Assembly: GCA_902362805.1 (NCBI GenBank)
Contig: CABIXY010000005.1
Coordinates: forward strand, 124,001 to 188,000
Direction of reading: 5' to 3'
Source of the DNA: Eubacteriaceae bacterium
GTDB lineage: Bacteria > Bacillota > Clostridia > Peptostreptococcales > Anaerovoracaceae
DNA length: 64,000 nt
Of this stretch, positions 1 to 64,000 are shown one piece after another. The stretch's first letter is position 1. Every line of letters starts with the position of its first letter. Made by a program: the position numbers and the translations under genes. The notes under the pieces were generated by a model that was not told where the DNA came from, searched no databases, and saw only the letters and a list, made by a program, of their open reading frames with translations.

Positions 1-533
1 GTTCCGCGAAAGAGCATTTCTTCTGCCAGAGGCGTTATGATCACTACTAATATAACGGCAAGGACGATATTTCCAAATTGAAAGTATTCTCTGATCATCT
101 CATTGGCTTCTTCCGCATCCGTAAATTCGCTAACGAATTCAGACAGTCCGTATTCAAAAGCAATCATGGCAAAGCTGTAAACAAGAACCGCAATCAAGGT
201 TTTTCCACCTATCCCCCGTGCCGGCCTCCACTTCAGCTTGATCACTTGGTTGCATCGAATCAAATATCTGCACAAGAAGAAAATAATCACAGTCTGGCCG
301 TTCAGGAGCCACAGTGTAACATTCATCACTTGGGAAAGACCGCCGTTCATGTCCATCATCAAAAATACCAACAATATACCGATGACAAAAGACAATCCTA
401 AATAGGCGGCGATAGGGATGCCGACCAAACCCTTCCAGCCGAGAGAACTGCTTCTATCCGGCTCCGTCGATGACTTCTCCGTTTCTGCGATTTTTTCAGG
501 CTCTGTCTTCGGTTCTAATTCCTTCATTTCCAT
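1..533 (-). CDS. CPBP family intramembrane metalloprotease, C-terminus beyond the left edge
   Basis: Partial gene running off the left edge; 177 codons are visible. The start MEMKELEPKTEPEKIAE follows a GAGGAGGTG ribosome-binding site. An acidic cytoplasmic N-terminus of about 30 residues is followed by hydrophobic segments, then PLAEEMLFRG at the window edge. That is the EExxxR signature of the CPBP (CAAX/bacteriocin-processing) intramembrane proteases, whose two Glu and Arg belong to the active site. The second conserved motif (FxxxH) would lie outside the window. Members of this family act in prenyl-protein processing, bacteriocin self-immunity or unknown roles; nothing here tells which. 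It lies downstream of gap but is separated from it by a terminator. Confidence 0.85.
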   Translation of the reverse strand, partial: MEMKELEPKTEPEKIAETEKSSTEPDRSSSLGWKGLVGIPIAAYLGLSFVIGILLVFLMMDMNGGLSQVMNVTLWLLNGQTVIIFFLCRYLIRCNQVIKLKWRPARGIGGKTLIAVLVYSFAMIAFEYGLSEFVSEFTDAEEANEMIREYFQFGNIVLAVILVVIITPLAEEMLFRG

Positions 534-620
534 CTCGTCACCTCCTCTTTCTTCTAACTTTATTATATCTAATGTAAAAGAAAAAGACTACTTAAGAATT
601 CTTAAGATGCTCCTCTGCCA

Positions 621-652
621 AAAAACAAAAAGCCGCCCGAAGGCGGCTTTTG
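621..652 (-). terminator. Rho-independent terminator of gap
   Basis: Read on the minus strand, a 10-bp stem (AAAAGCCGCC / GGCGGCTTTT) with a TTCG tetraloop is followed by TTTTTGTTTTTT. It sits just after the gap stop codon and before the CPBP gene. Confidence 0.9.
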
Positions 653-669
653 ACGCGTAGGACGAGCGT

Positions 670-1689
670 TTATTGCAGTTTTGCCATAAACTTAAGTGTT
701 CTGATCAGCTGGCAGGTATAACTCATCTCATTGTCGTACCAGGATACTACTCTGACTTCGTAGATTTTGGTGCCACATCTCTGAGCCAGGGTCTGTGTCG
801 CGTCGAAGAGAGATCCATAGGACATGCCGATGATGTCACTGGACACCAGCTCCTCCTCAGAATATCCGAAAGATTCGTCCGCCGCCGCTTTCATCGCTGC
901 ATTGAGACCTTCTACGCTGACGCTCTCCGTATCATCCTTCAGAGTGGCGTCCAGAATGGTGATAGAACCTGAAGGCACCGGAACCCTCTGGGCTGACCCG
1001 ATCAGCTTGCCAGAAAGTTCAGGGATGACCAGACCGATGGCCTTCGCTGCACCGGTGCTGTTGGGTACGATGTTGATCGCCCCTGCGCGGGCACGCCTGA
1101 AATCACCCTTTTTGTGCGGGCCGTCCAAAATCATCTGATCACCGGTATAGGCGTGAATCGTAGTCATAAAACCGGTTCTCAGTTCTCTATAGTTATTGAG
1201 CGCTTTTGCCATAGGAGCCAGGCAGTTGGTCGTGCAGCTGGCGCCGGAAACAATCAAATCATCTTTTTTAAGAGTATTGTGATTCACCCCATATACGATG
1301 GTCGGCAAATCACTTCCCGCAGGCGCAGAAATCAAAACCTTCTTTGCGCCGGCATCGATGTGAGCCTGGGATTTCGCCTTTGATGCAAAAAATCCAGTGC
1401 ATTCGAGTACGACGTCCACATCCAAAGCTTTCCAAGGCAGCTTTGCTGGATCTGGCTCCGCGTAGATTTTGATCGCTTTACCATCTACCGTGATGGACGA
1501 ATCGTCATGTTCTACAGTATGGTCTCTATATGCCCCCTGCACACTGTCGTATTTCAGAAGATAAGCCAGCATTTCCGGCTTGGTCAGGTCGTTGATAGCG
1601 ACAACCTCGAACTCCGGATCGCCAAAAATCTTGCGGAACGCTAGTCTGCCAATCCTTCCAAATCCATTAATTGCAACTTTAATACTCAT
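670..1689 (-). CDS. gap: Type I glyceraldehyde-3-phosphate dehydrogenase
   Basis: 339 aa, normal length for the phosphorylating enzyme of glycolysis, which converts glyceraldehyde-3-phosphate, NAD and phosphate to 1,3-bisphosphoglycerate. Seen: N-terminal Rossmann motif [14 protein letters not shown], Asp of the NAD site in AINDL (favours NAD over NADP), catalytic [12 protein letters not shown] with the nucleophilic Cys near residue 152, the substrate-binding HAYTGDQ with the catalytic His, and the C-terminal [12 protein letters not shown] signature. The ribosome-binding site AAAGGAGGAAATT lies ahead of the ATG. It is a single gene with its own terminator; pgk and tpi are not adjacent, unlike in many Bacillota. 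Confidence 0.97.
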
Positions 1690-1779
1690 AATTTCCTCCT
1701 TTTGTCCACAATACCAGCATTGATTCTTTTTTTTATTTTACCAAAGACTGTCACTGATATGCACTTGAATTTTATCTAT

Positions 1780-4700
1780 CTATCGTAAAAACTGATCTAT
1801 GGTGGAATACAGGAGCTCGGCTTCAATGGGTTTTGCCAAATGAGCATCCATACCTGCTTCCCTGGATTTTTCTATGTCCTCCGCATACGCGTTGGCTGTC
1901 ATGGCGATGATCGGCACTGTTTGCGCGTCTGGTCGATGCAGCGCTCTGATTTTTTTCGCCGCCGTCAACCCGTCCATGACCGGCATTCTGATATCCATCA
2001 GAATCAAATCAAAGGTTCCCACTGCACTTTCTTCAAACAGGCGTACGCCCGTTTTGCCGTCCTTCGCATGAATGATCTTCGCGCCCTTCACTTCTAACAG
2101 CTTGGTCGCTACCATGGTGTTCAGCGGATGATCTTCGCAGAGAAGAAAGACCTTCGTTTTAAAATCAGACCTGCTCATCTGATCGGCTTTCTGCATTTTC
2201 CTGCCAGTCCCTTCTTCTGCAATGTCCAGGCAGAGGGTTGTCTGGAATTCAGTTCCCTGTCCGATCTTACTCTCGACTGTAATATCGCCGTCCATCAGTC
2301 TGGCTAAATTTCTGGCTATAGCCAGACCCAGTCCGCTGCCCTGATATTCGGTTATGGTACCATCGTGTTCCTGTGTGAAAGGATCAAAAATCTGCCCCAT
2401 AAACTGTCGTGAAATACCGATGCCGGAATCGGAAACAGAAAACCTGACTTTTACTTTCTTTCCTGTTATTTCTAGAATTTCATACCGTAATTCTACAATT
2501 CCGCCGCTGGCAGTGAACTTGATGGCGTTGTTCAGCAGATTTAAGAGAATCTGTTTGATTCTGGTTTCATCCCCGCGGAATACGAAATCCTGCTCTGTAT
2601 GATTGACCAACTGATAGTTGATATTTTTTCGACTCGCCTGTGGAGCAATCATGGCGTTGATTTCATTAATCATAGTGCTGCAGCAGAACGGTTCACTGGC
2701 CAATACGATTTTGCCGCTTTCAATTTTGGACATATCGAGAATATCGTTTATCAGCGATAACAGATATTCAGCCGAAGACAGCGTCTTTTCAGAGTATTCT
2801 CTGCACATCTGAGCATCATTTCCGCTCTGTTTTTGTATCTCCGCCAACCCGATAATGGCGTTGAGCGGCGTACGAATTTCATGACTCATCCTGGCCATGA
2901 AGTCTGATTTGATGTTGCTTGCTTCCTCCGCCATGTGCAGAGCCGCTTTCAGTTCGTTATTTTTCTTCTCCTGTTCAGCAAGTATTTTCGTCACATCTGA
3001 GCGCGTGCAAAGAACCGTATGGTACTCCCTGTCAATGTAACAATAATGCAGACTTTTATAGCACGTCTCACCCCTTTGGGTAAGCATGGTATAGGTAAAG
3101 CTGTAACTGTCCTCTTCCTCGAGTTTTTTTAATATGACATCCAGACTGGCCTGCTCTATAAACTGCTGCCTGTCTTTTTCACTAATCAAAGCCTCCGCCC
3201 TGTGTCTGACAATATCTTCATATTTTGCTGTATCGGACTGTAAGTCCTCAAACTCTGTTTCGAAATCGTCACAGACACTGAACCTGGTCGACATGCCCGT
3301 TCTCCCATCAATTGCTACTGCAAAATCATAGTCCGTCTGAATAATGGTATCCATGATGTTTTTCAGCATCTTCTCGTAAGTAATATCCTGGCAGTAGATA
3401 AAACATACGATTTCATTGGACTCTGGTTTTTTCATGATATGAGCCGTGGTCAGAAGCCACAGGTTTTTATCACTGTTAAAATATCTGGTATTTTCCAAAT
3501 TCAAGGTCGTCGTTCCGCTAGCGAAGCTGTTCAGCAGCGCCTTCCTGCTGAACAGTTTTTTGAAGCGCTCTCGATCACCCCAATCTGGGATGTCAGCATA
3601 TACCATCTCAAAGTATTGATCTACAGATTTTCCCTTGATATTTTTAAAATGAACAAAGTCCGTCTCAGCGCTTGTTACCACATTCTGCGTCAGATTGAGC
3701 TTATAGGACGCGATAATTTTATCTCTCAGCGCCTGTCGGTACAGAAGTTCTTCAGTAAAGCGGTTCTGTGCTTCTATCAAAGGCGTGATATCTTCGCCCA
3801 CGCCAATTGCGCTGATTGGGTTTCCTTTTTCATCATAAATGGTAGAGTACCTGATCTTCTGCCATTCAACATTTGACTTCAGTGGGTTGAAGTGAATAAT
3901 AGACTCCGAATAAGGTTCCCCCTTTTCGATCGCCTGGTGAAGAGCAAGATAGTCGTCAATGCTCTCCTCCATAATATGGTTATTGTCTATCACTGTGTGG
4001 TAAGAACCTTCAATTTTTTCGTCATAGTCGATAATATGGGCGCCTTTGCTGGTATTGCAAAAGACCTGATTGACCACATCGTAAGTCCATATCGCCAGTT
4101 CTGTGGAATCCAAAGCCATGATATTTCTCAGTTCACTTTCCTTCAAGGCGCTTTCAATTGTCTTCTGTTCCGTAATATCATAAAACACGCTCTGTATCAA
4201 GTCTTTGCCGTTGATATCTTTGATTTTCGTCATAACTCCGCTGATCCAGGCGTCTTTTCCATCAGGTCTTGCGATTCTATGCTCAAAAGACTCCCTTTCT
4301 TCTGAATTGGCAACTCGCTGCAGTCTGTTTACCAGTTCTTCTCTGTCTTCTCCCACGACAAAATCCATCACATCAGTCTCAATCAGGCTGCGAGAGCTCT
4401 CTTCCATGCCCAATACCGAATAGCACATGCGGTTAGCGTAAACACAACGGACAGTATGCAAATCGCGGGTGTCGAACTGCAGAATGCCGCAAGGCAGCGT
4501 ATCGTAAAGATTCCGATGGTATTCTGACTGCCGCTCTGCCCTCTCTTGGGCTGCAAGGAGTTCAGTAATATCTTCTGCAAATTTGACAAAAGCCTCTCTG
4601 CCACGCCAATTGATCAGCTTTCCACGCACCTTGAAAGTCCGTCCATTCTCAGAATCAGTTTCAATACGGCCAGACAGACAGGTATCATTCAACTTGTCAA

Positions 4701-6087
4701 CATCGCACCAGCTGCAAGGTGTCTCTTGTCCTCTGATATAACGATAACAACGCTCTCCGATATGGCTTCCCACTTCGTGATCTCTGTATTTTGCCGCCGT
4801 ATCATTGGCATAAAGAATCTCGTGAGTATGATAATCTGCCACAAACATGATTCGATTGGTCTCGTTGAGCAAATTTACGTAAAGCTGTGATTCCTGAGAG
4901 AGATTATGATAAACGCCGTGGATAACCGGGCAGCCATCTTCTTCCCGCAGCTTTCTGCCTTGAAAATTCACCCATACTGTCTCGCTGCCCAGTTTGTGAT
5001 TCAAACGATATGTGAGGTCGATGCTTTCGTCGCTATTGACAGCCTCTTTAATAGCAGTCACAACTCTCTGCATGTCATTTTCATTGATAATGCGCGATAG
5101 ACCGTTTCTCTCCAGTTCCTTACGGTATTCCTGCGGTGTATATCCGCACATTTCGGCCACTCCATCAGAAAAGTACAGACATTCTGTGAAGCCATCCGTG
5201 AATTTAAAGGTCACTACGCCGCCTGGCATGGAATTAATCAGGTTCTTTATCTCTGCGTTGAGCCGCTCCAGGTTCTCATTCGCCTCAATGAGAGGGGTGA
5301 TGTCGATGCAAATACTGTAAATAACCTTTCTCCCATCAGGCAGCAAGGCGGCCCGTCCTTTATCATCAACCCAGATAAAACTGCCGTCCTTCTTTAACAT
5401 GCGGTAGGTGACTTGGTAGTCATCCCCCTGCCTCAGTTGGCGCTCCACCGCTTGATTGACCTTTTGCCGGTCATCCGGATGGATACAATTTTCAATCAGA
5501 CCATCGATGCGGTCAACAAATTCTGCTTCGTTTTCATAATCCAAATAGTCCAGCATGGCTTTGTTGACAAAATAAAAAGGAAAGCCATCTTCTATGTATC
5601 CGCCCATCATGCCGCCCGAGATTGCTGCATTAAAAAATTCAAAAGCTTTCTCTTTGACGTATCCCTCTGCCTGTGAAAAAGGAATATAGTCTCCGCTCTG
5701 CGGCATCAGTTCCGGCACAGAGATATGTAAAGAACAGATGACATTCCTGTCTTCTTCTGCACAAGTAGTGGCCGACATTCTGCAAGGCAAAAACACGCCT
5801 CCGCCTGTCACATTGACTTTTGTATAGGCAGTGCCGATGTTGTCAGCAAGCAGCTGCTCGGATTCCTCCACGTATTCCAATTGGTAACTTTCAGAAAAAG
5901 TGAAAATTTCATTCTTCATGTACCGAATTGCGTCCATCCTGTTGTAGACGTCCTCGTCCTCTCCAGTACCGAACCAATGAATATCCCTGCTCAGATATTC
6001 TGCTGCCCGTTCATAATCTCTTTTGATAAAATAATCATAACAGAAATCCTTTAAAAGTTTTAATGGTGAATGATTCATCTTGTCCAT
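1780..6087 (-). CDS. Giant multi-PAS hybrid sensor histidine kinase/response regulator with N-terminal NTF2-like domain
   Basis: About 1435 aa, predicted cytosolic (no transmembrane segment seen). Order: an N-terminal NTF2/SnoaL-like domain (residues ~10-130), then about six to seven PAS-type sensory domains (for example YRMLKKDGSFIWVDDKGR, the PAC part of one), one of which carries CSWC. Then a HisKA with the phospho-acceptor in MSHEIRTPLNAIIG (~residue 1070), a HATPase with GSGLGLAIA, and a C-terminal receiver with LMDIRMPVMDG. I prefer the ATG at 6087 (MDKMNHS) because AGGG lies 12 nt before it; the ATG at 6099 has no spaced ribosome-binding site. No output DNA-binding domain is attached; a separate His-phosphotransfer or diguanylate partner is likely but not seen. 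The ligand is unknown. Confidence 0.9.
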   Translation of the reverse strand: MDKMNHSPLKLLKDFCYDYFIKRDYERAAEYLSRDIHWFGTGEDEDVYNRMDAIRYMKNEIFTFSESYQLEYVEESEQLLADNIGTAYTKVNVTGGGVFLPCRMSATTCAEEDRNVICSLHISVPELMPQSGDYIPFSQAEGYVKEKAFEFFNAAISGGMMGGYIEDGFPFYFVNKAMLDYLDYENEAEFVDRIDGLIENCIHPDDRQKVNQAVERQLRQGDDYQVTYRMLKKDGSFIWVDDKGRAALLPDGRKVIYSICIDITPLIEANENLERLNAEIKNLINSMPGGVVTFKFTDGFTECLYFSDGVAEMCGYTPQEYRKELERNGLSRIINENDMQRVVTAIKEAVNSDESIDLTYRLNHKLGSETVWVNFQGRKLREEDGCPVIHGVYHNLSQESQLYVNLLNETNRIMFVADYHTHEILYANDTAAKYRDHEVGSHIGERCYRYIRGQETPCSWCDVDKLNDTCLSGRIETDSENGRTFKVRGKLINWRGREAFVKFAEDITELLAAQERAERQSEYHRNLYDTLPCGILQFDTRDLHTVRCVYANRMCYSVLGMEESSRSLIETDVMDFVVGEDREELVNRLQRVANSEERESFEHRIARPDGKDAWISGVMTKIKDINGKDLIQSVFYDITEQKTIESALKESELRNIMALDSTELAIWTYDVVNQVFCNTSKGAHIIDYDEKIEGSYHTVIDNNHIMEESIDDYLALHQAIEKGEPYSESIIHFNPLKSNVEWQKIRYSTIYDEKGNPISAIGVGEDITPLIEAQNRFTEELLYRQALRDKIIASYKLNLTQNVVTSAETDFVHFKNIKGKSVDQYFEMVYADIPDWGDRERFKKLFSRKALLNSFASGTTTLNLENTRYFNSDKNLWLLTTAHIMKKPESNEIVCFIYCQDITYEKMLKNIMDTIIQTDYDFAVAIDGRTGMSTRFSVCDDFETEFEDLQSDTAKYEDIVRHRAEALISEKDRQQFIEQASLDVILKKLEEEDSYSFTYTMLTQRGETCYKSLHYCYIDREYHTVLCTRSDVTKILAEQEKKNNELKAALHMAEEASNIKSDFMARMSHEIRTPLNAIIGLAEIQKQSGNDAQMCREYSEKTLSSAEYLLSLINDILDMSKIESGKIVLASEPFCCSTMINEINAMIAPQASRKNINYQLVNHTEQDFVFRGDETRIKQILLNLLNNAIKFTASGGIVELRYEILEITGKKVKVRFSVSDSGIGISRQFMGQIFDPFTQEHDGTITEYQGSGLGLAIARNLARLMDGDITVESKIGQGTEFQTTLCLDIAEEGTGRKMQKADQMSRSDFKTKVFLLCEDHPLNTMVATKLLEVKGAKIIHAKDGKTGVRLFEESAVGTFDLILMDIRMPVMDGLTAAKKIRALHRPDAQTVPIIAMTANAYAEDIEKSREAGMDAHLAKPIEAELLYSTIDQFLR

Positions 6088-6186
6088 AAAAAAGCACATC
6101 CCTGAGTTTAAGTAAAACGATAAGTTAACTTAAGTTTACCATAATTCACCAGGATGTGCCACGTAATTGTAAATTATTTTCTATTT

Positions 6187-6753
6187 CTACGCTTCTATAT
6201 GATCGTCTTTTACTTCTTTTCCCTCATTTTCTATCATTTGTTTCAATTGCTTAAATGCCCGATATTCTATGGTTTTGACTGTATTATACTTCAAACCGAG
6301 CATTTGTGAAATTTCTTTTAACATGAATCCGTCTACAAAACGAAGCTTGATAATCTGCGGTGCCGGATATTTCAGCTTTTCTACTAATTCGGAGAGATCG
6401 CTGTCGTCAAAATAACCGTCTATGATATCCCACACTAATATTGCTTCGGACTCTCGAAATTCTTCCCGTTCCCATTCTTCTGGCGAATACAAGATTTCTC
6501 TTTCGTTTATAATTCTCTGTTTGTGCATAAAGGACAACATTTTCCTGTATGATATTTTATATAGCCAGGAGTTCAATTTACTGATGTCATTAATTTTGTC
6601 AATATTTCTGTATGCAACAATAAAAATTTCCTGTATTAAATCGTCTTCATATTTCTTTGGGACTCTGAAGAAGGATAACGCATCTCTGACGAGGCCAAGC
6701 TGGTCACAGAGAAGGTCTCTCCGTTCTTCCAGCTCTTTGCTAGAAAGGGTCAT
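6187..6753 (-). CDS. ECF-like RNA polymerase sigma factor
   Basis: 188 aa from MTLSSKELEERRDLL. Region 2: YEDDLIQEIFIVAYRNIDKI (core binding and -10 recognition) with LNSWLYKISYRKMLSF after it. Region 4: LSELVEKLKYPAPQIIKLRFVDGFMLKEISQMLGLKYNTVKTIEYRAFKQLKQ, a helix-turn-helix for -35 recognition. The ATG overlaps the stop of the upstream HTH gene as ATGA, which fixes the start and points to translational coupling. No obvious anti-sigma membrane protein follows; the giant kinase is the next gene downstream. Target promoters are unknown. Confidence 0.85.
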   Translation of the reverse strand: MTLSSKELEERRDLLCDQLGLVRDALSFFRVPKKYEDDLIQEIFIVAYRNIDKINDISKLNSWLYKISYRKMLSFMHKQRIINEREILYSPEEWEREEFRESEAILVWDIIDGYFDDSDLSELVEKLKYPAPQIIKLRFVDGFMLKEISQMLGLKYNTVKTIEYRAFKQLKQMIENEGKEVKDDHIEA

Positions 6754-7121
6754 CTTTCTTTTAATGCCTCGACATAAAATCTGACAATCTGTTCCAAGCA
6801 TCGCAGTTGCTGCACATTGCACTGTTTCAGCGGTTCCAGTATGTTTTCTTTGATCCTTCTTTTCTCAGTGCCTTCTACCAATACATTCTCTTCCCCAGCC
6901 AGAATATAATCGGCAGATACGTCCAACACCTGTGTCAGCAAGTATAACTTTTTGATTGATACTCCTTTTTCGCCATATTCAATATCAGCAATAAATTTGC
7001 TCGATACTTCAAGCTGCCCAGCTAGTTCTTCACGGGTCAAGTTCAAAAATTCTCGTTGTTTTCTGATTCTTCGACCCATCTCGATATAGTCCAGATGCTT
7101 TAATTCGTAATCACACTTCAC
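6750..7121 (-). CDS. XRE-family helix-turn-helix regulator coupled to the sigma factor
   Basis: 123 aa, GTG start seven bases after GGGGG. The N-terminal HTH_3 domain (residues ~15-75) contains MGRRIRKQREFLNLTREELA and the recognition region VSSKFIADIEYGEKG. A short helical C-terminal tail of about 45 residues has no recognised domain. It overlaps the downstream sigma gene by four bases (ATGA), so the two products are probably made together and the regulator may control sigma expression or act as its partner. An internal ATG at residue 15 is a less likely start. An inverted repeat upstream (7160-7196) is a plausible operator. Confidence 0.85.
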   Translation of the reverse strand: MKCDYELKHLDYIEMGRRIRKQREFLNLTREELAGQLEVSSKFIADIEYGEKGVSIKKLYLLTQVLDVSADYILAGEENVLVEGTEKRRIKENILEPLKQCNVQQLRCLEQIVRFYVEALKER

Positions 7122-7159
7122 TTGGTTTCCCCCTACTCAGACGAGTTATTCACAACTAC

Positions 7160-7196
7160 TAGTTTATTTGTAGTTAACTTTCTTTTAAATAAACTA
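7160..7196. promoter_or_regulatory. Inverted repeat, candidate operator between two HTH genes
   Basis: TAGTTTATTT at 7160-7169 and its exact complement AAATAAACTA at 7187-7196 are separated by 17 bp. It lies in the 228-bp space between the divergently transcribed HTH genes at 7121 (minus) and 7350 (plus). Symmetry and position suggest a binding site for one of the two regulators; this is inference. Nearby TTTTTTCGAAAAAA (7247-7260) is a second short palindrome. Confidence 0.45.
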
Positions 7197-7349
7197 ACAG
7201 GGGAATTTTCTATAACTTAGAAGGGAAGTTCCTACTTTTTCTGACTTTTTTCGAAAAAATTCGACAGAAGTTGAAACCCTTTTGGAAATACAATACTCTA
7301 TATATATGAACGCTATTATTTGAGACATGACCGACAGGAGGAATCGTCA

Positions 7350-7736
7350 ATGGATATGAAAATGCAAGAAAGAATCGCAGAAAACATCGGTTATCTAAGG
7401 AAGATTTGTGCTTATTCACGAGAGGAGGTGGCAAAATATCTACATGTTTCCCGCATGTCGTACACCAGGTGTGAAACAGGCCAAGAAGTCATCAGTGCCA
7501 ACATACTTGTGGCTTTGGCAGAACTCTATCACCTGAGAACCAGCGTACTTCTCGAACCTGATAAGAAGGAGTTCATCAAGCAGGTGACCCTGCAGCGCAT
7601 GGGCGGTGAAATGATGAACGAACTGACCGATACCTTCTTCCGCCTCTCTCCCTTTGCGCAGGGCTGCCTGCTAGAGCGCGCCTCTATGCTGCTCAGTTTG
7701 GAGCGGGAGAAACAGGAAGAGGAAAAGCGGAAATAG
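7350..7736 (+). CDS. XRE-family helix-turn-helix regulator
   Basis: 128 aa from MDMKMQERIAENIGYLRK. The ATG at 7350 is chosen because AGGAGG sits eight bases upstream; a longer reading from TTG at 7320 has no ribosome-binding site. The HTH_3 domain covers residues ~8-65 (YSREEVAKYLHVSRMSYTRCETG), followed by LAELYHLRTSVLLEPD, the usual end of this fold. The C-terminal ~60 residues (FFRLSPFAQGCLLERASMLL) are helical and unrecognised, perhaps an oligomerisation or ligand part. It is divergent from the HTH/sigma pair and followed by a strong bidirectional terminator. Target unknown. Confidence 0.85.
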   Translation: MDMKMQERIAENIGYLRKICAYSREEVAKYLHVSRMSYTRCETGQEVISANILVALAELYHLRTSVLLEPDKKEFIKQVTLQRMGGEMMNELTDTFFRLSPFAQGCLLERASMLLSLEREKQEEEKRK

Positions 7737-7751
7737 GTCTTGAGATGTAAA

Positions 7752-7795
7752 AAGTGCTGCCTGGCAATTCTGCCCGGCAGCACTTCGTCTTTTTA
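7752..7795. terminator. Bidirectional Rho-independent terminator
   Basis: AAGTGCTGCC ... GGCAGCACTT stem with a 14-nt loop, then CGTCTTTTT on the plus strand and TTTTT on the minus side. It lies between the convergent genes ending at 7736 and 7804. Confidence 0.8.
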
Positions 7796-7803
7796 ACCAA
7801 ATA

Positions 7804-8025
7804 CTATTTTTTCTTCGCAAGTGCGGCAATCATGATGATCATCGACCCGAACATCACTGACAGTAATGCGTAAAAGGCCGGCATCAAATCCCCTGGCTCT
7901 GGCAGGACCGCCCCTGTCTGTGTTATCGTATCTACCCCAAAGACAACCAGACCGATCAATCCCAATATCCCGCATATGACAGTGACTGCCAGAGCGCCGC
8001 AGGCAATTTTCCCTCTTTTTCCCAT
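7804..8025 (-). CDS. Small two-helix membrane protein of unknown function
   Basis: 73 aa. Two hydrophobic helices (residues ~7-33, IACGALAVTVICGILGLIGL, and ~46-70, AFYALLSVMFGSMIIMIAAL) are joined by a short loop and end in AKKK, so both ends probably face the cytoplasm. I choose the second ATG (MGKRGK): AAGGAG stands nine bases before it but directly abuts the first ATG at 8034. No family is recognised. Single gene between two terminated or divergent units. Confidence 0.6.
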   Translation of the reverse strand: MGKRGKIACGALAVTVICGILGLIGLVVFGVDTITQTGAVLPEPGDLMPAFYALLSVMFGSMIIMIAALAKKK

Positions 8026-8111
8026 TAATTTCATCTCCTTTATGTATCTCCCTTTTGTACATATTATATATTACGACAAAATTCGATTCCATAGAAATGG
8101 CTTACAGAATC

Positions 8112-8162
8112 CTTACAATATTGTAAGATACCGTTCAATAACCGCCGGCTATGTGATAAAAT
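8112..8162 (+). promoter_or_regulatory. Promoter of the LOG-Nudix operon with upstream 16-bp palindrome
   Basis: CTTACAATATTGTAAG (8112-8127) is a perfect palindrome. Just downstream TTCAAT (8134-8139), 17 bp, and TAAAAT (8157-8162) form a weak sigma-A promoter for the gene at 8195. A palindrome directly upstream of -35 fits an activator or repressor site; which protein binds is unknown. Confidence 0.5.
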
Positions 8163-8194
8163 AGACAGCAGAAGAAAAAAGGAGAATTTGCATC

Positions 8195-8740
8195 ATGAAA
8201 GTTTGTCTATTTGGGGCCAGCAGTGATCAGCTGGCGCCTGTATATTTTGAAGCAGCCAGCTGCCTGGGTGAGGAAATGGGAAGACGTCAAATCGGTCTGG
8301 TCTTCGGCGGTGGTGCTACCGGGTTGATGGGGGCCATCTGCCGGGGCGTGCATAAATATGGTGGTGAAATCATCGGCATCGCGCCACGTTTTTTCGATCA
8401 GGAGGGGATTCTCTTCCAAAACTGCAGTCAGATGATTTTCACCGATACCATGCGAGAACGAAAACAGCGTATGGAGGATCTATCTGACGGCTTTGTCGTC
8501 GTTCCCGGCGGAATCGGCACTCTGGAAGAGTTCTTTGAGATTTTCACATTGAGGCAATTGAACAGACACCGTAAACCCATCGCGCTGTTCAATGTAAACG
8601 GATATTTCGATAAATTGATAGAACTTTTAGAGCATACCGCTGCAGAAGGTTTTACGGCGGGAGAGGCCTTAACACTCTTCGATATCTTTGACAGTGCTGA
8701 CCAGCTTTTAGATCATTTGATTTCGAACAAGGAGGGATAG
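8195..8740 (+). CDS. LOG-family (TIGR00730) nucleotide 5'-monophosphate phosphoribohydrolase
   Basis: 181 aa, the normal length for the family. Rossmann-like start MKVCLFGASSD, GGGATGLMGAICRGV for nucleotide binding, and the hallmark VVVPGGIGTLEEFFEI, where the Glu and the preceding Arg of MRERKQRM form the catalytic site. Members cleave AMP or cytokinin-riboside 5'-monophosphates into base and ribose 5-phosphate; in bacteria the natural substrate is usually a purine nucleotide. Ribosome-binding site AAAGGAG. The Nudix gene starts two bases after this stop, so the two form an operon and probably both act on nucleotide turnover. Confidence 0.9.
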   Translation: MKVCLFGASSDQLAPVYFEAASCLGEEMGRRQIGLVFGGGATGLMGAICRGVHKYGGEIIGIAPRFFDQEGILFQNCSQMIFTDTMRERKQRMEDLSDGFVVVPGGIGTLEEFFEIFTLRQLNRHRKPIALFNVNGYFDKLIELLEHTAAEGFTAGEALTLFDIFDSADQLLDHLISNKEG

Positions 8741-8741
8741 A

Positions 8742-9293
8742 ATGGCAGAGATACTTGATATCGTCGATGAATTCGGCAATCCAACTGGAGAAACGGTCGA
8801 TCGTCAAACTGCCCATAAAAGAGGCATTCGCCACAGAACTGCGCACGTCTGGATTCTGCGCAAAGCCGCCTCGGGCTTAGAAGTGCTTCTACAAAAGCGC
8901 AGTAAAATCAAAGACTCCAATCCAGGCTGCTATGATATCTCCAGTGCCGGCCATATTCCTTGCGGACAGGATTTTCTCACCTCTGCTCTGCGGGAACTGC
9001 AGGAGGAACTGGGCATAACCGACGTATCTGCTGAAGATCTCCATTACTGTGGTCAGCGTATCATCAAAGTGCAAAAAGTTTTTCACGGAGAACTCTTTAT
9101 CGATAACCAAATCAGCAACATCTATTGTCTCTGGCGGGATGTAGATCCTGCTCACCTGAAGTTGCAGGAATCAGAAGTCGAAGACGTCATCTGGATAAAT
9201 CTCAACAGATGCAAGGAATTGGTCAGAGTGGAAAACAAAAGCTTTCCCCACTGCATCTATCTGGAGGAATTGGAGATGCTGCCTCGTATTTAA
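8742..9293 (+). CDS. Nudix hydrolase (IPP isomerase-like subgroup)
   Basis: 183 aa. Begins EILDIVDEFGNPTGETVDR and RGIRHRTAHVWIL, typical of the subgroup that resembles isopentenyl-diphosphate isomerase, then the Nudix box GHIPCGQDFLTSALRELQEE (G-x5-E-x7-RE-x2-EE-x-G, one substitution), which binds Mg and cleaves nucleoside-diphosphate-type bonds. GGAGGG of the ribosome-binding site overlaps the end of the LOG gene. Members of this subgroup are usually annotated only as Nudix hydrolases; the substrate cannot be read from sequence. A true IPP isomerase is less likely because its Cys/Glu active-site motifs are not evident. Confidence 0.88.
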   Translation: MAEILDIVDEFGNPTGETVDRQTAHKRGIRHRTAHVWILRKAASGLEVLLQKRSKIKDSNPGCYDISSAGHIPCGQDFLTSALRELQEELGITDVSAEDLHYCGQRIIKVQKVFHGELFIDNQISNIYCLWRDVDPAHLKLQESEVEDVIWINLNRCKELVRVENKSFPHCIYLEELEMLPRI

Positions 9294-9318
9294 CGGCAGC
9301 TGCTGCAGGCATCGTTTC

Positions 9319-9969
9319 CTAGGCATAATGCGCCAGGAGCCATCGTCCCATGGCCTCCCCCAGCCTTCTGTGATTTTCTGCGTCCAAGTGCAGGCCATCG
9401 GTTTTTCCTGCTGCCGCGTATTTTGCCGCATCAAAAAATAGAAAGTCGTGGTTTCTGGCTGCTTCTGCAAAGCAGGCCGCGAAGCGTTTTGCTTTTGCGA
9501 TGGTCAGCTCTCCCTCAAACTCCCAGCCAAAGGGACCGGTTATCAACTCACGCCCCACCTCTATAGGCGAAATCAGAAGGTATTCGCAGAGGCTGTCCGG
9601 ATACTTGCTTCGAGCCACTTCCCTTGCTTTGGCTAATACCTTTGCAGCCTGAGAAGCGATTTCCTCCGGCGTTAACAGAAAGACGCTTTTTAAATCGTTG
9701 CTGCCCAGCATGACGCAGATCATGTCCAAGGGCAGATGGGTGCGGATGCAAGGCTGTATGTACTGCAGGCCATTTCTGAATTCCATACCGGCTTCATCAA
9801 CGCACGTAGTTCTGCCATTCAGTCCCTCTTCCAAAATTTCTATTTCCCCGCTGACAATCTGCTGACAAATTCCCGTCCAACGTTCTGTTTGCGAGAACCT
9901 AAGCCCATCGCTGACACGATAGCCGTGTGTATTAGAATCCCCGTAGATTAAAACTCGTTTCCTTTCCAT
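9319..9969 (-). CDS. SGNH/GDSL hydrolase (arylesterase-like)
   Basis: 216 aa. Block I VLIYGDSNTHGYR carries the nucleophilic Ser, block II Gly occurs in EEGLNGRTT, block III is MLGSNDLKS with Asn, and block V DGLHLDAENH supplies Asp and His. This arrangement is that of single-domain esterases near the Mycobacterium arylesterase/acyltransferase group. No signal peptide, so cytosolic. Ribosome-binding site AGGAGGG before MERKRVL. It is convergent with the Nudix gene (25 bp apart) with no clear terminator between. Substrate unknown; deacylation of a small ester is inferred. Confidence 0.88.
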   Translation of the reverse strand: MERKRVLIYGDSNTHGYRVSDGLRFSQTERWTGICQQIVSGEIEILEEGLNGRTTCVDEAGMEFRNGLQYIQPCIRTHLPLDMICVMLGSNDLKSVFLLTPEEIASQAAKVLAKAREVARSKYPDSLCEYLLISPIEVGRELITGPFGWEFEGELTIAKAKRFAACFAEAARNHDFLFFDAAKYAAAGKTDGLHLDAENHRRLGEAMGRWLLAHYA

Positions 9970-10075
9970 AAAACCCTCCTATATAATTTGCTTCTTTGAT
10001 TATATATTTCTTCCAGCATAATGTCACCAAATATGGTAAAATTAAAGATAATTATCCCTTTCGGAGGTCACTACT

Positions 10076-10984
10076 ATGCTAGACTTATGCCTTGCCGGGA
10101 CTGGCGGGATGCTGCCTCTTCCCCATCGCTTTTTAACATCACTGTACGTCAAATGCCAAGGACACGCTCTGCTCATCGACTGTGGAGAAGGTACGCAGAT
10201 TGCGCTGCGGAAAGCTGGCTGCAGCTTCAAGGCCATCGACTTGATCTGTATCACCCACTTTCACGCAGACCATATCAGCGGCATCGCCGGGCTGCTTCTT
10301 TCTATGGGCAATTCCGATCGTACAGAACCGGTCACCATTGCAGGTCCTAAAGGTCTCTGCCAGGTTTTATCCGGCCTTTTGGTTATCGCACCAGAGCTGC
10401 CCTTCGAAGTTCACGTGGAAGAGATAGATGGCAGCGATGCGCCAATTTCCCTAGGTCTCATGAAAATTGAAAGTTTTCCGCTAAAGCACAGAATCCCCTG
10501 TCAGGGTTACACCATAGAGGTGCAAAGAGCGGGTGAATTTCTCCGAGAGAAAGCCCAAGCTCTGGGTATTCCTGTCAATCTATGGTCCCACCTGCAAAAA
10601 GGGGAGACTGTCCAAAATGCCGGGTGCCAGTTCACGCCAGAGATGGTTCTCGGGCCTCCCCGGAGGGGTTTGAAAGTAGCCTATGCCACCGATACCAGAC
10701 CGGTTCCGGCCATAGCAGAATATGGCAGAAACGCGGATGTCCTGATTCTCGAGGGGATGTATGGGGAAGATGAGAAATTGGAAAAGGCAAAGGAGCGGAC
10801 CCACATGATCTTCTCTGAGGCGGCCCACCTGGCAAAACAGGCCGCAGCTGAAGAACTGTGGCTGACTCACTTCAGCCCTTCCATCACCGATCCCTTCGAA
10901 TACGAAAGCGCCGTGCAGACGGTCTTTCCAAACACAGTCATCGGACAGGACGGCATGAAGAAGCGTCTAAAATTCGTTCTCTAG
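10076..10984 (+). CDS. rnz: Ribonuclease Z (metallo-beta-lactamase fold)
   Basis: 302 aa, short-form tRNase Z length. Seen: GTGGMLPLPHRFLTS at the N-terminus, IDCGEGTQIALRKAG, the zinc motif THFHADHISG (HxHxDH), ATDTRPV with the metal-bridging Asp, RTHMIFSEAAHLAKQA (the family HxxxxxA region), and WLTHFSPS with the last His. The enzyme cuts the 3' trailer from tRNA precursors. Ribosome-binding site CGGAGG. Its last 18 bp overlap the end of the convergent DUF6323 gene, so no terminator can sit between them. Confidence 0.9.
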   Translation: MLDLCLAGTGGMLPLPHRFLTSLYVKCQGHALLIDCGEGTQIALRKAGCSFKAIDLICITHFHADHISGIAGLLLSMGNSDRTEPVTIAGPKGLCQVLSGLLVIAPELPFEVHVEEIDGSDAPISLGLMKIESFPLKHRIPCQGYTIEVQRAGEFLREKAQALGIPVNLWSHLQKGETVQNAGCQFTPEMVLGPPRRGLKVAYATDTRPVPAIAEYGRNADVLILEGMYGEDEKLEKAKERTHMIFSEAAHLAKQAAAEELWLTHFSPSITDPFEYESAVQTVFPNTVIGQDGMKKRLKFVL

Positions 10985-11527
10985 CGCCTGCCAAAACAGT
11001 TCCACATTCCATCCGCCCTCTTCATTCAAGTCGCAATACTCGCTGTCTGCAGTGCGAAGCAGGTACTCGTCCCGCTCTTCCTTTGCACTGCGGGTTTTGT
11101 AACCTTGACGGATAGCCCTGGCGAAGCGTTCGAGACAGGTGCCGCTGAGATACTCCATGTCTCCATAGCAGGTTTCGTCAAAGTGCCTGCGCATAAATCT
11201 CAGCAATTCTTCATCGGTCAGCAAATCCAACGACTCGTTTTTGTACTGATAGAAAATTTCCTGCAGCTGCGCCAGATTATCCGCATACTCCTCCTGATTC
11301 ATGTAAGGGGAATCACAAAAGGCGTAGATTACTGCTGATAAGATGCCCTCTGCAAATTCAACTCTCCCGCTGTCACGCAGGGAAGTTTCCCGGCACTGCA
11401 TCAGCTGCTTTACCGCTTCCTCCGTCAAAACCAGACCGTAGCGCTTTGATACTTGATTGCATTCCATTACCTTCAGCACTTCCTGCTGCCTCTGCTCTCT
11501 CTGCATAAGACTAAAAATACTGCCCAT
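10967..11527 (-). CDS. DUF6323-like protein, paired with DUF6179-like protein
   Basis: 186 aa, soluble, acidic, mostly helical; no catalytic motif seen. From memory of Clostridia genomes it resembles the DUF6323 family, usually found next to DUF6179, as here; the family name is a recognition, not a search result. Its ATG follows the stop of the upstream gene with no gap (TGAATG), and AAGGA lies eight bases upstream inside that gene, so they are translationally coupled. The stop overlaps the end of rnz by 18 bp. The pair probably forms one functional unit of unknown role. Confidence 0.7.
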   Translation of the reverse strand: MGSIFSLMQREQRQQEVLKVMECNQVSKRYGLVLTEEAVKQLMQCRETSLRDSGRVEFAEGILSAVIYAFCDSPYMNQEEYADNLAQLQEIFYQYKNESLDLLTDEELLRFMRRHFDETCYGDMEYLSGTCLERFARAIRQGYKTRSAKEERDEYLLRTADSEYCDLNEEGGWNVELFWQALENEF

Positions 11528-12331
11528 TCATACCATCCTTTCCAGACAAGCGTGCTGTGCACCATTTGTAAACTCTGCCGCTATATCCGGCAGCGCACTT
11601 TTCAAATACTGAAATAACTGCTTTGACGGATCTGTCAGGGTCTGCAAGTGGTGATACAGGGTCAATTGCAAGTTGTCCCTGCCCTGCCGCTGAATCAATT
11701 CCGCCAAATTTTCATAATCATCGGGCGTGAGTTCCATCTTCCAGAGGGGATGGCGGAGCAGTAAATGAGCCAAAAGGTTTCGCAATAGAATTCCCGGCAG
11801 ATTGACGATCAAAACCGGATAGCTTTGATGATAATTTCTCACTACATTTAAGACGTATTGGCGCGGAAATGACTTCATAAAACGCTGCTCTAAATCAATA
11901 CATGTCAGATAAGCCAAAATTCGGTCAATTCCCTGCAGCTCTTCCAAAGGCTGCAATATTGGATAGTCCAGAGTCAATAGGTGGTCCTGCGGGTTATAAT
12001 CTGCATCGTAATAAAGAAAAAATTTTGGCATTCCATCAGCTATAGTCTCTCGCAAGGTCCTATTCCCGTAGGCGTCAAAGTCTTTCATGATCTCGCTGTA
12101 AAGCTGCTGCCCTTCTACTACCTTATGCAGAACTTTCTGGCGGCCTGCCTCATAGACTCCGCGTACTTCTTGATTGCCTGGAACTAGACCGCCAGGATGA
12201 TCCCAAATCTCGTCGATACAGTAGCAGACTGCTTCTGCCAGCTGCTCTGCAACCTCATAAGGTACCGACGTGCTGTCACCTCCAGTATACTTTTTTGTAA
12301 GCTCGCTGATAATTGCATACAGTTCTTCCAT
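11528..12331 (-). CDS. DUF6179-like protein
   Basis: 267 aa from MEELYAIISELTKKYTGGDS. Three ATGs lie close together; the third (12331) is preferred because GGAGGA stands six bases before it, while it abuts or overlaps the others. Predicted all-helical cytosolic protein, without a recognised active site; features include AEQLAEAVCYCIDEI and LLAHLLLRHPLWKM. It resembles DUF6179, whose usual neighbour DUF6323 follows directly. Both stand as a two-gene operon of unknown function. Confidence 0.7.
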   Translation of the reverse strand: MEELYAIISELTKKYTGGDSTSVPYEVAEQLAEAVCYCIDEIWDHPGGLVPGNQEVRGVYEAGRQKVLHKVVEGQQLYSEIMKDFDAYGNRTLRETIADGMPKFFLYYDADYNPQDHLLTLDYPILQPLEELQGIDRILAYLTCIDLEQRFMKSFPRQYVLNVVRNYHQSYPVLIVNLPGILLRNLLAHLLLRHPLWKMELTPDDYENLAELIQRQGRDNLQLTLYHHLQTLTDPSKQLFQYLKSALPDIAAEFTNGAQHACLERMV

Positions 12332-12423
12332 TTCCATTCCTCCCATGTAGAGACAAATTTTACACCTTCTGAGAATCTATTACAAGAATTGATTTTTTTG
12401 CAAAAATGTGGTATGATAGAGAT

Positions 12424-12462
12424 GAAAAAGAGGTCTGACAATTCGCCAGACCTCTTTATTTT
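12424..12462 (-). terminator. Terminator of the TetR-controlled MFS gene
   Basis: AAAGAGGTCTG / CAGACCTCTTT stem with a 9-nt loop (12428-12457), followed on the minus strand by a T-rich run. It also has ATTTTT on the plus side, so it may work in both directions. Confidence 0.8.
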
Positions 12463-12475
12463 TATGGGTTTTTGT

Positions 12476-13720
12476 CTATTTTAACTGCGCACAGACTTTT
12501 CTGCCGGAAAAGGCAATGATCGCCGTCACTGCTGTTGCAGCAAAGAATATAATCCAGAGGTGCCCCACCAGCTTCTCGAAGGTAAATCCATATAAAACCT
12601 GACCGATAGGTTGTGCACAGGTAGAGATGGCGATAATCCATGCAATGACTTTTCCAATCAACTGCGGCGGCGTTGCAATCTGTACGTAGGACATTGTCTG
12701 TATGGTGAAGATGGTAGCGCATGCCATGATAATCAAGCCGCTCGCAGCCATAACAGTGTACGCCGTATACGCACTGCAGTCCACCATGAGGACGATACCG
12801 ATTGGAATCAGCAGCAGCCCTGCGGCAAGAAGCAGTTTCCAAAAGCCGGTGATATTCATTTTGCTGCCCATAATTCCGGCACAAAGTCCGCCAGCTAAAC
12901 CGCCAACTGCTAAAATTGCCTGCATAAAGCCGTACATTCGAGAAGCATCTTGTTCTGAGGGAAAGTCAAGCACCTGCATGACGACAACGGGAAGGCCGAT
13001 AATCATCAAGGCTGACAGGCTGATATTGATGAAAGCACAGCAAATGGTCAGTTTTCCAATTTCGGATCGTTCTTTGCCGATATAGTGTATACTCTCCATC
13101 AAATCGACTCGCACCTCGTGAAACAGCGAGGCTTTTCTTTCTCGCTTCTCAAAAGGCATTTTAATGAAGATCTCCATCACGGCTGAAAAAGCAAAACATC
13201 CGATGCACACATACAGTACAGGCATGATTCCCCAGGCGGCATATGCCATGCCGCCGAGGGCCGGACCTAAGAGCCCTGACAGCGAGGACACCATATTGAT
13301 TGCAGCATTGGCGGACATCACTTTTTCCTCTGGCACCAACAGCGGAATGCTGGACTGGACAGAAGGCTGATACGCCCCCGAAATACCGTAAAGCAAGAAC
13401 AGCATGACCAGAATGATCGTCACAATACCGATTTCGCCATACAGCAACACAAACAGTGTTACTAAAAAAGCAGTAAAGAAATCCAGGCAGACCATAATAT
13501 TCCTCTTATTGACTCGATCTGCAATCAATCCGCCAATAGGCGACATGATGGCCAAAGGGATAAAGGCGCAGCCAGAAACCAGTCCCAGCAAAGCTGCCGA
13601 ACCTGTTTCGTTGAGCAAGTGTATGGGCAGTGCAAAACGCATGACGGCGTTGCCGAACAGTGAGATAATCTGCCCTATGACCACTAAGATAAAATCCTTT
13701 GAAAATTTATTCTGTTTCAT
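12476..13720 (-). CDS. MFS multidrug-type exporter under TetR control
   Basis: 414 aa from MKQNKFSKDFILVVIGQ, with AAAGGAA eight bases upstream. Twelve hydrophobic helices; the MFS loop 2-3 motif is seen as GGLIADRVNKRNIM. It belongs to the MFS_3/EntS-MefA-like group of drug and siderophore exporters. The intergenic operator (13746-13762) shares its half-site with two palindromes in front of the neighbouring tetR gene, so expression is almost surely repressed by that TetR and induced by its ligand, probably a toxic hydrophobic compound. Substrate unknown. Confidence 0.88.
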   Translation of the reverse strand: MKQNKFSKDFILVVIGQIISLFGNAVMRFALPIHLLNETGSAALLGLVSGCAFIPLAIMSPIGGLIADRVNKRNIMVCLDFFTAFLVTLFVLLYGEIGIVTIILVMLFLLYGISGAYQPSVQSSIPLLVPEEKVMSANAAINMVSSLSGLLGPALGGMAYAAWGIMPVLYVCIGCFAFSAVMEIFIKMPFEKRERKASLFHEVRVDLMESIHYIGKERSEIGKLTICCAFINISLSALMIIGLPVVVMQVLDFPSEQDASRMYGFMQAILAVGGLAGGLCAGIMGSKMNITGFWKLLLAAGLLLIPIGIVLMVDCSAYTAYTVMAASGLIIMACATIFTIQTMSYVQIATPPQLIGKVIAWIIAISTCAQPIGQVLYGFTFEKLVGHLWIIFFAATAVTAIIAFSGRKVCAQLK

Positions 13721-13745
13721 TATGATATTCCTTTCACGTTCTATA

Positions 13746-13762
13746 ATACCGACCGTCGGTAT
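13746..13762. promoter_or_regulatory. TetR operator in front of the MFS gene
   Basis: ATACCGACCGTCGGTAT is a perfect 17-bp palindrome 26 bp before the MFS start. Its ACCGTCGGTATGT part is identical to the operator at 14534-14550. Confidence 0.75.
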
Positions 13763-13808
13763 GTATTTAGCTAAAAATGAGTCTGCCCTGTTGCACAAGG
13801 CAGATTTT

Positions 13809-14471
13809 TCATTTCTTCTCTTTATTCTCATGAAAAACTTCAGAGAAATTTTTAATCTTCTCAATCACTTCGTCTGTGATGACTTCCAGCCCCAGTTTAT
13901 CAGTAAAATATTTAAAAAATTGAACCCTTTTGACGACTTCTTCCGTGCTGCAGGGATAAATCATCGGATTAATCCAAAGATTTCCTATCAGCATCAGCAC
14001 TTCGGCTAACTCCCTTGGATAGTCCGTTTTGATAGAACCATCCCGAATTCCTTCTTCAATAATCGGCGTCAGCAGATCAGGCGCGTCCTGCTGCACAGAA
14101 TCTCTCAGAAACATGGCGAGAAGCTGTGGATTCTTCAACATATCTGGCGCTATAGTCGCCATCTCCGCCTGTGCCGGTGTGTCCAAAGAAACTCTGAAAA
14201 CCTCTTGAATCTTTTCCTTACCGTTTAAATCTTGCCGCTGACAGACAGACTTCATTCTTTTTTCTGAATCTGCATAAAAAGTATCGCCCACTGCCATCAT
14301 GATTTCTTCTTTTGATTTGAAGTGATAATAGATTGCCCCTTTGCTCAGGCCGCCCAGATGATTGATAATATCTTGAATCGACGTACGTTCATACCCCTTT
14401 TCAAGAAATAAGCGACCGGCAGTTTCGATAATCAAATTCCTCGTTTCTTCTGGATATTTGTTCCTCGCCAC
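13809..14471 (-). CDS. TetR/AcrR-family transcriptional repressor
   Basis: 220 aa using the GTG at 14471 (VARNKYPEETRN), six bases after GGAGGG; longer readings would run over the operators. N-terminal HTH: RNLIIETAGRLFLEKGYERT, TSIQDIINHLGGLSKGAIYYHFKSKEE, the standard TetR_N pattern. The C-terminal ~150 residues form the ligand-binding and dimer domain without a recognised subclass. It sits upstream of the MFS exporter in the same direction; both promoters carry the same palindrome. So it most likely autoregulates and controls the efflux pump. Confidence 0.9.
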   Translation of the reverse strand: MARNKYPEETRNLIIETAGRLFLEKGYERTSIQDIINHLGGLSKGAIYYHFKSKEEIMMAVGDTFYADSEKRMKSVCQRQDLNGKEKIQEVFRVSLDTPAQAEMATIAPDMLKNPQLLAMFLRDSVQQDAPDLLTPIIEEGIRDGSIKTDYPRELAEVLMLIGNLWINPMIYPCSTEEVVKRVQFFKYFTDKLGLEVITDEVIEKIKNFSEVFHENKEKK

Positions 14472-14531
14472 GTCACACCCTCCTTTATGGTCTAATCCTA
14501 ATTTTTTAAAACAAATTGATGGACAGACCTT

Positions 14532-14576
14532 ATACATACCGTCGGTATGTTCATTATACATACTGCTAGTATGTAT
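14532..14576. promoter_or_regulatory. Two tandem TetR operators upstream of tetR
   Basis: ACATACCGTCGGTATGT (14534-14550) is a perfect palindrome. A second 21-bp site at 14556-14576, centred 24 bp away, has 9 of 10 symmetric positions (ATACATACTG / TAGTATGTAT). Both share the CATAC/GTATG half-sites. Confidence 0.75.
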
Positions 14577-14684
14577 GTCAACATTTTTATTGACGAATTT
14601 TCGCGGACCGCAAAGACCCGCCCGGCAAGGGATGGGAAGGATGAAACAGATGGAGATATGTCCTTTGAGCGATATTTCCTACAC

Positions 14685-14720
14685 AAAAAAGTGTGGCACA
14701 GTTAACTATGTGTCACACTT
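14685..14720 (-). terminator. Terminator of the methyltransferase gene
   Basis: Stem AAGTGTGACACA / TGTGCCACACTT (one mismatch) with an 8-nt loop containing GTTAAC, followed on the minus strand by TTTTTT. Confidence 0.75.
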
Positions 14721-14766
14721 TACTGGCAGCCCACATCGCTGCACTTTTGCTATCAAAGACCTCTGC

Positions 14767-15390
14767 TTAAGAACTGATTTCCTTTTTACACTCTACATAG
14801 GTTAAGGGAAAAGCGGCATTTAATGTCTTGGCCAATTCAATGATCCAGCCTTTTTTCCTCAAAAACCCAATATATTCTTCGCCTGACCACCTGCTGACCA
14901 GTTTAAAACCTGCCACACCCATCATTCTAAGCCTGCAGCGAGTTTTAAAACTGCTTTCTGCATCGGTAAAATTAGGCGCAATGAAAACACCGTCATCCTT
15001 TAAAACCCTTTTAATTTCAGCTAACGCCATCTCCGGCTCCCCCATGATGTGGAGGGCATTGGCAATGATGACCACATCAAAGGACTGGTCAGCGTAAGGC
15101 AGCGCTTTCGCGTCCTGTACAGAAAAATGAAGCTTTCTGGAGTTATAGTTCTTCTTCGCTTTTTCTATCATCTCCGCCGAAAAGTCAGTTGCTTCTATAT
15201 GGGCTGCATTTTTCACGATGTTCCCAGCTATCAGCCCTGTTCCTGTGGCCAGTTCCAACACAGTCTTTCCTTTTACTCTTTGGCGGATCAAATCATACAT
15301 CCGCTCATAGGCCAGCGTGTCTTTTGCCATAAATCCATCATAAATTTTGGCAAAACGGTCCCAGGATTTTTCATTCATCTCTTTTCTCAT
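14767..15390 (-). CDS. Class I SAM-dependent methyltransferase
   Basis: 207 aa. Methyltransf_11-type fold: motif I VLELATGTGLIAGNI binds S-adenosylmethionine, acidic loop EATDFSAEMIEKAKKN, motif II QSFDVVIIANALHIM, motif III LKDDGVFIAPNF. Begins MRKEMNEKSWDRFAKIYDGFM, the start usual for the UbiE-like small-molecule group. A second ATG (15378) is also possible, with GAGA ahead of it. Substrate unknown. Single gene with its own terminator downstream. Confidence 0.88.
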   Translation of the reverse strand: MRKEMNEKSWDRFAKIYDGFMAKDTLAYERMYDLIRQRVKGKTVLELATGTGLIAGNIVKNAAHIEATDFSAEMIEKAKKNYNSRKLHFSVQDAKALPYADQSFDVVIIANALHIMGEPEMALAEIKRVLKDDGVFIAPNFTDAESSFKTRCRLRMMGVAGFKLVSRWSGEEYIGFLRKKGWIIELAKTLNAAFPLTYVECKKEISS

Positions 15391-15481
15391 TTTCCACTAC
15401 CTGCCCTTCTTTTGAATTACATTATCTATATATTACCCCGGCAGGAGTTAGTGCAAACTAACGTTTTATTCCATTTTCCAT

Positions 15482-15736
15482 TTATTTATGGGTTTGGTAA
15501 AATTCACTCAAATCCTTTTTGATATCTTCCGGCAGGTCTTTTTTCTTCAAACCCTGTATGGCCCCCTCAATTCCCTGTAAGCGATTGATGCAGGCGGACT
15601 CGTCAATGGCTTTAATGCGCAGCCAGGCTTCTTTGCTGCCCAGATCTATCAGCTGATCTACGGTTGTAATTCCAACTTGATTCAATTGCTCCTCTACTAC
15701 TTTCCCGATATTCGGAAGTTTTGATAACTCTCCCAT
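15482..15736 (-). CDS. TfoX C-terminal domain protein (helix-hairpin-helix)
   Basis: 84 aa from MGELSKLPNIGKVVEEQLNQ; GGAGG lies seven bases upstream, which rules out the longer reading from 15775 that overlaps yjdF. LPNIGKVVEEQLNQVGI and TTVDQLIDLGSKEAWLRIK match the TfoX_C/Sxy helix-hairpin-helix domain as a stand-alone protein, without the N-terminal TfoX domain. In Gammaproteobacteria full-length Sxy drives competence; isolated C-domains in Bacillota have no known role. It follows yjdF by 35 bp and is probably co-transcribed with it. Confidence 0.8.
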   Translation of the reverse strand: MGELSKLPNIGKVVEEQLNQVGITTVDQLIDLGSKEAWLRIKAIDESACINRLQGIEGAIQGLKKKDLPEDIKKDLSEFYQTHK

Positions 15737-15771
15737 ATGATGCCTCCTCTTCGCAAATGGAGACAGGGGCA

Positions 15772-16188
15772 TCATCTGCCCCTGTGCTTCTCTTTTTTCT
15801 TTTGCTGTGCCAACTCAAACCGTCGCTCCTTCGAGAGTTTTTTCTGCTCACGGCTGGCAGCCTTTCGTTCGGTTTTCATCTGTTCCTGCTGCAGCTTCAA
15901 AGCTTGCTGTGATTTTGTGCCGATGCCGTTTGTCGTAACGGCTTTGTGCACTTCCCTCTGCATTCGCTTTGGGTTCACCCGCTTCTCTTTCACGTCAGTT
16001 TCCACAGCTGGACTGAACTTCAATTGATCGTAATTTCTTCTGAAATAATCATAAACCTCGTATGATTTAGGTTCGGGGCCAAAGGTAACTTTAGAGACAG
16101 ACAATTTCCTGCCTTCTACCCTTTCGACGACTCCAACCCAAAAAGGATCCTCAAAGAATACGTACAACCGCAGTGTTACAACGTCCAT
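15772..16188 (-). CDS. yjdF: YjdF family protein (DUF2992)
   Basis: 138 aa. N-terminal YjdF domain: LRLYVFFEDPFWVGVVERVE, then VTFGPEPKSYEVYDYF, NYDQLKFSP. A highly charged C-terminal tail (QEQMKTERKAASREQKKLSK) rich in Lys/Arg/Gln is normal for the family. YjdF proteins are known for the yjdF riboswitch in front of them, which binds azaaromatic compounds; the protein itself has no defined biochemical role but is thought to help with toxic heteroaromatics. A promoter and a ~125-nt structured leader precede it here. Confidence 0.9.
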   Translation of the reverse strand: MDVVTLRLYVFFEDPFWVGVVERVEGRKLSVSKVTFGPEPKSYEVYDYFRRNYDQLKFSPAVETDVKEKRVNPKRMQREVHKAVTTNGIGTKSQQALKLQQEQMKTERKAASREQKKLSKERRFELAQQKKKEKHRGR

Positions 16189-16194
16189 AATAAT

Positions 16195-16313
16195 TCCTCC
16201 CTAAATGGCATGAATGAGAATGGACGACCTGGAAGGAAGGTTACTGACAGTCTTTGAATGAAATCCAAGGGCTGCTCCCGGACTACCTACCGGGATGTGT
16301 TTTTATCTCTGCC
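16195..16313 (-). ncRNA. Candidate yjdF-motif riboswitch in the yjdF leader
   Basis: Between the predicted transcription start (~16313) and the ribosome-binding site lies a ~120-nt leader. It holds a CCCGG / CCGGG hairpin (16277-16294, loop TAGGTAGT), then GGGAGCAGCCCTTGG and further pairing segments up to GGGAGG. Position upstream of a YjdF gene is the classical context of the yjdF riboswitch (Rfam family of that name). I could not check the consensus residue by residue. Confidence 0.6.
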
Positions 16314-16319
16314 AATTTC

Positions 16320-16348
16320 ATACTATCTTTTTTTGTGCTTCTTGTCAA
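16320..16348 (-). promoter_or_regulatory. Sigma-A promoter of yjdF
   Basis: On the minus strand TTGACA (16348-16343), 17 bp, TAGTAT (16325-16320). It is near-consensus and places the start about 125 nt ahead of the yjdF ATG. Confidence 0.8.
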
Positions 16349-16744
16349 TATTAGAAGTCTTCAGAACATCCCGCACGATAGTTTTGTACTTTTTGAGCTT
16401 CTTTTCGTTATCCTGCACAAAACCGCCCTTGCAAATTATCTCAATAATGGATTTTTAAAGCAGAACCGTTTACTGTTGGTTATTTTTTCAAGGCTTTCCG
16501 TCTTCTAAATCCCCCTTAAATGACCTCAAAAATAACCAGAAGCCCATTTTGCCCGCATTACATGTGAATTTGTTAAACTGGTAGTGTGTTTTCCCCACCA
16601 GCCTCCTCTTTGTTCAGGTATCATTTGTGCATGGCGCGTCAAAATCCCCCAAAAAGTACAAAATCACCGTGGCGATAATGATTGGTCGTGACATGAATGG
16701 TAAATTTGCGTACGTCTATCATCAACGCTTCATCTATCAGCCGG
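16349..16744. other. Gene-poor stretch between the yjdF promoter and proC
   Basis: About 400 bp with no convincing gene. Short open frames exist (for example one containing DVRKFTIHVTTNHYRHGDF around 16650-16740, minus) but have no start with a ribosome-binding site and no known relatives. No strong terminator for proC was seen. It may hold gene remnants. Confidence 0.4.
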
Positions 16745-17533
16745 TCAGCCTTCAATGGCATCGATGGCACCGATGACAGCACCTCTGAATCCGTCTTTTT
16801 CCAGTGATGCCACGCCTCTGATCGTCGTACCGCCTGGCGAGCAGACCGCATCTTTCATAACGCCCGGATGGTTTTCGTTTTCCAGATACAGCTTTCCTGT
16901 TCCACAGATCATTTTGGCAGCCATGCGGTAAGCGGCATCTCTGGTCAATCCATGTTTGACACCTGCATCCGCCAGAGCTTCCAAATACATGGCAGTAAAG
17001 GCCGGTGAACAACCGCTCAAGGTGCCGGCAATAGACAGCTGTTCCGGTTTCACCATTTCCACCAAAGCGACATTGCTGAAAATGCGCACAAAATCTTCCA
17101 ATTCCATCGGGCTGAGTGAGTGCCTGTCCTCACACACCATGATTCCTTCGCCCACGGAAATCGGCGTATTAGGAACCGTGCTGATATGATGCGTCCCCGT
17201 CTTGAGAATCTTCTCATAGCGCTCAAAATCAAAGCCTGCCGCCACTGAAATCACTACTTTTTTCTGCAGCAGATCTACAATCGGTTCGACGACTGGTTCT
17301 ATCATATTGGGCTTCACAGCCAAAATGACGTAATCCGACTTTTCTACTACTTCTGCCGCTGTGCGGACCGCCTGTACACCGAGCAGTTCTGCATTTTTCT
17401 GCAGTTGATCATAATGCCCTGCACAAGCAAAGATCTGATTACCCTGGCAGACGTCCATCTCCAGCAGACCCTTGGCCATGGCACGGGCCATATTGCCAAA
17501 TCCGACAAATCCAATTTTCACTTCATTTCTCAT
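16745..17533 (-). CDS. proC: Pyrroline-5-carboxylate reductase
   Basis: 262 aa, normal length. N-terminal Rossmann motif KIGFVGFGNMARAMAKGLL, then VILAVKPNMIEPVV, and the signature SPGGTTIRGVASLEKDGFRG near the C-terminus, which contacts the substrate. It catalyses the last step of proline synthesis, reducing 1-pyrroline-5-carboxylate with NAD(P)H. The gene is alone here (proA and proB are not adjacent) and divergent from the MATE gene at 17659. Confidence 0.93.
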   Translation of the reverse strand: MRNEVKIGFVGFGNMARAMAKGLLEMDVCQGNQIFACAGHYDQLQKNAELLGVQAVRTAAEVVEKSDYVILAVKPNMIEPVVEPIVDLLQKKVVISVAAGFDFERYEKILKTGTHHISTVPNTPISVGEGIMVCEDRHSLSPMELEDFVRIFSNVALVEMVKPEQLSIAGTLSGCSPAFTAMYLEALADAGVKHGLTRDAAYRMAAKMICGTGKLYLENENHPGVMKDAVCSPGGTTIRGVASLEKDGFRGAVIGAIDAIEG

Positions 17534-17600
17534 AGGTAAACCCTCTTTTCAAATATGTTATATCAATCTTAACACTGCATCGCTTCATTGACAACGGCTT

Positions 17601-17629
17601 TTGTATTTCAATAGGAGAAGTGGTATACT
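17601..17629 (+). promoter_or_regulatory. Promoter of the first MATE gene
   Basis: TTGTAT (17601-17606), 17 bp, TATACT (17624-17629). The -10 box overlaps an upstream in-frame GTG at 17620, so translation must begin later, supporting the TTG at 17659. Confidence 0.65.
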
Positions 17630-17658
17630 TAGTAAGGAAGGAAAGGAGTGGAAAGATA

Positions 17659-19023
17659 TTGAAATCAAAGCAGATAGACTTTTCTGGCGGCCAGGTCCGT
17701 CATAATATCATCGCAGCTGCATCGCCGATGCTTGTAGCGCAGATTTTGAATCTTTTATATAACATCATCGACCGCATTTACATCGGTAGAATTCCCGGAG
17801 AAGGCACAATCGCCCTGGCAGGCCTGGGTCTTTGTTTTCCCATCATCACCATGGTGGCAGCCTTTTCCAATCTCTTTGGCATCGGGGGTGCGCCTCTTTG
17901 CAGCATTGCCATGGGACGAAAGGACGATGAGGAAGCGAAAAAAATCATGGCCAATGCTTACTTCATGCTGCTGTCTGCAGGAATCCTGCTGACCATTGTC
18001 GGCATCTCCTTTCACAAGCCATTGCTCTATCTCTTTGGAGCCAGCGATGAAACATATCCCTATGCGGCCGGCTATATCATCATCTATCTGCCGGGAACCG
18101 TCTTCGTCATGACTTCACTGGGACTCAATCCCTATATCAACAGTCAGGGTTTTGTCAGAACTGGCATGCTGACCGTACTTCTGGGTGCAGTCAGCAATAT
18201 TGTGCTCGACCCGATTTTCATCTTTGCACTGCACCTAGGGGTCAAAGGCGCCGCCATCGCTACTGTCATCTCCCAGTTTCTCTCTGCCGCCTGGGTACTG
18301 CTATTTTTGACCAGAGGAGCGGCGTTAAAACTGGACTTCAAAGGTTTCCGGCCAGATTTTCCTTGTATCAGGAAAATCTCCTTTTTGGGCACTGCCAGTT
18401 TTATGATGTCCTTCACCGACAGCCTGGTTCAAGTCGCCGCAAACTCCATGCTGCAGACCTTCGGCGGTGATATCTATATCGGTGTCATGACGGTCATCAA
18501 CTCCATCCGGCAAATTGCACAGACTCCAGTAGGTGCCCTCTCTGACGGTGCCACACCCGTGATCAGCTACAACTATGGCGCAAAGAAATATGCGAAAGTC
18601 AAAGAAGCGGTCAGGTTCATGACACAGTGCGGTTTTCTCTACACGTTGGCCGTCTGGGGACTGCTTTTTTTCTTCCCGCAATTTTTTATCCAGATCTTTA
18701 CACAAGAATCTGACTTGGTAAATGCGGCAGTTCCGTCGATGCACATCTACTTCTTCGGTTTCGTCATGATGGCTTTTCAGTTTGCGGGGCAGGCTACTTT
18801 CAAATCACTGAACCGGGCAGGTTATGCGGTGTTCTTCTCTATATTGAGAAAGGCCATTATCGTAGCGCCCTTGACCTTTTTGCTGCCCCATGTGGCTGGT
18901 TTGGGCGTCAACGGCGTATTCTTAGCGGAACCGATTTCCAATCTGGTAGGCGGTTTGGCCTGTTATATCACCATGCGTTGTACCGTCATGAAAGAACTCG
19001 ATGACCCATTGCCGAAAAGATGA
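17659..19023 (+). CDS. MATE family multidrug/toxin exporter
   Basis: 454 aa from a TTG start (LKSKQIDFSGGQVRHNI), ten bases after AAAGGAG. Twelve hydrophobic helices in two six-helix bundles; conserved N-lobe LLYNIIDRIYIGRIPGEGTIALAG and the repeat in the C-lobe (VNSIRQIAQTPVGALSDGATPVISYN, shown only in part here). MATE transporters expel cationic or hydrophobic compounds using Na or H gradients. The phosphoribosyltransferase gene follows 54 bp downstream and may share the transcript. Substrate unknown. Confidence 0.9.
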   Translation: MKSKQIDFSGGQVRHNIIAAASPMLVAQILNLLYNIIDRIYIGRIPGEGTIALAGLGLCFPIITMVAAFSNLFGIGGAPLCSIAMGRKDDEEAKKIMANAYFMLLSAGILLTIVGISFHKPLLYLFGASDETYPYAAGYIIIYLPGTVFVMTSLGLNPYINSQGFVRTGMLTVLLGAVSNIVLDPIFIFALHLGVKGAAIATVISQFLSAAWVLLFLTRGAALKLDFKGFRPDFPCIRKISFLGTASFMMSFTDSLVQVAANSMLQTFGGDIYIGVMTVINSIRQIAQTPVGALSDGATPVISYNYGAKKYAKVKEAVRFMTQCGFLYTLAVWGLLFFFPQFFIQIFTQESDLVNAAVPSMHIYFFGFVMMAFQFAGQATFKSLNRAGYAVFFSILRKAIIVAPLTFLLPHVAGLGVNGVFLAEPISNLVGGLACYITMRCTVMKELDDPLPKR

Positions 19024-19077
19024 AAATATGGTAGAATAATGGCGAAACAAATTCATGCACGTTAGAAAGGATTCATC

Positions 19078-19701
19078 ATGCGATATCATCCCCCACATTT
19101 TGATTTTGAAATTTGCGGAGTAAAGAGGCAGCTGCCTTTTGTAAAAATCAAAGACGATATGGCCTTAGCCAGTTTCTGTATCGTCTCAGACACAGAACTA
19201 GTACAAGCTGTAGCGCCAAAATTGGCAGAAAAGTTACCAGAAGTCGACATTTTACTGACGGCAGAGGCCAAGGGCATCATTCTCACTTATGAGATCAGCC
19301 GCCTCCTGGGCAAAGAATTTGTCGTTGCCCGCAAGAACAATAAGCCTTATATGCAGAACGTCTTAGAGGCAAACGTCTATTCTATCACCACCCAGAAAAA
19401 GCAAACCCTATATCTGGACGGCTGTGATGTAGAGAAGATCAAAGGCAAGCGTGTGGCCATCATCGACGACGTCATCGCCACCGGAGAATCTCTAAATGCC
19501 TTGGAAAAGCTGGCAGAAGAAGCTGGCGCAGAGGTGGCAGCTCGCGCTGCAGTTCTGGCCGAATTGGACTCCGTCTATCGAGACGACATCATTTTTCTCA
19601 AAGAACACTTCGTATTTACACCGAATGAGGACGGTACTTTCACGCCGATTGAATGTGAAACAAAGAAACGTCTGCGAGAAGCTGCAGGAAAAGAAAAATA
19701 A
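19078..19701 (+). CDS. Purine phosphoribosyltransferase-like protein
   Basis: 207 aa, AAAGGA ribosome-binding site. The PRPP-binding loop VAIIDDVIATGESLNALEKL is clear, preceded by VDILLTAEAKGIILTYEIS and FVVARKNNKPYM, the pattern of adenine or xanthine phosphoribosyltransferases. It would convert a purine base and PRPP to the nucleotide in salvage. Compared with standard Apt (~170 aa) it has a longer N-terminus and C-terminus, so the base specificity is uncertain. A repetitive structured region follows. Confidence 0.85.
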   Translation: MRYHPPHFDFEICGVKRQLPFVKIKDDMALASFCIVSDTELVQAVAPKLAEKLPEVDILLTAEAKGIILTYEISRLLGKEFVVARKNNKPYMQNVLEANVYSITTQKKQTLYLDGCDVEKIKGKRVAIIDDVIATGESLNALEKLAEEAGAEVAARAAVLAELDSVYRDDIIFLKEHFVFTPNEDGTFTPIECETKKRLREAAGKEK

Positions 19702-20010
19702 AAAACGTGGAAATAACGGAATCAAAGATTCCTATTTCCTCATGTCGCCCGCAAAGGGGGGCGACTCTTTGCAAGGTACGTTCTTTGATATTCCGTCAAT
19801 ATCGACTTCATCGATATCTCCTCCATATTAAAAAACGTGGAAATGACGGAATCAAGCGGTCAAGTCTGCCAAATCGAAATTTGGGGACTTTTCGCATGAG
19901 ACCTGCCAACGATTTACTTAAAGTAAATCGGGCTAGGGCTTCAAGATTCCTATGCACGCATGTCGCCCATAACAGGCGACGCTTCGCAATTACGTTCTTT
20001 GATATTTCCT
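19700..20010 (+). repeat. Two copies of a structured intergenic element, one with an 85-bp hairpin insertion
   Basis: Copy A (19700-19797) and copy B (19829-20010) share AAAAAACGTGGAAAT, ACGGAATCAA, GATTCCTAT, CATGTCGCCC, GCGAC and ACGTTCTTTGATATT in order. In each the ACGGAATCAAAGA-type 5' part can pair with TCTTTGATATTCCGT at the 3' end, giving a long stem. Copy B carries an extra 85 bp (19856-19940) flanked by TCAA and made of hairpins: AAGTC..CCAAAT/ATTTGG..GACTT and CGATTTACTT/AAGTAAATCG. No gene is seen. It looks like a mobile or dispersed palindromic element, or a structured RNA. Confidence 0.6.
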
Positions 20011-20026
20011 ATGGTTATAGAACGCC

Positions 20027-20057
20027 AAAGAGGATGCCTGCAGGCATCCTCTTTTTT
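20027..20057. terminator. Perfect-palindrome terminator
   Basis: AAAGAGGATGCCTG / CAGGCATCCTCTTT is a 14-bp stem without extra loop bases, then T-rich tracts on both sides. It closes the minus-strand MATE gene and the plus-strand unit. Confidence 0.85.
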
Positions 20058-20063
20058 CTAAAC

Positions 20064-21407
20064 TCAATGATAGTGATATTTCCTTTTGTTCTTAACTAGG
20101 AATGTTGTCGTCACCAGCAGCGCCAGCATTTCCGCCGCCACAACTGCAAGCCAGACACCGTCGATACCGAGAATTTCCGGCAGAATCAAAATCGCTGACA
20201 CCTGAAATATCAAAGTCCGCAGGAATGAAATAGCCGCCGAAACCACACCGTTGTTCAGCGCCGTAAAGAAAGCTGATCCCCATACGTTGATGCCGATAAC
20301 CAAAAAGGCGATGGCATAAATCCGGAAGCCATGGCTGGTCATGTCGAACATCTCCTGATCGTAGCTGGCGAAGACTTTGATCAGCGGAACGTTCAGAACC
20401 TCGGCCAAAACCATCAGCGTAACCCCGGTGGAGACCACCAGGCGGATGCTCTTTTTAAAGACATTTCTCAGTTCATCGTGATTGCCCGCACCATACTGAT
20501 AGGCGACGATGGGACCTGTCCCGATGGAATAACCGAAGAAAATCGCCATAAAGATAAAATTCACATACATGATGATGCCATAGGCTGCGACACCATCTTC
20601 TCCCGCCAGCCTCATCAGCTGAAAATTGTAGAGTACACCTACAATGGACTGGGATAAGTTGGTCACCATCTCTGAAGAACCGTTGGTAAAAGCCTTCAGC
20701 AATATCTTTCCGTGGAAGACCGTCTTTGTCAGCTGCAAGAGGCTGTCATTTTTTCTAAGAAAATAAATCATCGGCAGGATGCCGCCGAGAAATTCTCCCG
20801 CCGCCGTGGCCCAAGCTGCGCCGGCAATGCCCCATTCCAAGACTACGATGAACACAAAATCCAAGATGACATTGGTGATGCCAGCCATCAGCGATACCTT
20901 CAGGCTCAGAGAGGGTTTCTCCGCTGCGATGAAGAAGTTTTGAAAGATGTTCATCAAAATAAAGGCCGGCATGGAGACGAAAAGGATGCGTCCATAGACG
21001 ACGCAATTCTCCAGCAGTTCTCCGCTGGCGCCCAGTAGTACAGAAATCTGCCTGATGAAAATAAAGCCCAGGACAGAGAGTGTCACAGAAATGCCGATTG
21101 CTGTATAAATCAACAGCGAAAAATATTCATTCGCCTTATCCGGTTTCCCTTCGCCCAAAGTCTTTGATACGATGGCGCTTCCGCCTGTACCGATCATAAA
21201 TCCGATGGCTGCCACACCCATGGCGATAGGCATGATTAGATTTACAGCGGCAAAAGGCGTCTTGCCGACGAAATTCGAGACGAAAAATCCGTCCACGATG
21301 CTGTATAACGATGTGCAGATCATCATCAATATCGGTGATATTACAAAACGCAGCAGCCGCTTGTACGTAAAATGATCTGACAGTTGTATTCTCTTTTCCT
21401 TCTCCAT
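20064..21407 (-). CDS. MATE family efflux transporter under MarR control
   Basis: 447 aa, AGGAG ribosome-binding site before MEKEKRIQLSDHF. Twelve helices; SLYSIVDGFFVSNFVGKTPFAAVNL is the helix-1/2 signature of the prokaryotic DinF/MepA-like subgroup. It lies 49 bp after a marR gene in the same direction, and duplicated operators stand in front of that gene, so both are probably induced together by a toxic ligand. Sequence differs strongly from the MATE gene at 17659, so the two are not recent duplicates. Confidence 0.9.
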   Translation of the reverse strand: MEKEKRIQLSDHFTYKRLLRFVISPILMMICTSLYSIVDGFFVSNFVGKTPFAAVNLIMPIAMGVAAIGFMIGTGGSAIVSKTLGEGKPDKANEYFSLLIYTAIGISVTLSVLGFIFIRQISVLLGASGELLENCVVYGRILFVSMPAFILMNIFQNFFIAAEKPSLSLKVSLMAGITNVILDFVFIVVLEWGIAGAAWATAAGEFLGGILPMIYFLRKNDSLLQLTKTVFHGKILLKAFTNGSSEMVTNLSQSIVGVLYNFQLMRLAGEDGVAAYGIIMYVNFIFMAIFFGYSIGTGPIVAYQYGAGNHDELRNVFKKSIRLVVSTGVTLMVLAEVLNVPLIKVFASYDQEMFDMTSHGFRIYAIAFLVIGINVWGSAFFTALNNGVVSAAISFLRTLIFQVSAILILPEILGIDGVWLAVVAAEMLALLVTTTFLVKNKRKYHYH

Positions 21408-21456
21408 ATCCCATTCTCCTTCTATTCGCCTGCCCCTCTGTTAGCGAGCCCGACGT

Positions 21457-21906
21457 CTATTTCAAAATCTGCTCGATTTCTTCATGAAACAGATCTAAAT
21501 ATTTCTTAGTCAGTCTCAGAAATTCATCGGCATCTTGATCCCCCAATCTGATAAAACCGCTCTTCTCCGCCTCGATCAAAGGTGAAATCACTTTTGCTAC
21601 CAGTTCTTTGCCGGTTTCCGTCAGTATAATCTGTTTATTCTTCCGATTGTCTGCCAATGGCTTCAACTCTATCATGCCCTGTGAGACCAGCTTTTTCAGC
21701 GCAGAGTTGACGGTCTGCCGGCTGTAAGACCACGCCTCACAGAGTTCTTTCTGTGTATACACAGACTGGCTCTCTTCTACGCTGTAGAGAATCCAGAAAG
21801 CCGTATCTGAAAGCCCGCTTTTTCTCGCATAGAGATGGTAAAGCCCGTCTAGTTCCTTTGCCAGCTGATTGTATAATATCATCTGACCAATTATCTTGTC
21901 TTCCAT
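21457..21906 (-). CDS. MarR-family transcriptional regulator
   Basis: 149 aa, AAGGTGG ribosome-binding site. Winged helix: LSDTAFWILYSVEES, YTQKELCEAWSYSRQTVNSA (recognition helix), LVSQGMIELKPLADNRKNKQ (wing with the conserved D-x-R), LTETGKELV. N- and C-terminal helices form the dimer. The MATE exporter follows, the common arrangement of MarR with a drug pump it represses. Two nearly identical inverted repeats (21925-21973) upstream are the likely binding sites. Confidence 0.9.
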   Translation of the reverse strand: MEDKIIGQMILYNQLAKELDGLYHLYARKSGLSDTAFWILYSVEESQSVYTQKELCEAWSYSRQTVNSALKKLVSQGMIELKPLADNRKNKQIILTETGKELVAKVISPLIEAEKSGFIRLGDQDADEFLRLTKKYLDLFHEEIEQILK

Positions 21907-21924
21907 TTAAAACCACCTTATTTT

Positions 21925-21973
21925 AATCCGATTTCGGACAAATCCAGAACATATTATAATCCGATTTCGGATT
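21925..21973. promoter_or_regulatory. Duplicated MarR operator
   Basis: AATCCGATTTCGGATT (21958-21973) is a perfect inverted repeat with a 2-bp centre; AATCCGATTTCGGAC (21925-21939) is the same site with the last bases changed. Centres are 33 bp apart (about three helix turns), so dimers would bind on one face of the DNA, over the marR promoter. Confidence 0.75.
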
Positions 21974-22000
21974 AATATCAATAAAATAATCCCCTGCAAA

Positions 22001-22056
22001 GAAAAAGATGTTCCACCTATGGAAGTCTGTAGTTTTCCATAGATGAAACATCTTTT
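22001..22056 (-). terminator. Terminator of the M20/AbgT operon
   Basis: Minus strand: AAAGATGTTTCATCTATGGAA pairs with TTCCATAGGTGGAACATCTTT (two G-T/mismatch positions) and TTTTTC follows, three bases after the peptidase stop. Confidence 0.8.
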
Positions 22057-22060
22057 CTTA

Positions 22061-23248
22061 TTATTTACGCGTTTCTTCGAATTCTTTCCAAGCCTGCTGG
22101 CGAAGTTCCGGATTGACCAGATACTCGCAGGCAACAGCACCCAGGCCCTTTGCCGCCAGCATCATACCGTCAAAACCCTGCTGGGAACCCGCCGCCTCGC
22201 GGAAGCCCGGTGTATGACAGATGATATCTTCTGGTCCCATCTTAAAATAAGATCCCAAAGTCGGGCAGACATAAGTGATATCACCCACGTCCCACGCGAA
22301 GTTTCTGGAATCGGCCTGTGTATAAGGTTCTCCGATGCTGTCCAGATACTCAGCCAGAACCAAACCCAGCTGATGGTTGGATTTCGTATCTCTCATCGGA
22401 TTCTTGACCGCCTCCATCTCGTACTCACAGCCTGTAACCAAAGCTGCCGCCTGAGCAGAATGTTCCAGGTTGGTAAATACCCGTTTCAGATGTTCTGAGG
22501 TGTCTGAACGGATGCTGAACTGCAGTTCACAGTTGTCCGGAATGGTATTAGCAGCCAGGCCGCCGTCAGTGACGATAGAATTGACTACGTCACATGGCCG
22601 GTTCTGCTGGCGAATTGCATTCATATTGTTGATACAGAGCATGCCTGCCGTCAGGGCATTTTTGCCGTGAACCTGATCGCCGCCTGCATGGATAGCCACT
22701 CCCTTGAATCTTATTTTTATCATAGTCGCTGCGACTAGAGAGCGTTCAATCACCGTTTCACCCTCTCCGTGAGCGGTGAACACAACGTCTACATCGTCAA
22801 AGTAGCCTTTTTCTACGAAAACTACCTTGGCGCCGTAGTTTGGTACTGTTCCCTCTTCTGCCGGAGTGCCCAGAACACGTACTTCACCACCCAGTTCTTC
22901 TTGCAGATGCGAAAGTGCGATACCTGCGCCTACAGCAGAACAGCAAAACAGATTGTGCCCACAGGCATGTCCGATCTGTGGCAAAGCGTCATATTCTGCC
23001 ACGAAAGCGATGACAGGACCTGGCTTGCCAGACTTTTTCACTGCAGCAAAGGCCGTATCCATATCGCAGACACCCTTTTCCACCTCAAAGCTATTATCTG
23101 CCAGCATTTCTGTCAGAAGCTTCGATGCCGTGTATTCCTGATGGCCGATTTCTGGATTTTCCCAGATGGTGCGGCTCATAGTCGTCAGAGCTTCACGTCT
23201 GCTCTCTAATTCCTTCGTTAAGGTTTCTATATATTTCTCTGCTAACAT
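22061..23248 (-). CDS. M20 family amidohydrolase, AbgB-like
   Basis: 395 aa, AAGGAG before MLAEKYIETLTKELE. M20 dinuclear-metal site residues: AEYDALPQIGHACGHN (Asp and His), GTPAEEGTVPNYGAK (Glu pair), FTAHGEGE, and the dimerisation domain starting FKGVAIHAGG. Closest in pattern to AbgB/PM20D2-type enzymes that cut amide bonds of aminobenzoyl-glutamate or N-acyl dipeptides. It follows abgT by ten bases, so uptake and hydrolysis of the same substrate is likely. The second subunit AbgA of E. coli is not present. Confidence 0.87.
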   Translation of the reverse strand: MLAEKYIETLTKELESRREALTTMSRTIWENPEIGHQEYTASKLLTEMLADNSFEVEKGVCDMDTAFAAVKKSGKPGPVIAFVAEYDALPQIGHACGHNLFCCSAVGAGIALSHLQEELGGEVRVLGTPAEEGTVPNYGAKVVFVEKGYFDDVDVVFTAHGEGETVIERSLVAATMIKIRFKGVAIHAGGDQVHGKNALTAGMLCINNMNAIRQQNRPCDVVNSIVTDGGLAANTIPDNCELQFSIRSDTSEHLKRVFTNLEHSAQAAALVTGCEYEMEAVKNPMRDTKSNHQLGLVLAEYLDSIGEPYTQADSRNFAWDVGDITYVCPTLGSYFKMGPEDIICHTPGFREAAGSQQGFDGMMLAAKGLGAVACEYLVNPELRQQAWKEFEETRK

Positions 23249-23258
23249 TTCTATCTCC

Positions 23259-24779
23259 TTACATAAAGATGCTGCTTCCCGGTCCCAGCGGCAGGTTCAG
23301 CTTGTACCAGATCAGAATCAGAATGATCCAGCTGATCGCAAAGGAAATTACCAGTGGAAGCATCGTTGCAATAATGGAACCAAGGCCAGATTTTCTATCA
23401 TACTTCAGCGCAGTCATGATGATAAACGGCATGAATGGCTCAAGGGGTGAAACAGCGTTGGTTACGGAATCCGCAATACGGAAAGCCGCTTGTGTAAAGG
23501 CCGGAGTGAAACCCAGCTTCATGAACATCGGTACAAAGATCGGCGCCATCAGTGCCCATTTTGCTGACGCGCTGCCAATCATAAAGTTAATCAGCATCGT
23601 AATGCAGATAAAGCCTACGATCAGCGGCGCTCCTGTCAGGCTGCTTCCGCTGAGGAATTCAGATCCCTTTACTGATAAGTATAACCCCAAATTAGACTGG
23701 GCAAACGCTTTGACGAACTGTCCAGCGAAAAAGCAAAGAACGACGAAGCCTGCCAGTCCGGCCATGGATTTTCCCCAAAGCTGCACAACATCAGCTGACT
23801 TTTTAATCACCTTGGTCTTGATGCCATAGGCAAGTCCAGCGACCAGGAAGAAAATAGTCAGGATCGGCACCATGCTGCTAAAGAACGGTGAATCAATGAT
23901 TGCGCCGTCTTCGCCTCTGAGAATTCCGTTTTTCGGAACGATAGTGATAGCCAGAATGGCCAGATATACCAGTACCGCAATACCAGCCCATTTCATGCCG
24001 GATTTTTCTTCTGCAGTGACTGCTGCCAAAGTCGTATCCTCTGTCTCGATAGCGCCAGGTTCTCCTTCATCACGCTTATATTCTCCAAGCCTCGGTTCGA
24101 TGATTTTCTCTACTACCAGGGTTCCCACGATGGTCAGCATGACAGTGGAAGCCGCCATGAAGTACCAGTTTACCGTAGGATTTACGGTATAATTTGGATC
24201 ATAAATCTGTGCAGCGGATTCTGTGATGCCGGAGAGCAGAATATCCGTCTGCGTAACCATCAGGTTCGCAGAAAGGCCTGCCGCAACGCCGGCAAATCCA
24301 GTAGCTAGTCCCGCGATCGGATGACGATCCATACCTCTGAAAATCATTGCACCGAGAGGCGGAATGATGACGAAAGTTGCAGAACCTGCCAGACTTCCCA
24401 TGATACCGACAAGCAGAACGATGGCTGTTACCAAGAATTTCGGCGCACCAGCGATGCTGGATTTGATGACCGTTTTTACAAGTCCAGTCTCTTCTGCAAT
24501 ACCGATGCCCAGCATGGCGACTAACGTCACACCGAGGGGACTGAAGGTTACAAAGTTTTCGACCATGGATTGTAAGAACCAGGTCAGTCCTTCTTTGCTC
24601 ATCAGGTTACTGATATGCTGTGATTCGCCGGTGTTTGGATGTGGAAACTCTATGCTGGAACATAGTGCTGACACGACGAACACGACGACCGTCAAAATAA
24701 TGAAGATGTATACGGGGTGAGGGAGGCGGTTGCCAAATCGCTCAATACCGTTCCAAATTCGGTTTTGCTTTTGTTTCAT
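23259..24779 (-). CDS. abgT: AbgT family transporter (p-aminobenzoyl-glutamate-type)
   Basis: 506 aa. About twelve membrane helices and two re-entrant hairpins. Starts NRIWNGIERFGNRLPHPVYI, the standard AbgT opening; GSLAGSATFVIIPPLGAMIF and FMIGSASAKWALMAPIFVPM are the two conserved hairpin regions. AbgT proteins import p-aminobenzoyl-glutamate or, in other members, export sulfonamides. Co-transcribed with the M20 hydrolase, which favours import and folate-fragment salvage. A near-consensus promoter lies at 24847-24876. Confidence 0.92.
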   Translation of the reverse strand: MKQKQNRIWNGIERFGNRLPHPVYIFIILTVVVFVVSALCSSIEFPHPNTGESQHISNLMSKEGLTWFLQSMVENFVTFSPLGVTLVAMLGIGIAEETGLVKTVIKSSIAGAPKFLVTAIVLLVGIMGSLAGSATFVIIPPLGAMIFRGMDRHPIAGLATGFAGVAAGLSANLMVTQTDILLSGITESAAQIYDPNYTVNPTVNWYFMAASTVMLTIVGTLVVEKIIEPRLGEYKRDEGEPGAIETEDTTLAAVTAEEKSGMKWAGIAVLVYLAILAITIVPKNGILRGEDGAIIDSPFFSSMVPILTIFFLVAGLAYGIKTKVIKKSADVVQLWGKSMAGLAGFVVLCFFAGQFVKAFAQSNLGLYLSVKGSEFLSGSSLTGAPLIVGFICITMLINFMIGSASAKWALMAPIFVPMFMKLGFTPAFTQAAFRIADSVTNAVSPLEPFMPFIIMTALKYDRKSGLGSIIATMLPLVISFAISWIILILIWYKLNLPLGPGSSIFM

Positions 24780-24846
24780 TTGTTACTCCTACCTTTACTA
24801 CTTTATTGTTCTTTCCATAACTAGTTCAATTTCGACACATAGTCTA

Positions 24847-24876
24847 TAATATATGATTGTGTTTTACTATGTCAAT
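24847..24876 (-). promoter_or_regulatory. Promoter of abgT
   Basis: Minus strand TTGACA (24876-24871), 18 bp, TATTAT (24852-24847), about 67 bp before the abgT start. Confidence 0.75.
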
Positions 24877-24900
24877 GGCAGTTTCACTTTTTGCACAAAA

Positions 24901-25052
24901 AAAGTGGCTTCGCCACTCCGCTAGGGAACCCTAGGTTCCCTTCGGCGCTTGCTACGCAAGCTGAGCACCCTCCTGAGGGCGGCGAGGGGATTCCCCTCTG
25001 CACACCCCTTTTTTGTTTAATAGGAAATCGATATTTCCTATTAAACAAAAAA
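24901..25052. repeat. Hairpin-dense intergenic block with a 20-bp inverted repeat
   Basis: Five hairpins in a row: AGTGGCTTCGCCACT (24903-24917), GGGAACCCTAGGTTCCC (24924-24940), GCTTGCTACGCAAGC (24947-24961), CCCTCCTGAGGG (24968-24979), GAGGGGATTCCCCTC (24985-24999). Then a perfect 20-bp inverted repeat with a CGAT loop at 25009-25052. The block is GC-rich in its first part and contains no gene. It may be a structured RNA or a dispersed palindromic repeat. Confidence 0.6.
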
Positions 25053-25078
25053 AGACCGGATTTCTTTTAATCCGGTCT
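25053..25078 (-). terminator. Terminator of the lipoprotein gene
   Basis: AGACCGGATT / (T)CCGGTCT stem read on the minus strand, followed by TTTTTTTG, nine bases after the lipoprotein stop. Confidence 0.85.
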
Positions 25079-25086
25079 CATGTTTC

Positions 25087-25899
25087 TTATTCCAATATCG
25101 TTTTTAAGTAATCTTTGATATTGCCGTCGTCCCAGATATTCCATCCTAAGAGGACAGTTGCGTAGACGGCTTCCCCCTTCTTTGTCTTTTCCATAACGTC
25201 TGCTGCTATATAGACGTTGCCATAATCTCCATGGCTGTTAATGTCTACGGTAATGTTCGTCGATTCTCCCGTTCTTAATTTCAGTGGGTGTTTGACGCTG
25301 ATTTCGCTCAACGGCGTTTCGTTAAATAAAATATCTGTAAAATACTTCTCTGCGCCTTCCATCCTAAACTTCAGTCCGGTAAGTTCTGTATCCTTCTCTG
25401 CTGGTTCTAAGTTCACATAACTATTGCCCCTGTCACTGTCGCCGCTTTCGTCAATCATATCGTAATCAAAATCATCTGAAGAGATCACGATATTTCCCAC
25501 ATCCTCTGTAGTCTCACTTCCGTCGTCCCAGGTAATTTTCACCTTGCTAAATTTGATGTCTTCCGGCAGCTCACCAGAATCGTCAATCTGACTGCTTCCG
25601 ATGCCGACATGAACTGTGATGAGCGTATATTTTTCATCTTCCTGGTACTCATCGTAGTCATAAACTTTGCATTTTACGCCCTTTGGTCCATCGACTACAG
25701 CAACCTTGGAGACGACTTTATCCCAGTTATAGTCTTGAATATAAGATAGTTCTATATCCATTTCGTCAGTATAAACCAGCTGCTTGATAAAAACCGGTTT
25801 CTCAAGATCTGGACCTGCTACAGTTCTGATGGAACCACAGCTTGTCACAGCAAAAGCAAAAACGACAATCATTGCTAGTGCGATAAACTTCTTTCTCAT
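25087..25899 (-). CDS. Predicted lipoprotein of unknown function
   Basis: 270 aa from MRKKFIALAMIVVFAFAVTSC, with GAGGAG ahead of the ATG. A basic n-region, a hydrophobic stretch and lipobox VTSC give a type II signal peptide, so the mature protein is anchored to the outer face of the membrane. The rest is acidic and beta-rich, with two repeats of an Ig-like character (VKITWDDGSETTEDVG; LRTGESTNITVDINS). No enzyme motif. It is followed by a terminator and sits downstream of the L,D-transpeptidase; a cell-envelope role is a guess. Confidence 0.7.
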   Translation of the reverse strand: MRKKFIALAMIVVFAFAVTSCGSIRTVAGPDLEKPVFIKQLVYTDEMDIELSYIQDYNWDKVVSKVAVVDGPKGVKCKVYDYDEYQEDEKYTLITVHVGIGSSQIDDSGELPEDIKFSKVKITWDDGSETTEDVGNIVISSDDFDYDMIDESGDSDRGNSYVNLEPAEKDTELTGLKFRMEGAEKYFTDILFNETPLSEISVKHPLKLRTGESTNITVDINSHGDYGNVYIAADVMEKTKKGEAVYATVLLGWNIWDDGNIKDYLKTILE

Positions 25900-26085
25900 A
25901 ATCTCTCTCCTCTTTGTCCTTTTGTTGTATCTTTTATATAACATGTGCATTCCTTTGATATAAATATCGAGGCACCTGTTTCAATAAACGCTTCCTTACC
26001 TCTTGGCCGTAAGATCACTGCGTTTATTATAATAAAAAAGGCCAGATTATGCAAATGAATAATCGGTATTGAAGAAAATCTTTGC

Positions 26086-27480
26086 TTAATGTACAACTAC
26101 CGGGTATCCAGCCGTTATCCTCGCATATAGAATGGCTGCAGAGCTGCTGGGCATATTGACGCATCCGTGGGACCCGCTGGTACGGTAGATATCGCCGCCA
26201 AAATCCCCACGCCAGGAAGCGTCGTGCATGCCGTAGTCCTGATAAAAAGGCATCCAGTATTTCACAGGCGAGTTATAAGTCGATCCGTCGCTGTTCCGTC
26301 CCCGCAGGCTGACGCCTTCTGCTTTATAGACTAGGTAGTAGACGCCTTTCGGCGTCGCATAACCTCTTGCCAGACTTCCGGTGACAATGGGGCTTTCAAT
26401 CACGACACGGCCTTTTTGATAGAGCCATAAATGCTGATTTGCAATGTCGATTTCTACATAGTCAGAACCGATATCATTCAAACCGCCGCCAGTATAATAG
26501 GGTATCTGACTGTATTTCGGTTTCCGGCTTACATCTTTCCCGTTTTTCAAGTCTTCGACCAGCGCCTGGAACTCCTTCTTTTGGTCGATGAGATATCCAT
26601 AGCTGCCGCCAGTTACACTGATATTCCCTTTGTATGTAGCGCGAAACTTTCTGGCAGTCCCCAGGGTATCGTAGGTGATGGCCAGATGAGAAACGAATTT
26701 CTCAACAGCTTTCTCATTTACCTGGCGTTTTTCGTCCTCAACGGTGATCATGGACTGCAGGTCTGCCGGTGTCAGCGTATAGCCTTTGTTGTAAAAGCGG
26801 TAAGTAATCGTCTGAGAGAAATTGTCTCTGCAATACTCCCTGTATTCCTTTAGTTTCTGGTCAACACTGTAAATTTTCGGCTGCTGGTAATAGGCCTCTG
26901 CCTTGTACTCTAAGATGAATTTCCCCTCAGAGATGGACTGCAGTACGGCTTTTTTAAATCGGTCTCTGTCGATGTTATCACCCTGCACTTCTTTGACGAT
27001 CTCAAATCTCCGATTGGACAAATCCACATAAGCGTCTTTCGTTTTTACGGTGTACTTTCGATTGAGGAAATCCATCGCAGCAGTCTGCTTCTGAAAGCCT
27101 TTACTTTCCTCCCTCACTGTCATAGCAATAGATATTTTCACTTTCTTTTTGGTCAAATAATAGAAAACACGTTTGTACAACGGCCGCTTTAACACTTCTT
27201 GCAGTTTCTGATCTATGTCATAGGTAAAATCCAGATTTTCTATCCTGCCAATTACCTTACCTTCTCTTTCAATCACAAAATCGTGGTCATTCCAGTGTTT
27301 TGTCAATGTTTCTTTTGCCTCTGCTGCCGTCATCCCGGAACAATCAACTCCGTTAATCATCGTATGATCGAGAAAATACCGACTGCTGTATTCATCTATT
27401 TTGTTTATCTGCCAAAAACTGCAGGTCAGTAATAGGATTACACCTGCAGCCATCAGTAATATTTTTTGCTTTTTTGTCAT
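26086..27480 (-). CDS. L,D-transpeptidase with peptidoglycan-binding-like N-region
   Basis: 464 aa. One N-terminal transmembrane helix (ILLMAAGVILLLTCSFW) places the rest outside. Residues ~40-330 contain repeats of the PG_binding_4/VanW-associated type (MINGVDCSGMTAAEAKETL). The C-terminal YkuD domain (residues ~340-464) begins YVEIDIANQHLWLYQKGRVV and ends with HGCVNMP, where Cys is the nucleophile. Such enzymes make 3-3 cross-links in peptidoglycan, resistant to penicillins, and are seen in many Clostridia. GGGG ribosome-binding site. Probably transcribed alone. Confidence 0.92.
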   Translation of the reverse strand: MTKKQKILLMAAGVILLLTCSFWQINKIDEYSSRYFLDHTMINGVDCSGMTAAEAKETLTKHWNDHDFVIEREGKVIGRIENLDFTYDIDQKLQEVLKRPLYKRVFYYLTKKKVKISIAMTVREESKGFQKQTAAMDFLNRKYTVKTKDAYVDLSNRRFEIVKEVQGDNIDRDRFKKAVLQSISEGKFILEYKAEAYYQQPKIYSVDQKLKEYREYCRDNFSQTITYRFYNKGYTLTPADLQSMITVEDEKRQVNEKAVEKFVSHLAITYDTLGTARKFRATYKGNISVTGGSYGYLIDQKKEFQALVEDLKNGKDVSRKPKYSQIPYYTGGGLNDIGSDYVEIDIANQHLWLYQKGRVVIESPIVTGSLARGYATPKGVYYLVYKAEGVSLRGRNSDGSTYNSPVKYWMPFYQDYGMHDASWRGDFGGDIYRTSGSHGCVNMPSSSAAILYARITAGYPVVVH

Positions 27481-27527
27481 TGCAATCCCCTATCTCAATT
27501 AATCTGTCCTTATACTCTATGCGCTGA

Positions 27528-28559
27528 TTAAATGAAATATCCGAAAGCAGAAGGGAGAGGAATCTCCATCTCCATCTCTTTTTCGCTCACCCACTGAAAT
27601 TCTTCGTTTTCGCTGTCACAGGAAAAATAGTAGCCAGTCATCTCCCACTCTACGTGTGTAAAGATATGCCTGTATTCCACTTTCCTCTGCAAATCCCGCG
27701 GGCGGCAGCCCCATTTCTCAACCTGTTTGACAGCTTGCTCCGCTGTCATTTCCTGGTCCACATTGGGGAACTCGTATAAGCCGGCTAAAAGACCTTTTTT
27801 GCCGCGCTGACGAACTGCCAGCTTTTCCCCGCATCGCAGGATAAAGACGGTCTTTTGCACTTTCTTCCGTTCTTTTTTACTGCTCTTGACCGGAAGCAGA
27901 CCAGTCGTACCCGTCGCCCTCGCTTTGCAGTAGCCGCTGACAGGACAGAAGTCACACTTTGGCAGTCCATTGGGTACGCAGATCAAAGCCCCCAGCTCGA
28001 TGAGCCCCTGGGTAAAATCGCCGCAGCCTTCGTCTGGATAAAGCGCCTGCAGGTATGCCGCTATGCGCTTCTTCATAGCAGCACTTTTGATATCCTCGTA
28101 ATCCTCGCAGAGGCGGCTCATCACCCGAAGAACGTTGCCGTCCACCGCGGCAACTCTTTGATCAAAGCAGATCGATGCGATAGCGCCTGCCGTGTACTCG
28201 CCGATGCCCGGCAATGTTTTGATGACCTCGTAAGTTTTAGGAAAGTCCCCGCCAAAGTCATCCTGGATGACTGCAGCTGCTTTATGCATATTGCGGATGC
28301 GATTGTAGTAACCCAGGCCTTGCCATAGCTTCAGCAGCGTCTGCTCATCGGCCTCCGCCAAATCGCTGACAGAAGGCAGCTCTTTCATAAAGCGAGTGTA
28401 GTAATCCCTGACGGCTTCTACGCGGGTCTGCTGCAGCATGATTTCTGATACCCAGACGTGATAAGGATTTTTGTCCTTACGCCAAGGCAGGTCTCTTTTA
28501 TTTTCTCCATACCAGTCTGTCAAGACCTGGGTAAAAGTCAAATCCAACGTGCTCGTCAT
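27528..28559 (-). CDS. mutY: A/G-specific adenine DNA glycosylase
   Basis: 343 aa. Helix-hairpin-helix GlyCASE domain: DLPWRKDKNPYHVWVSEIML with the catalytic Glu, LPGIGEYTAGAIASICFD with the catalytic Asp further on (AAVDGNVLRV). The four-Cys iron-sulfur loop CVPNGLPKCDFCPVSGYC follows, and a C-terminal Nudix-like MutT domain (KKVQKTVFILRCGEKLAV) recognises 8-oxoguanine. It removes A opposite 8-oxoG. Its ATG overlaps the sufB stop (TAATG), so this Fe-S enzyme is translated together with the Fe-S assembly genes. Confidence 0.95.
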   Translation of the reverse strand: MTSTLDLTFTQVLTDWYGENKRDLPWRKDKNPYHVWVSEIMLQQTRVEAVRDYYTRFMKELPSVSDLAEADEQTLLKLWQGLGYYNRIRNMHKAAAVIQDDFGGDFPKTYEVIKTLPGIGEYTAGAIASICFDQRVAAVDGNVLRVMSRLCEDYEDIKSAAMKKRIAAYLQALYPDEGCGDFTQGLIELGALICVPNGLPKCDFCPVSGYCKARATGTTGLLPVKSSKKERKKVQKTVFILRCGEKLAVRQRGKKGLLAGLYEFPNVDQEMTAEQAVKQVEKWGCRPRDLQRKVEYRHIFTHVEWEMTGYYFSCDSENEEFQWVSEKEMEMEIPLPSAFGYFI

Positions 28560-29482
28560 TATCCCTTCAAGAACCCTTCTATAATCTTTTTCTCTGCTTC
28601 TTCTTCCGTCAGACCAAGGGTGCGCAGCTTGAGAATCTGTTCTCCCGCAACTTTTCCGATGGCCGCCTCGTGGATCAGGGAAGCGTCCAGGTGTCCGGCG
28701 TAAAGCTCTGGTGCCGCATTGACCCGGCCTTTTCCCACAAGAATCGCATCACATTCTGAATGCCCGCTGCAACGGTTATTACCTTTGATGCGGGAATGAT
28801 ACTCCTGGTAGGAATTGCCCTTAGCGACAGAGCGGGAAATCAGATCCACTGCGCTATCTTCTCCATTCATATCCACATCAAAATCAGTCATGGCGTATTC
28901 TTCTCCATCGGTCATAATGCTCTCATGAATCAGCAGCTTTGCCCTGTCAGCCAGACTGCCGCCTGTAGTTCTCGTAGAGTGATCGACACCGCCCAGCTGG
29001 ATGGTGTTCATCTCCAGAACTGCATCCTCCGCCAACTCCACATGGGTGACAGGGTCAATTTTCTTCTGACCGCTGCCCTCACCAGTGCCCAGATGCTTTT
29101 CTTCGTAGAGGACATGGGCGCCTTTTTCCAGATAGAACCTATGTATTCCGTTATGCGCCGCTTCTCCTTCGTCGTCAGTGTGTACACCACAGCCTGCGAT
29201 GATGGTCACGTCGGCACCTTCACCCACATGGAAATCATTGTATACCAAATCGCTGACATTTCCTCTCGTCACACACGCCGGTATAAAGACTTTTTCGCCT
29301 TTCGTGCCTGCTTTGATGTAGATATCCAGTCCGCATCCGTCCTCTTTGCCGTCGATGCGGATATTTTCTGTCGACTGTCTGCCTGCGCAGCCGCCGTTTT
29401 CACGAATATTAAAGGCGCCGCTATAACCGCCGTCTACATATTCAGATACTGCTTTTAATAGATCTATCGTCAATTTGTCCAT
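28559..29482 (-). CDS. sufB: SufB/SufD-type Fe-S cluster scaffold, short single-subunit form
   Basis: 307 aa from MDKLTIDLLKAVSEY, GGAG eight bases upstream within the end of sufC. The SufBD beta-helix core is seen in HVGEGADVTIIAGCGVH, HVELAEDAVLEMNTIQLGG, LISRSVAKGNSYQEYHSRIKG, CDAILVGKGRVNAAPEL, and the C-terminal EAAIGKVAGEQILKLRTLGL. It is much shorter than SufB (~465 aa) and stands alone with SufC, as in the minimal SufBC (SMS-type) systems of anaerobes. No SufS, SufU or SufD is adjacent; the sulfur source is unclear. Confidence 0.85.
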   Translation of the reverse strand: MDKLTIDLLKAVSEYVDGGYSGAFNIRENGGCAGRQSTENIRIDGKEDGCGLDIYIKAGTKGEKVFIPACVTRGNVSDLVYNDFHVGEGADVTIIAGCGVHTDDEGEAAHNGIHRFYLEKGAHVLYEEKHLGTGEGSGQKKIDPVTHVELAEDAVLEMNTIQLGGVDHSTRTTGGSLADRAKLLIHESIMTDGEEYAMTDFDVDMNGEDSAVDLISRSVAKGNSYQEYHSRIKGNNRCSGHSECDAILVGKGRVNAAPELYAGHLDASLIHEAAIGKVAGEQILKLRTLGLTEEEAEKKIIEGFLKG

Positions 29483-29484
29483 GA

Positions 29485-30207
29485 TTACCACTCCTTTCCC
29501 ATCGGGCATGATCCTGACTTCTCACCCTCCATGAGCTGAGGCATGATTTCTTTACCAGGACCTGCGATGCGCACCCTTCCGTCTACGATAACGGCGATTT
29601 CATCTGCTATTTCCAAAAGTCTTTCCTGATGAGAAATGACCAGAAGAGACTTGTCTTTCTCTTTTTTTAATTCCTCGAAGGTCTCAATGAGTCCGGAAAA
29701 ACTCCACAGGTCGATACCAGCTTCTGGTTCGTCAAAGATCAAAAGACGGCTATTTTTTCTTGCCAATACTGTGGCGATTTCGATACGTTTGATTTCTCCT
29801 CCTGACAGGCTGGCGTTGACCTCTCTGTCGATATAATCCTTTGTGCAGAGCCCGACTTTCGCCAGGATGCTACAGACATTCTCCTCGTCGATGGCTCCTC
29901 CGGCTGCCAGTTCCAGAAGGTCTCTGACTGCGACGCCTTTAAATCTCACCGGCTGCTGGAAGGCATAGCTGACACCCAGCTGCGCTCTCTCCGTGATATC
30001 TTTGTCTGTGATATCTATATCATCCAGCAAAATGCTGCCCTCTGTAGTTGCATTCAGACCAGCAATAACTTTGGCCAGGGAAGTTTTACCTCCGCCGTTT
30101 GGTCCCGTTACCACGGTCAGCTTCCCGGCAGGGACCTTTAAGTCAATTCCTTTTAAGACTGCTTCGCCATCATCCGGCTTCCAGCATACATTGTTCAATG
30201 TGAGCAT
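29485..30207 (-). CDS. sufC: Fe-S cluster assembly ATPase SufC
   Basis: 240 aa. Walker A GPNGGGKTSLAK, Q-loop AFQQPVRFKGV, ABC signature LSGGEIKRIEIA, Walker B RLLIFDEPEAGID, and H-loop VISHQERL. The QQP-type Q-loop and short length are those of SufC rather than a transporter ATPase. It drives conformational change of the SufB scaffold. GAGGAGG ribosome-binding site. First gene of sufC-sufB-mutY; a 175-nt structured leader precedes it. Confidence 0.93.
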   Translation of the reverse strand: MLTLNNVCWKPDDGEAVLKGIDLKVPAGKLTVVTGPNGGGKTSLAKVIAGLNATTEGSILLDDIDITDKDITERAQLGVSYAFQQPVRFKGVAVRDLLELAAGGAIDEENVCSILAKVGLCTKDYIDREVNASLSGGEIKRIEIATVLARKNSRLLIFDEPEAGIDLWSFSGLIETFEELKKEKDKSLLVISHQERLLEIADEIAVIVDGRVRIAGPGKEIMPQLMEGEKSGSCPMGKEW

Positions 30208-30239
30208 GATATTCCTCCTCAGTTCTTCTCCTGATTTTA

Positions 30240-30415
30240 TTGGCAGATGAAATCCTCGATTGCAGGCAGCCCCGGCTTATATCAAAAGCACCTTCAAGCG
30301 CCGTCGCCGTCAGACCGCCCCTCACCAATCGAGAATATGAAAGTTCCCTCCGCAGCCGCGGCTTTACGCCGAGCCATGGATGGAACTCGTAAATTTTGCT
30401 AATTTGCTGTATGAT
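30240..30415 (-). ncRNA. Candidate structured 5' leader of the sufC operon
   Basis: Minus strand: AGTTCC (near 30385) pairs with GGAACT, enclosing a GC-rich hairpin (GGCTCGGCGTAAAGCC). Then CTCGATTG pairs with CAATCGAG across ~65 nt, enclosing GC-rich segments. The composition is clearly different from the AT-rich flanks. No match to a known riboswitch consensus came to mind. Iron-sulfur or other cis control is inference only. Confidence 0.4.
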
Positions 30416-30456
30416 ATATACCATTTTTAGGAGAATCTAAACTACATCGAAACAGA

Positions 30457-31728
30457 TTACTTTGTTCTAAAAGCAGGACATCCTGCTGCGGTGCACCGTT
30501 TCTTCCAGCCAGCAGTGATACAAAAGGCCGCAATCAGAAGCAATAGGATCATCCCCGCCAAAACCAAAGTATAGTTTTTGGTCAAGTCATAGATGAACCC
30601 ATAGACTGGAATCAGAATAATTGAAGCCAGCGGTGCACCCATGGAGACTTTGGCGTAAATTTTTTCGTAATCTTTTTTCCCATAGAAAGTGATTGTCAGA
30701 ATTGGGGCTAAAACCATAATACCCGACGTCACCAGACCGTGGACAAAAGACAAGAGGCCAAAGACGATGAAGCTGTGTCCGCTGATCATGAAACCCACCA
30801 CAGTAATCAAACCAAGTCCGATGATACCAAAGCAGGTTTTCAGACTGCCGATGCGGTCGCTGATCACGCCGATGGCTATAGAGCCGATGGCATTCCCCAC
30901 AGAAGCAAATGCGAGAGCTTTGCCGGTTTCTTCAATGGTCAGACCTCTGGTTCCGCCGAAGGTCGGAATATGTTGTGTGAAGACGCCGACCCCTGTAATT
31001 GCAATCATAAAAAGCAATAGCAGGACAAATGATGCAGAACGAATCGCTTCTTTCTCAGGAATTTCAATTGACTCCTGACCGCTAGTTTTCTCCGCAGTTC
31101 CCTCACCGCGGTCTTCAAGATCAGCCCCGTATGGCAGTAACCCTTTGTCCTCCGGCTTATTTCGCAGGAGCAAAAGCGCCGCGGCAATGATGACGACAAA
31201 AGTCATACCGCCGATGATAAAGTACGAATATCTCCAGCCTTCAGCTGCGATAAGCACCGAAGTAAATGGCTGCAGTACAGCGCCGAACAGTCCGACAAAA
31301 GCCATCTGGATGCCCAACATCAGACCTGCGTTTTTAACAAACCAACGATTGATTAAAATTGGTCCCAGCAGGCTGACCACGATGGATGCACCCATAGCGG
31401 TGGGAACAGCCAGGAGATACCAGGCATACACGCTGTCCATCAAACCCAATGCAGCAAAAGAAAGGGCCTGAAGAACTGCACCAACTATCGCCATGATGCG
31501 TATATCATATTTGTTAATCAGCTTTCCCGCGGTGGGAAGCCAGAGTACCATGACAACGGACGTAATGCTCAGATAAATAGAAAGGCTGCCAATTCCAACG
31601 CCGATATCTGCTGCTACTGGCGCCAAAAACAGCCCCGAAGTCATGTTGATGCCGCCGCCAGCAAAGCCTCTGATTAAAATGATGCCGGCCAGCACCAGCC
31701 AGCAGTAGTGAAGTCCTGTTTTCTTCAT
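30457..31728 (-). CDS. MFS transporter, OFA/monocarboxylate-porter type
   Basis: 423 aa, twelve helices. Opens HYCWLVLAGIILIRGFAGGG, then LFLAPVAADIGVGIGSLSIYLS and WLPTAGKLINKYDIRIM, the pattern of oxalate/formate and monocarboxylate carriers. The central loop (~190-220) is acidic. Such carriers move organic acids across the membrane. The upstream unknown gene stops 10 bp before the ATG, so the two are co-transcribed; ribosome-binding site is weak (AGGG). Substrate unknown. Confidence 0.85.
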   Translation of the reverse strand: MKKTGLHYCWLVLAGIILIRGFAGGGINMTSGLFLAPVAADIGVGIGSLSIYLSITSVVMVLWLPTAGKLINKYDIRIMAIVGAVLQALSFAALGLMDSVYAWYLLAVPTAMGASIVVSLLGPILINRWFVKNAGLMLGIQMAFVGLFGAVLQPFTSVLIAAEGWRYSYFIIGGMTFVVIIAAALLLLRNKPEDKGLLPYGADLEDRGEGTAEKTSGQESIEIPEKEAIRSASFVLLLLFMIAITGVGVFTQHIPTFGGTRGLTIEETGKALAFASVGNAIGSIAIGVISDRIGSLKTCFGIIGLGLITVVGFMISGHSFIVFGLLSFVHGLVTSGIMVLAPILTITFYGKKDYEKIYAKVSMGAPLASIILIPVYGFIYDLTKNYTLVLAGMILLLLIAAFCITAGWKKRCTAAGCPAFRTK

Positions 31729-31738
31729 AATAAGCGCC

Positions 31739-32161
31739 CTATTCCGATTTGATGACGTCTTTGCCCATCTCCGTCAAAGCTCTGGACGGCAGATTACCAA
31801 AGTCCACCCCAGGGTTCTGCGCCTTTGCTGCGGCTTCACCTATGCGTACCAGTTCCCCAGAAAGCATATTTCCCAAATCACGGGACTTGATGTTTCCCAT
31901 ATCCACTTGCGGGCTGTTCTGTAAAGTCTCAAATTCCTGTAATCCTGCCTGCTGCTTCTTGATCTGCATCAAAGCAAGCAGACCCTCTGGAATACCGTTG
32001 CTTTTTGACTGGGTCGATTTTTGCTGATTAATGGCCGCCATAGCTGTATCGCCAGGCTGCTTAAGGTCGCCCTGTACCACTGGAATACCTTCGTTTTTTG
32101 GTTCCCTTACATCTGAAGCACCAGTCATGACGTTGTTTTCTGTTATTCCTTGCATTTTCAA
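31739..32161 (-). CDS. Protein of unknown function, low-complexity N-region
   Basis: 140 aa. I use the TTG at 32161 because GGAGG lies eight bases ahead; the ATG at 32155 is the alternative. The protein is hydrophilic, without signal peptide or membrane helix. It contains two similar segments, VDMGNIKSRDLGNML and VDFGNLPSRALTEMG, an internal duplication of about 15 residues each separated by ~30, and a Gln/Ser-rich N-half. No family recognised. First gene before the OFA-type carrier, so they may be one operon. Confidence 0.6.
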   Translation of the reverse strand: MKMQGITENNVMTGASDVREPKNEGIPVVQGDLKQPGDTAMAAINQQKSTQSKSNGIPEGLLALMQIKKQQAGLQEFETLQNSPQVDMGNIKSRDLGNMLSGELVRIGEAAAKAQNPGVDFGNLPSRALTEMGKDVIKSE

Positions 32162-32174
32162 AATATACACCTCC

Positions 32175-32710
32175 GTAATTCTTATATTGAAGTTTGATTA
32201 TCTTTCTCGTATAACAGGGCACAATACTGTAAAGTACGCCCTGTTTCATCTAGGAAAGGACCGAAATTATAATAAAACGAAACCTTCGACGATGATGGAA
32301 TTCGTACTAAATCATCTCTGCAGCGATTGTCAAGTAAGCACAGTAAAATCTTGTGCGACACTTAACTCACTTTGAGAGACTGCCGTTGATTATATGATCC
32401 CAAATACATATTTTGTCGAATTTTATCGTATGGATAGTGTTTGCGAAAATAAGAATTTCATGCAAAGGAGATGCTAAAGAATCATCTTGTAAAGGATTGC
32501 TTTTTTGATTTGAGGGTAATTGCCTTGCCGGCTTTGGCTTTTATGGTATCAGAAATAACGCTGAAAGCCTATTGTGCTCGGCTCCAACGTTTGCGATTCT
32601 ATGGATTTCTGCCCGATCTTTTGCTTCGTAGAATGGTGATAATGGTGAATGCTGAACTCCGCATAATCCACATAAGATGTGCCTTTGATATTACAGGGCG
32701 TACAAAAAAA
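32175..32710. other. Gene-free stretch between the unknown gene and the CRISPR array end
   Basis: About 535 bp. A hairpin ACAGGGC / GCCCTGT lies at ~32214-32247. Open frames here lack ribosome-binding sites or recognisable sequence. It is downstream of the array in transcription and may hold old, eroded spacers and repeats, but I could align none beyond 32711. Confidence 0.4.
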
Positions 32711-32743
32711 TGCTGCCGTATTTTAGACTGTGCAGAGTGCGAC
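32711..32743 (-). repeat. Degenerate terminal CRISPR repeat
   Basis: 32731-32743 (TGCAGAGTGCGAC) matches the last 13 bases of the array repeat in 12 positions, while the rest of the 33-bp unit is lost. It lies exactly one spacer length (33 nt, 32744-32776) from the first intact repeat, so it is the leader-distal end repeat. Confidence 0.75.
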
Positions 32744-32776
32744 GATGTGATTGTGGTTGATCCACCGCGGGTCGGT

Positions 32777-34213
32777 ATTTCAATCCACGCACTCCATGCG
32801 GAGTGCGACATTTTCACCTTTCTTTGCATTTTTATTATGCTGCATCATTTCAATCCACGCACTCCATGCGGAGTGCGACACTGTCAACCTGGGATAGAGT
32901 TGGCGACATGGGGATTTCAATCCACGCACTCCATGCGGAGTGCGACACCTCCATGATTACTGCTCGCACCTGCGGTCGGAATTTCAATCCACGCACTCCA
33001 TGCGGAGTGCGACTCAAAGAAGACCGATTTTTCCTCGAGCGGAAACATTTCAATCCACGCACTCCATGCGGAGTGCGACTATAGCGACAGGTGTAGCGAC
33101 TGTTTACAATCGAATTTCAATCCACGCACTCCATGCGGAGTGCGACGTGCTTGCCGTAGCAGGAGGTTGATTTCCGTTTATTTCAATCCACGCACTCCAT
33201 GCGGAGTGCGACCCTCATACATCTTAGTAAGTTTTAGATAGGGATTAATTTCAATCCACGCACTCCATGCGGAGTGCGACATATGGAGCTAAAAATCAAT
33301 TGATTGTAGCAGCGATTTCAATCCACGCACTCCATGCGGAGTGCGACCCTTTTTAACGGAGGGCAGATTGGTTGGTGGGTAAATTTCAATCCACGCACTC
33401 CATGCGGAGTGCGACGCAGGATACTCAATCCCGAGACTCTATACAAGCGATTTCAATCCACGCACTCCATGCGGAGTGCGACAAGACCCCTATATACCTA
33501 ACGTGCAAATGTAAAATTTCAATCCACGCACTCCATGCGGAGTGCGACCCCTATTTTTGCCTGTTGCGCCATGTTTTACATATTTCAATCCACGCACTCC
33601 ATGCGGAGTGCGACTTATGGTCGCCAAGAATTGTTGGATAGGTGGATTATTTCAATCCACGCACTCCATGCGGAGTGCGACAAAGTTTTTGGTGTACCGT
33701 CTACAGTTTTAGGTATTTCAATCCACGCACTCCATGCGGAGTGCGACATCTATGTGTTTATCCATGTTTTTACCTTTGATTATTTCAATCCACGCACTCC
33801 ATGCGGAGTGCGACTCATATTTTCTAAGTGTGTTTCTTCTATTGTTGTATTTCAATCCACGCACTCCATGCGGAGTGCGACAACATTTTTTATACTTGAT
33901 GATGGTATAGGTACAGATTTCAATCCACGCACTCCATGCGGAGTGCGACGTGATGTAAAATGGCACAAAATGATTCAGCAGATTTCAATCCACGCACTCC
34001 ATGCGGAGTGCGACCTGATACCGATGTAGTATTATCTCCCCATATTTATTTCAATCCACGCACTCCATGCGGAGTGCGACCAGCTTTAACTACTACGGCA
34101 AACAATGTAATGGATTTCAATCCACGCACTCCATGCGGAGTGCGACCTCATAATTTTTTACTTTTACCGAATCAGTATCTATTTCAATCCACGCACTCCA
34201 TGCGGAGTGCGAC
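32777..34213 (-). CRISPR. Type I-C CRISPR array, 22 identical repeats
   Basis: 22 copies of a 33-bp repeat (plus strand begins ATTTCAATCCACG, ends GGAGTGCGAC; repeat-sense strand GTCGCACTCC..GGAGTGC..GTGGATTGAAAT) at starts 32777, 32847, 32914, 32981, 33047, 33114, 33180, 33248, 33315, 33383, 33450, 33516, 33582, 33649, 33715, 33782, 33849, 33917, 33982, 34048, 34114 and 34181. The 21 spacers are 32-37 nt, mostly 33-35. The stem is GCACTCC/GGAGTGC with a GCAT loop. The sequence is the canonical I-C type and the array lies directly downstream of cas2 in the same direction. All copies read as identical, suggesting an active, recently maintained array. No spacer was noticed to match elsewhere in this window. 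Confidence 0.98.
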
Positions 34214-34378
34214 TGCAAATTAACGCTAATCTACTAAAGAAATTCCCATTAATTTGTATTTCTTTTAGTTTTAAACTAACAACCAATAACATATATTCCC
34301 ACATATGGGATTATACCCACAACGAATTAGGTGCGAAAGACCCTGGGATTTCATGTTCACTTGCCTTTCGCACCAAGA
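34214..34378 (-). promoter_or_regulatory. CRISPR leader with a conserved-looking hairpin next to cas2
   Basis: AT-rich 165 bp between cas2 and the first repeat. A 10-bp stem GGTGCGAAAG / CTTTCGCACC (34330-34374, 25-nt loop) lies right after cas2. A TATAAT (34315-34310, minus strand) follows, within another small inverted repeat TCCCACATATGGGA, and is a candidate -10 for the pre-crRNA. The leader-proximal end for new spacers is at 34213. Confidence 0.7.
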
Positions 34379-34669
34379 TTATACCATCAAGATACCTTCT
34401 GCTTTATAACTTTCTTTAGCTCCATAATGTTCGACTTTTGTCTCATAGTTATTTCCAAGATTATAAAACCGAAGGCTATCTTGGCTCTCATCAATAATTG
34501 ACAACAGCTTATCTTTCAGCAGTAAGGCCTGCGATGCATCAAGTATGCACTCAAATACCGAGTTCTGCACTCTTTGACCATAATTCACGCACTCCTTGGC
34601 GACTTTACGCAGTCTTCTCTTTCCGGCACCATCCTGGGTAGACACATCATAAGTAATCAAAACTAACAT
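34379..34669 (-). CDS. cas2: CRISPR-associated endonuclease Cas2, type I-C
   Basis: 96 aa, normal length. Ferredoxin-like fold with MLVLITYDVSTQDGAGKRRL, the Asp being the metal ligand of the family, and RVQNSVFECILD. With Cas1 it forms the spacer-integration complex, in which Cas2 is a structural centre. Last cas gene before the leader, 12 bp after cas1. Confidence 0.97.
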   Translation of the reverse strand: MLVLITYDVSTQDGAGKRRLRKVAKECVNYGQRVQNSVFECILDASQALLLKDKLLSIIDESQDSLRFYNLGNNYETKVEHYGAKESYKAEGILMV

Positions 34670-34681
34670 ATATCACACTCC

Positions 34682-35713
34682 TTACTTCCATAAAAATGGC
34701 GGATAACTCTCCAAATCGCCTCGAATCGTTCGTGCCAAAAGCATCGCCTGCACATATGGCACCAATCCCCAGGGAATCTTTTCATTGAGGAACGGATGCG
34801 TAATCGTTTCCTTTTTACGCTGCTGCCATGCGGCAAAAAACTGCTTTCTTCCTTCATCACTTTGCAAAACGGCACCATCACCTTGATAATCAAAATGCTC
34901 TCCTTTAATTATTTTTTTATTAATCAAAGTCAGAGCAAATCGGTCAGCCATGATACCACGCAGCTCTTCCATTAAATCTAACGACAGCGATTGTCTGCCC
35001 GGTCTGTCCCGATGCAAAAATCCAACATACGGGTCGAGACCCACGCTTTCTAGCGCCGCTGCACATTCGTTGCCAAGAACAGTGTATGCAAAAGAAAGCA
35101 GAGCATTGATGTTATCCAGAGGTGGTCTCCGATTGCGTCCATGAAATGCAAAGTCCGATTTTTGATTGATGATTAACTCATCAAATACATAGAAATAGCG
35201 GGAGGCCAATTCTCCCTCAATTCCCCTGAGGGTATCCAAATCTTCACAAACTCTGATCTGTTCCAGACCCTCATTCAATTCTTGGGAAACTCCTTTGATG
35301 CGCTCCGTGTCTACTCTCATCCCATTATCGCGAATTGTACGTTCCAAACTCCATCTGCAGTTAAAAACTTTGCCTAGGATCATGTTCCTCGCATATAGTG
35401 CACTTCGATTCAAATCATCAGAAATTCGATATTGCTCTTTGCGAAGCAGCACATTTCCATAAGACCGTCCCGAAACCCTCGCCAGAAATCTTCCTCTCGG
35501 AGAATAAAAGCTGAGATCAATGCCCTTCTCCGCGCATGCTCCCATCAAAGACGGTGAAGCACCCTTATAAGTAAAGCTGACGATATTCTCCAAAGTATGT
35601 AACGGAAACCTGCCAACGGTCTCTTCATCACGCAGGATGACTATATTTTCTCCATCTAAGGCAAGGTAAACGTCCTCTGACATTACATAAAGCGTATTCA
35701 ACAGTTTTCTCAT
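34682..35713 (-). CDS. cas1: CRISPR-associated integrase Cas1, type I-C
   Basis: 343 aa. N-terminal beta domain (LNTLYVMSEDVYLALDGENI) and helical catalytic domain with metal ligands in LGNECAAALESVGLDP (Glu), GFLHRDRPGRQSLSLDLMEE (His, Asp/Glu). It cuts and joins new spacers at the leader end. Starts inside the cas4 stop (ATGA overlap), so translation is coupled. Confidence 0.97.
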   Translation of the reverse strand: MRKLLNTLYVMSEDVYLALDGENIVILRDEETVGRFPLHTLENIVSFTYKGASPSLMGACAEKGIDLSFYSPRGRFLARVSGRSYGNVLLRKEQYRISDDLNRSALYARNMILGKVFNCRWSLERTIRDNGMRVDTERIKGVSQELNEGLEQIRVCEDLDTLRGIEGELASRYFYVFDELIINQKSDFAFHGRNRRPPLDNINALLSFAYTVLGNECAAALESVGLDPYVGFLHRDRPGRQSLSLDLMEELRGIMADRFALTLINKKIIKGEHFDYQGDGAVLQSDEGRKQFFAAWQQRKKETITHPFLNEKIPWGLVPYVQAMLLARTIRGDLESYPPFLWK

Positions 35714-36381
35714 TCTCCGCCACCCGTTCCAGAAAGCCTTTCCTTGATATATTGTTCCACGCTAAGTGTTTTGTTCAGTTTCGGCAGACAAAGGTCTTTT
35801 AGCGAACAGGATCGGCATTTTTTATTGGTCTTTACCTTTGGTGTATAACCTCTTTGATATAACCCGTGCATCTCGTGACAAATTTCTTTCACGTGTAGCC
35901 GTAGTTCTTCATCAAAAAGAACCTCTGTCCGCCGTTTATTTTCCCCATAATATAAATAACCTTTGGGGATTTCGGTCAGAAACATCTCCTCCAGGCACAT
36001 GGCCTGGGCGCAAAGCTGAACTTCATCTTCACGCCCTTCTTTTTCTGTGCCGCGCTTGTACTCTACAGGCATTAGATTCCAATTGCCATCGTAGCCCGAA
36101 ATCGTGATACCTGACTTCACTTGCTGAAACTCCACAATATCACATTGTCCCGACACACCTAACTCTGCTGAGGCGATACGAAGCCCTCTCATGATCAACA
36201 GCTTGCCGCGCTTCTCCACTGATGTCTCTTCGTGAGCCCTTTTGTGCATCAATTCCCCGGCGGTGGTTCGATAGTTCTCTGCCCACTGCTGTTCGATATG
36301 GATCAAAGCCCACTGCCTGCGGCAGAATTCAAAGTGTTGAATGCCTGAAAGCATTAGATAGTCAGATTCTAAATAAGCCAT
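35710..36381 (-). CDS. cas4: CRISPR-associated exonuclease Cas4
   Basis: 223 aa. RecB-family nuclease: LSGIQHFEFCRRQWALIHIE with the first Cys, HKRAHEE, MPVEYKRG (motif III), and the C-terminal Cys cluster CRSCSLKDLC that holds an iron-sulfur cluster. Cas4 trims prespacers and selects those with a correct PAM in type I-C adaptation. Two bases after cas7; overlaps cas1 by four. Confidence 0.95.
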   Translation of the reverse strand: MAYLESDYLMLSGIQHFEFCRRQWALIHIEQQWAENYRTTAGELMHKRAHEETSVEKRGKLLIMRGLRIASAELGVSGQCDIVEFQQVKSGITISGYDGNWNLMPVEYKRGTEKEGREDEVQLCAQAMCLEEMFLTEIPKGYLYYGENKRRTEVLFDEELRLHVKEICHEMHGLYQRGYTPKVKTNKKCRSCSLKDLCLPKLNKTLSVEQYIKERLSGTGGGE

Positions 36382-36383
36382 TG

Positions 36384-37301
36384 TTATATCTTTCTCGACA
36401 CTTCGACAGTCTCAGGAACCATATCTTTGTGTATCGTCACATCATAATCGCCATACTCTCTCGGATATTCAACATCCTCTTTCTTCTTTACCTCGATAGT
36501 TTCAAACAGCTTGTGTGCAGGACAGTCTCCCAATTCTGTACTATGCTTGAATACAATCAGTTCTCTCACTGCCATTTTTCCTCTAGCTGCAGAATGGTCG
36601 ATTTCAAACATATTGATCATTGCCTGCCAAAGGAGCTCCAGGTCGTCTTCAGAAAATCCGGTCACTTTTTTCGCCAGATTAGCGGAAATATAGCCTTCCG
36701 CACGATAAAGTGCGTATGGCACGATGCTCTTACGGCCCATTTCCGTTTTCTTATCTTCAGCATCTTTTTCTGTAGTAATTGCTACACGGGTAATCGTAAT
36801 GTCCTGGCTGATAATTGGATCAATACTCCTTGCAAAACCCAGCTGTACCGGACCTCTCACCTGTCCACAATTCAATGCCGCTTTTACAAAGGTAGTCATC
36901 ACTGCACCAAAAGTTCTGATATCAAAGAAGTTCCGGCACATAAAGTCTCGTACTTTTAGGTCAATGTCCGGGTCTTTCTTTTTCGCATCTTTTACAGTTT
37001 TTTCATCAAGTCCAAGATACTTATATGCGGTAGCATCACTTCGATTAAGCGGAATATCCTCTTTGATGTAGATTTTATAGCCCTGCTCTCCTTCGCTGAT
37101 ATCCTGACCATAATCAGGATCTTTTACCGTTGCCACATAGTTCCGGATTTTCCTCTTTAAGCACACATCAGTTACAATGCCATATCCGCTTTCTGGATCA
37201 ATTCTTGGCAGATTGCCCGCGTCTGGATCACCATTTGGATTTCCGTTTTCCACATCAAAAAGAATCACGAATTCATACCTGTTTTTAATTGCTTCACTCA
37301 T
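36384..37301 (-). CDS. cas7c: Cascade backbone subunit Cas7 (Csd2), type I-C
   Basis: 305 aa from MSEAIKNRYEFVILFDVENG; GAGGAGG precedes this ATG, so the longer reading from 37409 is rejected. RAMP fold: FVILFDVENGNPNGDPDAG, LKRKIRNYV, DIRTFGAVM and VRGPVQLGFARSIDPI are the hallmarks of Csd2. Several copies line the crRNA; their thumbs flip out every sixth base of the guide, the property relevant to the pseudo-crRNA at 42074. Confidence 0.96.
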   Translation of the reverse strand: MSEAIKNRYEFVILFDVENGNPNGDPDAGNLPRIDPESGYGIVTDVCLKRKIRNYVATVKDPDYGQDISEGEQGYKIYIKEDIPLNRSDATAYKYLGLDEKTVKDAKKKDPDIDLKVRDFMCRNFFDIRTFGAVMTTFVKAALNCGQVRGPVQLGFARSIDPIISQDITITRVAITTEKDAEDKKTEMGRKSIVPYALYRAEGYISANLAKKVTGFSEDDLELLWQAMINMFEIDHSAARGKMAVRELIVFKHSTELGDCPAHKLFETIEVKKKEDVEYPREYGDYDVTIHKDMVPETVEVSRKI

Positions 37302-37305
37302 TTTT

Positions 37306-39108
37306 CTATTCCTCCTCTGATTTTTTCTCATAACGTTTCTGGGTTTGATGGTAATACCCGAGAATAAACATTCCCTGCTCTTCCAAAGACAGCCGTCTCG
37401 GATATGCAATCATCTGATCATCCGTAACTGAAAATCTGCTCTGAATATCCGTTAACATCTTTTCAAAGTTGATCTTGATCCCAACATTCTTCCGCTCCAC
37501 CTTTTTCATATGGCTGTTTTTCAGCTTCAGTAAAATCGGAAAAATAGATGCTGGCGTAGCACAAGCAGAATTGAAATACCTGTCTTTGATGGTCGAATTG
37601 ATCTTGTTGTCAGCAGATTCTTCTTGAATATGCTCAAGAACCGCAAACATTCTTCCCAAATTATATGGAATGTTCTTGCTATTTTCATTTAGTCCCACGG
37701 TAATCTCCTCCTTTTCTGATAAACGTGTGTTTCTGATTAAGTAAGCTTTGATAATCGCTGCTCTTCCTCTTGTTATCTTATAAATCCTCGCATCTGGATC
37801 GTCCTGTTCCGCTGTAATTCTCTGCAAAACAGCCTGATAAAGTGTCTCTGGATATCTGTTCCCAGATAAAATTGCCTTAAATGCAGCACCGCCGATGTTG
37901 TCAGGCGGTTTTTTATCCTTCGACTTTTTGTTCACAATTTCCTGAAGCATCCGCCACGTTCCGAGATATTCTATGGAATCAATGGCAGGACGCACGACTT
38001 CCATCCGGTCGTAGTGCTCTTTTAAATGTCTCAATATGTTGCCAAAGCTATCCTCATAGAAAAATCTCACGGAAAGCCTGGCGGCGTTAGGAGACAGGCC
38101 TAGAATATAGAATTTCTCATCAGGTGATATTCCAGATAGCACCCCTTCTACGTCAATTACGCCGCCTTTTTCTAAATTCTCAAAAACACTGCGGATGATT
38201 TCTTGATTGTCCACAGTGGGTTCACTAATATCGGCAAAGGCGTTTTGATATTTTTCTTTACCACTTTCTGACCAGTAAACCACCATTGTATCGCCAATCG
38301 CGCTTCTGAACGGATACCCTTTAATATCCTTTGTATTGATCAGATAATTCAGTGCCGTTGTATATCCGTACACTGCCTCTTCGCCAACAGGGGCGTTATA
38401 GCTCTGTTCTTTTCCATAAGACAGAAATGCCGGTGCATTAAAGCCGATCAAAGAAGCTCCGCTGGATTGTGCGCCAGGAACCCCCTTGATCAGCCCATGG
38501 ATTCTTGCAATCTCTGTTTGTTTTCCTGTAACCAGACAGATCCCCTTCTCTCCTCTTTGCTTCTGATTATAAAATTCCGTCCAAGCCGCTCTAATTTCGG
38601 AATCATCTTGAGCAAAATTTCCATCCACATAGAAGACCAAATTCGATGCAGCGCATAACTCCTCAAAGTTTTCGCTAATTATCAGATTGGCCTCTGCTTC
38701 ATCCTGGTTCCAATTTTGATAAAAGGATTTTATCGCTTCTGCAATATCGGAATGAACATTCTCCAAAATCTGTAAGTGCCTCTCTTTTGACGCTTCAAAG
38801 CATTCTTTTGTCCTCTTAGGTTTTCCCTTTGTATCGACTCCAAGAATATAACTGGAATTATCGCACAGAAAGTTTGGTGAAACCCCCGAAGACCTGGTTA
38901 CCTGCTCGGGCACTTCTTTTGACTGTGGCACTTCGACTGTTTTCTTCCCCCTCACTTCTTCATTTTTTAAAGGGATGACGCCTAAAAGTTCCCCTTCTGA
39001 AGAAATATCCAGACCTATTGCCACCTTTGCGCTGCACCAGCCAGGTCTTGTAACCTTGCCCGCGTCTGCAAGGTGCTCATAATATTTTACTAAAGCTTGC
39101 AATATCAT
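37306..39108 (-). CDS. cas8c: Cascade large subunit Cas8c (Csd1)
   Basis: 600 aa. The ATG at 39108 (MILQALVKYYEHLAD) shares one base with the cas5 stop (TGATG). The opening, the GLDISSEGELLGVIPLK region and GYYHQTQKRY near the C-terminus are typical Csd1. It recognises the PAM (TTC in I-C systems) and recruits Cas3; an internal start may also produce the small Cas11c subunit, as shown for other I-C systems. A candidate internal start was not resolved. Confidence 0.95.
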   Translation of the reverse strand: MILQALVKYYEHLADAGKVTRPGWCSAKVAIGLDISSEGELLGVIPLKNEEVRGKKTVEVPQSKEVPEQVTRSSGVSPNFLCDNSSYILGVDTKGKPKRTKECFEASKERHLQILENVHSDIAEAIKSFYQNWNQDEAEANLIISENFEELCAASNLVFYVDGNFAQDDSEIRAAWTEFYNQKQRGEKGICLVTGKQTEIARIHGLIKGVPGAQSSGASLIGFNAPAFLSYGKEQSYNAPVGEEAVYGYTTALNYLINTKDIKGYPFRSAIGDTMVVYWSESGKEKYQNAFADISEPTVDNQEIIRSVFENLEKGGVIDVEGVLSGISPDEKFYILGLSPNAARLSVRFFYEDSFGNILRHLKEHYDRMEVVRPAIDSIEYLGTWRMLQEIVNKKSKDKKPPDNIGGAAFKAILSGNRYPETLYQAVLQRITAEQDDPDARIYKITRGRAAIIKAYLIRNTRLSEKEEITVGLNENSKNIPYNLGRMFAVLEHIQEESADNKINSTIKDRYFNSACATPASIFPILLKLKNSHMKKVERKNVGIKINFEKMLTDIQSRFSVTDDQMIAYPRRLSLEEQGMFILGYYHQTQKRYEKKSEEE

Positions 39109-39764
39109 CAAACCACCTCGCAATTTCTAAGGTCGAGGATGCCGTTTTTTAACTCTGCCCGGAAAAACATAGGCTGAATATTCTCAGGATCCGAATAATC
39201 GAGATCATACAGCATATAACCTAAATCTTTTATTTGACCTGCGTATGCAGTCTCAATCTCCGTTCCCTCATACAGTTCAAAGTTCACGGGGAACTCTCTG
39301 CAGCCAAAATATGGTGTGTGGTAGCACTGTCCCCTCCGCAGTCGTCTCATGATGGTGTCCTTGAACTTTCCCTCATTGTCACTTTCATTGGCATTTTCCG
39401 TCATCTCAAAGTGTGCGTCGATGACGTAATCTACATTTCGCAGGATGATTGCCGCCCTCTGTGCAATATCTTCTTTCGTTGAGATGTACAAAGGCTTTTC
39501 TCCGCCATTCATTGCAGACAGTACGCTTGTTGCCTGAATTTTACTTTTCACCTCATTTCTTCTTACACTGGTAAATTCGATAGGATTTCTCACATAAATT
39601 CTATCGATAATCCAGCGCATTCCCGGATGCCAATAAATGGCTTCCAAAATTCCTCGGGCTGCCGATGGGGTCATAACGTCATAACTACATCGCTCCACCT
39701 TCATCTCTGGACGGGAAAACAGTGCATAGTCCCCCCACACATGTACCCGTACTCCATGACTCAT
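39108..39764 (-). CDS. cas5c: Cas5c (Csd5/Cas5d), crRNA-processing Cascade subunit
   Basis: 218 aa from MSHGVRVHVWGDYALFSRPE, with AAAGGAG seven bases upstream, which rejects the start at 39791. YDVMTPSAARGILEAIYWHP is the Cas5 signature. In type I-C, which lacks Cas6, this subunit cuts the repeat at the base of the stem and leaves an 11-nt 5' handle (TGGATTGAAAT here). The same activity would be needed on the pseudo-repeat at 42087-42098. Confidence 0.96.
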   Translation of the reverse strand: MSHGVRVHVWGDYALFSRPEMKVERCSYDVMTPSAARGILEAIYWHPGMRWIIDRIYVRNPIEFTSVRRNEVKSKIQATSVLSAMNGGEKPLYISTKEDIAQRAAIILRNVDYVIDAHFEMTENANESDNEGKFKDTIMRRLRRGQCYHTPYFGCREFPVNFELYEGTEIETAYAGQIKDLGYMLYDLDYSDPENIQPMFFRAELKNGILDLRNCEVV

Positions 39765-39780
39765 ATCATCACTCCTTTCT

Positions 39781-41958
39781 TTAACCTTCAAACATAATTC
39801 CGATACCGGTTTCCATCACTAATTCCAAACCGTATTGTTCTTTATACTGACTTTCATCTGTCAGAACGGCAAAGCCCTCAAATAACGGTTCTTTTATGTA
39901 ACCCAAGTCATGTAGAGCATCGTACTCCTTTTCATACAGATTGACGCTGTAGCGTCCGGCATCCCGCATCAGCTGCTTGGAGTAGAAACCTTCTTCTAAT
40001 TTTGCTGCAATTTCTTTCGCCTTCGGCTCCAGGGGGATCAGTACCGTTTTTGTCTCCTGTTCGATCAACTGAAAGGCATCTGATACTGTTTTAAAGGGGA
40101 AATTCCAGGAATTCACTGCATTTTCAAAGGCATCCACGATGAACTTTTTATCGATTCCGTCCCCTGTAACCTTATAAAGATTCTTGAAATATTCATGAAT
40201 CGGCTGCAATTCTGAAATATCTTCGTATTTGCGGACCACCTGTTCCGCCACCGAAATCGGTCTTCTCATACTGCTCGGTAGTGATGTATTCTTTTGACCC
40301 TCAAATGTAAAATAGACTGTTTTACACTGATCCATAGGCCGCTTTCCTTCCCGGTTGCAGCGGCCAGCCGCCTGAATAATAGAGTCGATACCCGCGAGCT
40401 GTCGCCATACCGATGGAAAGTCCACGTCTACGCCAGCTTCAATTAAACTTGTAGATATTACTCTACACGGTTTTGACGACTTTAAACGTTCTCGGATTTT
40501 TTCTAAAATTCTTTTTCTATGGTCAGGATACATCAAGGTGGATAAGTGATAGCTACCCTCTACGCCTTCATTCTGCAATTGTTTGAACACACGGCGAACA
40601 CTTGCTCTGCTGCCTAGGATGCATAAGGCCTGTTCCTGCTCTTTTAAGCAATCGATCAAAAACTCTTCTGAAATCTGCCCGATATTTTCAACCTGCGTTC
40701 TTTTAAAAAACTGATATTGATCCTCCACATTAGGACAAATCTCTTGTATGTTTGCCGATACTGCTTTAGGGAAGTGTTCGTTCAAAGCCGGCTGCGTTGC
40801 TGTACAAAGCACGGCAGTGCAGTGATAATTATAGACCAATTCACTGATTGCCCGTATGCATGGCAGCAAATAGTCCACTGGCAACATCTGCGCCTCGTCA
40901 AAGATGATAATGCTTTTTGCTAGGTTATGTAGCTTCCGACACTTTGACGTTTTATAAGAAAATAGTGACTCAAAGAACTGGACGTTGGTTGTCACGATCA
41001 CTCTCTTATCGTAGTTCTCTGCCGCTAACTGATATTTTTTGAGTTCATCCGGGTCGTCAAAGGTAACGTTACAGTGGTCTTCTAATACATTCTGGTCACC
41101 AAAAATATTTCTAAAAACCTGGGCATTTTGTTCTATTATGCTGGTGTAAGGGATTACGTACACAATTCGTTCTAGGTTGTGCTCTACTGCGTGTCGCAAA
41201 CCGAAAGCCATAGAGGCTATCGTCTTTCCACCTCCCGTAGGGACCGTCAGTTGAAAGAGTCCTTGTTCAGCCTGTCCTTTTTCAAGACAGGCTTTTAAAA
41301 TTTCTGTTCTACGGCCATTGACAGTATTTCGATCTGTATTTCTAAGCCATGGAGTTACGTGTTGCTCCAACATTTTAAAAAGTACATCTATTGAGTCACT
41401 TTTCGGCCGCACCACAGCTCCATTGCTCATAAATCTTTCTGTGTCCAGATAGTCTGCATCTACAAGGCAGGAGAAGAGCATTCTCGTGTAAAACGCTAAA
41501 CTAAATCCTCCCTTCTCAATGGACCTTAAAGGCGGGGCTGGAATTTTGGGAATATCGATTCCTTTTAAGAAATCACTGTAATCCTCAAGTTTCTTCCCCA
41601 TTCTACCGTGCAAGGTCGATGTCCCGGTGCCATTACCAGGCGTACCGCCATCTGGCAAGCCTGCATGATGACCGGCTACGCAATAAGCTGCAAGAATATT
41701 GGAAAGTCCACCAATGTCGTATAGTTCCTTCGCTCCTGCAGTGGAATGATCTACTATTGGACCATCGTGCAACCGGTTCCAAAAAGCAGTGGTTCCTTTG
41801 CCAATATCGTGAGTTCTACCGACTGCTTTTCCCTGTTCCTCACAGTCAAAGGCTTTTGCAAATTGCCCAGCAAGCTCTGCAGTGCCTGTCAGATGGTCCG
41901 TTAAGGTTTGTTCTCTTGTCTCGTCCTCACTGATGTGGGCGAGGTATTTTGTTTTCAT
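39781..41958 (-). CDS. cas3: CRISPR-associated helicase-nuclease Cas3
   Basis: 725 aa. HD nuclease domain first (residues ~1-200): TDHLTGTAELAG, RTHDIGKGTTAFW, VDHSTAG, GHHAGLPDGG. Then SF2 helicase: PTGGGKTIASMAFGLRHAVE, DEAQMLP (motif II), TATQPALN, and IQAAGRCNREGKR (motif VI). It is recruited after target recognition by Cascade and degrades DNA 3'-5'. AAGGAGGTG ribosome-binding site. First gene of the cas operon, preceded by a near-consensus promoter. Confidence 0.97.
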   Translation of the reverse strand: MKTKYLAHISEDETREQTLTDHLTGTAELAGQFAKAFDCEEQGKAVGRTHDIGKGTTAFWNRLHDGPIVDHSTAGAKELYDIGGLSNILAAYCVAGHHAGLPDGGTPGNGTGTSTLHGRMGKKLEDYSDFLKGIDIPKIPAPPLRSIEKGGFSLAFYTRMLFSCLVDADYLDTERFMSNGAVVRPKSDSIDVLFKMLEQHVTPWLRNTDRNTVNGRRTEILKACLEKGQAEQGLFQLTVPTGGGKTIASMAFGLRHAVEHNLERIVYVIPYTSIIEQNAQVFRNIFGDQNVLEDHCNVTFDDPDELKKYQLAAENYDKRVIVTTNVQFFESLFSYKTSKCRKLHNLAKSIIIFDEAQMLPVDYLLPCIRAISELVYNYHCTAVLCTATQPALNEHFPKAVSANIQEICPNVEDQYQFFKRTQVENIGQISEEFLIDCLKEQEQALCILGSRASVRRVFKQLQNEGVEGSYHLSTLMYPDHRKRILEKIRERLKSSKPCRVISTSLIEAGVDVDFPSVWRQLAGIDSIIQAAGRCNREGKRPMDQCKTVYFTFEGQKNTSLPSSMRRPISVAEQVVRKYEDISELQPIHEYFKNLYKVTGDGIDKKFIVDAFENAVNSWNFPFKTVSDAFQLIEQETKTVLIPLEPKAKEIAAKLEEGFYSKQLMRDAGRYSVNLYEKEYDALHDLGYIKEPLFEGFAVLTDESQYKEQYGLELVMETGIGIMFEG

Positions 41959-41978
41959 TTCATCACCTCCTTAGGATC

Positions 41979-42007
41979 ATTATATTCTCACGCAATCAAA
42001 AAGTCAA
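41979..42007 (-). promoter_or_regulatory. Promoter of the cas operon
   Basis: Minus strand TTGACT (42007-42002), exactly 17 bp, TATAAT (41984-41979); the cas3 ATG lies 20 bp past the -10. It is near-consensus, so strong unless repressed. Confidence 0.88.
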
Positions 42008-42008
42008 C

Positions 42009-42045
42009 TTCAATATAAAAAGAACTGAAATATTTAATTTGCATG
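42009..42045 (+). promoter_or_regulatory. PAM and protospacer-like target beside the cas promoter
   Basis: TTC (42009-42011), the I-C PAM, is followed on the plus strand by AATATAAAAAGAACTGAAA (42012-42030). Compared with the pseudo-spacer at 42099 onward, positions 1-19 match except 6, 12 and 18. The PAM lies one base outside the cas -35 box (42002-42007). The protospacer end also covers the -35 of the pseudo-crRNA gene. Bound Cascade would block the cas promoter. Confidence 0.8.
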
Positions 42046-42067
42046 CCTCTTTCTTGTATGATAAAAT
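42039..42067 (+). promoter_or_regulatory. Promoter of the pseudo-crRNA gene
   Basis: TTGCAT (42039-42044), 17 bp, TAAAAT (42062-42067); predicted start near G42074. Divergent from cas3. Confidence 0.7.
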
Positions 42068-42073
42068 ACTCTT

Positions 42074-42140
42074 GTCTAGGAAACTAGTGGATAGAAATAA
42101 TATGAAAAGGACTGAGAAGCCAAGCTTCTCTTTCTTTTTA
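42074..42140 (+). ncRNA. CreR/CreA-like regulatory pseudo-crRNA
   Basis: Short transcription unit divergent from cas3. From the predicted start: GTCTAGGAAACTAG (a small stem with GAAA loop in place of the normal 7-bp stem), then GTGGATAGAAAT (42087-42098), 11 of 12 identical to the CRISPR repeat 3' end, i.e. the 5' handle with one T-to-A change. The pseudo-spacer starts AATATGAAAAGGACTGAGA (42099). GAGAAGC-CAA-GCTTCTC (42114-42130) plus TTTCTTTTT make a terminator that forms its 3' part. The first 19 nt match the TTC-flanked site at 42012 except at positions 6, 12 and 18. Partial pairing of this length lets type I Cascade bind without Cas3 cutting, so the RNA should repress cas transcription. 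Similar guides (CreR, and CreA of CreTA modules) are described in other types. No CreT-like toxin RNA was identified. Confidence 0.82.
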
Positions 42141-42239
42141 TATTTCATAATATTCTGATATTATTATAACATTGTGTAAACCTCAAGTAAAGTATCTAGA
42201 GAGTTCAATATTTAATACTTCGGAAAGAATCTGAAACTT

Positions 42240-42505
42240 TTGGTTCTATACCACGCCGATAAAGAAATCATTGAATTTCCTGAAGTACATAAGACTAGAT
42301 ATAAAAAACCCCTCGTGATTTTTACTGTGCCAACAAATTTGACCAAGGAATACGCTGAGCAAATCTCAGCAACAGCACGGCAATTATCAATTCATACTCT
42401 TATAAGGCAGAGTTTATATATCGTACCCGTCAAATCAGCTCCCACACGCTAGCAGCACTTGACTTCCTTACCTTCAAAGAAAGCGAGGTAATTTATAACC
42501 GATAA
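42240..42505 (+). pseudogene. Remnant of a DUF3990 protein
   Basis: Frame 1 encodes VLYHADKEIIEFPEVHKTRY, the N-terminal pattern of DUF3990 (an ADP-ribosyltransferase-like family). The middle of the domain is missing or scrambled. A second frame gives YRTRQISSHTLAALDFLTF then KESEVIYNR and a stop at 42503-42505, the family's C-terminal end. A frame change near 42420 and an internal deletion make it non-functional. No ribosome-binding site or normal start. Confidence 0.7.
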
Positions 42506-42937
42506 ACAACAAAACGATTTTTTCTACGTATGCTCTCTCATCGAGTACACAGCACGTAAAACGAATAACCGAAGAGATGCGATCATAGATGCTCTTGGAA
42601 AAGACGGCGTGCGAAGCAGTTGAAGGACGCAGAGGTTAGCCACTGCCTATCCTTTGAACAGGTCAGGGATGAAATCATAGATATCTACGGCATCAAACCT
42701 GGTGATTTTGATACCATAACAAATTGCAGATACACGATTCCCGGTTTCATGGATATTGGCAGGCTCTACTCCATTATGATCGAAGACTGCGCAAAGTCTG
42801 GTGAAGAAGTCAATGAAATGATCAAAATCTTCAAATCTTTTATCAGTGACGAGATTTCAAATTTCAAAACCGGTGTTTATTACCAGAATCCGGATTATTT
42901 AGAATGGTCTTACAGAGAAGGGCAATTACTAGATTAA
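42506..42937 (+). pseudogene. Frameshifted DUF3791-type protein
   Basis: In one frame QQNDFFYVCSLIEYTARKTN and NRRDAIIDALGKDGVR, then after a single missing base near 42613 the frame changes and continues KDAEVSHCLSFEQVRDEIID .. ISNFKTGVYYQNPDYLEWSY .. LLD to the stop at 42937. Together they rebuild one ~144-aa DUF3791 protein. No start codon is found at its beginning. DUF3791 usually follows DUF3990 as a pair, thought to be toxin-antitoxin-like; here both are decayed. A terminator follows. Confidence 0.75.
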
Positions 42938-42946
42938 TATAAACGA

Positions 42947-42984
42947 ACAGCTGGCAGGTATCTCCTGCCAGCTGTATTTTTTCT
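42947..42984 (+). terminator. Strong terminator after the DUF3791 remnant
   Basis: 12-bp perfect stem ACAGCTGGCAGG / CCTGCCAGCTGT with TATCT loop, then ATTTTTTCTT on the plus strand. It lies five bases beyond the end of the facing kinase gene and may serve it too. Confidence 0.85.
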
Positions 42985-42988
42985 TAAG

Positions 42989-45370
42989 TCACTTAAGCCA
43001 CTTCGCCAAAGTCTGGCTCAGCACTTCCATGTCAATTGGTTTTGACAGGTGCTCATCCATTCCCGCCGCCTTTGTCTTCTCGACATCGTCAGAAAAAGCA
43101 TTGGCGGTCATAGCGATGATAGGCATCCGCTTCACATCTTTGCGGTTTAGCTCTCGAATCTTTCTCACGGCTTCGCAGCCATCCATCACTGGCATCTGCA
43201 TGTCCATGAAGATCAAATCGTAGTAATCTTCCGGTTTTTCTTGTACCATGTCTACCGCGATCTGGCCGTTTTCCGCTGCCTCCACTTCCAGATTGACAGC
43301 AGAGAGCAGTTCTATGGCGATTTCGCGATTCAGAGCATTGTCTTCTGCCAGAAGGATTCGCTTCCCGCCATACTCGCCTTTCGGCAAAGTTCCGTATTCC
43401 TTTGGCACTGGCTCTGTTTGCTTGCAAACGAGCTGATTCAACTTATAAACCAGCCGGGACTGAAACAAAGGCTTGACAATAAAGTCATTGACCCCGGCTT
43501 TGATGGCCTCATCCTCAAATTCGGACCAATCATAGGCCGAAATCATAATAATCGGAACTTCGCTGCCAACTGCCGCACGTATCCTTCTCGTAGTTTCAAT
43601 GCCGTCCATACCGGGCATTTTCAAATCTAAGATCACTGCAAAATAGTCGCTGCCCCGGTCATGAGCGGTCACGACCTTCTCCACGGCTTCTTCCCCGCAA
43701 AGCGTATATTCTCCATCCATACCCATATTTTCCAGTCTTTCACACACGTCTACGCAGACAATTTCATCATCGTCTACTACCAAAATCGGCAGCCCTGCCA
43801 GAGATTCTGTATTCCACTCCGGCTGATCCTGCAGCCTTAGGCAGAAAGTCGCTGTGAATTTTGACCCCTGCCCATAAGTGCTTTCCACCTGAATCGTTCC
43901 ATCCAGCATTTCAACGATGTTTTTACTAATTGCCATGCCCAGACCTGTTCCTGGAATCCCCCGTATCGCTTTATCATCGGCTCTTTCGAAAGGTTCAAAT
44001 ATTTTCTCTAAAAAATCCGCTTTCATACCGATGCCATCGTCAGATACGGAAAATTCGTAACAACCTACCCCCCTCTGCATAGAAGGCTTTTCTTTAATTT
44101 CAAAGAGAATATGACCGCCTTCGGGGGTATACTTTGTCGCATTGGAGAGCAGATTGAGAAGCACCTGCTGCAATCGCTGTAAGTCTCCAATCACCATTTC
44201 ATCTTTTACATCTTCAATATGGGCTTCGAAAAATTGCTTTTTTCTGTCAATCATCGGTTGAATCATGTTGATAATATCCTGCGTCATGGAAGCCATATCA
44301 ATCTTCTCTTCTGCCAAAACAATATTGCCGCTTTCTACCTTAGCCATGTCGAGAACTTCATTAATCAAACCGAGCAGGAGTTTTGACGAAGTAGTAATCT
44401 TGCCAAGACAGTCGCAAACCCTGTCTTGATCCTCGATATGTGCACCGGCAATGGCTGTCATGCCAATGATAGCATTCATCGGTGTCCTGATATCGTGACT
44501 CATCCGTGACAGAAATTCTGACTTTGCCTTGTTGGCCGCAGAAGCAGCATTCAGCGCATCCTGAAGCAACTGTTTTTGGCGTTTCTCCTCTTTAACCTCC
44601 GTGATGTCCGTCCGCGTCATCAGCAAAAGGTTCTTTTCGCGGTCAAAATAGCTGTAGCGCATTTTCTTGTCTTTCAGTACCCCGTCTTCAAACATGTTAC
44701 CGTATATGATGCATTCTCCCTTTTCCTCAATCACCGGCAAAATATTGGCAAGTCTCATTTTCTCAGTCAATTCTTCCTGTTGCTCCTCAGGAACATATAT
44801 ACGGTTATAGGTCTGAACTTCCCTCTCGTAATCGTTACTCATAATCGGAGGCATCGGCGTCCCAGACTGCTTATTGGAGGCGTACATCACATAACTGTTG
44901 GAATCTGCATCTATGTAATTGACATAATCGTACTCTGTTTCTACAGCCTTCGCGATGATTTCGCCTCTTTTTAGTTCATTGATATATCGGCTTGTAAGCA
45001 GTATGCGATCCGGTTTTCCACTCTTGTCTTCAAACACATGCAGAAAAGCCTGATGCCATTCAAATCCAAAAGATTGATTGCGAAACCGCATTTCGAACGT
45101 TTTTTCTCTGCATGCTAACTGACACATCTCTTTTAAGGCCGATATGGACATATACTCCTGCCATTTTTTCTTGTCTGCCGGGTAGACGTATTCCTGCAGA
45201 TAAGCAGCGTTCAACTCCTTATAATCCATTACCCGGCCAGTCAATTCTGGTATCATGAAATTCTGTATTATTTCAACCTCCTGGCTTTCTAATGTAATCA
45301 GCCATAAAGATCCCATCGTACTTTTCAAAACATTTAATAGCTCTGCCCCTTGCAGATTTATCACACTCAT
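42989..45370 (-). CDS. Hybrid sensor histidine kinase with two receiver domains
   Basis: 793 aa from MSVINLQGAELLNVLK; GGAGG is five bases ahead, so the ATG at 45391 is not used. Cytosolic. Two PAS-like segments (residues ~10-260), HisKA with MSHDIRTPMNAIIG (~300), HATPase ending GTGLGMAISKNIVEML, receiver 1 (ILVVDDDEIV, VILDLKMPGMDG) and receiver 2 (ILLAEDNALN, IFMDMQMPVMDG). It resembles the giant kinase at 1780 in its catalytic part. No DNA-binding partner is adjacent. Signal unknown. Confidence 0.9.
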   Translation of the reverse strand: MSVINLQGAELLNVLKSTMGSLWLITLESQEVEIIQNFMIPELTGRVMDYKELNAAYLQEYVYPADKKKWQEYMSISALKEMCQLACREKTFEMRFRNQSFGFEWHQAFLHVFEDKSGKPDRILLTSRYINELKRGEIIAKAVETEYDYVNYIDADSNSYVMYASNKQSGTPMPPIMSNDYEREVQTYNRIYVPEEQQEELTEKMRLANILPVIEEKGECIIYGNMFEDGVLKDKKMRYSYFDREKNLLLMTRTDITEVKEEKRQKQLLQDALNAASAANKAKSEFLSRMSHDIRTPMNAIIGMTAIAGAHIEDQDRVCDCLGKITTSSKLLLGLINEVLDMAKVESGNIVLAEEKIDMASMTQDIINMIQPMIDRKKQFFEAHIEDVKDEMVIGDLQRLQQVLLNLLSNATKYTPEGGHILFEIKEKPSMQRGVGCYEFSVSDDGIGMKADFLEKIFEPFERADDKAIRGIPGTGLGMAISKNIVEMLDGTIQVESTYGQGSKFTATFCLRLQDQPEWNTESLAGLPILVVDDDEIVCVDVCERLENMGMDGEYTLCGEEAVEKVVTAHDRGSDYFAVILDLKMPGMDGIETTRRIRAAVGSEVPIIMISAYDWSEFEDEAIKAGVNDFIVKPLFQSRLVYKLNQLVCKQTEPVPKEYGTLPKGEYGGKRILLAEDNALNREIAIELLSAVNLEVEAAENGQIAVDMVQEKPEDYYDLIFMDMQMPVMDGCEAVRKIRELNRKDVKRMPIIAMTANAFSDDVEKTKAAGMDEHLSKPIDMEVLSQTLAKWLK

Positions 45371-45475
45371 CCTAACCTCCGTACTTTTCATTTCAACCCT
45401 CTTATTTTACCATACTTGTCAAGCCTTTTATGAACATCTCTATGAAATTCTTTTTTGCTAAATTTATACAATCAA

Positions 45476-45506
45476 AAAGGAGCTGCCTGCAGGCAGGCGC
45501 TCCTAT
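45476..45506 (-). terminator. Terminator of the MFS gene
   Basis: Minus strand AGGAGC..GCCTGC / GCAGGC..GCTCCT stem, then TTTTTG, ten bases past the stop of the gene ending at 45516. Confidence 0.8.
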
Positions 45507-45515
45507 ATTATCTCT

Positions 45516-46808
45516 TCACTCTTCCAGTTTCCAAATCTCCTTATCTCTCCTGAACACCAGGCAGGTCATGACGCCGAGCAGACCGATGATCATAAAGAAC
45601 ATGGCTGCCCCGGACCCTTTTCCGCTGCCAAAAAACGTAATCCAGAGGCTGTCTTCTGCCTGCAGCGCCATAAACGGTTCAAAGACTTTGTCAACCAGGA
45701 TGCCTCCCAGAAAGTACCCTATGGGAATGGTAAAAAACTGCAGTGTATTGCGGGCAGAGTAAACTCTTCCCTGCATCGTCACTGGGATATAGCTGCGAAA
45801 AAGGGTATCCATGTTGGCGTTCATTATGGGAACCCAAATCCACCCCAAAATTGCGCCCAGACACCAGACAGGCACCGAATTGCCAAAAGCGAGGATGAAG
45901 TTCTCGGTACTCATAGACAAAAACAAGGTGTTGCAGATAACCCGAACTCTGCTCTTCGGCGCAGGCAGGACAGATGCCGCCAGACTCCCAGCTAGCATGG
46001 CAATTCCCACCGAGGCGTTGACGATGGCCAGCGCACCTTCTCCTCCGCCGCTCCTGGAAAGAAGCATTGCCGGAAAAGCAGCGTTGTACATGGATGCTGT
46101 CAGATTGATTCCCGCAAGAAGGAGAATTAAATCTAAAATGCCCCGGTGCTCTTTCAGATACTGCAATCCGCTCTTTGCCGACTGCAACAAAGATTCCCCT
46201 TTATCCTTCAATTCATGTACTATGGGGATTTCCACGAAAAAACAGAGCGCTAAAAAAGCAGCCAAAAAGGTAGACAGATCAAAATAGATGACGGCATCCA
46301 ACCCAAAAGCTGCGAAAATCGTCGTAGCAGCCACTGGGGACAGAATGTTGACCAGAGAATTGGAAAATGAACGCAGTCCGCTCACTTTTTGATAATGTTT
46401 TCGCGGTGTAATCAAACTGATTGCCACATCTCCTGCAGGTTGCTGCACCGTGCCCATCAATCCGTTCAAGGCATTGAGGCAATAGAGATGCCAGATTTCC
46501 AACTGACCGCTTTTCAGCAGCAATAAAACCACTACCGTACAGAGAGCAGCAAAAGTGTCACTTGCCAGCATGGTTACTTTCTTATTCCACTTGTCGCTGA
46601 GTGCACCGGCGAAGATACTCATCATGATGTAAGGCGTGTAAGAACAGACTGACAAAAGCGCAGTCGTCAAAGCTGAGCCTTTTTCTTGATAAGTCCACAT
46701 CACCAGCGCAAAATTGGTCATTGAACTGCCCAGCAGGGACAGCGATTGCGTCGACCATAAGATCAGAAAGCTGTGAAGCTCTTTCATTATTAAGTTGATA
46801 TTTTTCAT
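45516..46808 (-). CDS. MFS transporter (drug-efflux type) with attenuator leader
   Basis: 430 aa, twelve helices, MFS_3 group like the gene at 12476 but not closely similar. Motifs: MMSIFAGALSDKWNKKVTML (loop 2-3), LNALNGLMGTVQQPAGDVAI. AAAAGGAG ahead of the ATG. The 5' leader encodes a short peptide and contains a stem that covers the start region, as in genes induced by ribosome-targeting antibiotics. So export of such a compound is a fair inference; substrate unknown. Confidence 0.87.
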   Translation of the reverse strand: MKNINLIMKELHSFLILWSTQSLSLLGSSMTNFALVMWTYQEKGSALTTALLSVCSYTPYIMMSIFAGALSDKWNKKVTMLASDTFAALCTVVVLLLLKSGQLEIWHLYCLNALNGLMGTVQQPAGDVAISLITPRKHYQKVSGLRSFSNSLVNILSPVAATTIFAAFGLDAVIYFDLSTFLAAFLALCFFVEIPIVHELKDKGESLLQSAKSGLQYLKEHRGILDLILLLAGINLTASMYNAAFPAMLLSRSGGGEGALAIVNASVGIAMLAGSLAASVLPAPKSRVRVICNTLFLSMSTENFILAFGNSVPVWCLGAILGWIWVPIMNANMDTLFRSYIPVTMQGRVYSARNTLQFFTIPIGYFLGGILVDKVFEPFMALQAEDSLWITFFGSGKGSGAAMFFMIIGLLGVMTCLVFRRDKEIWKLEE

Positions 46809-46810
46809 TT

Positions 46811-46858
46811 GACTTTGCTCCTTTTAATTTTGTATGATTTCCATTAAAATGCAAAGTC
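46811..46858 (-). promoter_or_regulatory. Stem that can hide the MFS start region
   Basis: GACTTTGC (46858-46851, minus strand) is exactly complementary to GCAAAGTC (46818-46811), which lies between the AGGAG ribosome-binding site (46822-46818) and the ATG at 46808. Upstream are two more pairings: CTCCATGCA (from 46916) with TGCATGGAG (to 46880), and GGGCAAA (46897-46891) with TTTGCCC (46868-46862). Alternate folding set by ribosome position on the leader peptide is inferred. Confidence 0.6.
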
Positions 46859-46896
46859 TTTGGGCAAATCTTCGATTCACTCCATGCAGTTTTGCC

Positions 46897-46959
46897 CTAA
46901 TAGACCTTGCATGGAGCTTGAGCAATTACCAGTTTCACTTCAGGCTCACCTCTTTTCAT
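46897..46959 (-). CDS. Putative 20-aa leader peptide
   Basis: ATG at 46959: MKRGEPEVKLVIAQAPCKVY, stop TAG at 46899-46897. A GTG inside (46938) with GAGGTG eight bases upstream would give a 13-aa form. The last codons lie in the first arm of the leader hairpin (CTCCATGCA), so a stalled ribosome would free the downstream arm. Confidence 0.5.
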   Translation of the reverse strand: MKRGEPEVKLVIAQAPCKVY

Positions 46960-46975
46960 TCCATCTTAATATGTA

Positions 46976-47013
46976 AAAAAAGCTGCCACACTGATTCCAG
47001 CAGGCAGCTAAAG
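46976..47013 (-). terminator. Terminator of the DUF1805 gene
   Basis: Minus strand AGCTGCC / GGCAGCT stem with a 16-nt loop, then TTTTTTT, just after the stop at 47018. Confidence 0.8.
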
Positions 47014-47017
47014 TTTG

Positions 47018-47320
47018 TTACGCGTTGAGCTTTTCTGCAGCTTCTGCGCCAGTCATGCCGACAGCGATGCCGAGAGCTTCTGCTTCAGGCGAAACGCTCT
47101 TTACTGGGTTAGCCAGAATTTCATCAAAAGTGCTTCCACCGACAACAGCCGCTGCATCATTCACGGCTTCCGCTGTCCCCTGATTTAAGTAACCACACAT
47201 GATATAGCCTTTTTTACAAAGAAGAACCAGCATATTTGGATGCCCCTCTCCACCAGGTGCTACAATACGCACGCCCTGCACAGGCTGTCCTTTCACATTT
47301 AACATTTCAATCTGAATCAT
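47018..47320 (-). CDS. DUF1805 (YunC-like) protein
   Basis: 100 aa from MIQIEMLNVKGQPVQGVRI; AGGAAGAG precedes this ATG. LLVLLCKKGYIMCGYLNQGT-like centre, where KKGYIMCGYLN is the hallmark of YunC/DUF1805, and a C-terminal AEALGIAVGMTGAEAAEKL. A small alpha-beta protein of about normal family length; structure known for members, function not. Single gene with a 90-bp tandem repeat directly upstream. Confidence 0.88.
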   Translation of the reverse strand: MIQIEMLNVKGQPVQGVRIVAPGGEGHPNMLVLLCKKGYIMCGYLNQGTAEAVNDAAAVVGGSTFDEILANPVKSVSPEAEALGIAVGMTGAEAAEKLNA

Positions 47321-47345
47321 TTTATCTCTTCCTTTCACGTTTTCA

Positions 47346-47575
47346 TGGATTCCTTCCTTGCGGCAACGCCGTAAGATTATGGAACTATTATACCATGACG
47401 ATTCCTATAAAAATACAATCGAACGTCATGATTCAATGGTTCCTTCTTTGCGGCAACGCCGTAAGATTATGGAACCATTATACCGTGACGATCCCTATAA
47501 AAATACAATCGAACGTCATGGTTCAATGGTTCCTTCCTTGCGGCAACGCCGTAAGATCTTGGAACCATTATACCA
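47346..47575. repeat. 90-bp tandem repeat, about 2.6 copies
   Basis: TCCTTCCTTGCGGCAACGCC starts at 47351 and returns at 47441 and 47531, a period of exactly 90 bp. Units differ at a few positions (TTCTTT, ACCGTG, GATCCC, ATCTTG). Each unit has a GGTTCC..GGAACC stem and a CATGACG..CGTCATG stem, alternating. It lies between DUF1805 and the ATC hydrolase-like gene. The period is a multiple of three and stays open in one plus-strand frame, but there is no ribosome-binding site. Confidence 0.9.
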
Positions 47576-47613
47576 CATTCTTTCGAAGCTGTGATATCAA
47601 TTTCTGTTCGTCC

Positions 47614-48105
47614 TTATTTATGATATCTCAAATGGCAGATGTCATCTCCGCCCGCAATGGTTTTCGTCAACTCCAATTCACAACCGTAAGCCTCGCCGAT
47701 GCCACGATCTCCGCACATGGCGATATCACAGAGCATAGCGATGTCCTCATCAGAACAGCCACATTTCTGCCAGGCCTTTACCAGCGGACAGTAATGAAAA
47801 TGCAATTCCAATTCATCATCAGTGCTTTTGATCACATCCATTTCAAAGACTTTTCGTGCTGGCAAAGAGAACAAAGTCTTGTGCAGCCCTTTCAGGCTAT
47901 CCGTCTTGCCCTTCTCGATCAAAAACTTTCCTTCGCCAATCCCACAGCGGCGTATCGCTTCTGGTGCGAAATCCATCGGCGGCAGCCCTTTCTTTCGCGC
48001 CTCGTCACAGAGAAGATAAAGCCAAGCTGCTCTCTGCTCCAACTGTTCACGAATAGCCGCAATCAGTGCAAACTTAATCTTTGGTTCATTTTTTACAATG
48101 CTCAT
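47614..48105 (-). CDS. L-2-amino-thiazoline-4-carboxylic acid hydrolase-like protein
   Basis: 163 aa from MSIVKNEPKIKFALIAA; GGAGG six bases upstream. ATC_hyd family pattern: LHFHYCPLVKAWQKCGCSDE and DIAMLCDIAMCGDRGIG, ending in ICHLRYHK. The Pseudomonas namesake opens the thiazoline ring in L-cysteine synthesis, but most family members have no tested function. It starts 12 bp after the SNF2 helicase gene and is probably co-transcribed with it, with no clear functional link. Confidence 0.82.
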   Translation of the reverse strand: MSIVKNEPKIKFALIAAIREQLEQRAAWLYLLCDEARKKGLPPMDFAPEAIRRCGIGEGKFLIEKGKTDSLKGLHKTLFSLPARKVFEMDVIKSTDDELELHFHYCPLVKAWQKCGCSDEDIAMLCDIAMCGDRGIGEAYGCELELTKTIAGGDDICHLRYHK

Positions 48106-48116
48106 GTTGTTCCTCC

Positions 48117-51100
48117 TCAAGATCTTCGCAATAGTTCCATCAGTTCTTCTCGGTTGAAATCGACGCTTTCCACGGCTCTGCCCGTGAGAATTTGATCGGC
48201 CAGGTCCTTTTTACGCTCCTGTAGTTCTAGAATTTTATCTTCGATAGTATCCTGCGCTATCAACTTATAGACTGTCACCACATTTTTCTGACCAATACGG
48301 TGTGCTCTGTCCGTCGCCTGATTCTGCACCGCCAGATTCCACCAAGGGTCGAAGTGAATGACCATATCTGCTGCCGTCAGGTTCAAACCGGTGCCTCCTG
48401 CTTTCAGTGAAATCAAGAAGACGGAGGTATCGTCCTCATTGAAGGCTTTGACCATTCGGTTCCGTTTTTCTTTGCTGGTGGCGCCTGTTAAAATATAGCA
48501 GGAAATCTCCTCCTGCTCAAGTCTGGCTTCTAAATCGCTGAGCATGGTAGTAAACTGAGAGAACAGCAAAATCTTATGCCCTGCACTGACTGCATTGCTG
48601 ATCAGCTCGATACACATCTGGGTTTTTGCCGATACCCCTTGATAGTTTTCATAGACGAGAGCTGGGTCACAACAGATTTGGCGCAGCCTGGTCAGCTGTG
48701 AAAGAATTTGAATCTTCGAGGTTGAAAGCTCCTCATCGCTGGCTCCGTCTAAGAACAATTGCAGCTGCTTCACGTGGGCGTCATACAGCCTCTGCTGTTC
48801 TCCATCCAAGCGGGTAAACATGTTCTTTTCAATCTTATCCGGCAGATCTTTCAGCACATCTTTTTTCAGACGCCGCAAGATGAACGGATGCGTCATTTTG
48901 CGCAATCTCTCCATCGCCTCCTCGTCCTGCCCCTGGACAATCGGATTTTCCATTTCTTTGCGGAATCGATCGTAGGAATGCAGGAAACCGGACATCAGAA
49001 AGTCAAAGATGCTCCAAAGCTCGCTGAGTCTGTTTTCAACGGGCGTTCCTGTCAATGCTGCTCGAAAACCGGCGTTAATTGATTTGACAGACTTTGCCGC
49101 CTGGGTATTGTGGTTTTTGATATACTGTGCTTCGTCGATGACCTGGCAGCCAAAGGCGATCTCTTTATAAAGCTTGATATCCCGCTTCAGCAGCTCGTAA
49201 GACGTGATGCATACCTCCCCAGGTTCTATCGTCTCAATCAAAGTCTGACGTCCCGCGGCCGTTCCGATGATCAGCCGTGTTCTGAGCGCGGGCGCAAAGC
49301 GATGAATTTCGCTCTCCCAGTTGTACACCAGGGATGCAGGACAGACAATCAGAGAGGGACGACTGTCCGCGCTACCCTTCTCTTCCTGTTCCGACAGCAG
49401 AAAAGCGATGACCTGCAGCGTCTTTCCCAGCCCCATATCGTCAGCCAGAATTCCTCCAAAACCGTTGTGTGCCAACGTTTTCAGCCACAGAAAACCTTTC
49501 TTCTGATATTCTCTCAAGGTCTTCGCCAAGGTAGCCGGTACCTCAAAATCGTTATCGTCCACGGTCTTCATATCGCGGATCAAGGCGCGGAAATCTCTGC
49601 TGCGCTCAACGGAAAGAGAAGTCTTTGCCTGTAATTCACTGTCCAGATAAAGGGCGCGATACTTTGGCAGCAGCACAGTATCCTGCCGAAGTTCCTTGGC
49701 AGTCAGATTCAAGCCCTCCCGCAGTTCTGCCAACGTCGTAATCCCGTCGTCTTCAATCTGAACAAAATCCCCGTTCTTCAAACGGTAGAACTTCTTCTTT
49801 TTGTTGTATTTGCCCAAAATATCGATCAAATCTTCCCGCGACATATCTCCAGCCGTCAAAGTCAGCTCTAGTAAATCGCCGGATAACGAGATTCCGATTG
49901 ACACCGTCGGCGTCGGTCTGATATTCACGCCCTTAAGGCTCTCTGATACATAGACCTGACCCAGCTCCTGCATTTCGTCGATACCCATGGTCAGCAGTTC
50001 ATAGAGGGTGTCTTCGTCCCTGCTGATGACCAGCTCCTGTTTGTTTTCATCTATCCGTTCAAAGTAAGGCACGATTAATGCGGCAGTCTCAATCTCCTTT
50101 ACAAAATCCCGGCTTTCATAGTCTTTCTGCCGATCATAGACATTGTATTTTCTGTCTCCGTAGACGGCTTCAATCTTTCCTGTCACTATGTTTTTCTCCG
50201 GTGCGTCCAAGTAAATCTTAAATTCTGCTTCTGCGATGCCATAATCCTCTTCAACAAAATTTTCTATATGGCAGATGAACTGCTGCTTCAGTGTCGGATA
50301 CAGTTCCCGGCAAAAAATCGGTATATCGTCTTCTGCCACGAAAAAAGGATTGTTTATTTTTCGCTCCATACAGAAAAGTAAACCGTCAATCGCTTTCACA
50401 TCTTTGATCGGCAGTTTAAAGATTTCTCCATCGGCAAAATAGAGATAATGCTCCTGTCCCCTTATCAGAGGGTTCGCATCCGTAGCCACTTCGATGCCGC
50501 CTTCTTTGCCTGTGATATACAAATCCATTTCCGGCATTCTCTCACTGATCTGCCATTCCTTGACAGCTGAATCGCTCAATTCTATCTCAAAAGGCCGCTC
50601 TCCCATAATATCGAGAAGCATTTCAAACTCTCCCCCGCTGAGAGGAAGTTCCCTTACTTTAGGAATCGTCCTCGTAAAATAAAAAGCGGAATCACTCGCT
50701 TCTTTTTTCTCTCTGTCCTTAATCCATTTCACTAAAAACTCCGCCAGTGGCTGAGAATCCTGATCAAAACTTTCGATTGAATGGATAAACTGTAACCGCT
50801 TCCCATAAGCGAAATTAGCGGCCGCTTCCATATTCTTGGCAAATTCAGAAACGTCTTTCAGAACATACATGTGGTCAATGCCGATTTTGAAAGCAGCGGA
50901 AATCTTCGTTTCCAGGTTATCTCGTTCTACTTTAAAGGACGGCAAAAGACAGACGCGGCCAAAGGCGTCTTTTTGTAAAATCGGTGCAGTCTTTTTCTGA
51001 ATCTGCATATTGAGAAGGTTTTTGATGGCGTAAGTGGTCTGAGGCTTATAGGCTGCATAATTACTGCGGCCTCCGTCCCAGGAGGTCTGTCTGACCTTCG

Positions 51101-51428
51101 AAGCTAGACGAGTAGTCCCCTGCTGATGATTCATGTATTCTCTAAGAACCGCCACGCAGTGTTTGCAAATGCCGTCATAGTTAGAAAAGGCCGGACATTC
51201 GCAAAACGTTTCCTCCAGCTGGTCGGTTCTTTCGTTATAGCTTAAACTGACATCATAGTACCGCCTGTCTGATCCCCTGACCAGTGCATCGATGTGTTTG
51301 CGGTCTGTGTCATTCTCATCTTCTTCTGCTTTGAACTCCAAAATCCTGTCTTTCTCAAGAAAAATCTGCATTCCCTTTCGATAGGTTTTATCTATAGTTA
51401 AAGAACGAATAAATGAATCCGTAATCAT
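48117..51428 (-). CDS. SNF2-family helicase with SWIM zinc finger
   Basis: 1103 aa from MITDSFIRSLTIDK, GGGGAGG just upstream. An N-terminal SWIM finger CECPAFSNYDGICKHC (~residue 75), a middle region of the bacterial SNF2_assoc type (~200-600), then the SF2 core: ADDMGLGKTLQVIAFL (motif I), DEAQYIKNHNTQ (motif II), ALTGTPVENRLSELW, and the C-lobe LLFSQFTTMLSDLE and DRAHRIGQKNVVTVYK. Such proteins translocate on double-stranded DNA; in bacteria the role is unclear (transcription recycling or repair). No methylase or nuclease partner of a known defence system lies beside it. Confidence 0.93.
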   Translation of the reverse strand: MITDSFIRSLTIDKTYRKGMQIFLEKDRILEFKAEEDENDTDRKHIDALVRGSDRRYYDVSLSYNERTDQLEETFCECPAFSNYDGICKHCVAVLREYMNHQQGTTRLASKVRQTSWDGGRSNYAAYKPQTTYAIKNLLNMQIQKKTAPILQKDAFGRVCLLPSFKVERDNLETKISAAFKIGIDHMYVLKDVSEFAKNMEAAANFAYGKRLQFIHSIESFDQDSQPLAEFLVKWIKDREKKEASDSAFYFTRTIPKVRELPLSGGEFEMLLDIMGERPFEIELSDSAVKEWQISERMPEMDLYITGKEGGIEVATDANPLIRGQEHYLYFADGEIFKLPIKDVKAIDGLLFCMERKINNPFFVAEDDIPIFCRELYPTLKQQFICHIENFVEEDYGIAEAEFKIYLDAPEKNIVTGKIEAVYGDRKYNVYDRQKDYESRDFVKEIETAALIVPYFERIDENKQELVISRDEDTLYELLTMGIDEMQELGQVYVSESLKGVNIRPTPTVSIGISLSGDLLELTLTAGDMSREDLIDILGKYNKKKKFYRLKNGDFVQIEDDGITTLAELREGLNLTAKELRQDTVLLPKYRALYLDSELQAKTSLSVERSRDFRALIRDMKTVDDNDFEVPATLAKTLREYQKKGFLWLKTLAHNGFGGILADDMGLGKTLQVIAFLLSEQEEKGSADSRPSLIVCPASLVYNWESEIHRFAPALRTRLIIGTAAGRQTLIETIEPGEVCITSYELLKRDIKLYKEIAFGCQVIDEAQYIKNHNTQAAKSVKSINAGFRAALTGTPVENRLSELWSIFDFLMSGFLHSYDRFRKEMENPIVQGQDEEAMERLRKMTHPFILRRLKKDVLKDLPDKIEKNMFTRLDGEQQRLYDAHVKQLQLFLDGASDEELSTSKIQILSQLTRLRQICCDPALVYENYQGVSAKTQMCIELISNAVSAGHKILLFSQFTTMLSDLEARLEQEEISCYILTGATSKEKRNRMVKAFNEDDTSVFLISLKAGGTGLNLTAADMVIHFDPWWNLAVQNQATDRAHRIGQKNVVTVYKLIAQDTIEDKILELQERKKDLADQILTGRAVESVDFNREELMELLRRS

Positions 51429-51510
51429 AAATCCTCCCCTGATATCCAAGTCTACTTCTATTATACGTGTCTATTTCGCTCAAGTAAAGGCAGACTTTTG
51501 ATACAATAGC

Positions 51511-51537
51511 AAAGGCGGCGCACATGCACCGCCCTTT
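51511..51537 (-). terminator. Weak hairpin after the amidohydrolase region
   Basis: AAAGGCGGCGCA / TGCACCGCCCTTT, imperfect stem with one bulge and one mismatch and no clear T-run. It may end the transcript of the amidohydrolase gene. Confidence 0.45.
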
Positions 51538-51557
51538 CTCATTCAGTATTGGTCTTT

Positions 51558-52835
51558 TCAGAGCAATTTATCCAGCTCCTGGTCTATATATTCAATTCTC
51601 TTGATCTTCGGTTCCCTGAGCAGATGGCCGCGGGCCATGACCATGGTCACATCCTTCAGGCTGGACAAGTCTTTCAGAGGATTCTCTTCTAAAACGATCA
51701 AATCCGCACACTTTCCATCCTCTATGGAACCTGTAATATCAGAGAGTCCTAGAATTTCAGCATTTCCAAGGGTCACGGTGTGCAAAGCAAAAGCATTCGA
51801 TACGCCGCAGAGCTTGGCAAAATAGTAAACCTCTCGCCACAAGGCATAATGGGTGATGTACGGGCAGGATGCGTCAGTACCCAGACCTACTGGAATATCA
51901 TTTGCAAGGGCCTGTTTGGCGCTTTCGATGATGTTCTCCATGACCACTTCTGCATTATACTGGTTCACCTCTGTCATCTTAGTCATCTCTCCCGGCAGTC
52001 GCGCAATAGCCAGCGCCGGAATGATAGTACAAATCACCGCGGAGCCGTTTTCCTTATAAAGACTGATGATTTCCTCATCCATCCGCGCACCGTGTTCGAT
52101 AGTATCCACACCTGCCTTCAGTGCGAGGCGTACTCCCTCTGTACTTTCTGTATGAGACGCTACTTTGAAGCCCAATCTGTGGGCTTCGTCACAGGAGGCC
52201 CTGGCCAGTTCATAGGACATCCTGACCACGCCTGGCTCTCCTTTTACGGCTGCATCAAAGACGCCGCCGGTGACAAAGATTTTAATCCAGTCCGCCCCCT
52301 TTGCAGCATTGTCTCCGATGACCTTGATGCATTCTTCTGGCGTTCTGCAGGGAATCCCCATCAGTCCATCTGTGTGGCCGCCGGGAACTGTCACGCCGTA
52401 ACCGCAGGCCAGAAGACGAGGTCCGACGTATTTCCCGATGTTGATCATATCTCTGTTGGCCAAATCTCGATAACTGACTTCACCCACGGAGCGGATGGTC
52501 GTAATCCCCGCATTGAGAGAGGTGAGGATATTCTTCTTTACGACAGAGCTGAGCACCTTTTGCATCAGCTTAGACTTATCCACCTTGGCCGCCAAATCAG
52601 AGGCTTCACTTGCGTTGGTCGGTTTACCGGTGCCCGGCAGGTGGACGTGGGCATTAATCAAACCCGGCAGCAGATACTTGTCATGTAGATCAATTTCTTC
52701 AAAGCCCTCCGGCACACTGCCCCTTTCTTTCAAGGATACGATTTTGTCGTTTTCCACTAAGACCGTCATACAGGGCTGTACCTCCATGTCCCGGCTTCCA
52801 TCCAGCACGTTAGCATGGGTAAATGCGTATTTCAT
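51558..52835 (-). CDS. Metal-dependent amidohydrolase (imidazolonepropionase/prolidase-like)
   Basis: 425 aa from MKYAFTHANVLDGSRD; GGAG is eight bases ahead. TIM-barrel metal site: LLPGLINAHVHLPGTG (HxH), KIFVTGGVFDA with the bridging Lys region, VASHTESTEG and TIEHGARMD (two His), LGTDASCPYITHY (Asp). This is the COG1228 pattern of imidazolonepropionase and Xaa-Pro dipeptidase-like enzymes. Substrate is not evident; no histidine-degradation genes are adjacent. Confidence 0.87.
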   Translation of the reverse strand: MKYAFTHANVLDGSRDMEVQPCMTVLVENDKIVSLKERGSVPEGFEEIDLHDKYLLPGLINAHVHLPGTGKPTNASEASDLAAKVDKSKLMQKVLSSVVKKNILTSLNAGITTIRSVGEVSYRDLANRDMINIGKYVGPRLLACGYGVTVPGGHTDGLMGIPCRTPEECIKVIGDNAAKGADWIKIFVTGGVFDAAVKGEPGVVRMSYELARASCDEAHRLGFKVASHTESTEGVRLALKAGVDTIEHGARMDEEIISLYKENGSAVICTIIPALAIARLPGEMTKMTEVNQYNAEVVMENIIESAKQALANDIPVGLGTDASCPYITHYALWREVYYFAKLCGVSNAFALHTVTLGNAEILGLSDITGSIEDGKCADLIVLEENPLKDLSSLKDVTMVMARGHLLREPKIKRIEYIDQELDKLL

Positions 52836-52917
52836 AGGAACATCTCCTTCCTTAATTTGTTCGCTTGTCTTAATTTTAACAATATTCCAATGAAATAGCA
52901 ATTATTCTTCTGTAAAT

Positions 52918-54900
52918 TTAAGATTTTGTTCTCTGTACCACAGACCGCTTGGCAATCTGATAGATTGCGACGAAATACAAAGTGTAGAGAATTGTGATGA
53001 TCAGAGCGATGAGCCCTGTTGTAAGGTACATCTCCTGAACTTGTCCTGCGCAGCCGTGCAGCTGCAGCAGCTTGCCAAACAGCCATCCCATGGGAACGCT
53101 GGACAAAACTGGGAGTATCAGCGGTTGGAAGAAGAAACCTGCCATCTGGCAGAGCAGCGTCTGCTCCTGTTCGCCTTCACTGACTCCCAGGCAGGACAAC
53201 GTCAGGTATCTGCGCCTGTCCTCGCTTAACCCTGACATGATCTTCAGCGCCAGAATCGCCATGACCATGAGCAGAAATACAGTAGTGATATAGATGGCGC
53301 CGATTATGAAGATGGCAATTTCGCTGTCCCTTACCTGCCGGTCCATTTCCTTCAGCCAGTAGTCGCAAGCATTGGATGTGTTTTCTCCATCTGCATACGT
53401 ATAATGATAGGTCAAATCTCTTTGAAGGCTCTCTGCATCGTACTGTTTTTGTTCTAATACATAGACGACTTTTTTCTCCTGCACCCTCAAATACTTTACT
53501 GCCTCATCAGGCACTACAGTATAAATGTAGGCAGGCAGAGGCGACTGACCTTCCCTTCTGCCGCCGTAGAGGTAACTTTTGCCGCTGAGATGTAAGGTGA
53601 CAGAAGAGTAATCCGTACCAGCGGCGATCGTCGAATTTGTCACCACCAGAAATCGCCCGTCCAGATTCACTGTCTGATAGCCACGCGCTCTGCAGAGTGC
53701 GTTGAAGTCAGACTCCGAGATATTCGTACACAGATAGAGGACGTTTTTCTCATACCAGGTGGTCAAAGGCTCCGTCACCTCATCCGTTTCATTTCTATAG
53801 GTGGTATAGGAGCACTTCTTTTCTATTCTTGAATAGTTCTCGATGATGGTCTCTGCCTCCTCCGGCAGGATAGCCTCATCAGGCTCTCTGCCTGGATCAT
53901 TATTTTCGACATAAGTCACGTCAAAGGGATTAGATCTTTCATGCTCGGTCCTTTCTAGTATTTTCAGGAAAAATGCGCCGTTAGACACAAAGATTGCTGC
54001 GGTCAGAAGAAAAGCCATCAATCCGACCATGACAGAATTGACGCTGAGGGTGCCGCTGAGCTGTCTCAGGGTAAAGGTGTTTGTGCCTCTGCTGCAGAAG
54101 TTTTTCTTTTCAGATAGAAACGGGATCAGGCTCTTGGCAACTCCTATATGGAGGAAAATGAACGCCATGGCCATGATAAACAGATCCAGCATGATTGCAG
54201 TCTCCAGGTTCCCCTTACTGGCAGAATAGCGAATTTCAATTAGTCTGATGAAATCAATAGCCGCTTCAATCAGTACCAAAATGGAGGTGGCCATGATGAA
54301 AACCCAAACCCTTGGATGGCAGCTTTTCTTTTCGCTCTTTTGCGCTCCATGCAATAAATCGTAAATATTGACTATTTTCAAGTATAGGAAAGAGGAAAAC
54401 GCCGAAAGCAGGAAAATCGCGATGACCAGCCCGATGGTGATCCAAAGGCCTTTCACCGAGTAGGCCGCAAATGTGAGTTCCAGCTGCATCACCTTCATCA
54501 TAATCGCCACCATACCCTGATAGAAAAATAATCCCAGCAGGATGCCCAGCCCCAAAGCGACGAAACCCATGATCAAAGTCTCTGTCAGAAAAATCAAGAG
54601 GACATGATTTCTCGTCATGCCAAGGGTCAGATACATGCCGAATTCCCGCTTTCGAAACCGAAGCAGGAAAGAGGAGGCATATCCCAGTACAAAGGTTATG
54701 ATGACGAAAATAAAGGCGATCAGCCCCATCAGACCGTTCTTCATGCCGCTGTTACTCTCCGCATCCAGGTTCAGCTGCGGACTGAAAATCATGTTGCACA
54801 ATGCGAACAGCAAGGCCACAGTCAGTATCACCGTCATAAAGTAAATCAAGTAATTGCTCATCTGTCTTCTTACATTACGCAGAGCCAGTTTTGCTAACAT
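52918..54900 (-). CDS. Bce-type ABC transporter permease (second of two)
   Basis: 660 aa from MLAKLALRNVRRQMSNYLIY; GGGGAGGTG stands before this ATG. About ten helices with FtsX domains near each end (FRKREFGMYLTLGMTRNHVL is the family coupling region) and an extracellular domain of ~200 residues between helices 7 and 8. It is the second permease of the operon, five bases after the other, and clearly homologous to it. The two probably form a heterodimer with the ATPase at 56872. Role by family: export or target release of peptide antibiotics. Confidence 0.88.
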   Translation of the reverse strand: MLAKLALRNVRRQMSNYLIYFMTVILTVALLFALCNMIFSPQLNLDAESNSGMKNGLMGLIAFIFVIITFVLGYASSFLLRFRKREFGMYLTLGMTRNHVLLIFLTETLIMGFVALGLGILLGLFFYQGMVAIMMKVMQLELTFAAYSVKGLWITIGLVIAIFLLSAFSSFLYLKIVNIYDLLHGAQKSEKKSCHPRVWVFIMATSILVLIEAAIDFIRLIEIRYSASKGNLETAIMLDLFIMAMAFIFLHIGVAKSLIPFLSEKKNFCSRGTNTFTLRQLSGTLSVNSVMVGLMAFLLTAAIFVSNGAFFLKILERTEHERSNPFDVTYVENNDPGREPDEAILPEEAETIIENYSRIEKKCSYTTYRNETDEVTEPLTTWYEKNVLYLCTNISESDFNALCRARGYQTVNLDGRFLVVTNSTIAAGTDYSSVTLHLSGKSYLYGGRREGQSPLPAYIYTVVPDEAVKYLRVQEKKVVYVLEQKQYDAESLQRDLTYHYTYADGENTSNACDYWLKEMDRQVRDSEIAIFIIGAIYITTVFLLMVMAILALKIMSGLSEDRRRYLTLSCLGVSEGEQEQTLLCQMAGFFFQPLILPVLSSVPMGWLFGKLLQLHGCAGQVQEMYLTTGLIALIITILYTLYFVAIYQIAKRSVVQRTKS

Positions 54901-54905
54901 CTCAA

Positions 54906-56882
54906 TCACCTCCCCGATTGGTTTTTGAATATAACCGCCCGCTTTGCAATTTGATATGTCGCGGTAAAATACAATACATAAATCAGTATTATGACAAGGG
55001 CGATGACAGCCGCAATAAGATACACTTCTGTCTGCTGTGCCACAAAACCGGTCAGCTTCATGATTCTGCCGCAAATCCATCCGGTAGGAATGCTCAATAG
55101 CATGGGTATCGCAAAAGGCAGGAAAAAGAAGCTGAATGTCTGCTGAAACAGTGCTTTGCTCTGCTCCTGTTCATCTGCCCCCAGACGGTACAAAATGCTG
55201 TATCTTTTTTTGTCTTCAGAAAGGGTGGATAAAATTTTCAAGGCCAGAATCGCCATGGCCATAAACAGGAATATAGCAGCAATGTACAGAGCACCAACGA
55301 CAAAGACGGCAAGAATACTATTACTCCTGATTCGGTTATACTCCTTTAATACATAGTTGCACATCTCATAGGGTCCGCCATTTTCATCGTCACCCGGCAC
55401 TGTATAGCTCAAATCCTCTTTTAGGCGATTGCCATCATACTTTCCGTCTGCCAGATCGTAGGCGATGCAGCTCGTAGCCGTTTCCATATGCCTTACTGCT
55501 TCATCTGGTATAACTGCGTAAAAATAGGTATAGGCAAAATGAGGGTAATCCTGGCTGATGCCGCCGTAACGATAAGTTCTGCCCCCTGCCCCAATCTTCG
55601 TCTGGGAAAAATCAAATTGCAGTGTATATGCGTCATTTGTTATCACCAGGTATTCCTGCTCCAGCTGAACCGGCTCGAATCCTAAGAACTTGCATATTTT
55701 GTTAAAATCGCTTTCTGCTATGAACAAATCGTCTTCCCCAGACCATTCCGTACAGCTGTATAAGTCATCTCTGCCATTTGTATAAAAGGCAAATGGCAGT
55801 TTCTCCTCAATTTTTGCGTATTTTTTTATAATCGTTTCACCTATGTCCGCAGTGATTGGACTATATTTGCTGTCGGTGTCAGATTGCTCTTCGATATAGA
55901 GGGCGTCAAAAGGGATGTCTCTGTCCAGAACTGCGCGCGTGTTCACTCGTAAGACAAAGGATGCGTTGGCGCCGATGACTGCAAATGCCATCAAAAAAGC
56001 GATAATACCGATCATCGTGGAATTTGCACGCAGGGACGCGCTGAGTTGCCGCAATACAAAGGTATGACTGCCGCTATTGCAGAACTTCTTTCTTTTTAAA
56101 AGCAGGTTCACGATGCTTCTGGAAACTGCCGCATGAAATAAAATCAGACCGCCTGCCAGCACAAATAGACTGATGAAAACAGATTCCAGATTTGAAGAGC
56201 CTTCCAGAAGCAGGATGTCTACCTGCTTACAAAAAATAACGCAGCTTCCTATGACGATGCTCAGAGAAACCAGGGTCAGGAACAGCCAAAAGTTTGGATG
56301 TTTTACCTTTTTTTCTACCATTTGGTCGCCATGAATTAACTCATAGATGCTGACTTTTCTCAGATAACGAGCTGAAGCCATTGACGATAGAGCAAACATA
56401 GCCGCCACCAACACGATAGTGAGAAACAGACCCTTAGCAGAATAATCGGCGAAGGTGAATTCTATTTCCATCAAATTGGTCATAATCATAATCAGGCCCT
56501 GATAAATAAACAATCCCAGCAGAATTCCCAGTCCCAGCGCCGTAAAACACATGATCATCGTTTCAGAGACAAAGATGGAGAGAATGTTTTTTCTTGTCAT
56601 GCCCAATGTCAGGTAAGTACCGAACTCCCGCTTACGTAATTTCAGCATAAAAGCAGTTGCATACCCCAGCACAAAAGCGACGATCAAAGCGATAAATATG
56701 GTAAGTCCCATTAAGGCGACTTTCATAGAACTTGCTTCTTCCACCCACTGCAAAAGCTGCGGACTATAAATCACATTGTTTATGGCGAATATAAAAGAAA
56801 CAGTCAGGGAAACGGTCATGAAATAAATCAGATAATTCCCTAACTGTCGCTTAACATTGCGCACCGCAAGCTTAGTGAACAT
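54906..56882 (-). CDS. Bce-type ABC transporter permease (first of two)
   Basis: 658 aa from MFTKLAVRNVKRQLGNYLIY, GGAGGTG six bases ahead; the start overlaps the end of the ATPase gene by 11 bp. Same layout as its neighbour: FtsX parts at both ends (LRKREFGTYLTLGMTRKNIL) and a large outside domain. Standard Bce systems use one such permease; two diverged ones in tandem suggest a heterodimer and possibly a separate sensing task. Confidence 0.88.
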   Translation of the reverse strand: MFTKLAVRNVKRQLGNYLIYFMTVSLTVSFIFAINNVIYSPQLLQWVEEASSMKVALMGLTIFIALIVAFVLGYATAFMLKLRKREFGTYLTLGMTRKNILSIFVSETMIMCFTALGLGILLGLFIYQGLIMIMTNLMEIEFTFADYSAKGLFLTIVLVAAMFALSSMASARYLRKVSIYELIHGDQMVEKKVKHPNFWLFLTLVSLSIVIGSCVIFCKQVDILLLEGSSNLESVFISLFVLAGGLILFHAAVSRSIVNLLLKRKKFCNSGSHTFVLRQLSASLRANSTMIGIIAFLMAFAVIGANASFVLRVNTRAVLDRDIPFDALYIEEQSDTDSKYSPITADIGETIIKKYAKIEEKLPFAFYTNGRDDLYSCTEWSGEDDLFIAESDFNKICKFLGFEPVQLEQEYLVITNDAYTLQFDFSQTKIGAGGRTYRYGGISQDYPHFAYTYFYAVIPDEAVRHMETATSCIAYDLADGKYDGNRLKEDLSYTVPGDDENGGPYEMCNYVLKEYNRIRSNSILAVFVVGALYIAAIFLFMAMAILALKILSTLSEDKKRYSILYRLGADEQEQSKALFQQTFSFFFLPFAIPMLLSIPTGWICGRIMKLTGFVAQQTEVYLIAAVIALVIILIYVLYFTATYQIAKRAVIFKNQSGR

Positions 56883-57636
56883 CAAGTTCACCTCCCAGCG
56901 CCGCTGTAACAGCTACAATCGCCTGGTAAAATTCTTGCCTTGTCCGCTGTCCCCGGTCCATCTCATTCCATATTTGACCGTCTTTTAAAAATAAAACTCG
57001 ATTTGCGTAAGAGCCGATGACCGGATCATGGGTTACCATGAGAATTGTAGAACCTAGTGACTGGTTCATCATCTGAAAAGTTTCCATCAGCAGTTTCGAA
57101 TTCTTCGAATCCAAAGCACCAGTCGGTTCATCTGCCAAAACCAGCGCTGGTTTCGTAATCATCGCCCTGGCACATGCCGCCCTCTGGCGCTGTCCGCCAG
57201 ACAGCTCATAAGGAAACTTGGACAACTGATCGCAGACGCCCAAGGCTTCGGACACTCTCATCAGTTCTCTGTCAGCATCCTCGTGAGGTTTCTTCTGCAG
57301 ATTTAACGGCAGCAATATATTCTCGCCAACAGTCAGGGTATCAAGCAGGTTGTATTCTTGAAAGATGAACCCCAATTGATCTCTGCGAAAATTGGCAAGC
57401 TGCTTTTCTTCCATCTCCGTCAGATGGACACCTTCGATGGAAATTTCACCGCTGCTGACTCGATCGATGGTTGAAATCACATTGAGCAAAGTGCTTTTAC
57501 CAGAGCCGGACGCTCCCATAATTGCCGTAAATTCCCCTTTCTCTACGGAAAAAGAGATACCGTCCAGTGCCTTCGTCACTACACTCTCCTTGCCGTAATA
57601 CTTCGTTACATTTTTAATCTCTAAAATCTCATTCAT
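56872..57636 (-). CDS. Bce-type ABC transporter ATP-binding protein
   Basis: 254 aa. Walker A MGASGSGKSTLLN, Q-loop FIFQEYNLLDTL, signature LSGGQRQRAACARAM, Walker B LVLADEPTGALD, H-loop MVTHDP. It is the MacB/BceA subgroup that energises FtsX-type permeases. AAAGGAGG ribosome-binding site. First gene after the two-component system (gap 77 bp), the usual order of peptide-antibiotic detoxification modules. Confidence 0.93.
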   Translation of the reverse strand: MNEILEIKNVTKYYGKESVVTKALDGISFSVEKGEFTAIMGASGSGKSTLLNVISTIDRVSSGEISIEGVHLTEMEEKQLANFRRDQLGFIFQEYNLLDTLTVGENILLPLNLQKKPHEDADRELMRVSEALGVCDQLSKFPYELSGGQRQRAACARAMITKPALVLADEPTGALDSKNSKLLMETFQMMNQSLGSTILMVTHDPVIGSYANRVLFLKDGQIWNEMDRGQRTRQEFYQAIVAVTAALGGELDVH

Positions 57637-57713
57637 GTGATCGTCTCCTCCTTTTCACTCTAATATTAGCATGAAAAGGCCATATCTTATCTAACACGGA
57701 CAGGGTACCAATC

Positions 57714-58691
57714 TTACAATTTTGTTAGATTTCTGAAAAGCAGTGTAATCCGCGTATATTTTTCTTCTTCTGATTCTACTTGCAGTTCAATGTCCAGCCT
57801 CTTACATAGTTCATTTGCAATGTACAATCCCATGCCAGTGCTGCGGCCAAAATGCCTGCCGTTGCTTCCCGTAAATCCCCTCTCCGTGACGCGCCTGATT
57901 TCGTGGGAAGGAATCCCGATACCGTCGTCCTCAAAAATAATCTTCCCGTCTACTGCGGTGATATTTACATGACAGCCCGGACAGTATTTGGCGCTGTTTA
58001 TCAGCAGCTGTTTTAAAATAAAGCAAAGGGATTTGTCGTCCGTACAGACTGTGAAACTCCCCTCTGTCTCCACACTAATCTTTGATGCAATCAACAACTC
58101 CATCTGACTTTTCACCGCTTCCTCGATAACGGCTGCCGCTTGCAGGATTCTGATCTTGGTATCCTTCTCGGCGCTGCGAAGTCTAGCATAATAGAGTATG
58201 TTTTCTGTCAGATTATCTGCTCGCTTTAATTCTCTTCTCAACTTTCTGACATCGCCATCGTTGTCCAGAATCAAGGAACAGGCGGTCAATGGAGTTTTGA
58301 TCTCGTGAATCCAGCTTTCCACATAGTCACAGTATTCTTCTTTTTCCCGTCTCGTCTCTTCCACAAGACCTACCGCGGATCGTGAAATTGTTTTAAACAT
58401 GCGGTAATACTGCTGTTCAAGATATCCCGTCGGCGGCGGCAGAATTTCTCCCAGCAGGTACTTGTCTTCCAATTCTTTCTCGAGTTTTTGCAGGCCGCGG
58501 ATATTTCTCCGCTCCATAACAAAGCTGACCAACAGCCAGCTGCCGGTCAAAAACAGGAAAAATAACTCCATGACAGCAATCAGGGAGATACTCACTTCTG
58601 CGAACGCTAAAAAAACACCTGCCAGCAAAGCGCCGATGCATAAAAAACTCAATGTAATCGTTTTTGCGGATAAGTAGTCTCTGAATTTCAT
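57714..58691 (-). CDS. BceS-like intramembrane-sensing histidine kinase
   Basis: 325 aa. Two N-terminal helices (residues ~12-32 and 37-57) with almost no outside loop, the feature of kinases that sense through their ABC exporter. Dimerisation box ESWIHEIKTPLTACSLI with phospho-His, then the ATP lid region FEDDGIGIPSHEIRRV and GRSTGMGLYIANELC. Starts inside the regulator stop (ATGA overlap). Input is likely flux of the adjacent permease pair. Confidence 0.92.
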   Translation of the reverse strand: MKFRDYLSAKTITLSFLCIGALLAGVFLAFAEVSISLIAVMELFFLFLTGSWLLVSFVMERRNIRGLQKLEKELEDKYLLGEILPPPTGYLEQQYYRMFKTISRSAVGLVEETRREKEEYCDYVESWIHEIKTPLTACSLILDNDGDVRKLRRELKRADNLTENILYYARLRSAEKDTKIRILQAAAVIEEAVKSQMELLIASKISVETEGSFTVCTDDKSLCFILKQLLINSAKYCPGCHVNITAVDGKIIFEDDGIGIPSHEIRRVTERGFTGSNGRHFGRSTGMGLYIANELCKRLDIELQVESEEEKYTRITLLFRNLTKL

Positions 58692-59299
58692 AAACGATAC
58701 CCCACGCCCCGAACGGTACGAATAAATTCCTCTGCCCCCATCTTCTTCAGCTTATCTCGCAGGCGGTTGACATTGACATAGAGGGTGTTCTCATCGATGT
58801 ACAAGCTGTTGCTCCATAGGTCTTCAATAATCTCATCTCTTGTGCAGAGTTCCTTCTGCATCAGACAGGCCAGAATCCGCGTCTCATTTTTGGTCAGTTC
58901 CTGGGAGCACCCACGAAAATGGACGGTCATGTCAGCGAGATTCAGGGTCAGATTGCGCACAGTGAGGACAGAACTGCTCTTACGCTTCAGCAGTCTGCCA
59001 ATCCTCGCTAAAAGCACAGAGGAATTGTAAGGCTTGCGAATGTAGTCGTCGGCGCCCACACCAAAACCCAGCAGTTCGTCATCAGCTGAATCTCTGGCTG
59101 TGAGGAAAATCACTGGCATATCAGAATGCAGACGCAGTTTCCGACATACTTCAAATCCGCTTTCACCCGGCAGATTGATATCCAAAAGAGCCAAATCACA
59201 AGGAGGCTCACTGACTGGCATGTAGCCGTTAGCACGAAGCAATGCACACAGTTCTTCGTGAATGCTATGATCGTCTTCTATTACTAATATCTTTTCCAT
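58688..59299 (-). CDS. BceR-like response regulator with shortened receiver
   Basis: 203 aa, about 20 less than the usual ~225. The receiver has the acidic pair (VIEDDHSIHEEL), phospho-Asp in LLDINLPGESG at residue 40 rather than ~54, TAR and the Lys in YIRKPY. Only eight residues join GY to the beta-3 strand, so strand beta-2 and helix alpha-2 are largely gone. The C-terminal winged helix is complete (LTKNETRILACLM .. TVRGVGYRL). AGGAGGGG ribosome-binding site. Controls the exporter operon downstream, by analogy. Confidence 0.9.
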   Translation of the reverse strand: MEKILVIEDDHSIHEELCALLRANGYMPVSEPPCDLALLDINLPGESGFEVCRKLRLHSDMPVIFLTARDSADDELLGFGVGADDYIRKPYNSSVLLARIGRLLKRKSSSVLTVRNLTLNLADMTVHFRGCSQELTKNETRILACLMQKELCTRDEIIEDLWSNSLYIDENTLYVNVNRLRDKLKKMGAEEFIRTVRGVGYRL

Positions 59300-59543
59300 T
59301 TTCCCCTCCTGCTATTTTAAAATGCTACAGTCAGTATATCACAAAAAAACACTCTGCAAAATACCCGGTTCGTAGGTTTGGGACACAGAGTACGTAACTA
59401 GGTTGTCTGGGTTGCCTGGCGCGAGGGTTCGTTACGCATTCTGCCTGCTCAGCCCTGTCTTTCCGTAACCGATTTGGCGTTTTCGACTCATTCTGCGTAA
59501 CCAGGGCACCCGGCGGCATAAGTTAAAATTACCGAGCTTTATC
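59300..59543. other. Intergenic region with an inverted repeat
   Basis: It contains the promoter side of the BceR-like gene. GTTACGCA (59431-59438) and TGCGTAAC (59494-59501) can pair, extended by GGGTTGCCTGG and CCAGGGCACCC, giving a long imperfect hairpin of ~100 nt. No gene is seen. It could be a small RNA or a relic. Confidence 0.4.
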
Positions 59544-59593
59544 AAAAAAATGAGACTGCCGCCAGCGAATCTCTTATTCGCTGGCGGCAGTCT
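59544..59593 (-). terminator. Very strong terminator after the His-rich protein gene
   Basis: 18-bp perfect stem AGACTGCCGCCAGCGAAT / ATTCGCTGGCGGCAGTCT with a 5-nt loop, then CATTTTTTT on the minus strand. Confidence 0.92.
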
Positions 59594-59603
59594 GGATAAA
59601 CGC

Positions 59604-59981
59604 CTACTCGTGCCATCCGTGCCCTCCTCCATGAGAGGAACCATGGTGATTTTGACCATTACTATGATAGCCGTAATTTTGGTGGTTCGCATGAGTTCCG
59701 TCGCAGTCAGGATACTGACAGTTTCCATAAGTTGAAGCCGTAGATGTGCCTGCCGCAGGTGTTGTTGACGGAGCAGCAGAGCGATTCTGCTCTGTATGAT
59801 GAACCCCTCTTTTGAGGCAGTCCTGATTTATCGTGCAGATGGGCTGCTTTTTCTGCATCTGGCTTTCGGAAATCGTCCCTTGCTCATCCGCACCAAAAGC
59901 GGTCAATGATACCGCACCTGCAACAACGATTGTGAGCGCAAGTGCCAGTACAATCCATTTCTTCTTCATTACTTTTTTCAA
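59604..59981 (-). CDS. Small secreted His/Gly/Asn-rich protein, probable metal binder
   Basis: 125 aa from a TTG start (LKKVMKKKWIVLALALTI), seven bases after GGAGGG; the ATG at 59987 is too close to it. A Sec signal peptide ends near LTAFGADEQG. The mature part has four Cys in two pairs (CTINQDC; CQYPDC) and a tail with many His, for example HSNGQNHHGSSHGGGHGWHE, fit for Zn, Cu or Ni. No family is recognised. The two-component system just upstream includes a kinase with a His-rich outside loop, suggesting a common metal signal. Confidence 0.65.
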   Translation of the reverse strand: MKKVMKKKWIVLALALTIVVAGAVSLTAFGADEQGTISESQMQKKQPICTINQDCLKRGVHHTEQNRSAAPSTTPAAGTSTASTYGNCQYPDCDGTHANHQNYGYHSNGQNHHGSSHGGGHGWHE

Positions 59982-60088
59982 ATTCATTCCCTCCAGGTTA
60001 ATCTGCTTTGTTGTTTGTTCACAGTATAACCACCTACTATAAACACTTTCGAGGTTATTTCTAAACAAATTATAAACTTTTCCTCTCA

Positions 60089-60793
60089 CTAAAGATTCAA
60101 CCGATACCCGGCTCCCCAAACAGTCTCGATAATCTGCGGATTTTTCGGATCTTCTTCGATTTTTTCTCGTATGCGGTTGATATGCACCGTCACTGTAGCG
60201 CTGTCTCCCACATAATCATAACCCCATATTTTCTCAAAGAGATGCTCTTTAGAAAACACGATGTTAGGATTCATCGCCATGTATTTGAGCAGTTCAAATT
60301 CTCTATTAGGGAAATGAATCTCCTCTCCATTTTTAATAACCTTCCAACTCTTGGCGAGAATTTTCAGTCCACCGACTTGAATCAAGTAATCCTCTGCCAT
60401 ATCTCCATGTACAGTTCTGCCTGCCGTCAGCCGTTCATATCTTGCCAAGTGAGACTTGACTCTGGCCACCAGTTCCGCCGGGTCAAAAGGTTTAACGATG
60501 TAGTCGTCCGCACCGAGACCCAGTCCCCTGATTTTGTCAATGGACTCCTGCTTCGCTGTCACCATGAGAATCGGAATGTCAATTTTATCTCTGACCTCTC
60601 GGCAGATATCGTAGCCATCTTTTCCTGGCAGCATGATATCCAATAGCAGCAGATCAAAATTTTCTGACAAAATCCGTTTCATTACATCATCGCCATCCGA
60701 AACGATTGTCACATGGAAGCCGTCGATTTCCAAATAGTCTTTTTCCAGCAAGGCGATTCGTTTATCATCCTCTGCGATCAAAATATGTGCCAT
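60089..60793 (-). CDS. OmpR-family response regulator
   Basis: 234 aa from the ATG at 60793, which overlaps the kinase stop (TGATG). Receiver: IAEDDKRIALLEKDYLEI, phospho-Asp in LLLDIMLPGKDG, VKPF. C-terminal winged helix with FPNREFELLKYMAMNP and VTVHINRIREKI, ending VWGAGYRL. Partner of the kinase upstream. It probably controls the secreted His-rich gene 107 bp downstream and others. Confidence 0.93.
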   Translation of the reverse strand: MAHILIAEDDKRIALLEKDYLEIDGFHVTIVSDGDDVMKRILSENFDLLLLDIMLPGKDGYDICREVRDKIDIPILMVTAKQESIDKIRGLGLGADDYIVKPFDPAELVARVKSHLARYERLTAGRTVHGDMAEDYLIQVGGLKILAKSWKVIKNGEEIHFPNREFELLKYMAMNPNIVFSKEHLFEKIWGYDYVGDSATVTVHINRIREKIEEDPKNPQIIETVWGAGYRLNL

Positions 60794-62268
60794 CACACTT
60801 CCCCCTCATTATTTCCAAAATACATCATCAGATGCAGTCCGCCCTGGTTCTCTGCTCTGATGATGCCGCCGTGTTCTTTGACGATATATTGACAGACGTA
60901 GAGACCAAGACCGCTGCCCTCGCCATCGCTGCGGGCTTCATCTCCTCGATAAAACTGGTCGAATAAATATGGCAGTTTCTCCCTTTCCACCCCATTACCA
61001 TTATCAGAAAAAGTAATGACTACACTGTCATCAGATCTTTTTTCCAACAAGATTCTCATAATCAGCGGCCTTGTCCCAGCGTATTTGATACTGTTTTCCA
61101 CAAAGTTATCGAAAACTCGTTTCATCTGCTCCTGATCGATACCCAGGAAGCAGTCCTCTTGACAAGTGCTATGGAACTCCAAAAAAGCATGTTGGGCAGT
61201 CAGGTCTTTTTTTCTGCCCTCAACATAGTGCTGTAGGTATTCCTTTACATCTGTGCTCTGCTTGTAAAACGGCATATTTCCTGTCTCCAGCTTTGAATAA
61301 TAGAACAGTTTTGACAGCAGTCCTTCCATATCACAAGCACAGCTATAGGCAATATCCAAATACTGCTGGCGCTTTTCCTCTGTAACCGCAACTCCATCCT
61401 TTAAGCCTTTGATATAACCTTTTACAGATGTGAGTGGAGTTCTCAGATCATGGGAAATGCCGCTGATCATTTCGGTGCGCGCCTTTTCGTATGCTGCATT
61501 TTTTCCCATGCCCTCTTTGAGGTGCTCCTGCATCTGATTAAAACTGTCGCAGACGTTGCGAAACTCATCATCTTGTCGATATACGACTGGCTGGGTCAGG
61601 TCACCGCCTTCAATGCGCTCAGCAGCCGCAGCCAGCTGATCCACAGGTTCCATAATCTGCATGACCAGCTTTTTTGTGAACATGCGGCTGCAGTATAAAA
61701 TTGCCAGTATCACAACCGCTCCAATGGCGATGAACAGCAGAAGAAATAACTGAAAAACATGTTTATCCGTACTGAAAAAAGTATCTCCGCTCCCGCCGCT
61801 GGCTGCATAGAAGTGATACAGGGTGTCGTCAGCCGGAAGACCTGCTGAAAGCACAGTCACATTGTTGATAAAGAAAGTGCTCACAGTGATTTCTGAAGCA
61901 TGCCCATGGTCATGGTGTCCCGATTCAGTATTGTTATCGCCTTGTTCACCGATAGAAGCTACACTTTCTGTCTCATTCTCGTTCAAATTGGAGTAGACAG
62001 TTTCTCCCTCTGTATCAAAGACTGCCAGATGAAAGTCATAATCGCCCAAAGCATCGGCCCACTGCTGCCAGTCTGTACCGTACCCTTCTTCTTTCAACAT
62101 TTGCTGCACCTGCGTTGTATATGTTGAGAGCTCGGAATTTTCGCTTTGATGAGTCAGAAAGGTATGCTGGAAAATCGTCAGCAAAAGACTTCCTACTCCC
62201 AGCAACACCAAAAGGGCAACTAATATCATGATAGTATTCGTAATAAATATTTTTCTTTTGATGGTCAT
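60793..62268 (-). CDS. Membrane sensor histidine kinase with His-rich outside domain
   Basis: 491 aa from MTIKRKIFITNTIMILVALL; its ATG overlaps the preceding stop (ATGA). Helix 1 (~10-35), an extracellular sensor of ~140 residues containing ESGHHDHGHASE, helix 2 (LFLLLFIAIGAVVILAILYC), HAMP (MEPVDQLAAAAERIEGGDLT), HisKA with ISHDLRTPLTSVKG, HATPase with GEGSGLGLYVCQYIVKEHGG. The His cluster suggests metal or pH sensing, which is inference. Confidence 0.93.
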   Translation of the reverse strand: MTIKRKIFITNTIMILVALLVLLGVGSLLLTIFQHTFLTHQSENSELSTYTTQVQQMLKEEGYGTDWQQWADALGDYDFHLAVFDTEGETVYSNLNENETESVASIGEQGDNNTESGHHDHGHASEITVSTFFINNVTVLSAGLPADDTLYHFYAASGGSGDTFFSTDKHVFQLFLLLFIAIGAVVILAILYCSRMFTKKLVMQIMEPVDQLAAAAERIEGGDLTQPVVYRQDDEFRNVCDSFNQMQEHLKEGMGKNAAYEKARTEMISGISHDLRTPLTSVKGYIKGLKDGVAVTEEKRQQYLDIAYSCACDMEGLLSKLFYYSKLETGNMPFYKQSTDVKEYLQHYVEGRKKDLTAQHAFLEFHSTCQEDCFLGIDQEQMKRVFDNFVENSIKYAGTRPLIMRILLEKRSDDSVVITFSDNGNGVEREKLPYLFDQFYRGDEARSDGEGSGLGLYVCQYIVKEHGGIIRAENQGGLHLMMYFGNNEGEV

Positions 62269-62783
62269 TGGATTCCCACTCTCTGCATATCCCTTTGCAA
62301 AAACCTCCACGGCTCGTCGCAGCCGCAGCCGTCAAACCCTGCCGCATGACACAGATCACGATTTACTTCTAGACTCCAAAGGCTTTGATACAGCTGTTCT
62401 TCGGCAGGTATCGGTATGTAAAAAAGCCTTTCAATGGCACGGTTTAGCCCGGCAACAGGTCTTCTGCCGTGGGTTTTGGTCATTATGGGAATTCCCGCTA
62501 TGGCAAAATACCGTGCAATCTGTTCTTCAGTATAACCTTCGCTGGCAAAACCCCTGCGAATCGCCTCCTCTGCCCGCTGCGCAATGGCATTCCAGTCTTC
62601 TGCCATCATACCCGCCATAATACAGCAAAATCGATTGCTGGCGTTAACCACAATCAGCAGGTTTTTCTTTTGAAAGCGAATAATGTGAAGCTCCCAGCAG
62701 AAAAAAAGATCTGTGATGCCGCCGTAACTCAGCTCCTTTATTTTTAGATGTTTCTGTAGTGGAATCGTAATACCTAGTTCCAT
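62265..62783 (-). CDS. Unrecognised protein, possibly DUF6933-like
   Basis: 172 aa, GGAG ribosome-binding site. Pattern ITDLFFCWELHIIRFQKKNLLIVVNASNRF and CCIMAGMMAEDW followed by a helical part (AQRAEEAIRRGFASEGYTEEQIARYFAIAG) recalls the DUF6933 proteins of Clostridia; I am not sure. No signal peptide, no membrane helix. Its stop overlaps the start of the kinase (ATGA), so it belongs to that operon or at least is translated with it. Confidence 0.55.
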   Translation of the reverse strand: MELGITIPLQKHLKIKELSYGGITDLFFCWELHIIRFQKKNLLIVVNASNRFCCIMAGMMAEDWNAIAQRAEEAIRRGFASEGYTEEQIARYFAIAGIPIMTKTHGRRPVAGLNRAIERLFYIPIPAEEQLYQSLWSLEVNRDLCHAAGFDGCGCDEPWRFLQRDMQRVGIQ

Positions 62784-62798
62784 GGTCTCTCCTCTGTC

Positions 62799-63116
62799 CT
62801 AATCGAGTTCATTGTATTTTTTACTGCTTCCCTTGCATTTTTCTACAGGATATTTTTGCTTGTTCTCTTCCAGTTTTCTGAGAATTTCCTGCTCCAGGTT
62901 GATGTCAATTTTGTCAGCAAGCATAATGCAGTACATCATTACGTCTGCAATTTCATCGCTGACGGCTCGCTGGTCAAAGTCGTTGTTCCACTGGAAACAT
63001 TCCAAAAGTTCTCCTGCCTCTATGGCGACTGACTTAGCTAGATTCTCTGGTGAATGGAACTGGTCCCAATCCCGCTCCTCGTTAAAAATTCTCAGTTGTT
63101 CTTTGATGTCGTTCAT
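62799..63116 (-). CDS. MazG-like nucleotide pyrophosphohydrolase
   Basis: 105 aa. All-alpha NTP pyrophosphatase: FHSPENLAKSVAIEAGELLE with the ExxxE metal ligands and DEIADVMMYCIMLADKIDI with the second pair (E..D). FHSPENLA is typical of the MazG-like/iMazG RS21-C6 group, which hydrolyses dCTP-type or modified nucleotides. GGAGG ribosome-binding site. Co-directional with and one base after the unknown gene upstream (63118). Confidence 0.9.
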   Translation of the reverse strand: MNDIKEQLRIFNEERDWDQFHSPENLAKSVAIEAGELLECFQWNNDFDQRAVSDEIADVMMYCIMLADKIDINLEQEILRKLEENKQKYPVEKCKGSSKKYNELD

Positions 63117-63117
63117 A

Positions 63118-63768
63118 TTAATCCTCCGAATTCAAATATAGGGTCATTAAGTCATGAAACTTTTTCGTACCTTCACGCACGATAATCGTTTTGGAACTAC
63201 CGTCTTTATATAAGATGAAAAATCTATGAAATACCTTTTCTGGCATCTGTTTCTCCTCAACTGCAGAGGCGGCACCCAGGAAGGCACCGATGGGACCAAA
63301 GCTGCTTCCAATTAAACTCCGTATTACTGCGCTTCCTTTCTTGCATTTGAATGTCGTTCCTCCGCCAACTACTTCAGATTCCAAATACTGTACAGCTTTA
63401 ATGCTATCTAACCAATCGCCTTGGCTTTGGTCACTTTTGGCAGTCTTATTTCGTTTAAGTGCCTGGCACTTTTGCTTCTGTTGTTCTGCATCCCTTTTCT
63501 TCACTTCTTTTTTGGCTTCTCTCTGTATTCTTTCTTCAACGCGCTTTTCTATTTTTTCATTTCTCGCAATGGTTTCACGAACCTCAGCTTTACGAAGCAA
63601 TTGACGAATTTCCTCTTTTCCGACCTGCGAAGAGTGGACATATTCCACCCTTGTTCCGTCGTTTCTCTTTATCACTGTGTCTTTCTCAGCAGATTCTGCA
63701 TGCGGATATTTCTCGATTCTTATATATTCTGTTTCAAAACCATTTTTATCTTTGATTTTTATACTCAT
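63118..63768 (-). CDS. Unknown coiled-coil protein directly downstream of a CRISPR array
   Basis: 216 aa. N-terminal ~50 residues polar, then a strongly charged helical stretch (residues ~50-115, e.g. KIEKRVEERIQREAKKEVKK), likely coiled coil, then a C-terminal domain with a glycine-rich hydrophobic loop SLIGSSFGPIGAFLGAASAV and FFILYKDGSSKTIIVREG. No family recognised. Ribosome-binding site weak (AAAGGA, ten bases). The start lies 24 bp from the last repeat of the array at 63793, in the same direction, with no terminator between. Confidence 0.6.
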   Translation of the reverse strand: MSIKIKDKNGFETEYIRIEKYPHAESAEKDTVIKRNDGTRVEYVHSSQVGKEEIRQLLRKAEVRETIARNEKIEKRVEERIQREAKKEVKKRDAEQQKQKCQALKRNKTAKSDQSQGDWLDSIKAVQYLESEVVGGGTTFKCKKGSAVIRSLIGSSFGPIGAFLGAASAVEEKQMPEKVFHRFFILYKDGSSKTIIVREGTKKFHDLMTLYLNSED

Positions 63769-63792
63769 AATAGGGAAGTCCTTTCAATCTGT

Positions 63793-64000
63793 ATTTCAAT
63801 CACTTGCTCCATGCGGAGCAAGACGATATTTGAAGAAGTGTATGAAAACGCTAAAATCATTTCAATCCACTTGCTCCGCAAGGGAGCAAGACCAGAGCAG
63901 GCAGGAGACTGGATGGCGCAGTGGAATTTCAATCCACTTGCTCCGCAAGGGAGCAAGACCTAAGTGGCGTTCTTTAACACATGCCGTTTTGGTATTTCAA
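63793..64000 (-). CRISPR. Second I-C-family CRISPR array, cut by the right edge
   Basis: Repeats at 63793-63824 (32 bp, degenerate end repeat), 63859-63892 and 63926-63959 (34 bp each) and the start of another at 63994; spacers of 33-34 nt. Repeat-sense strand GTCTTGCTCCCTTGCGGAGC..GTGGATTGAAAT: stem TTGCTCC/GGAGCAA with a CTTGC loop. Handle identical to the first array, stem different by compensatory changes. Orientation is the same, so the leader lies beyond the right edge. Whether it has its own cas genes is not visible. Confidence 0.93.

Follow-up and report, generated by a model that had tools for sequence, protein, structure and literature searches.

A predicted small-RNA gene beside the type I-C cas operon of the window, as we call the whole 64,000-nt stretch of DNA analysed (all coordinates are window positions), carries a shrunken CRISPR repeat and an 18-19-nt guide that likely direct Cascade to bind next to the cas promoter, repressing it without cutting. 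Guide and target differ at every sixth base only, and the same design is found in related loci, in which guides and targets have changed together. The reading offered by the initial annotation, a Cascade guide autorepressing the I-C cas operon, is supported by these observations, the repression itself being predicted from sequence.

Guide RNA gene and target in the window

The cas genes belong to type I-C by profile search (Cas3c, Cas5c, Cas8c, Cas7c and Cas1c) and follow each other from cas3 to cas2 almost without gaps on the minus strand (Table 1). Between the divergent cas3 start and a stretch of decayed genes, on the plus strand, lies a predicted gene for a small RNA of ~67 nt, so that a crRNA-like gene with CRISPR repeat-like sequence adjoins the cas genes. 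Its promoter (TTGCAT-17-TAAAAT), already proposed in the initial annotation, was recovered both by reading and by script (42039-42044 and 42062-42067).

Table 1. Features of the type I-C cas locus and of the divergent guide RNA gene (window positions)
Feature	Position	Strand	Basis or remark
I-C CRISPR array, 22 repeats	32777..34213	-	repeats end (- strand) in TGGATTGAAAT
cas2	34379..34669	-	profile
cas1c	34682..35713	-	profile
cas4	35710..36381	-	profile
cas7c	36384..37409	-	profile; longest ORF, true start probably later
cas8c	37306..39123	-	profile
cas5c	39108..39791	-	profile
cas3	39781..41958	-	Cas3c profile; start at 41958 divergent from small-RNA gene
Predicted cas operon promoter, TTGACT-17-TATAAT	41979..42007	-	11/12 consensus matches
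Predicted cas -35 (TTGACT) and -10 (TATAAT)	42007-42002 and 41984-41979	-	consensus
TTC motif (I-C PAM) of target	42009..42011	+	sequence
Target AATATAAAAAGAACTGAAA	42012..42030	+	16/19 identical to guide; mismatches only at 6, 12 and 18
Predicted guide RNA promoter, TTGCAT-17-TAAAAT	42039..42067	+	sigma-70-like
Predicted guide RNA transcript, ~67 nt	42074..42140	+	ends inferred from promoter and terminator
Shrunken repeat stem-loop, CTAG-GAAA-CTAG	42076..42087	+	four-pair stem, abuts handle without gap
I-C 5′ handle TGGATAGAAAT	42088..42098	+	10/11 versus array handle TGGATTGAAAT
Guide (pseudo-spacer), 19 nt	42099..42117	+	sequence
Intrinsic terminator, 7-pair stem and T tract	42114..42141	+	hairpin 42114-42130; covers last guide bases
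Decayed PDC-M10A (DUF3990) and PDC-M10B remnants	42240..42931	+	profile matches, broken frames; flank the element

In the array repeats (minus strand) the handle TGGATTGAAAT stands directly 3′ of an eight-pair stem. The small RNA keeps this register, its stem being flush with the handle, but the stem has four pairs. Together with the preceding G, the handle TGGATAGAAAT is identical to the array repeat end at 11 of 12 positions, just as had been described for the pseudo-repeat, and the pseudo-spacer and intrinsic terminator, likewise described as divergent from cas3, are where they were said to be. The predicted transcript folds at -18.5 kcal/mol (z -2.66). In the full-length fold, guide positions 5-13 pair with the U tract of the terminator, whose hairpin overlaps guide positions 16-19, and the guide would therefore have to be freed by binding or trimming. 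Membership of a known RNA family was considered and rejected, the two Rfam matches in 41900-42400 being miRNA families far below their gathering scores. Within 63790-64000 begins a second array whose I-C-type repeat differs but whose handle is identical; it runs past the window end.

The guide-target match held exactly as annotated (16 of 19 bases, the three differences falling on every sixth base), and so did the TTC before the target, which ends one base from the predicted cas -35. The further claim that the target covers the -35 of the small-RNA gene stands in part: the paired 19 nt stop 8 bases short of it, and it would take a protospacer of full length (~33-35 nt) to get that far. The assertion that a mismatch period of 6 nt is hard to obtain by chance was borne out by a window-wide count. 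Over 127,966 guide positions on both strands, with the array at 32.8-34.2 kb excluded, 13 guide-site pairs in which the site is flanked by TTC and lies within 400 bp match at 15 of 15 non-sixth positions. Eleven of these join copies of direct repeats (in the tandem repeat at 47.3-47.6 kb and in the second array near 63.9 kb) and the other two are the guide-target pair itself and its mirror image, which leaves it as the only pair of that quality besides direct repeats. No other window site reaches 13 of 15 non-sixth positions with this guide.

Some minor features of the window deserve mention. The tandem repeat consists of three copies of a 90-bp unit (47342-47611). At 32188 on the minus strand, just upstream of an ORF at 31739-32170, another site flanked by TTC agrees with the guide at 12 of 15 non-sixth positions, probably by chance. 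The first five guide bases also occur, preceded by TTC, at 42207-42214, upstream of the decayed M10A; this is possibly a lost second target, and it is short enough for chance.

Proposed mode of action

Every sixth base of the guide is flipped out in Cascade, and we propose the following chain of events. The guide RNA would be transcribed from its predicted promoter and cut by Cas5c at the base of the small stem, leaving an 11-nt handle, and the processed guide would then be loaded into Cascade. Pairing with the target in three blocks of five would be too short to license Cas3, and bound Cascade would hinder RNA polymerase at the cas -35. A shortage of Cascade, competition from array crRNAs or anti-CRISPRs would release the promoter, predicted to drive all seven cas genes. 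As the small-RNA promoter lies beyond this target when seen from the cas promoter, the guide may limit itself too.

Conservation in related I-C loci

The best 80 of 234 matches to a cas3 query were combined with 30 loci from the 41 genomes that matched when 397 genomes of one family were searched; removal of 11 duplicates and addition of the window gave 100 distinct I-C loci, which are related and not independent. The main scan looked for an isolated handle followed by a guide that matches, no more than 420 bp away, a site flanked by TTC or TTT, with linkers of 0-2 bases between the five-base blocks. It was positive in 43 of the 100 loci of this sample (best 80 of the 234 cas3 matches included), counting the window and the doubtful L106, and failed in 57, and each of eight control trinucleotides returned 0 loci. 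With single-base linkers and sites within 400 bp, a TTC pair was present in 33 of 100 loci and a TTC or TTT pair in 37, and nine other trinucleotides gave 0. TTT takes the place of TTC before the target in L068, L070, L074, L079 and L080 (uncultured Clostridia, Bacillota, Angelakisella and twice Oscillospiraceae).

When pairs anywhere in a locus were selected on guide positions 1-5 and 7-11 only, starting from 327 isolated handle-like sites with at most 2 mismatches, 99 pairs were obtained: 28 preceded by TTC, in 28 loci, 4 by TTT, 53 by AAT (array repeats of L016 and L021 account for 50) and the rest at one or two per trinucleotide. Taking the guides at six shifted offsets left 0, 0, 0, 0, 2 and 1 TTC pairs. 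Of the handle shuffles, thirty that differed from the real handle by 5 or more letters gave 0 loci (26 shuffles) or 1 locus (4 shuffles), and one of 40 shuffles, only two letters apart from the real handle, gave 20 loci. A chance origin is thus disfavoured by the window-wide, trinucleotide, offset and shuffled-handle controls alike.

A working set of 45 elements, defined by criteria separate from those of the main scan and overlapping incompletely with its 43 loci, was used for structure and placement; L005 (an array artefact) and L106 (doubtful structure, still counted in the 43) were excluded from it. Local inspection of 21 loci outside this set found five that had passed the main scan with linkers of 0-2 bases (L010, L034, L042, L049 and L057), a 14 of 15 match in L052 whose target is too close to the locus end for the main scans, and a stem and handle with a poor target in L022 and L035; most others of the 21 had no convincing element.

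Beyond this sample, none of 8 plasmid-borne I-C loci from other phyla or classes, picked from 50 matching plasmid records, had the element. Among further Clostridia Cas5c loci with 1.5-kb flanks, which often miss the region before cas3, 2 of 27 were positive; these derive from 30 loci taken of 61 matches in 60 of 391 genomes, less 3 duplicates (two of them copies of the element-bearing L077 and L086). Among the 11 other loci with cas3 more than 55% identical to that of the window, only L003 has the element.

Every one of the 45 working-set elements is oriented divergently from the cas genes. The element follows cas3 in 42 of them and precedes it in three (the window, L003 and L100). Sorted by the size of the cas3-cas5 gap, it is present in 33 of 49 loci with a gap of at least 150 bp, 3 of 34 with a smaller one (all three before cas3) and 9 of 17 for which the gap size is missing. 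Since most element-bearing relatives have it between cas3 and cas5, the targeted region there precedes cas5, and in the window the whole operon. Between element and cas3 of L003 there is also a PD-(D/E)XK nuclease-like remnant (L003:3642-3908).

Six-base period, co-change and conserved structure

A selection blind to the period (no more than 1 handle mismatch, 13 or more matches out of 18, flanking TTC or TTT) kept 35 loci, with match rates of 0.37, 0.06 and 0.40 at positions 6, 12 and 18, of 0.74-1.00 at all other positions up to 17 and of 0.14-0.37 at positions 19-30; five control trinucleotides gave 0, 1, 0, 0 and 0 loci. Position 12 thus matches less often than 6 and 18. The best match had single-base linkers in 35 of the 43 main-scan loci, and in the other 8 (L010, L014, L028, L034, L042, L049, L057 and L102) the target is without exactly the base opposite guide position 12. 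Other linker combinations never came out best, under a scoring that favours single-base linkers.

Among 157 locus pairs whose guides differ at 1-5 non-sixth positions, changes in the guide are mirrored in the target for 499 of 599 non-sixth differences and 18 of 320 sixth ones, a contrast partly forced because selection required matches at non-sixth positions. As the loci are also related, we regard co-change as supporting, not independent, evidence. Clustering of the 45 guides gives 27 groups; a guide and its own target agree on average at 14.1 of 15 positions, versus 6.7 for cross-locus pairs.

Structure is retained as well. A stem of at least 4 pairs within 1 nt of the handle is found in 35 of 45 elements versus 27% of shuffled flanks, and these stems are diverse yet paired (CAGG/CCTG, CTGG/CCAG, CGAG/CTCG, CAGC/GCTG, CTAG/CTAG and others). 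In the 60 nt after the guide, 42 of 45 elements fold at -15 kcal/mol or lower versus 11.8% of shuffles, a hairpin that may also end cas3 transcripts. The check proposed in the initial annotation, a search of related I-C loci for a conserved divergent element with covarying promoter targets, therefore came out positive, with its 43 of 100 loci, parallel changes, varied paired stems and consistently divergent orientation. The location between cas3 and cas5 in most element-bearing relatives, the M10A/M10B genes that often come after the targeted promoter and their remnants beside the window element go beyond what that annotation had noted.

The M10A/M10B module

M10A, M10B or both are present in 24 of the 100 loci examined, the remnants that flank the window element included; in the 23 other loci they come after cas3, usually just behind the targeted promoter. 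M10A of the relatives is DUF3990, and family profile and fold fit the ART clan, to which PMC7955679 assigns that family. Structural matches of the M10A model include, besides other ART folds, the RES and ParT toxins of toxin-antitoxin pairs, and the M10B model is all-helical.

The element shares features with CreTA and CrePA: CreA, as PMC9458426 describes it, combines a spacer that partly matches a promoter close by with one or two degenerate repeats, as is also seen in the window, and in many relatives an ART-fold gene lies behind the targeted promoter. It is possible, though on balance unlikely, that the ancestral job of the guide was to hold down M10A and M10B (an ART-fold protein and its helical partner), which would be released on loss of Cascade as in CreTA and CrePA, with cas autoregulation remaining in the window after decay of the module. 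The element is present in 16 of the 24 M10 loci, and where a relative has both, the M10A start follows the target by 21-205 bp in 14 of 15 cases (2.1 kb away in L036). In L032, M10B and cas5 are one base apart, so that one promoter could drive both. Against this, 29 of the 76 loci without M10 also have the element, and 8 of the 24 M10 loci are outside the 45-element set, although two of them (L010 and L049) passed the main scan; moreover, the targeted promoter of the window precedes cas3, and its M10 genes are broken and on the other strand, leaving no intact protein-toxin candidate under the targeted promoter.

Autorepression of cas and control of M10 could also coexist. We tentatively suggest, as a broader idea that may well prove wrong, that I-C Cascade of Clostridia runs its own operon through a three-block guide (5+5+5 paired, the sixth base free, sometimes the base opposite 12 missing) and that in M10 loci the same guide silences the ART-fold toxin-like pair, one promoter making both alarm and replacement Cascade when Cascade is disabled.

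Position of the target relative to promoters

Promoters were called by simple consensus and 43 elements were scored, leaving out L025 (no small-RNA promoter called) and L028 (late entry). By these predictions the target is mostly between the small-RNA promoter and the operon promoter, with the exception of L100, where it is found at the opposite side of the gene for the small RNA; the operon promoter called in several same-strand loci is weak or distant. The stretch formed by the PAM and 18 nt overlaps the small-RNA promoter in 11 of 43 cases, the operon promoter in 8 and either in 18, so for RNA polymerase to be hindered the Cascade footprint would have to extend beyond the paired bases.

That the guide mainly limits its own transcription, with a secondary effect on cas, appears improbable: PAM and target do overlap the predicted promoter of the small RNA in 10 of 23 opposite-strand cases, but 19 of 20 same-strand cases, the window included, are free of such overlap and 7 of these 20 overlap the predicted operon promoter instead, and a purely self-regulating guide has no obvious benefit. 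We give still less credence to Cascade upstream of the -35 activating or altering the promoter instead of repressing it. Many targets do lie just upstream of the predicted -35 and not over it, but six of the 20 same-strand cases (the window, L059, L070, L078, L079 and L086, of which L070 and L079 carry TTT) have a PAM whose end is 1-2 bases away from the called operon -35, and guides of this kind act as repressors according to PMC13131331 and PMC12737573. A functionless array-end relic or a solitary-repeat decoy (Racr-like) is hardly credible, for although in L056:6245 (minus strand) the regulatory guide follows a degenerate repeat, itself behind another array-type repeat, suggesting an array-end origin, guide-target co-change, PAM specificity and period are unexpected for either; the element lies in a complete cas locus, and its region is without near match in the phage collection.

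Relation to known systems and significance

Repression of cas by a guide has precedents. In type II-A, tracr-L is a natural single guide that represses the cas9 promoter; it is alike in that a short guide turns the effector on its own promoter, and differs in being type II, with Cas9. The crRNA-like elements of Shmakov et al. 2023 are reportedly standalone repeats, mostly of type I, that partly match cas promoters, and may include I-C cases.

The closest likeness is to CreR: a crRNA-like RNA, partial complementarity to a cas promoter (which in the window is called by consensus only) and the logic of autorepression, as described in PMC13131331 and PMC12737573. CreRs are named in types I-B, I-E and V-A in the former, and in type I and V-A in the latter, whose text makes no mention of I-C. 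The window element differs in being I-C, with a single shrunken, short-stem repeat, a terminator hairpin after the guide and three five-base blocks; repression is here predicted. By its Cas3c, Cas5c, Cas8c, Cas7c and Cas1c the window falls outside the named I-B, I-E and V-A types and would extend the CreR family. We regard the I-C element as CreR-like by anatomy, and CreR function as probable. A literature search, mostly of papers outside subscription, returned no I-C cas-regulating guide in the titles and abstract beginnings found; the novelty of the I-C case is provisional, and an earlier listing of I-C cases is possible.

If the proposed autorepression holds, RNA-guided cas autoregulation would extend to type I-C and, as the survey suggests, would be common among the I-C loci of Lachnospiraceae and of certain other Clostridia. 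Natural guide-target pairs would then be an evolutionary read-out of the bases that Cascade reads, namely 1-5, 7-11 and 13-17, with none beyond 18. The M10 link would make a candidate defence pair a testable CRISPR-guarded module, and editing with native I-C systems would have to reckon with this brake.

Phage-borne counterparts

RNA anti-CRISPRs (Racr), which include an I-C example (PMC10651486), share the solitary I-C repeat unit. In contrast, the window element is in what is probably a host cas locus and not a phage, has a matched target and is predicted to be a regulator, not a decoy; the region 41900-42960 gave no near match in the phage collection, and the element adjoins a complete cas locus.

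Separately, four related viral contigs (L159:1297, L166:2053, L192:2960 and L194:129-143, minus strand) each carry a solitary I-C-like stem and handle, an almost identical guide (with variation at positions 6 and 13) and then a hairpin. A search of 391 genomes for the target of this phage-borne guide returned 3 pattern matches versus 5 for the reversed control, as expected by chance, and of six stretches in viral contigs that fit the pattern for Cas3 relatives, none encodes one. By eye, L166 also encodes recombinase-like and lysin-like proteins.
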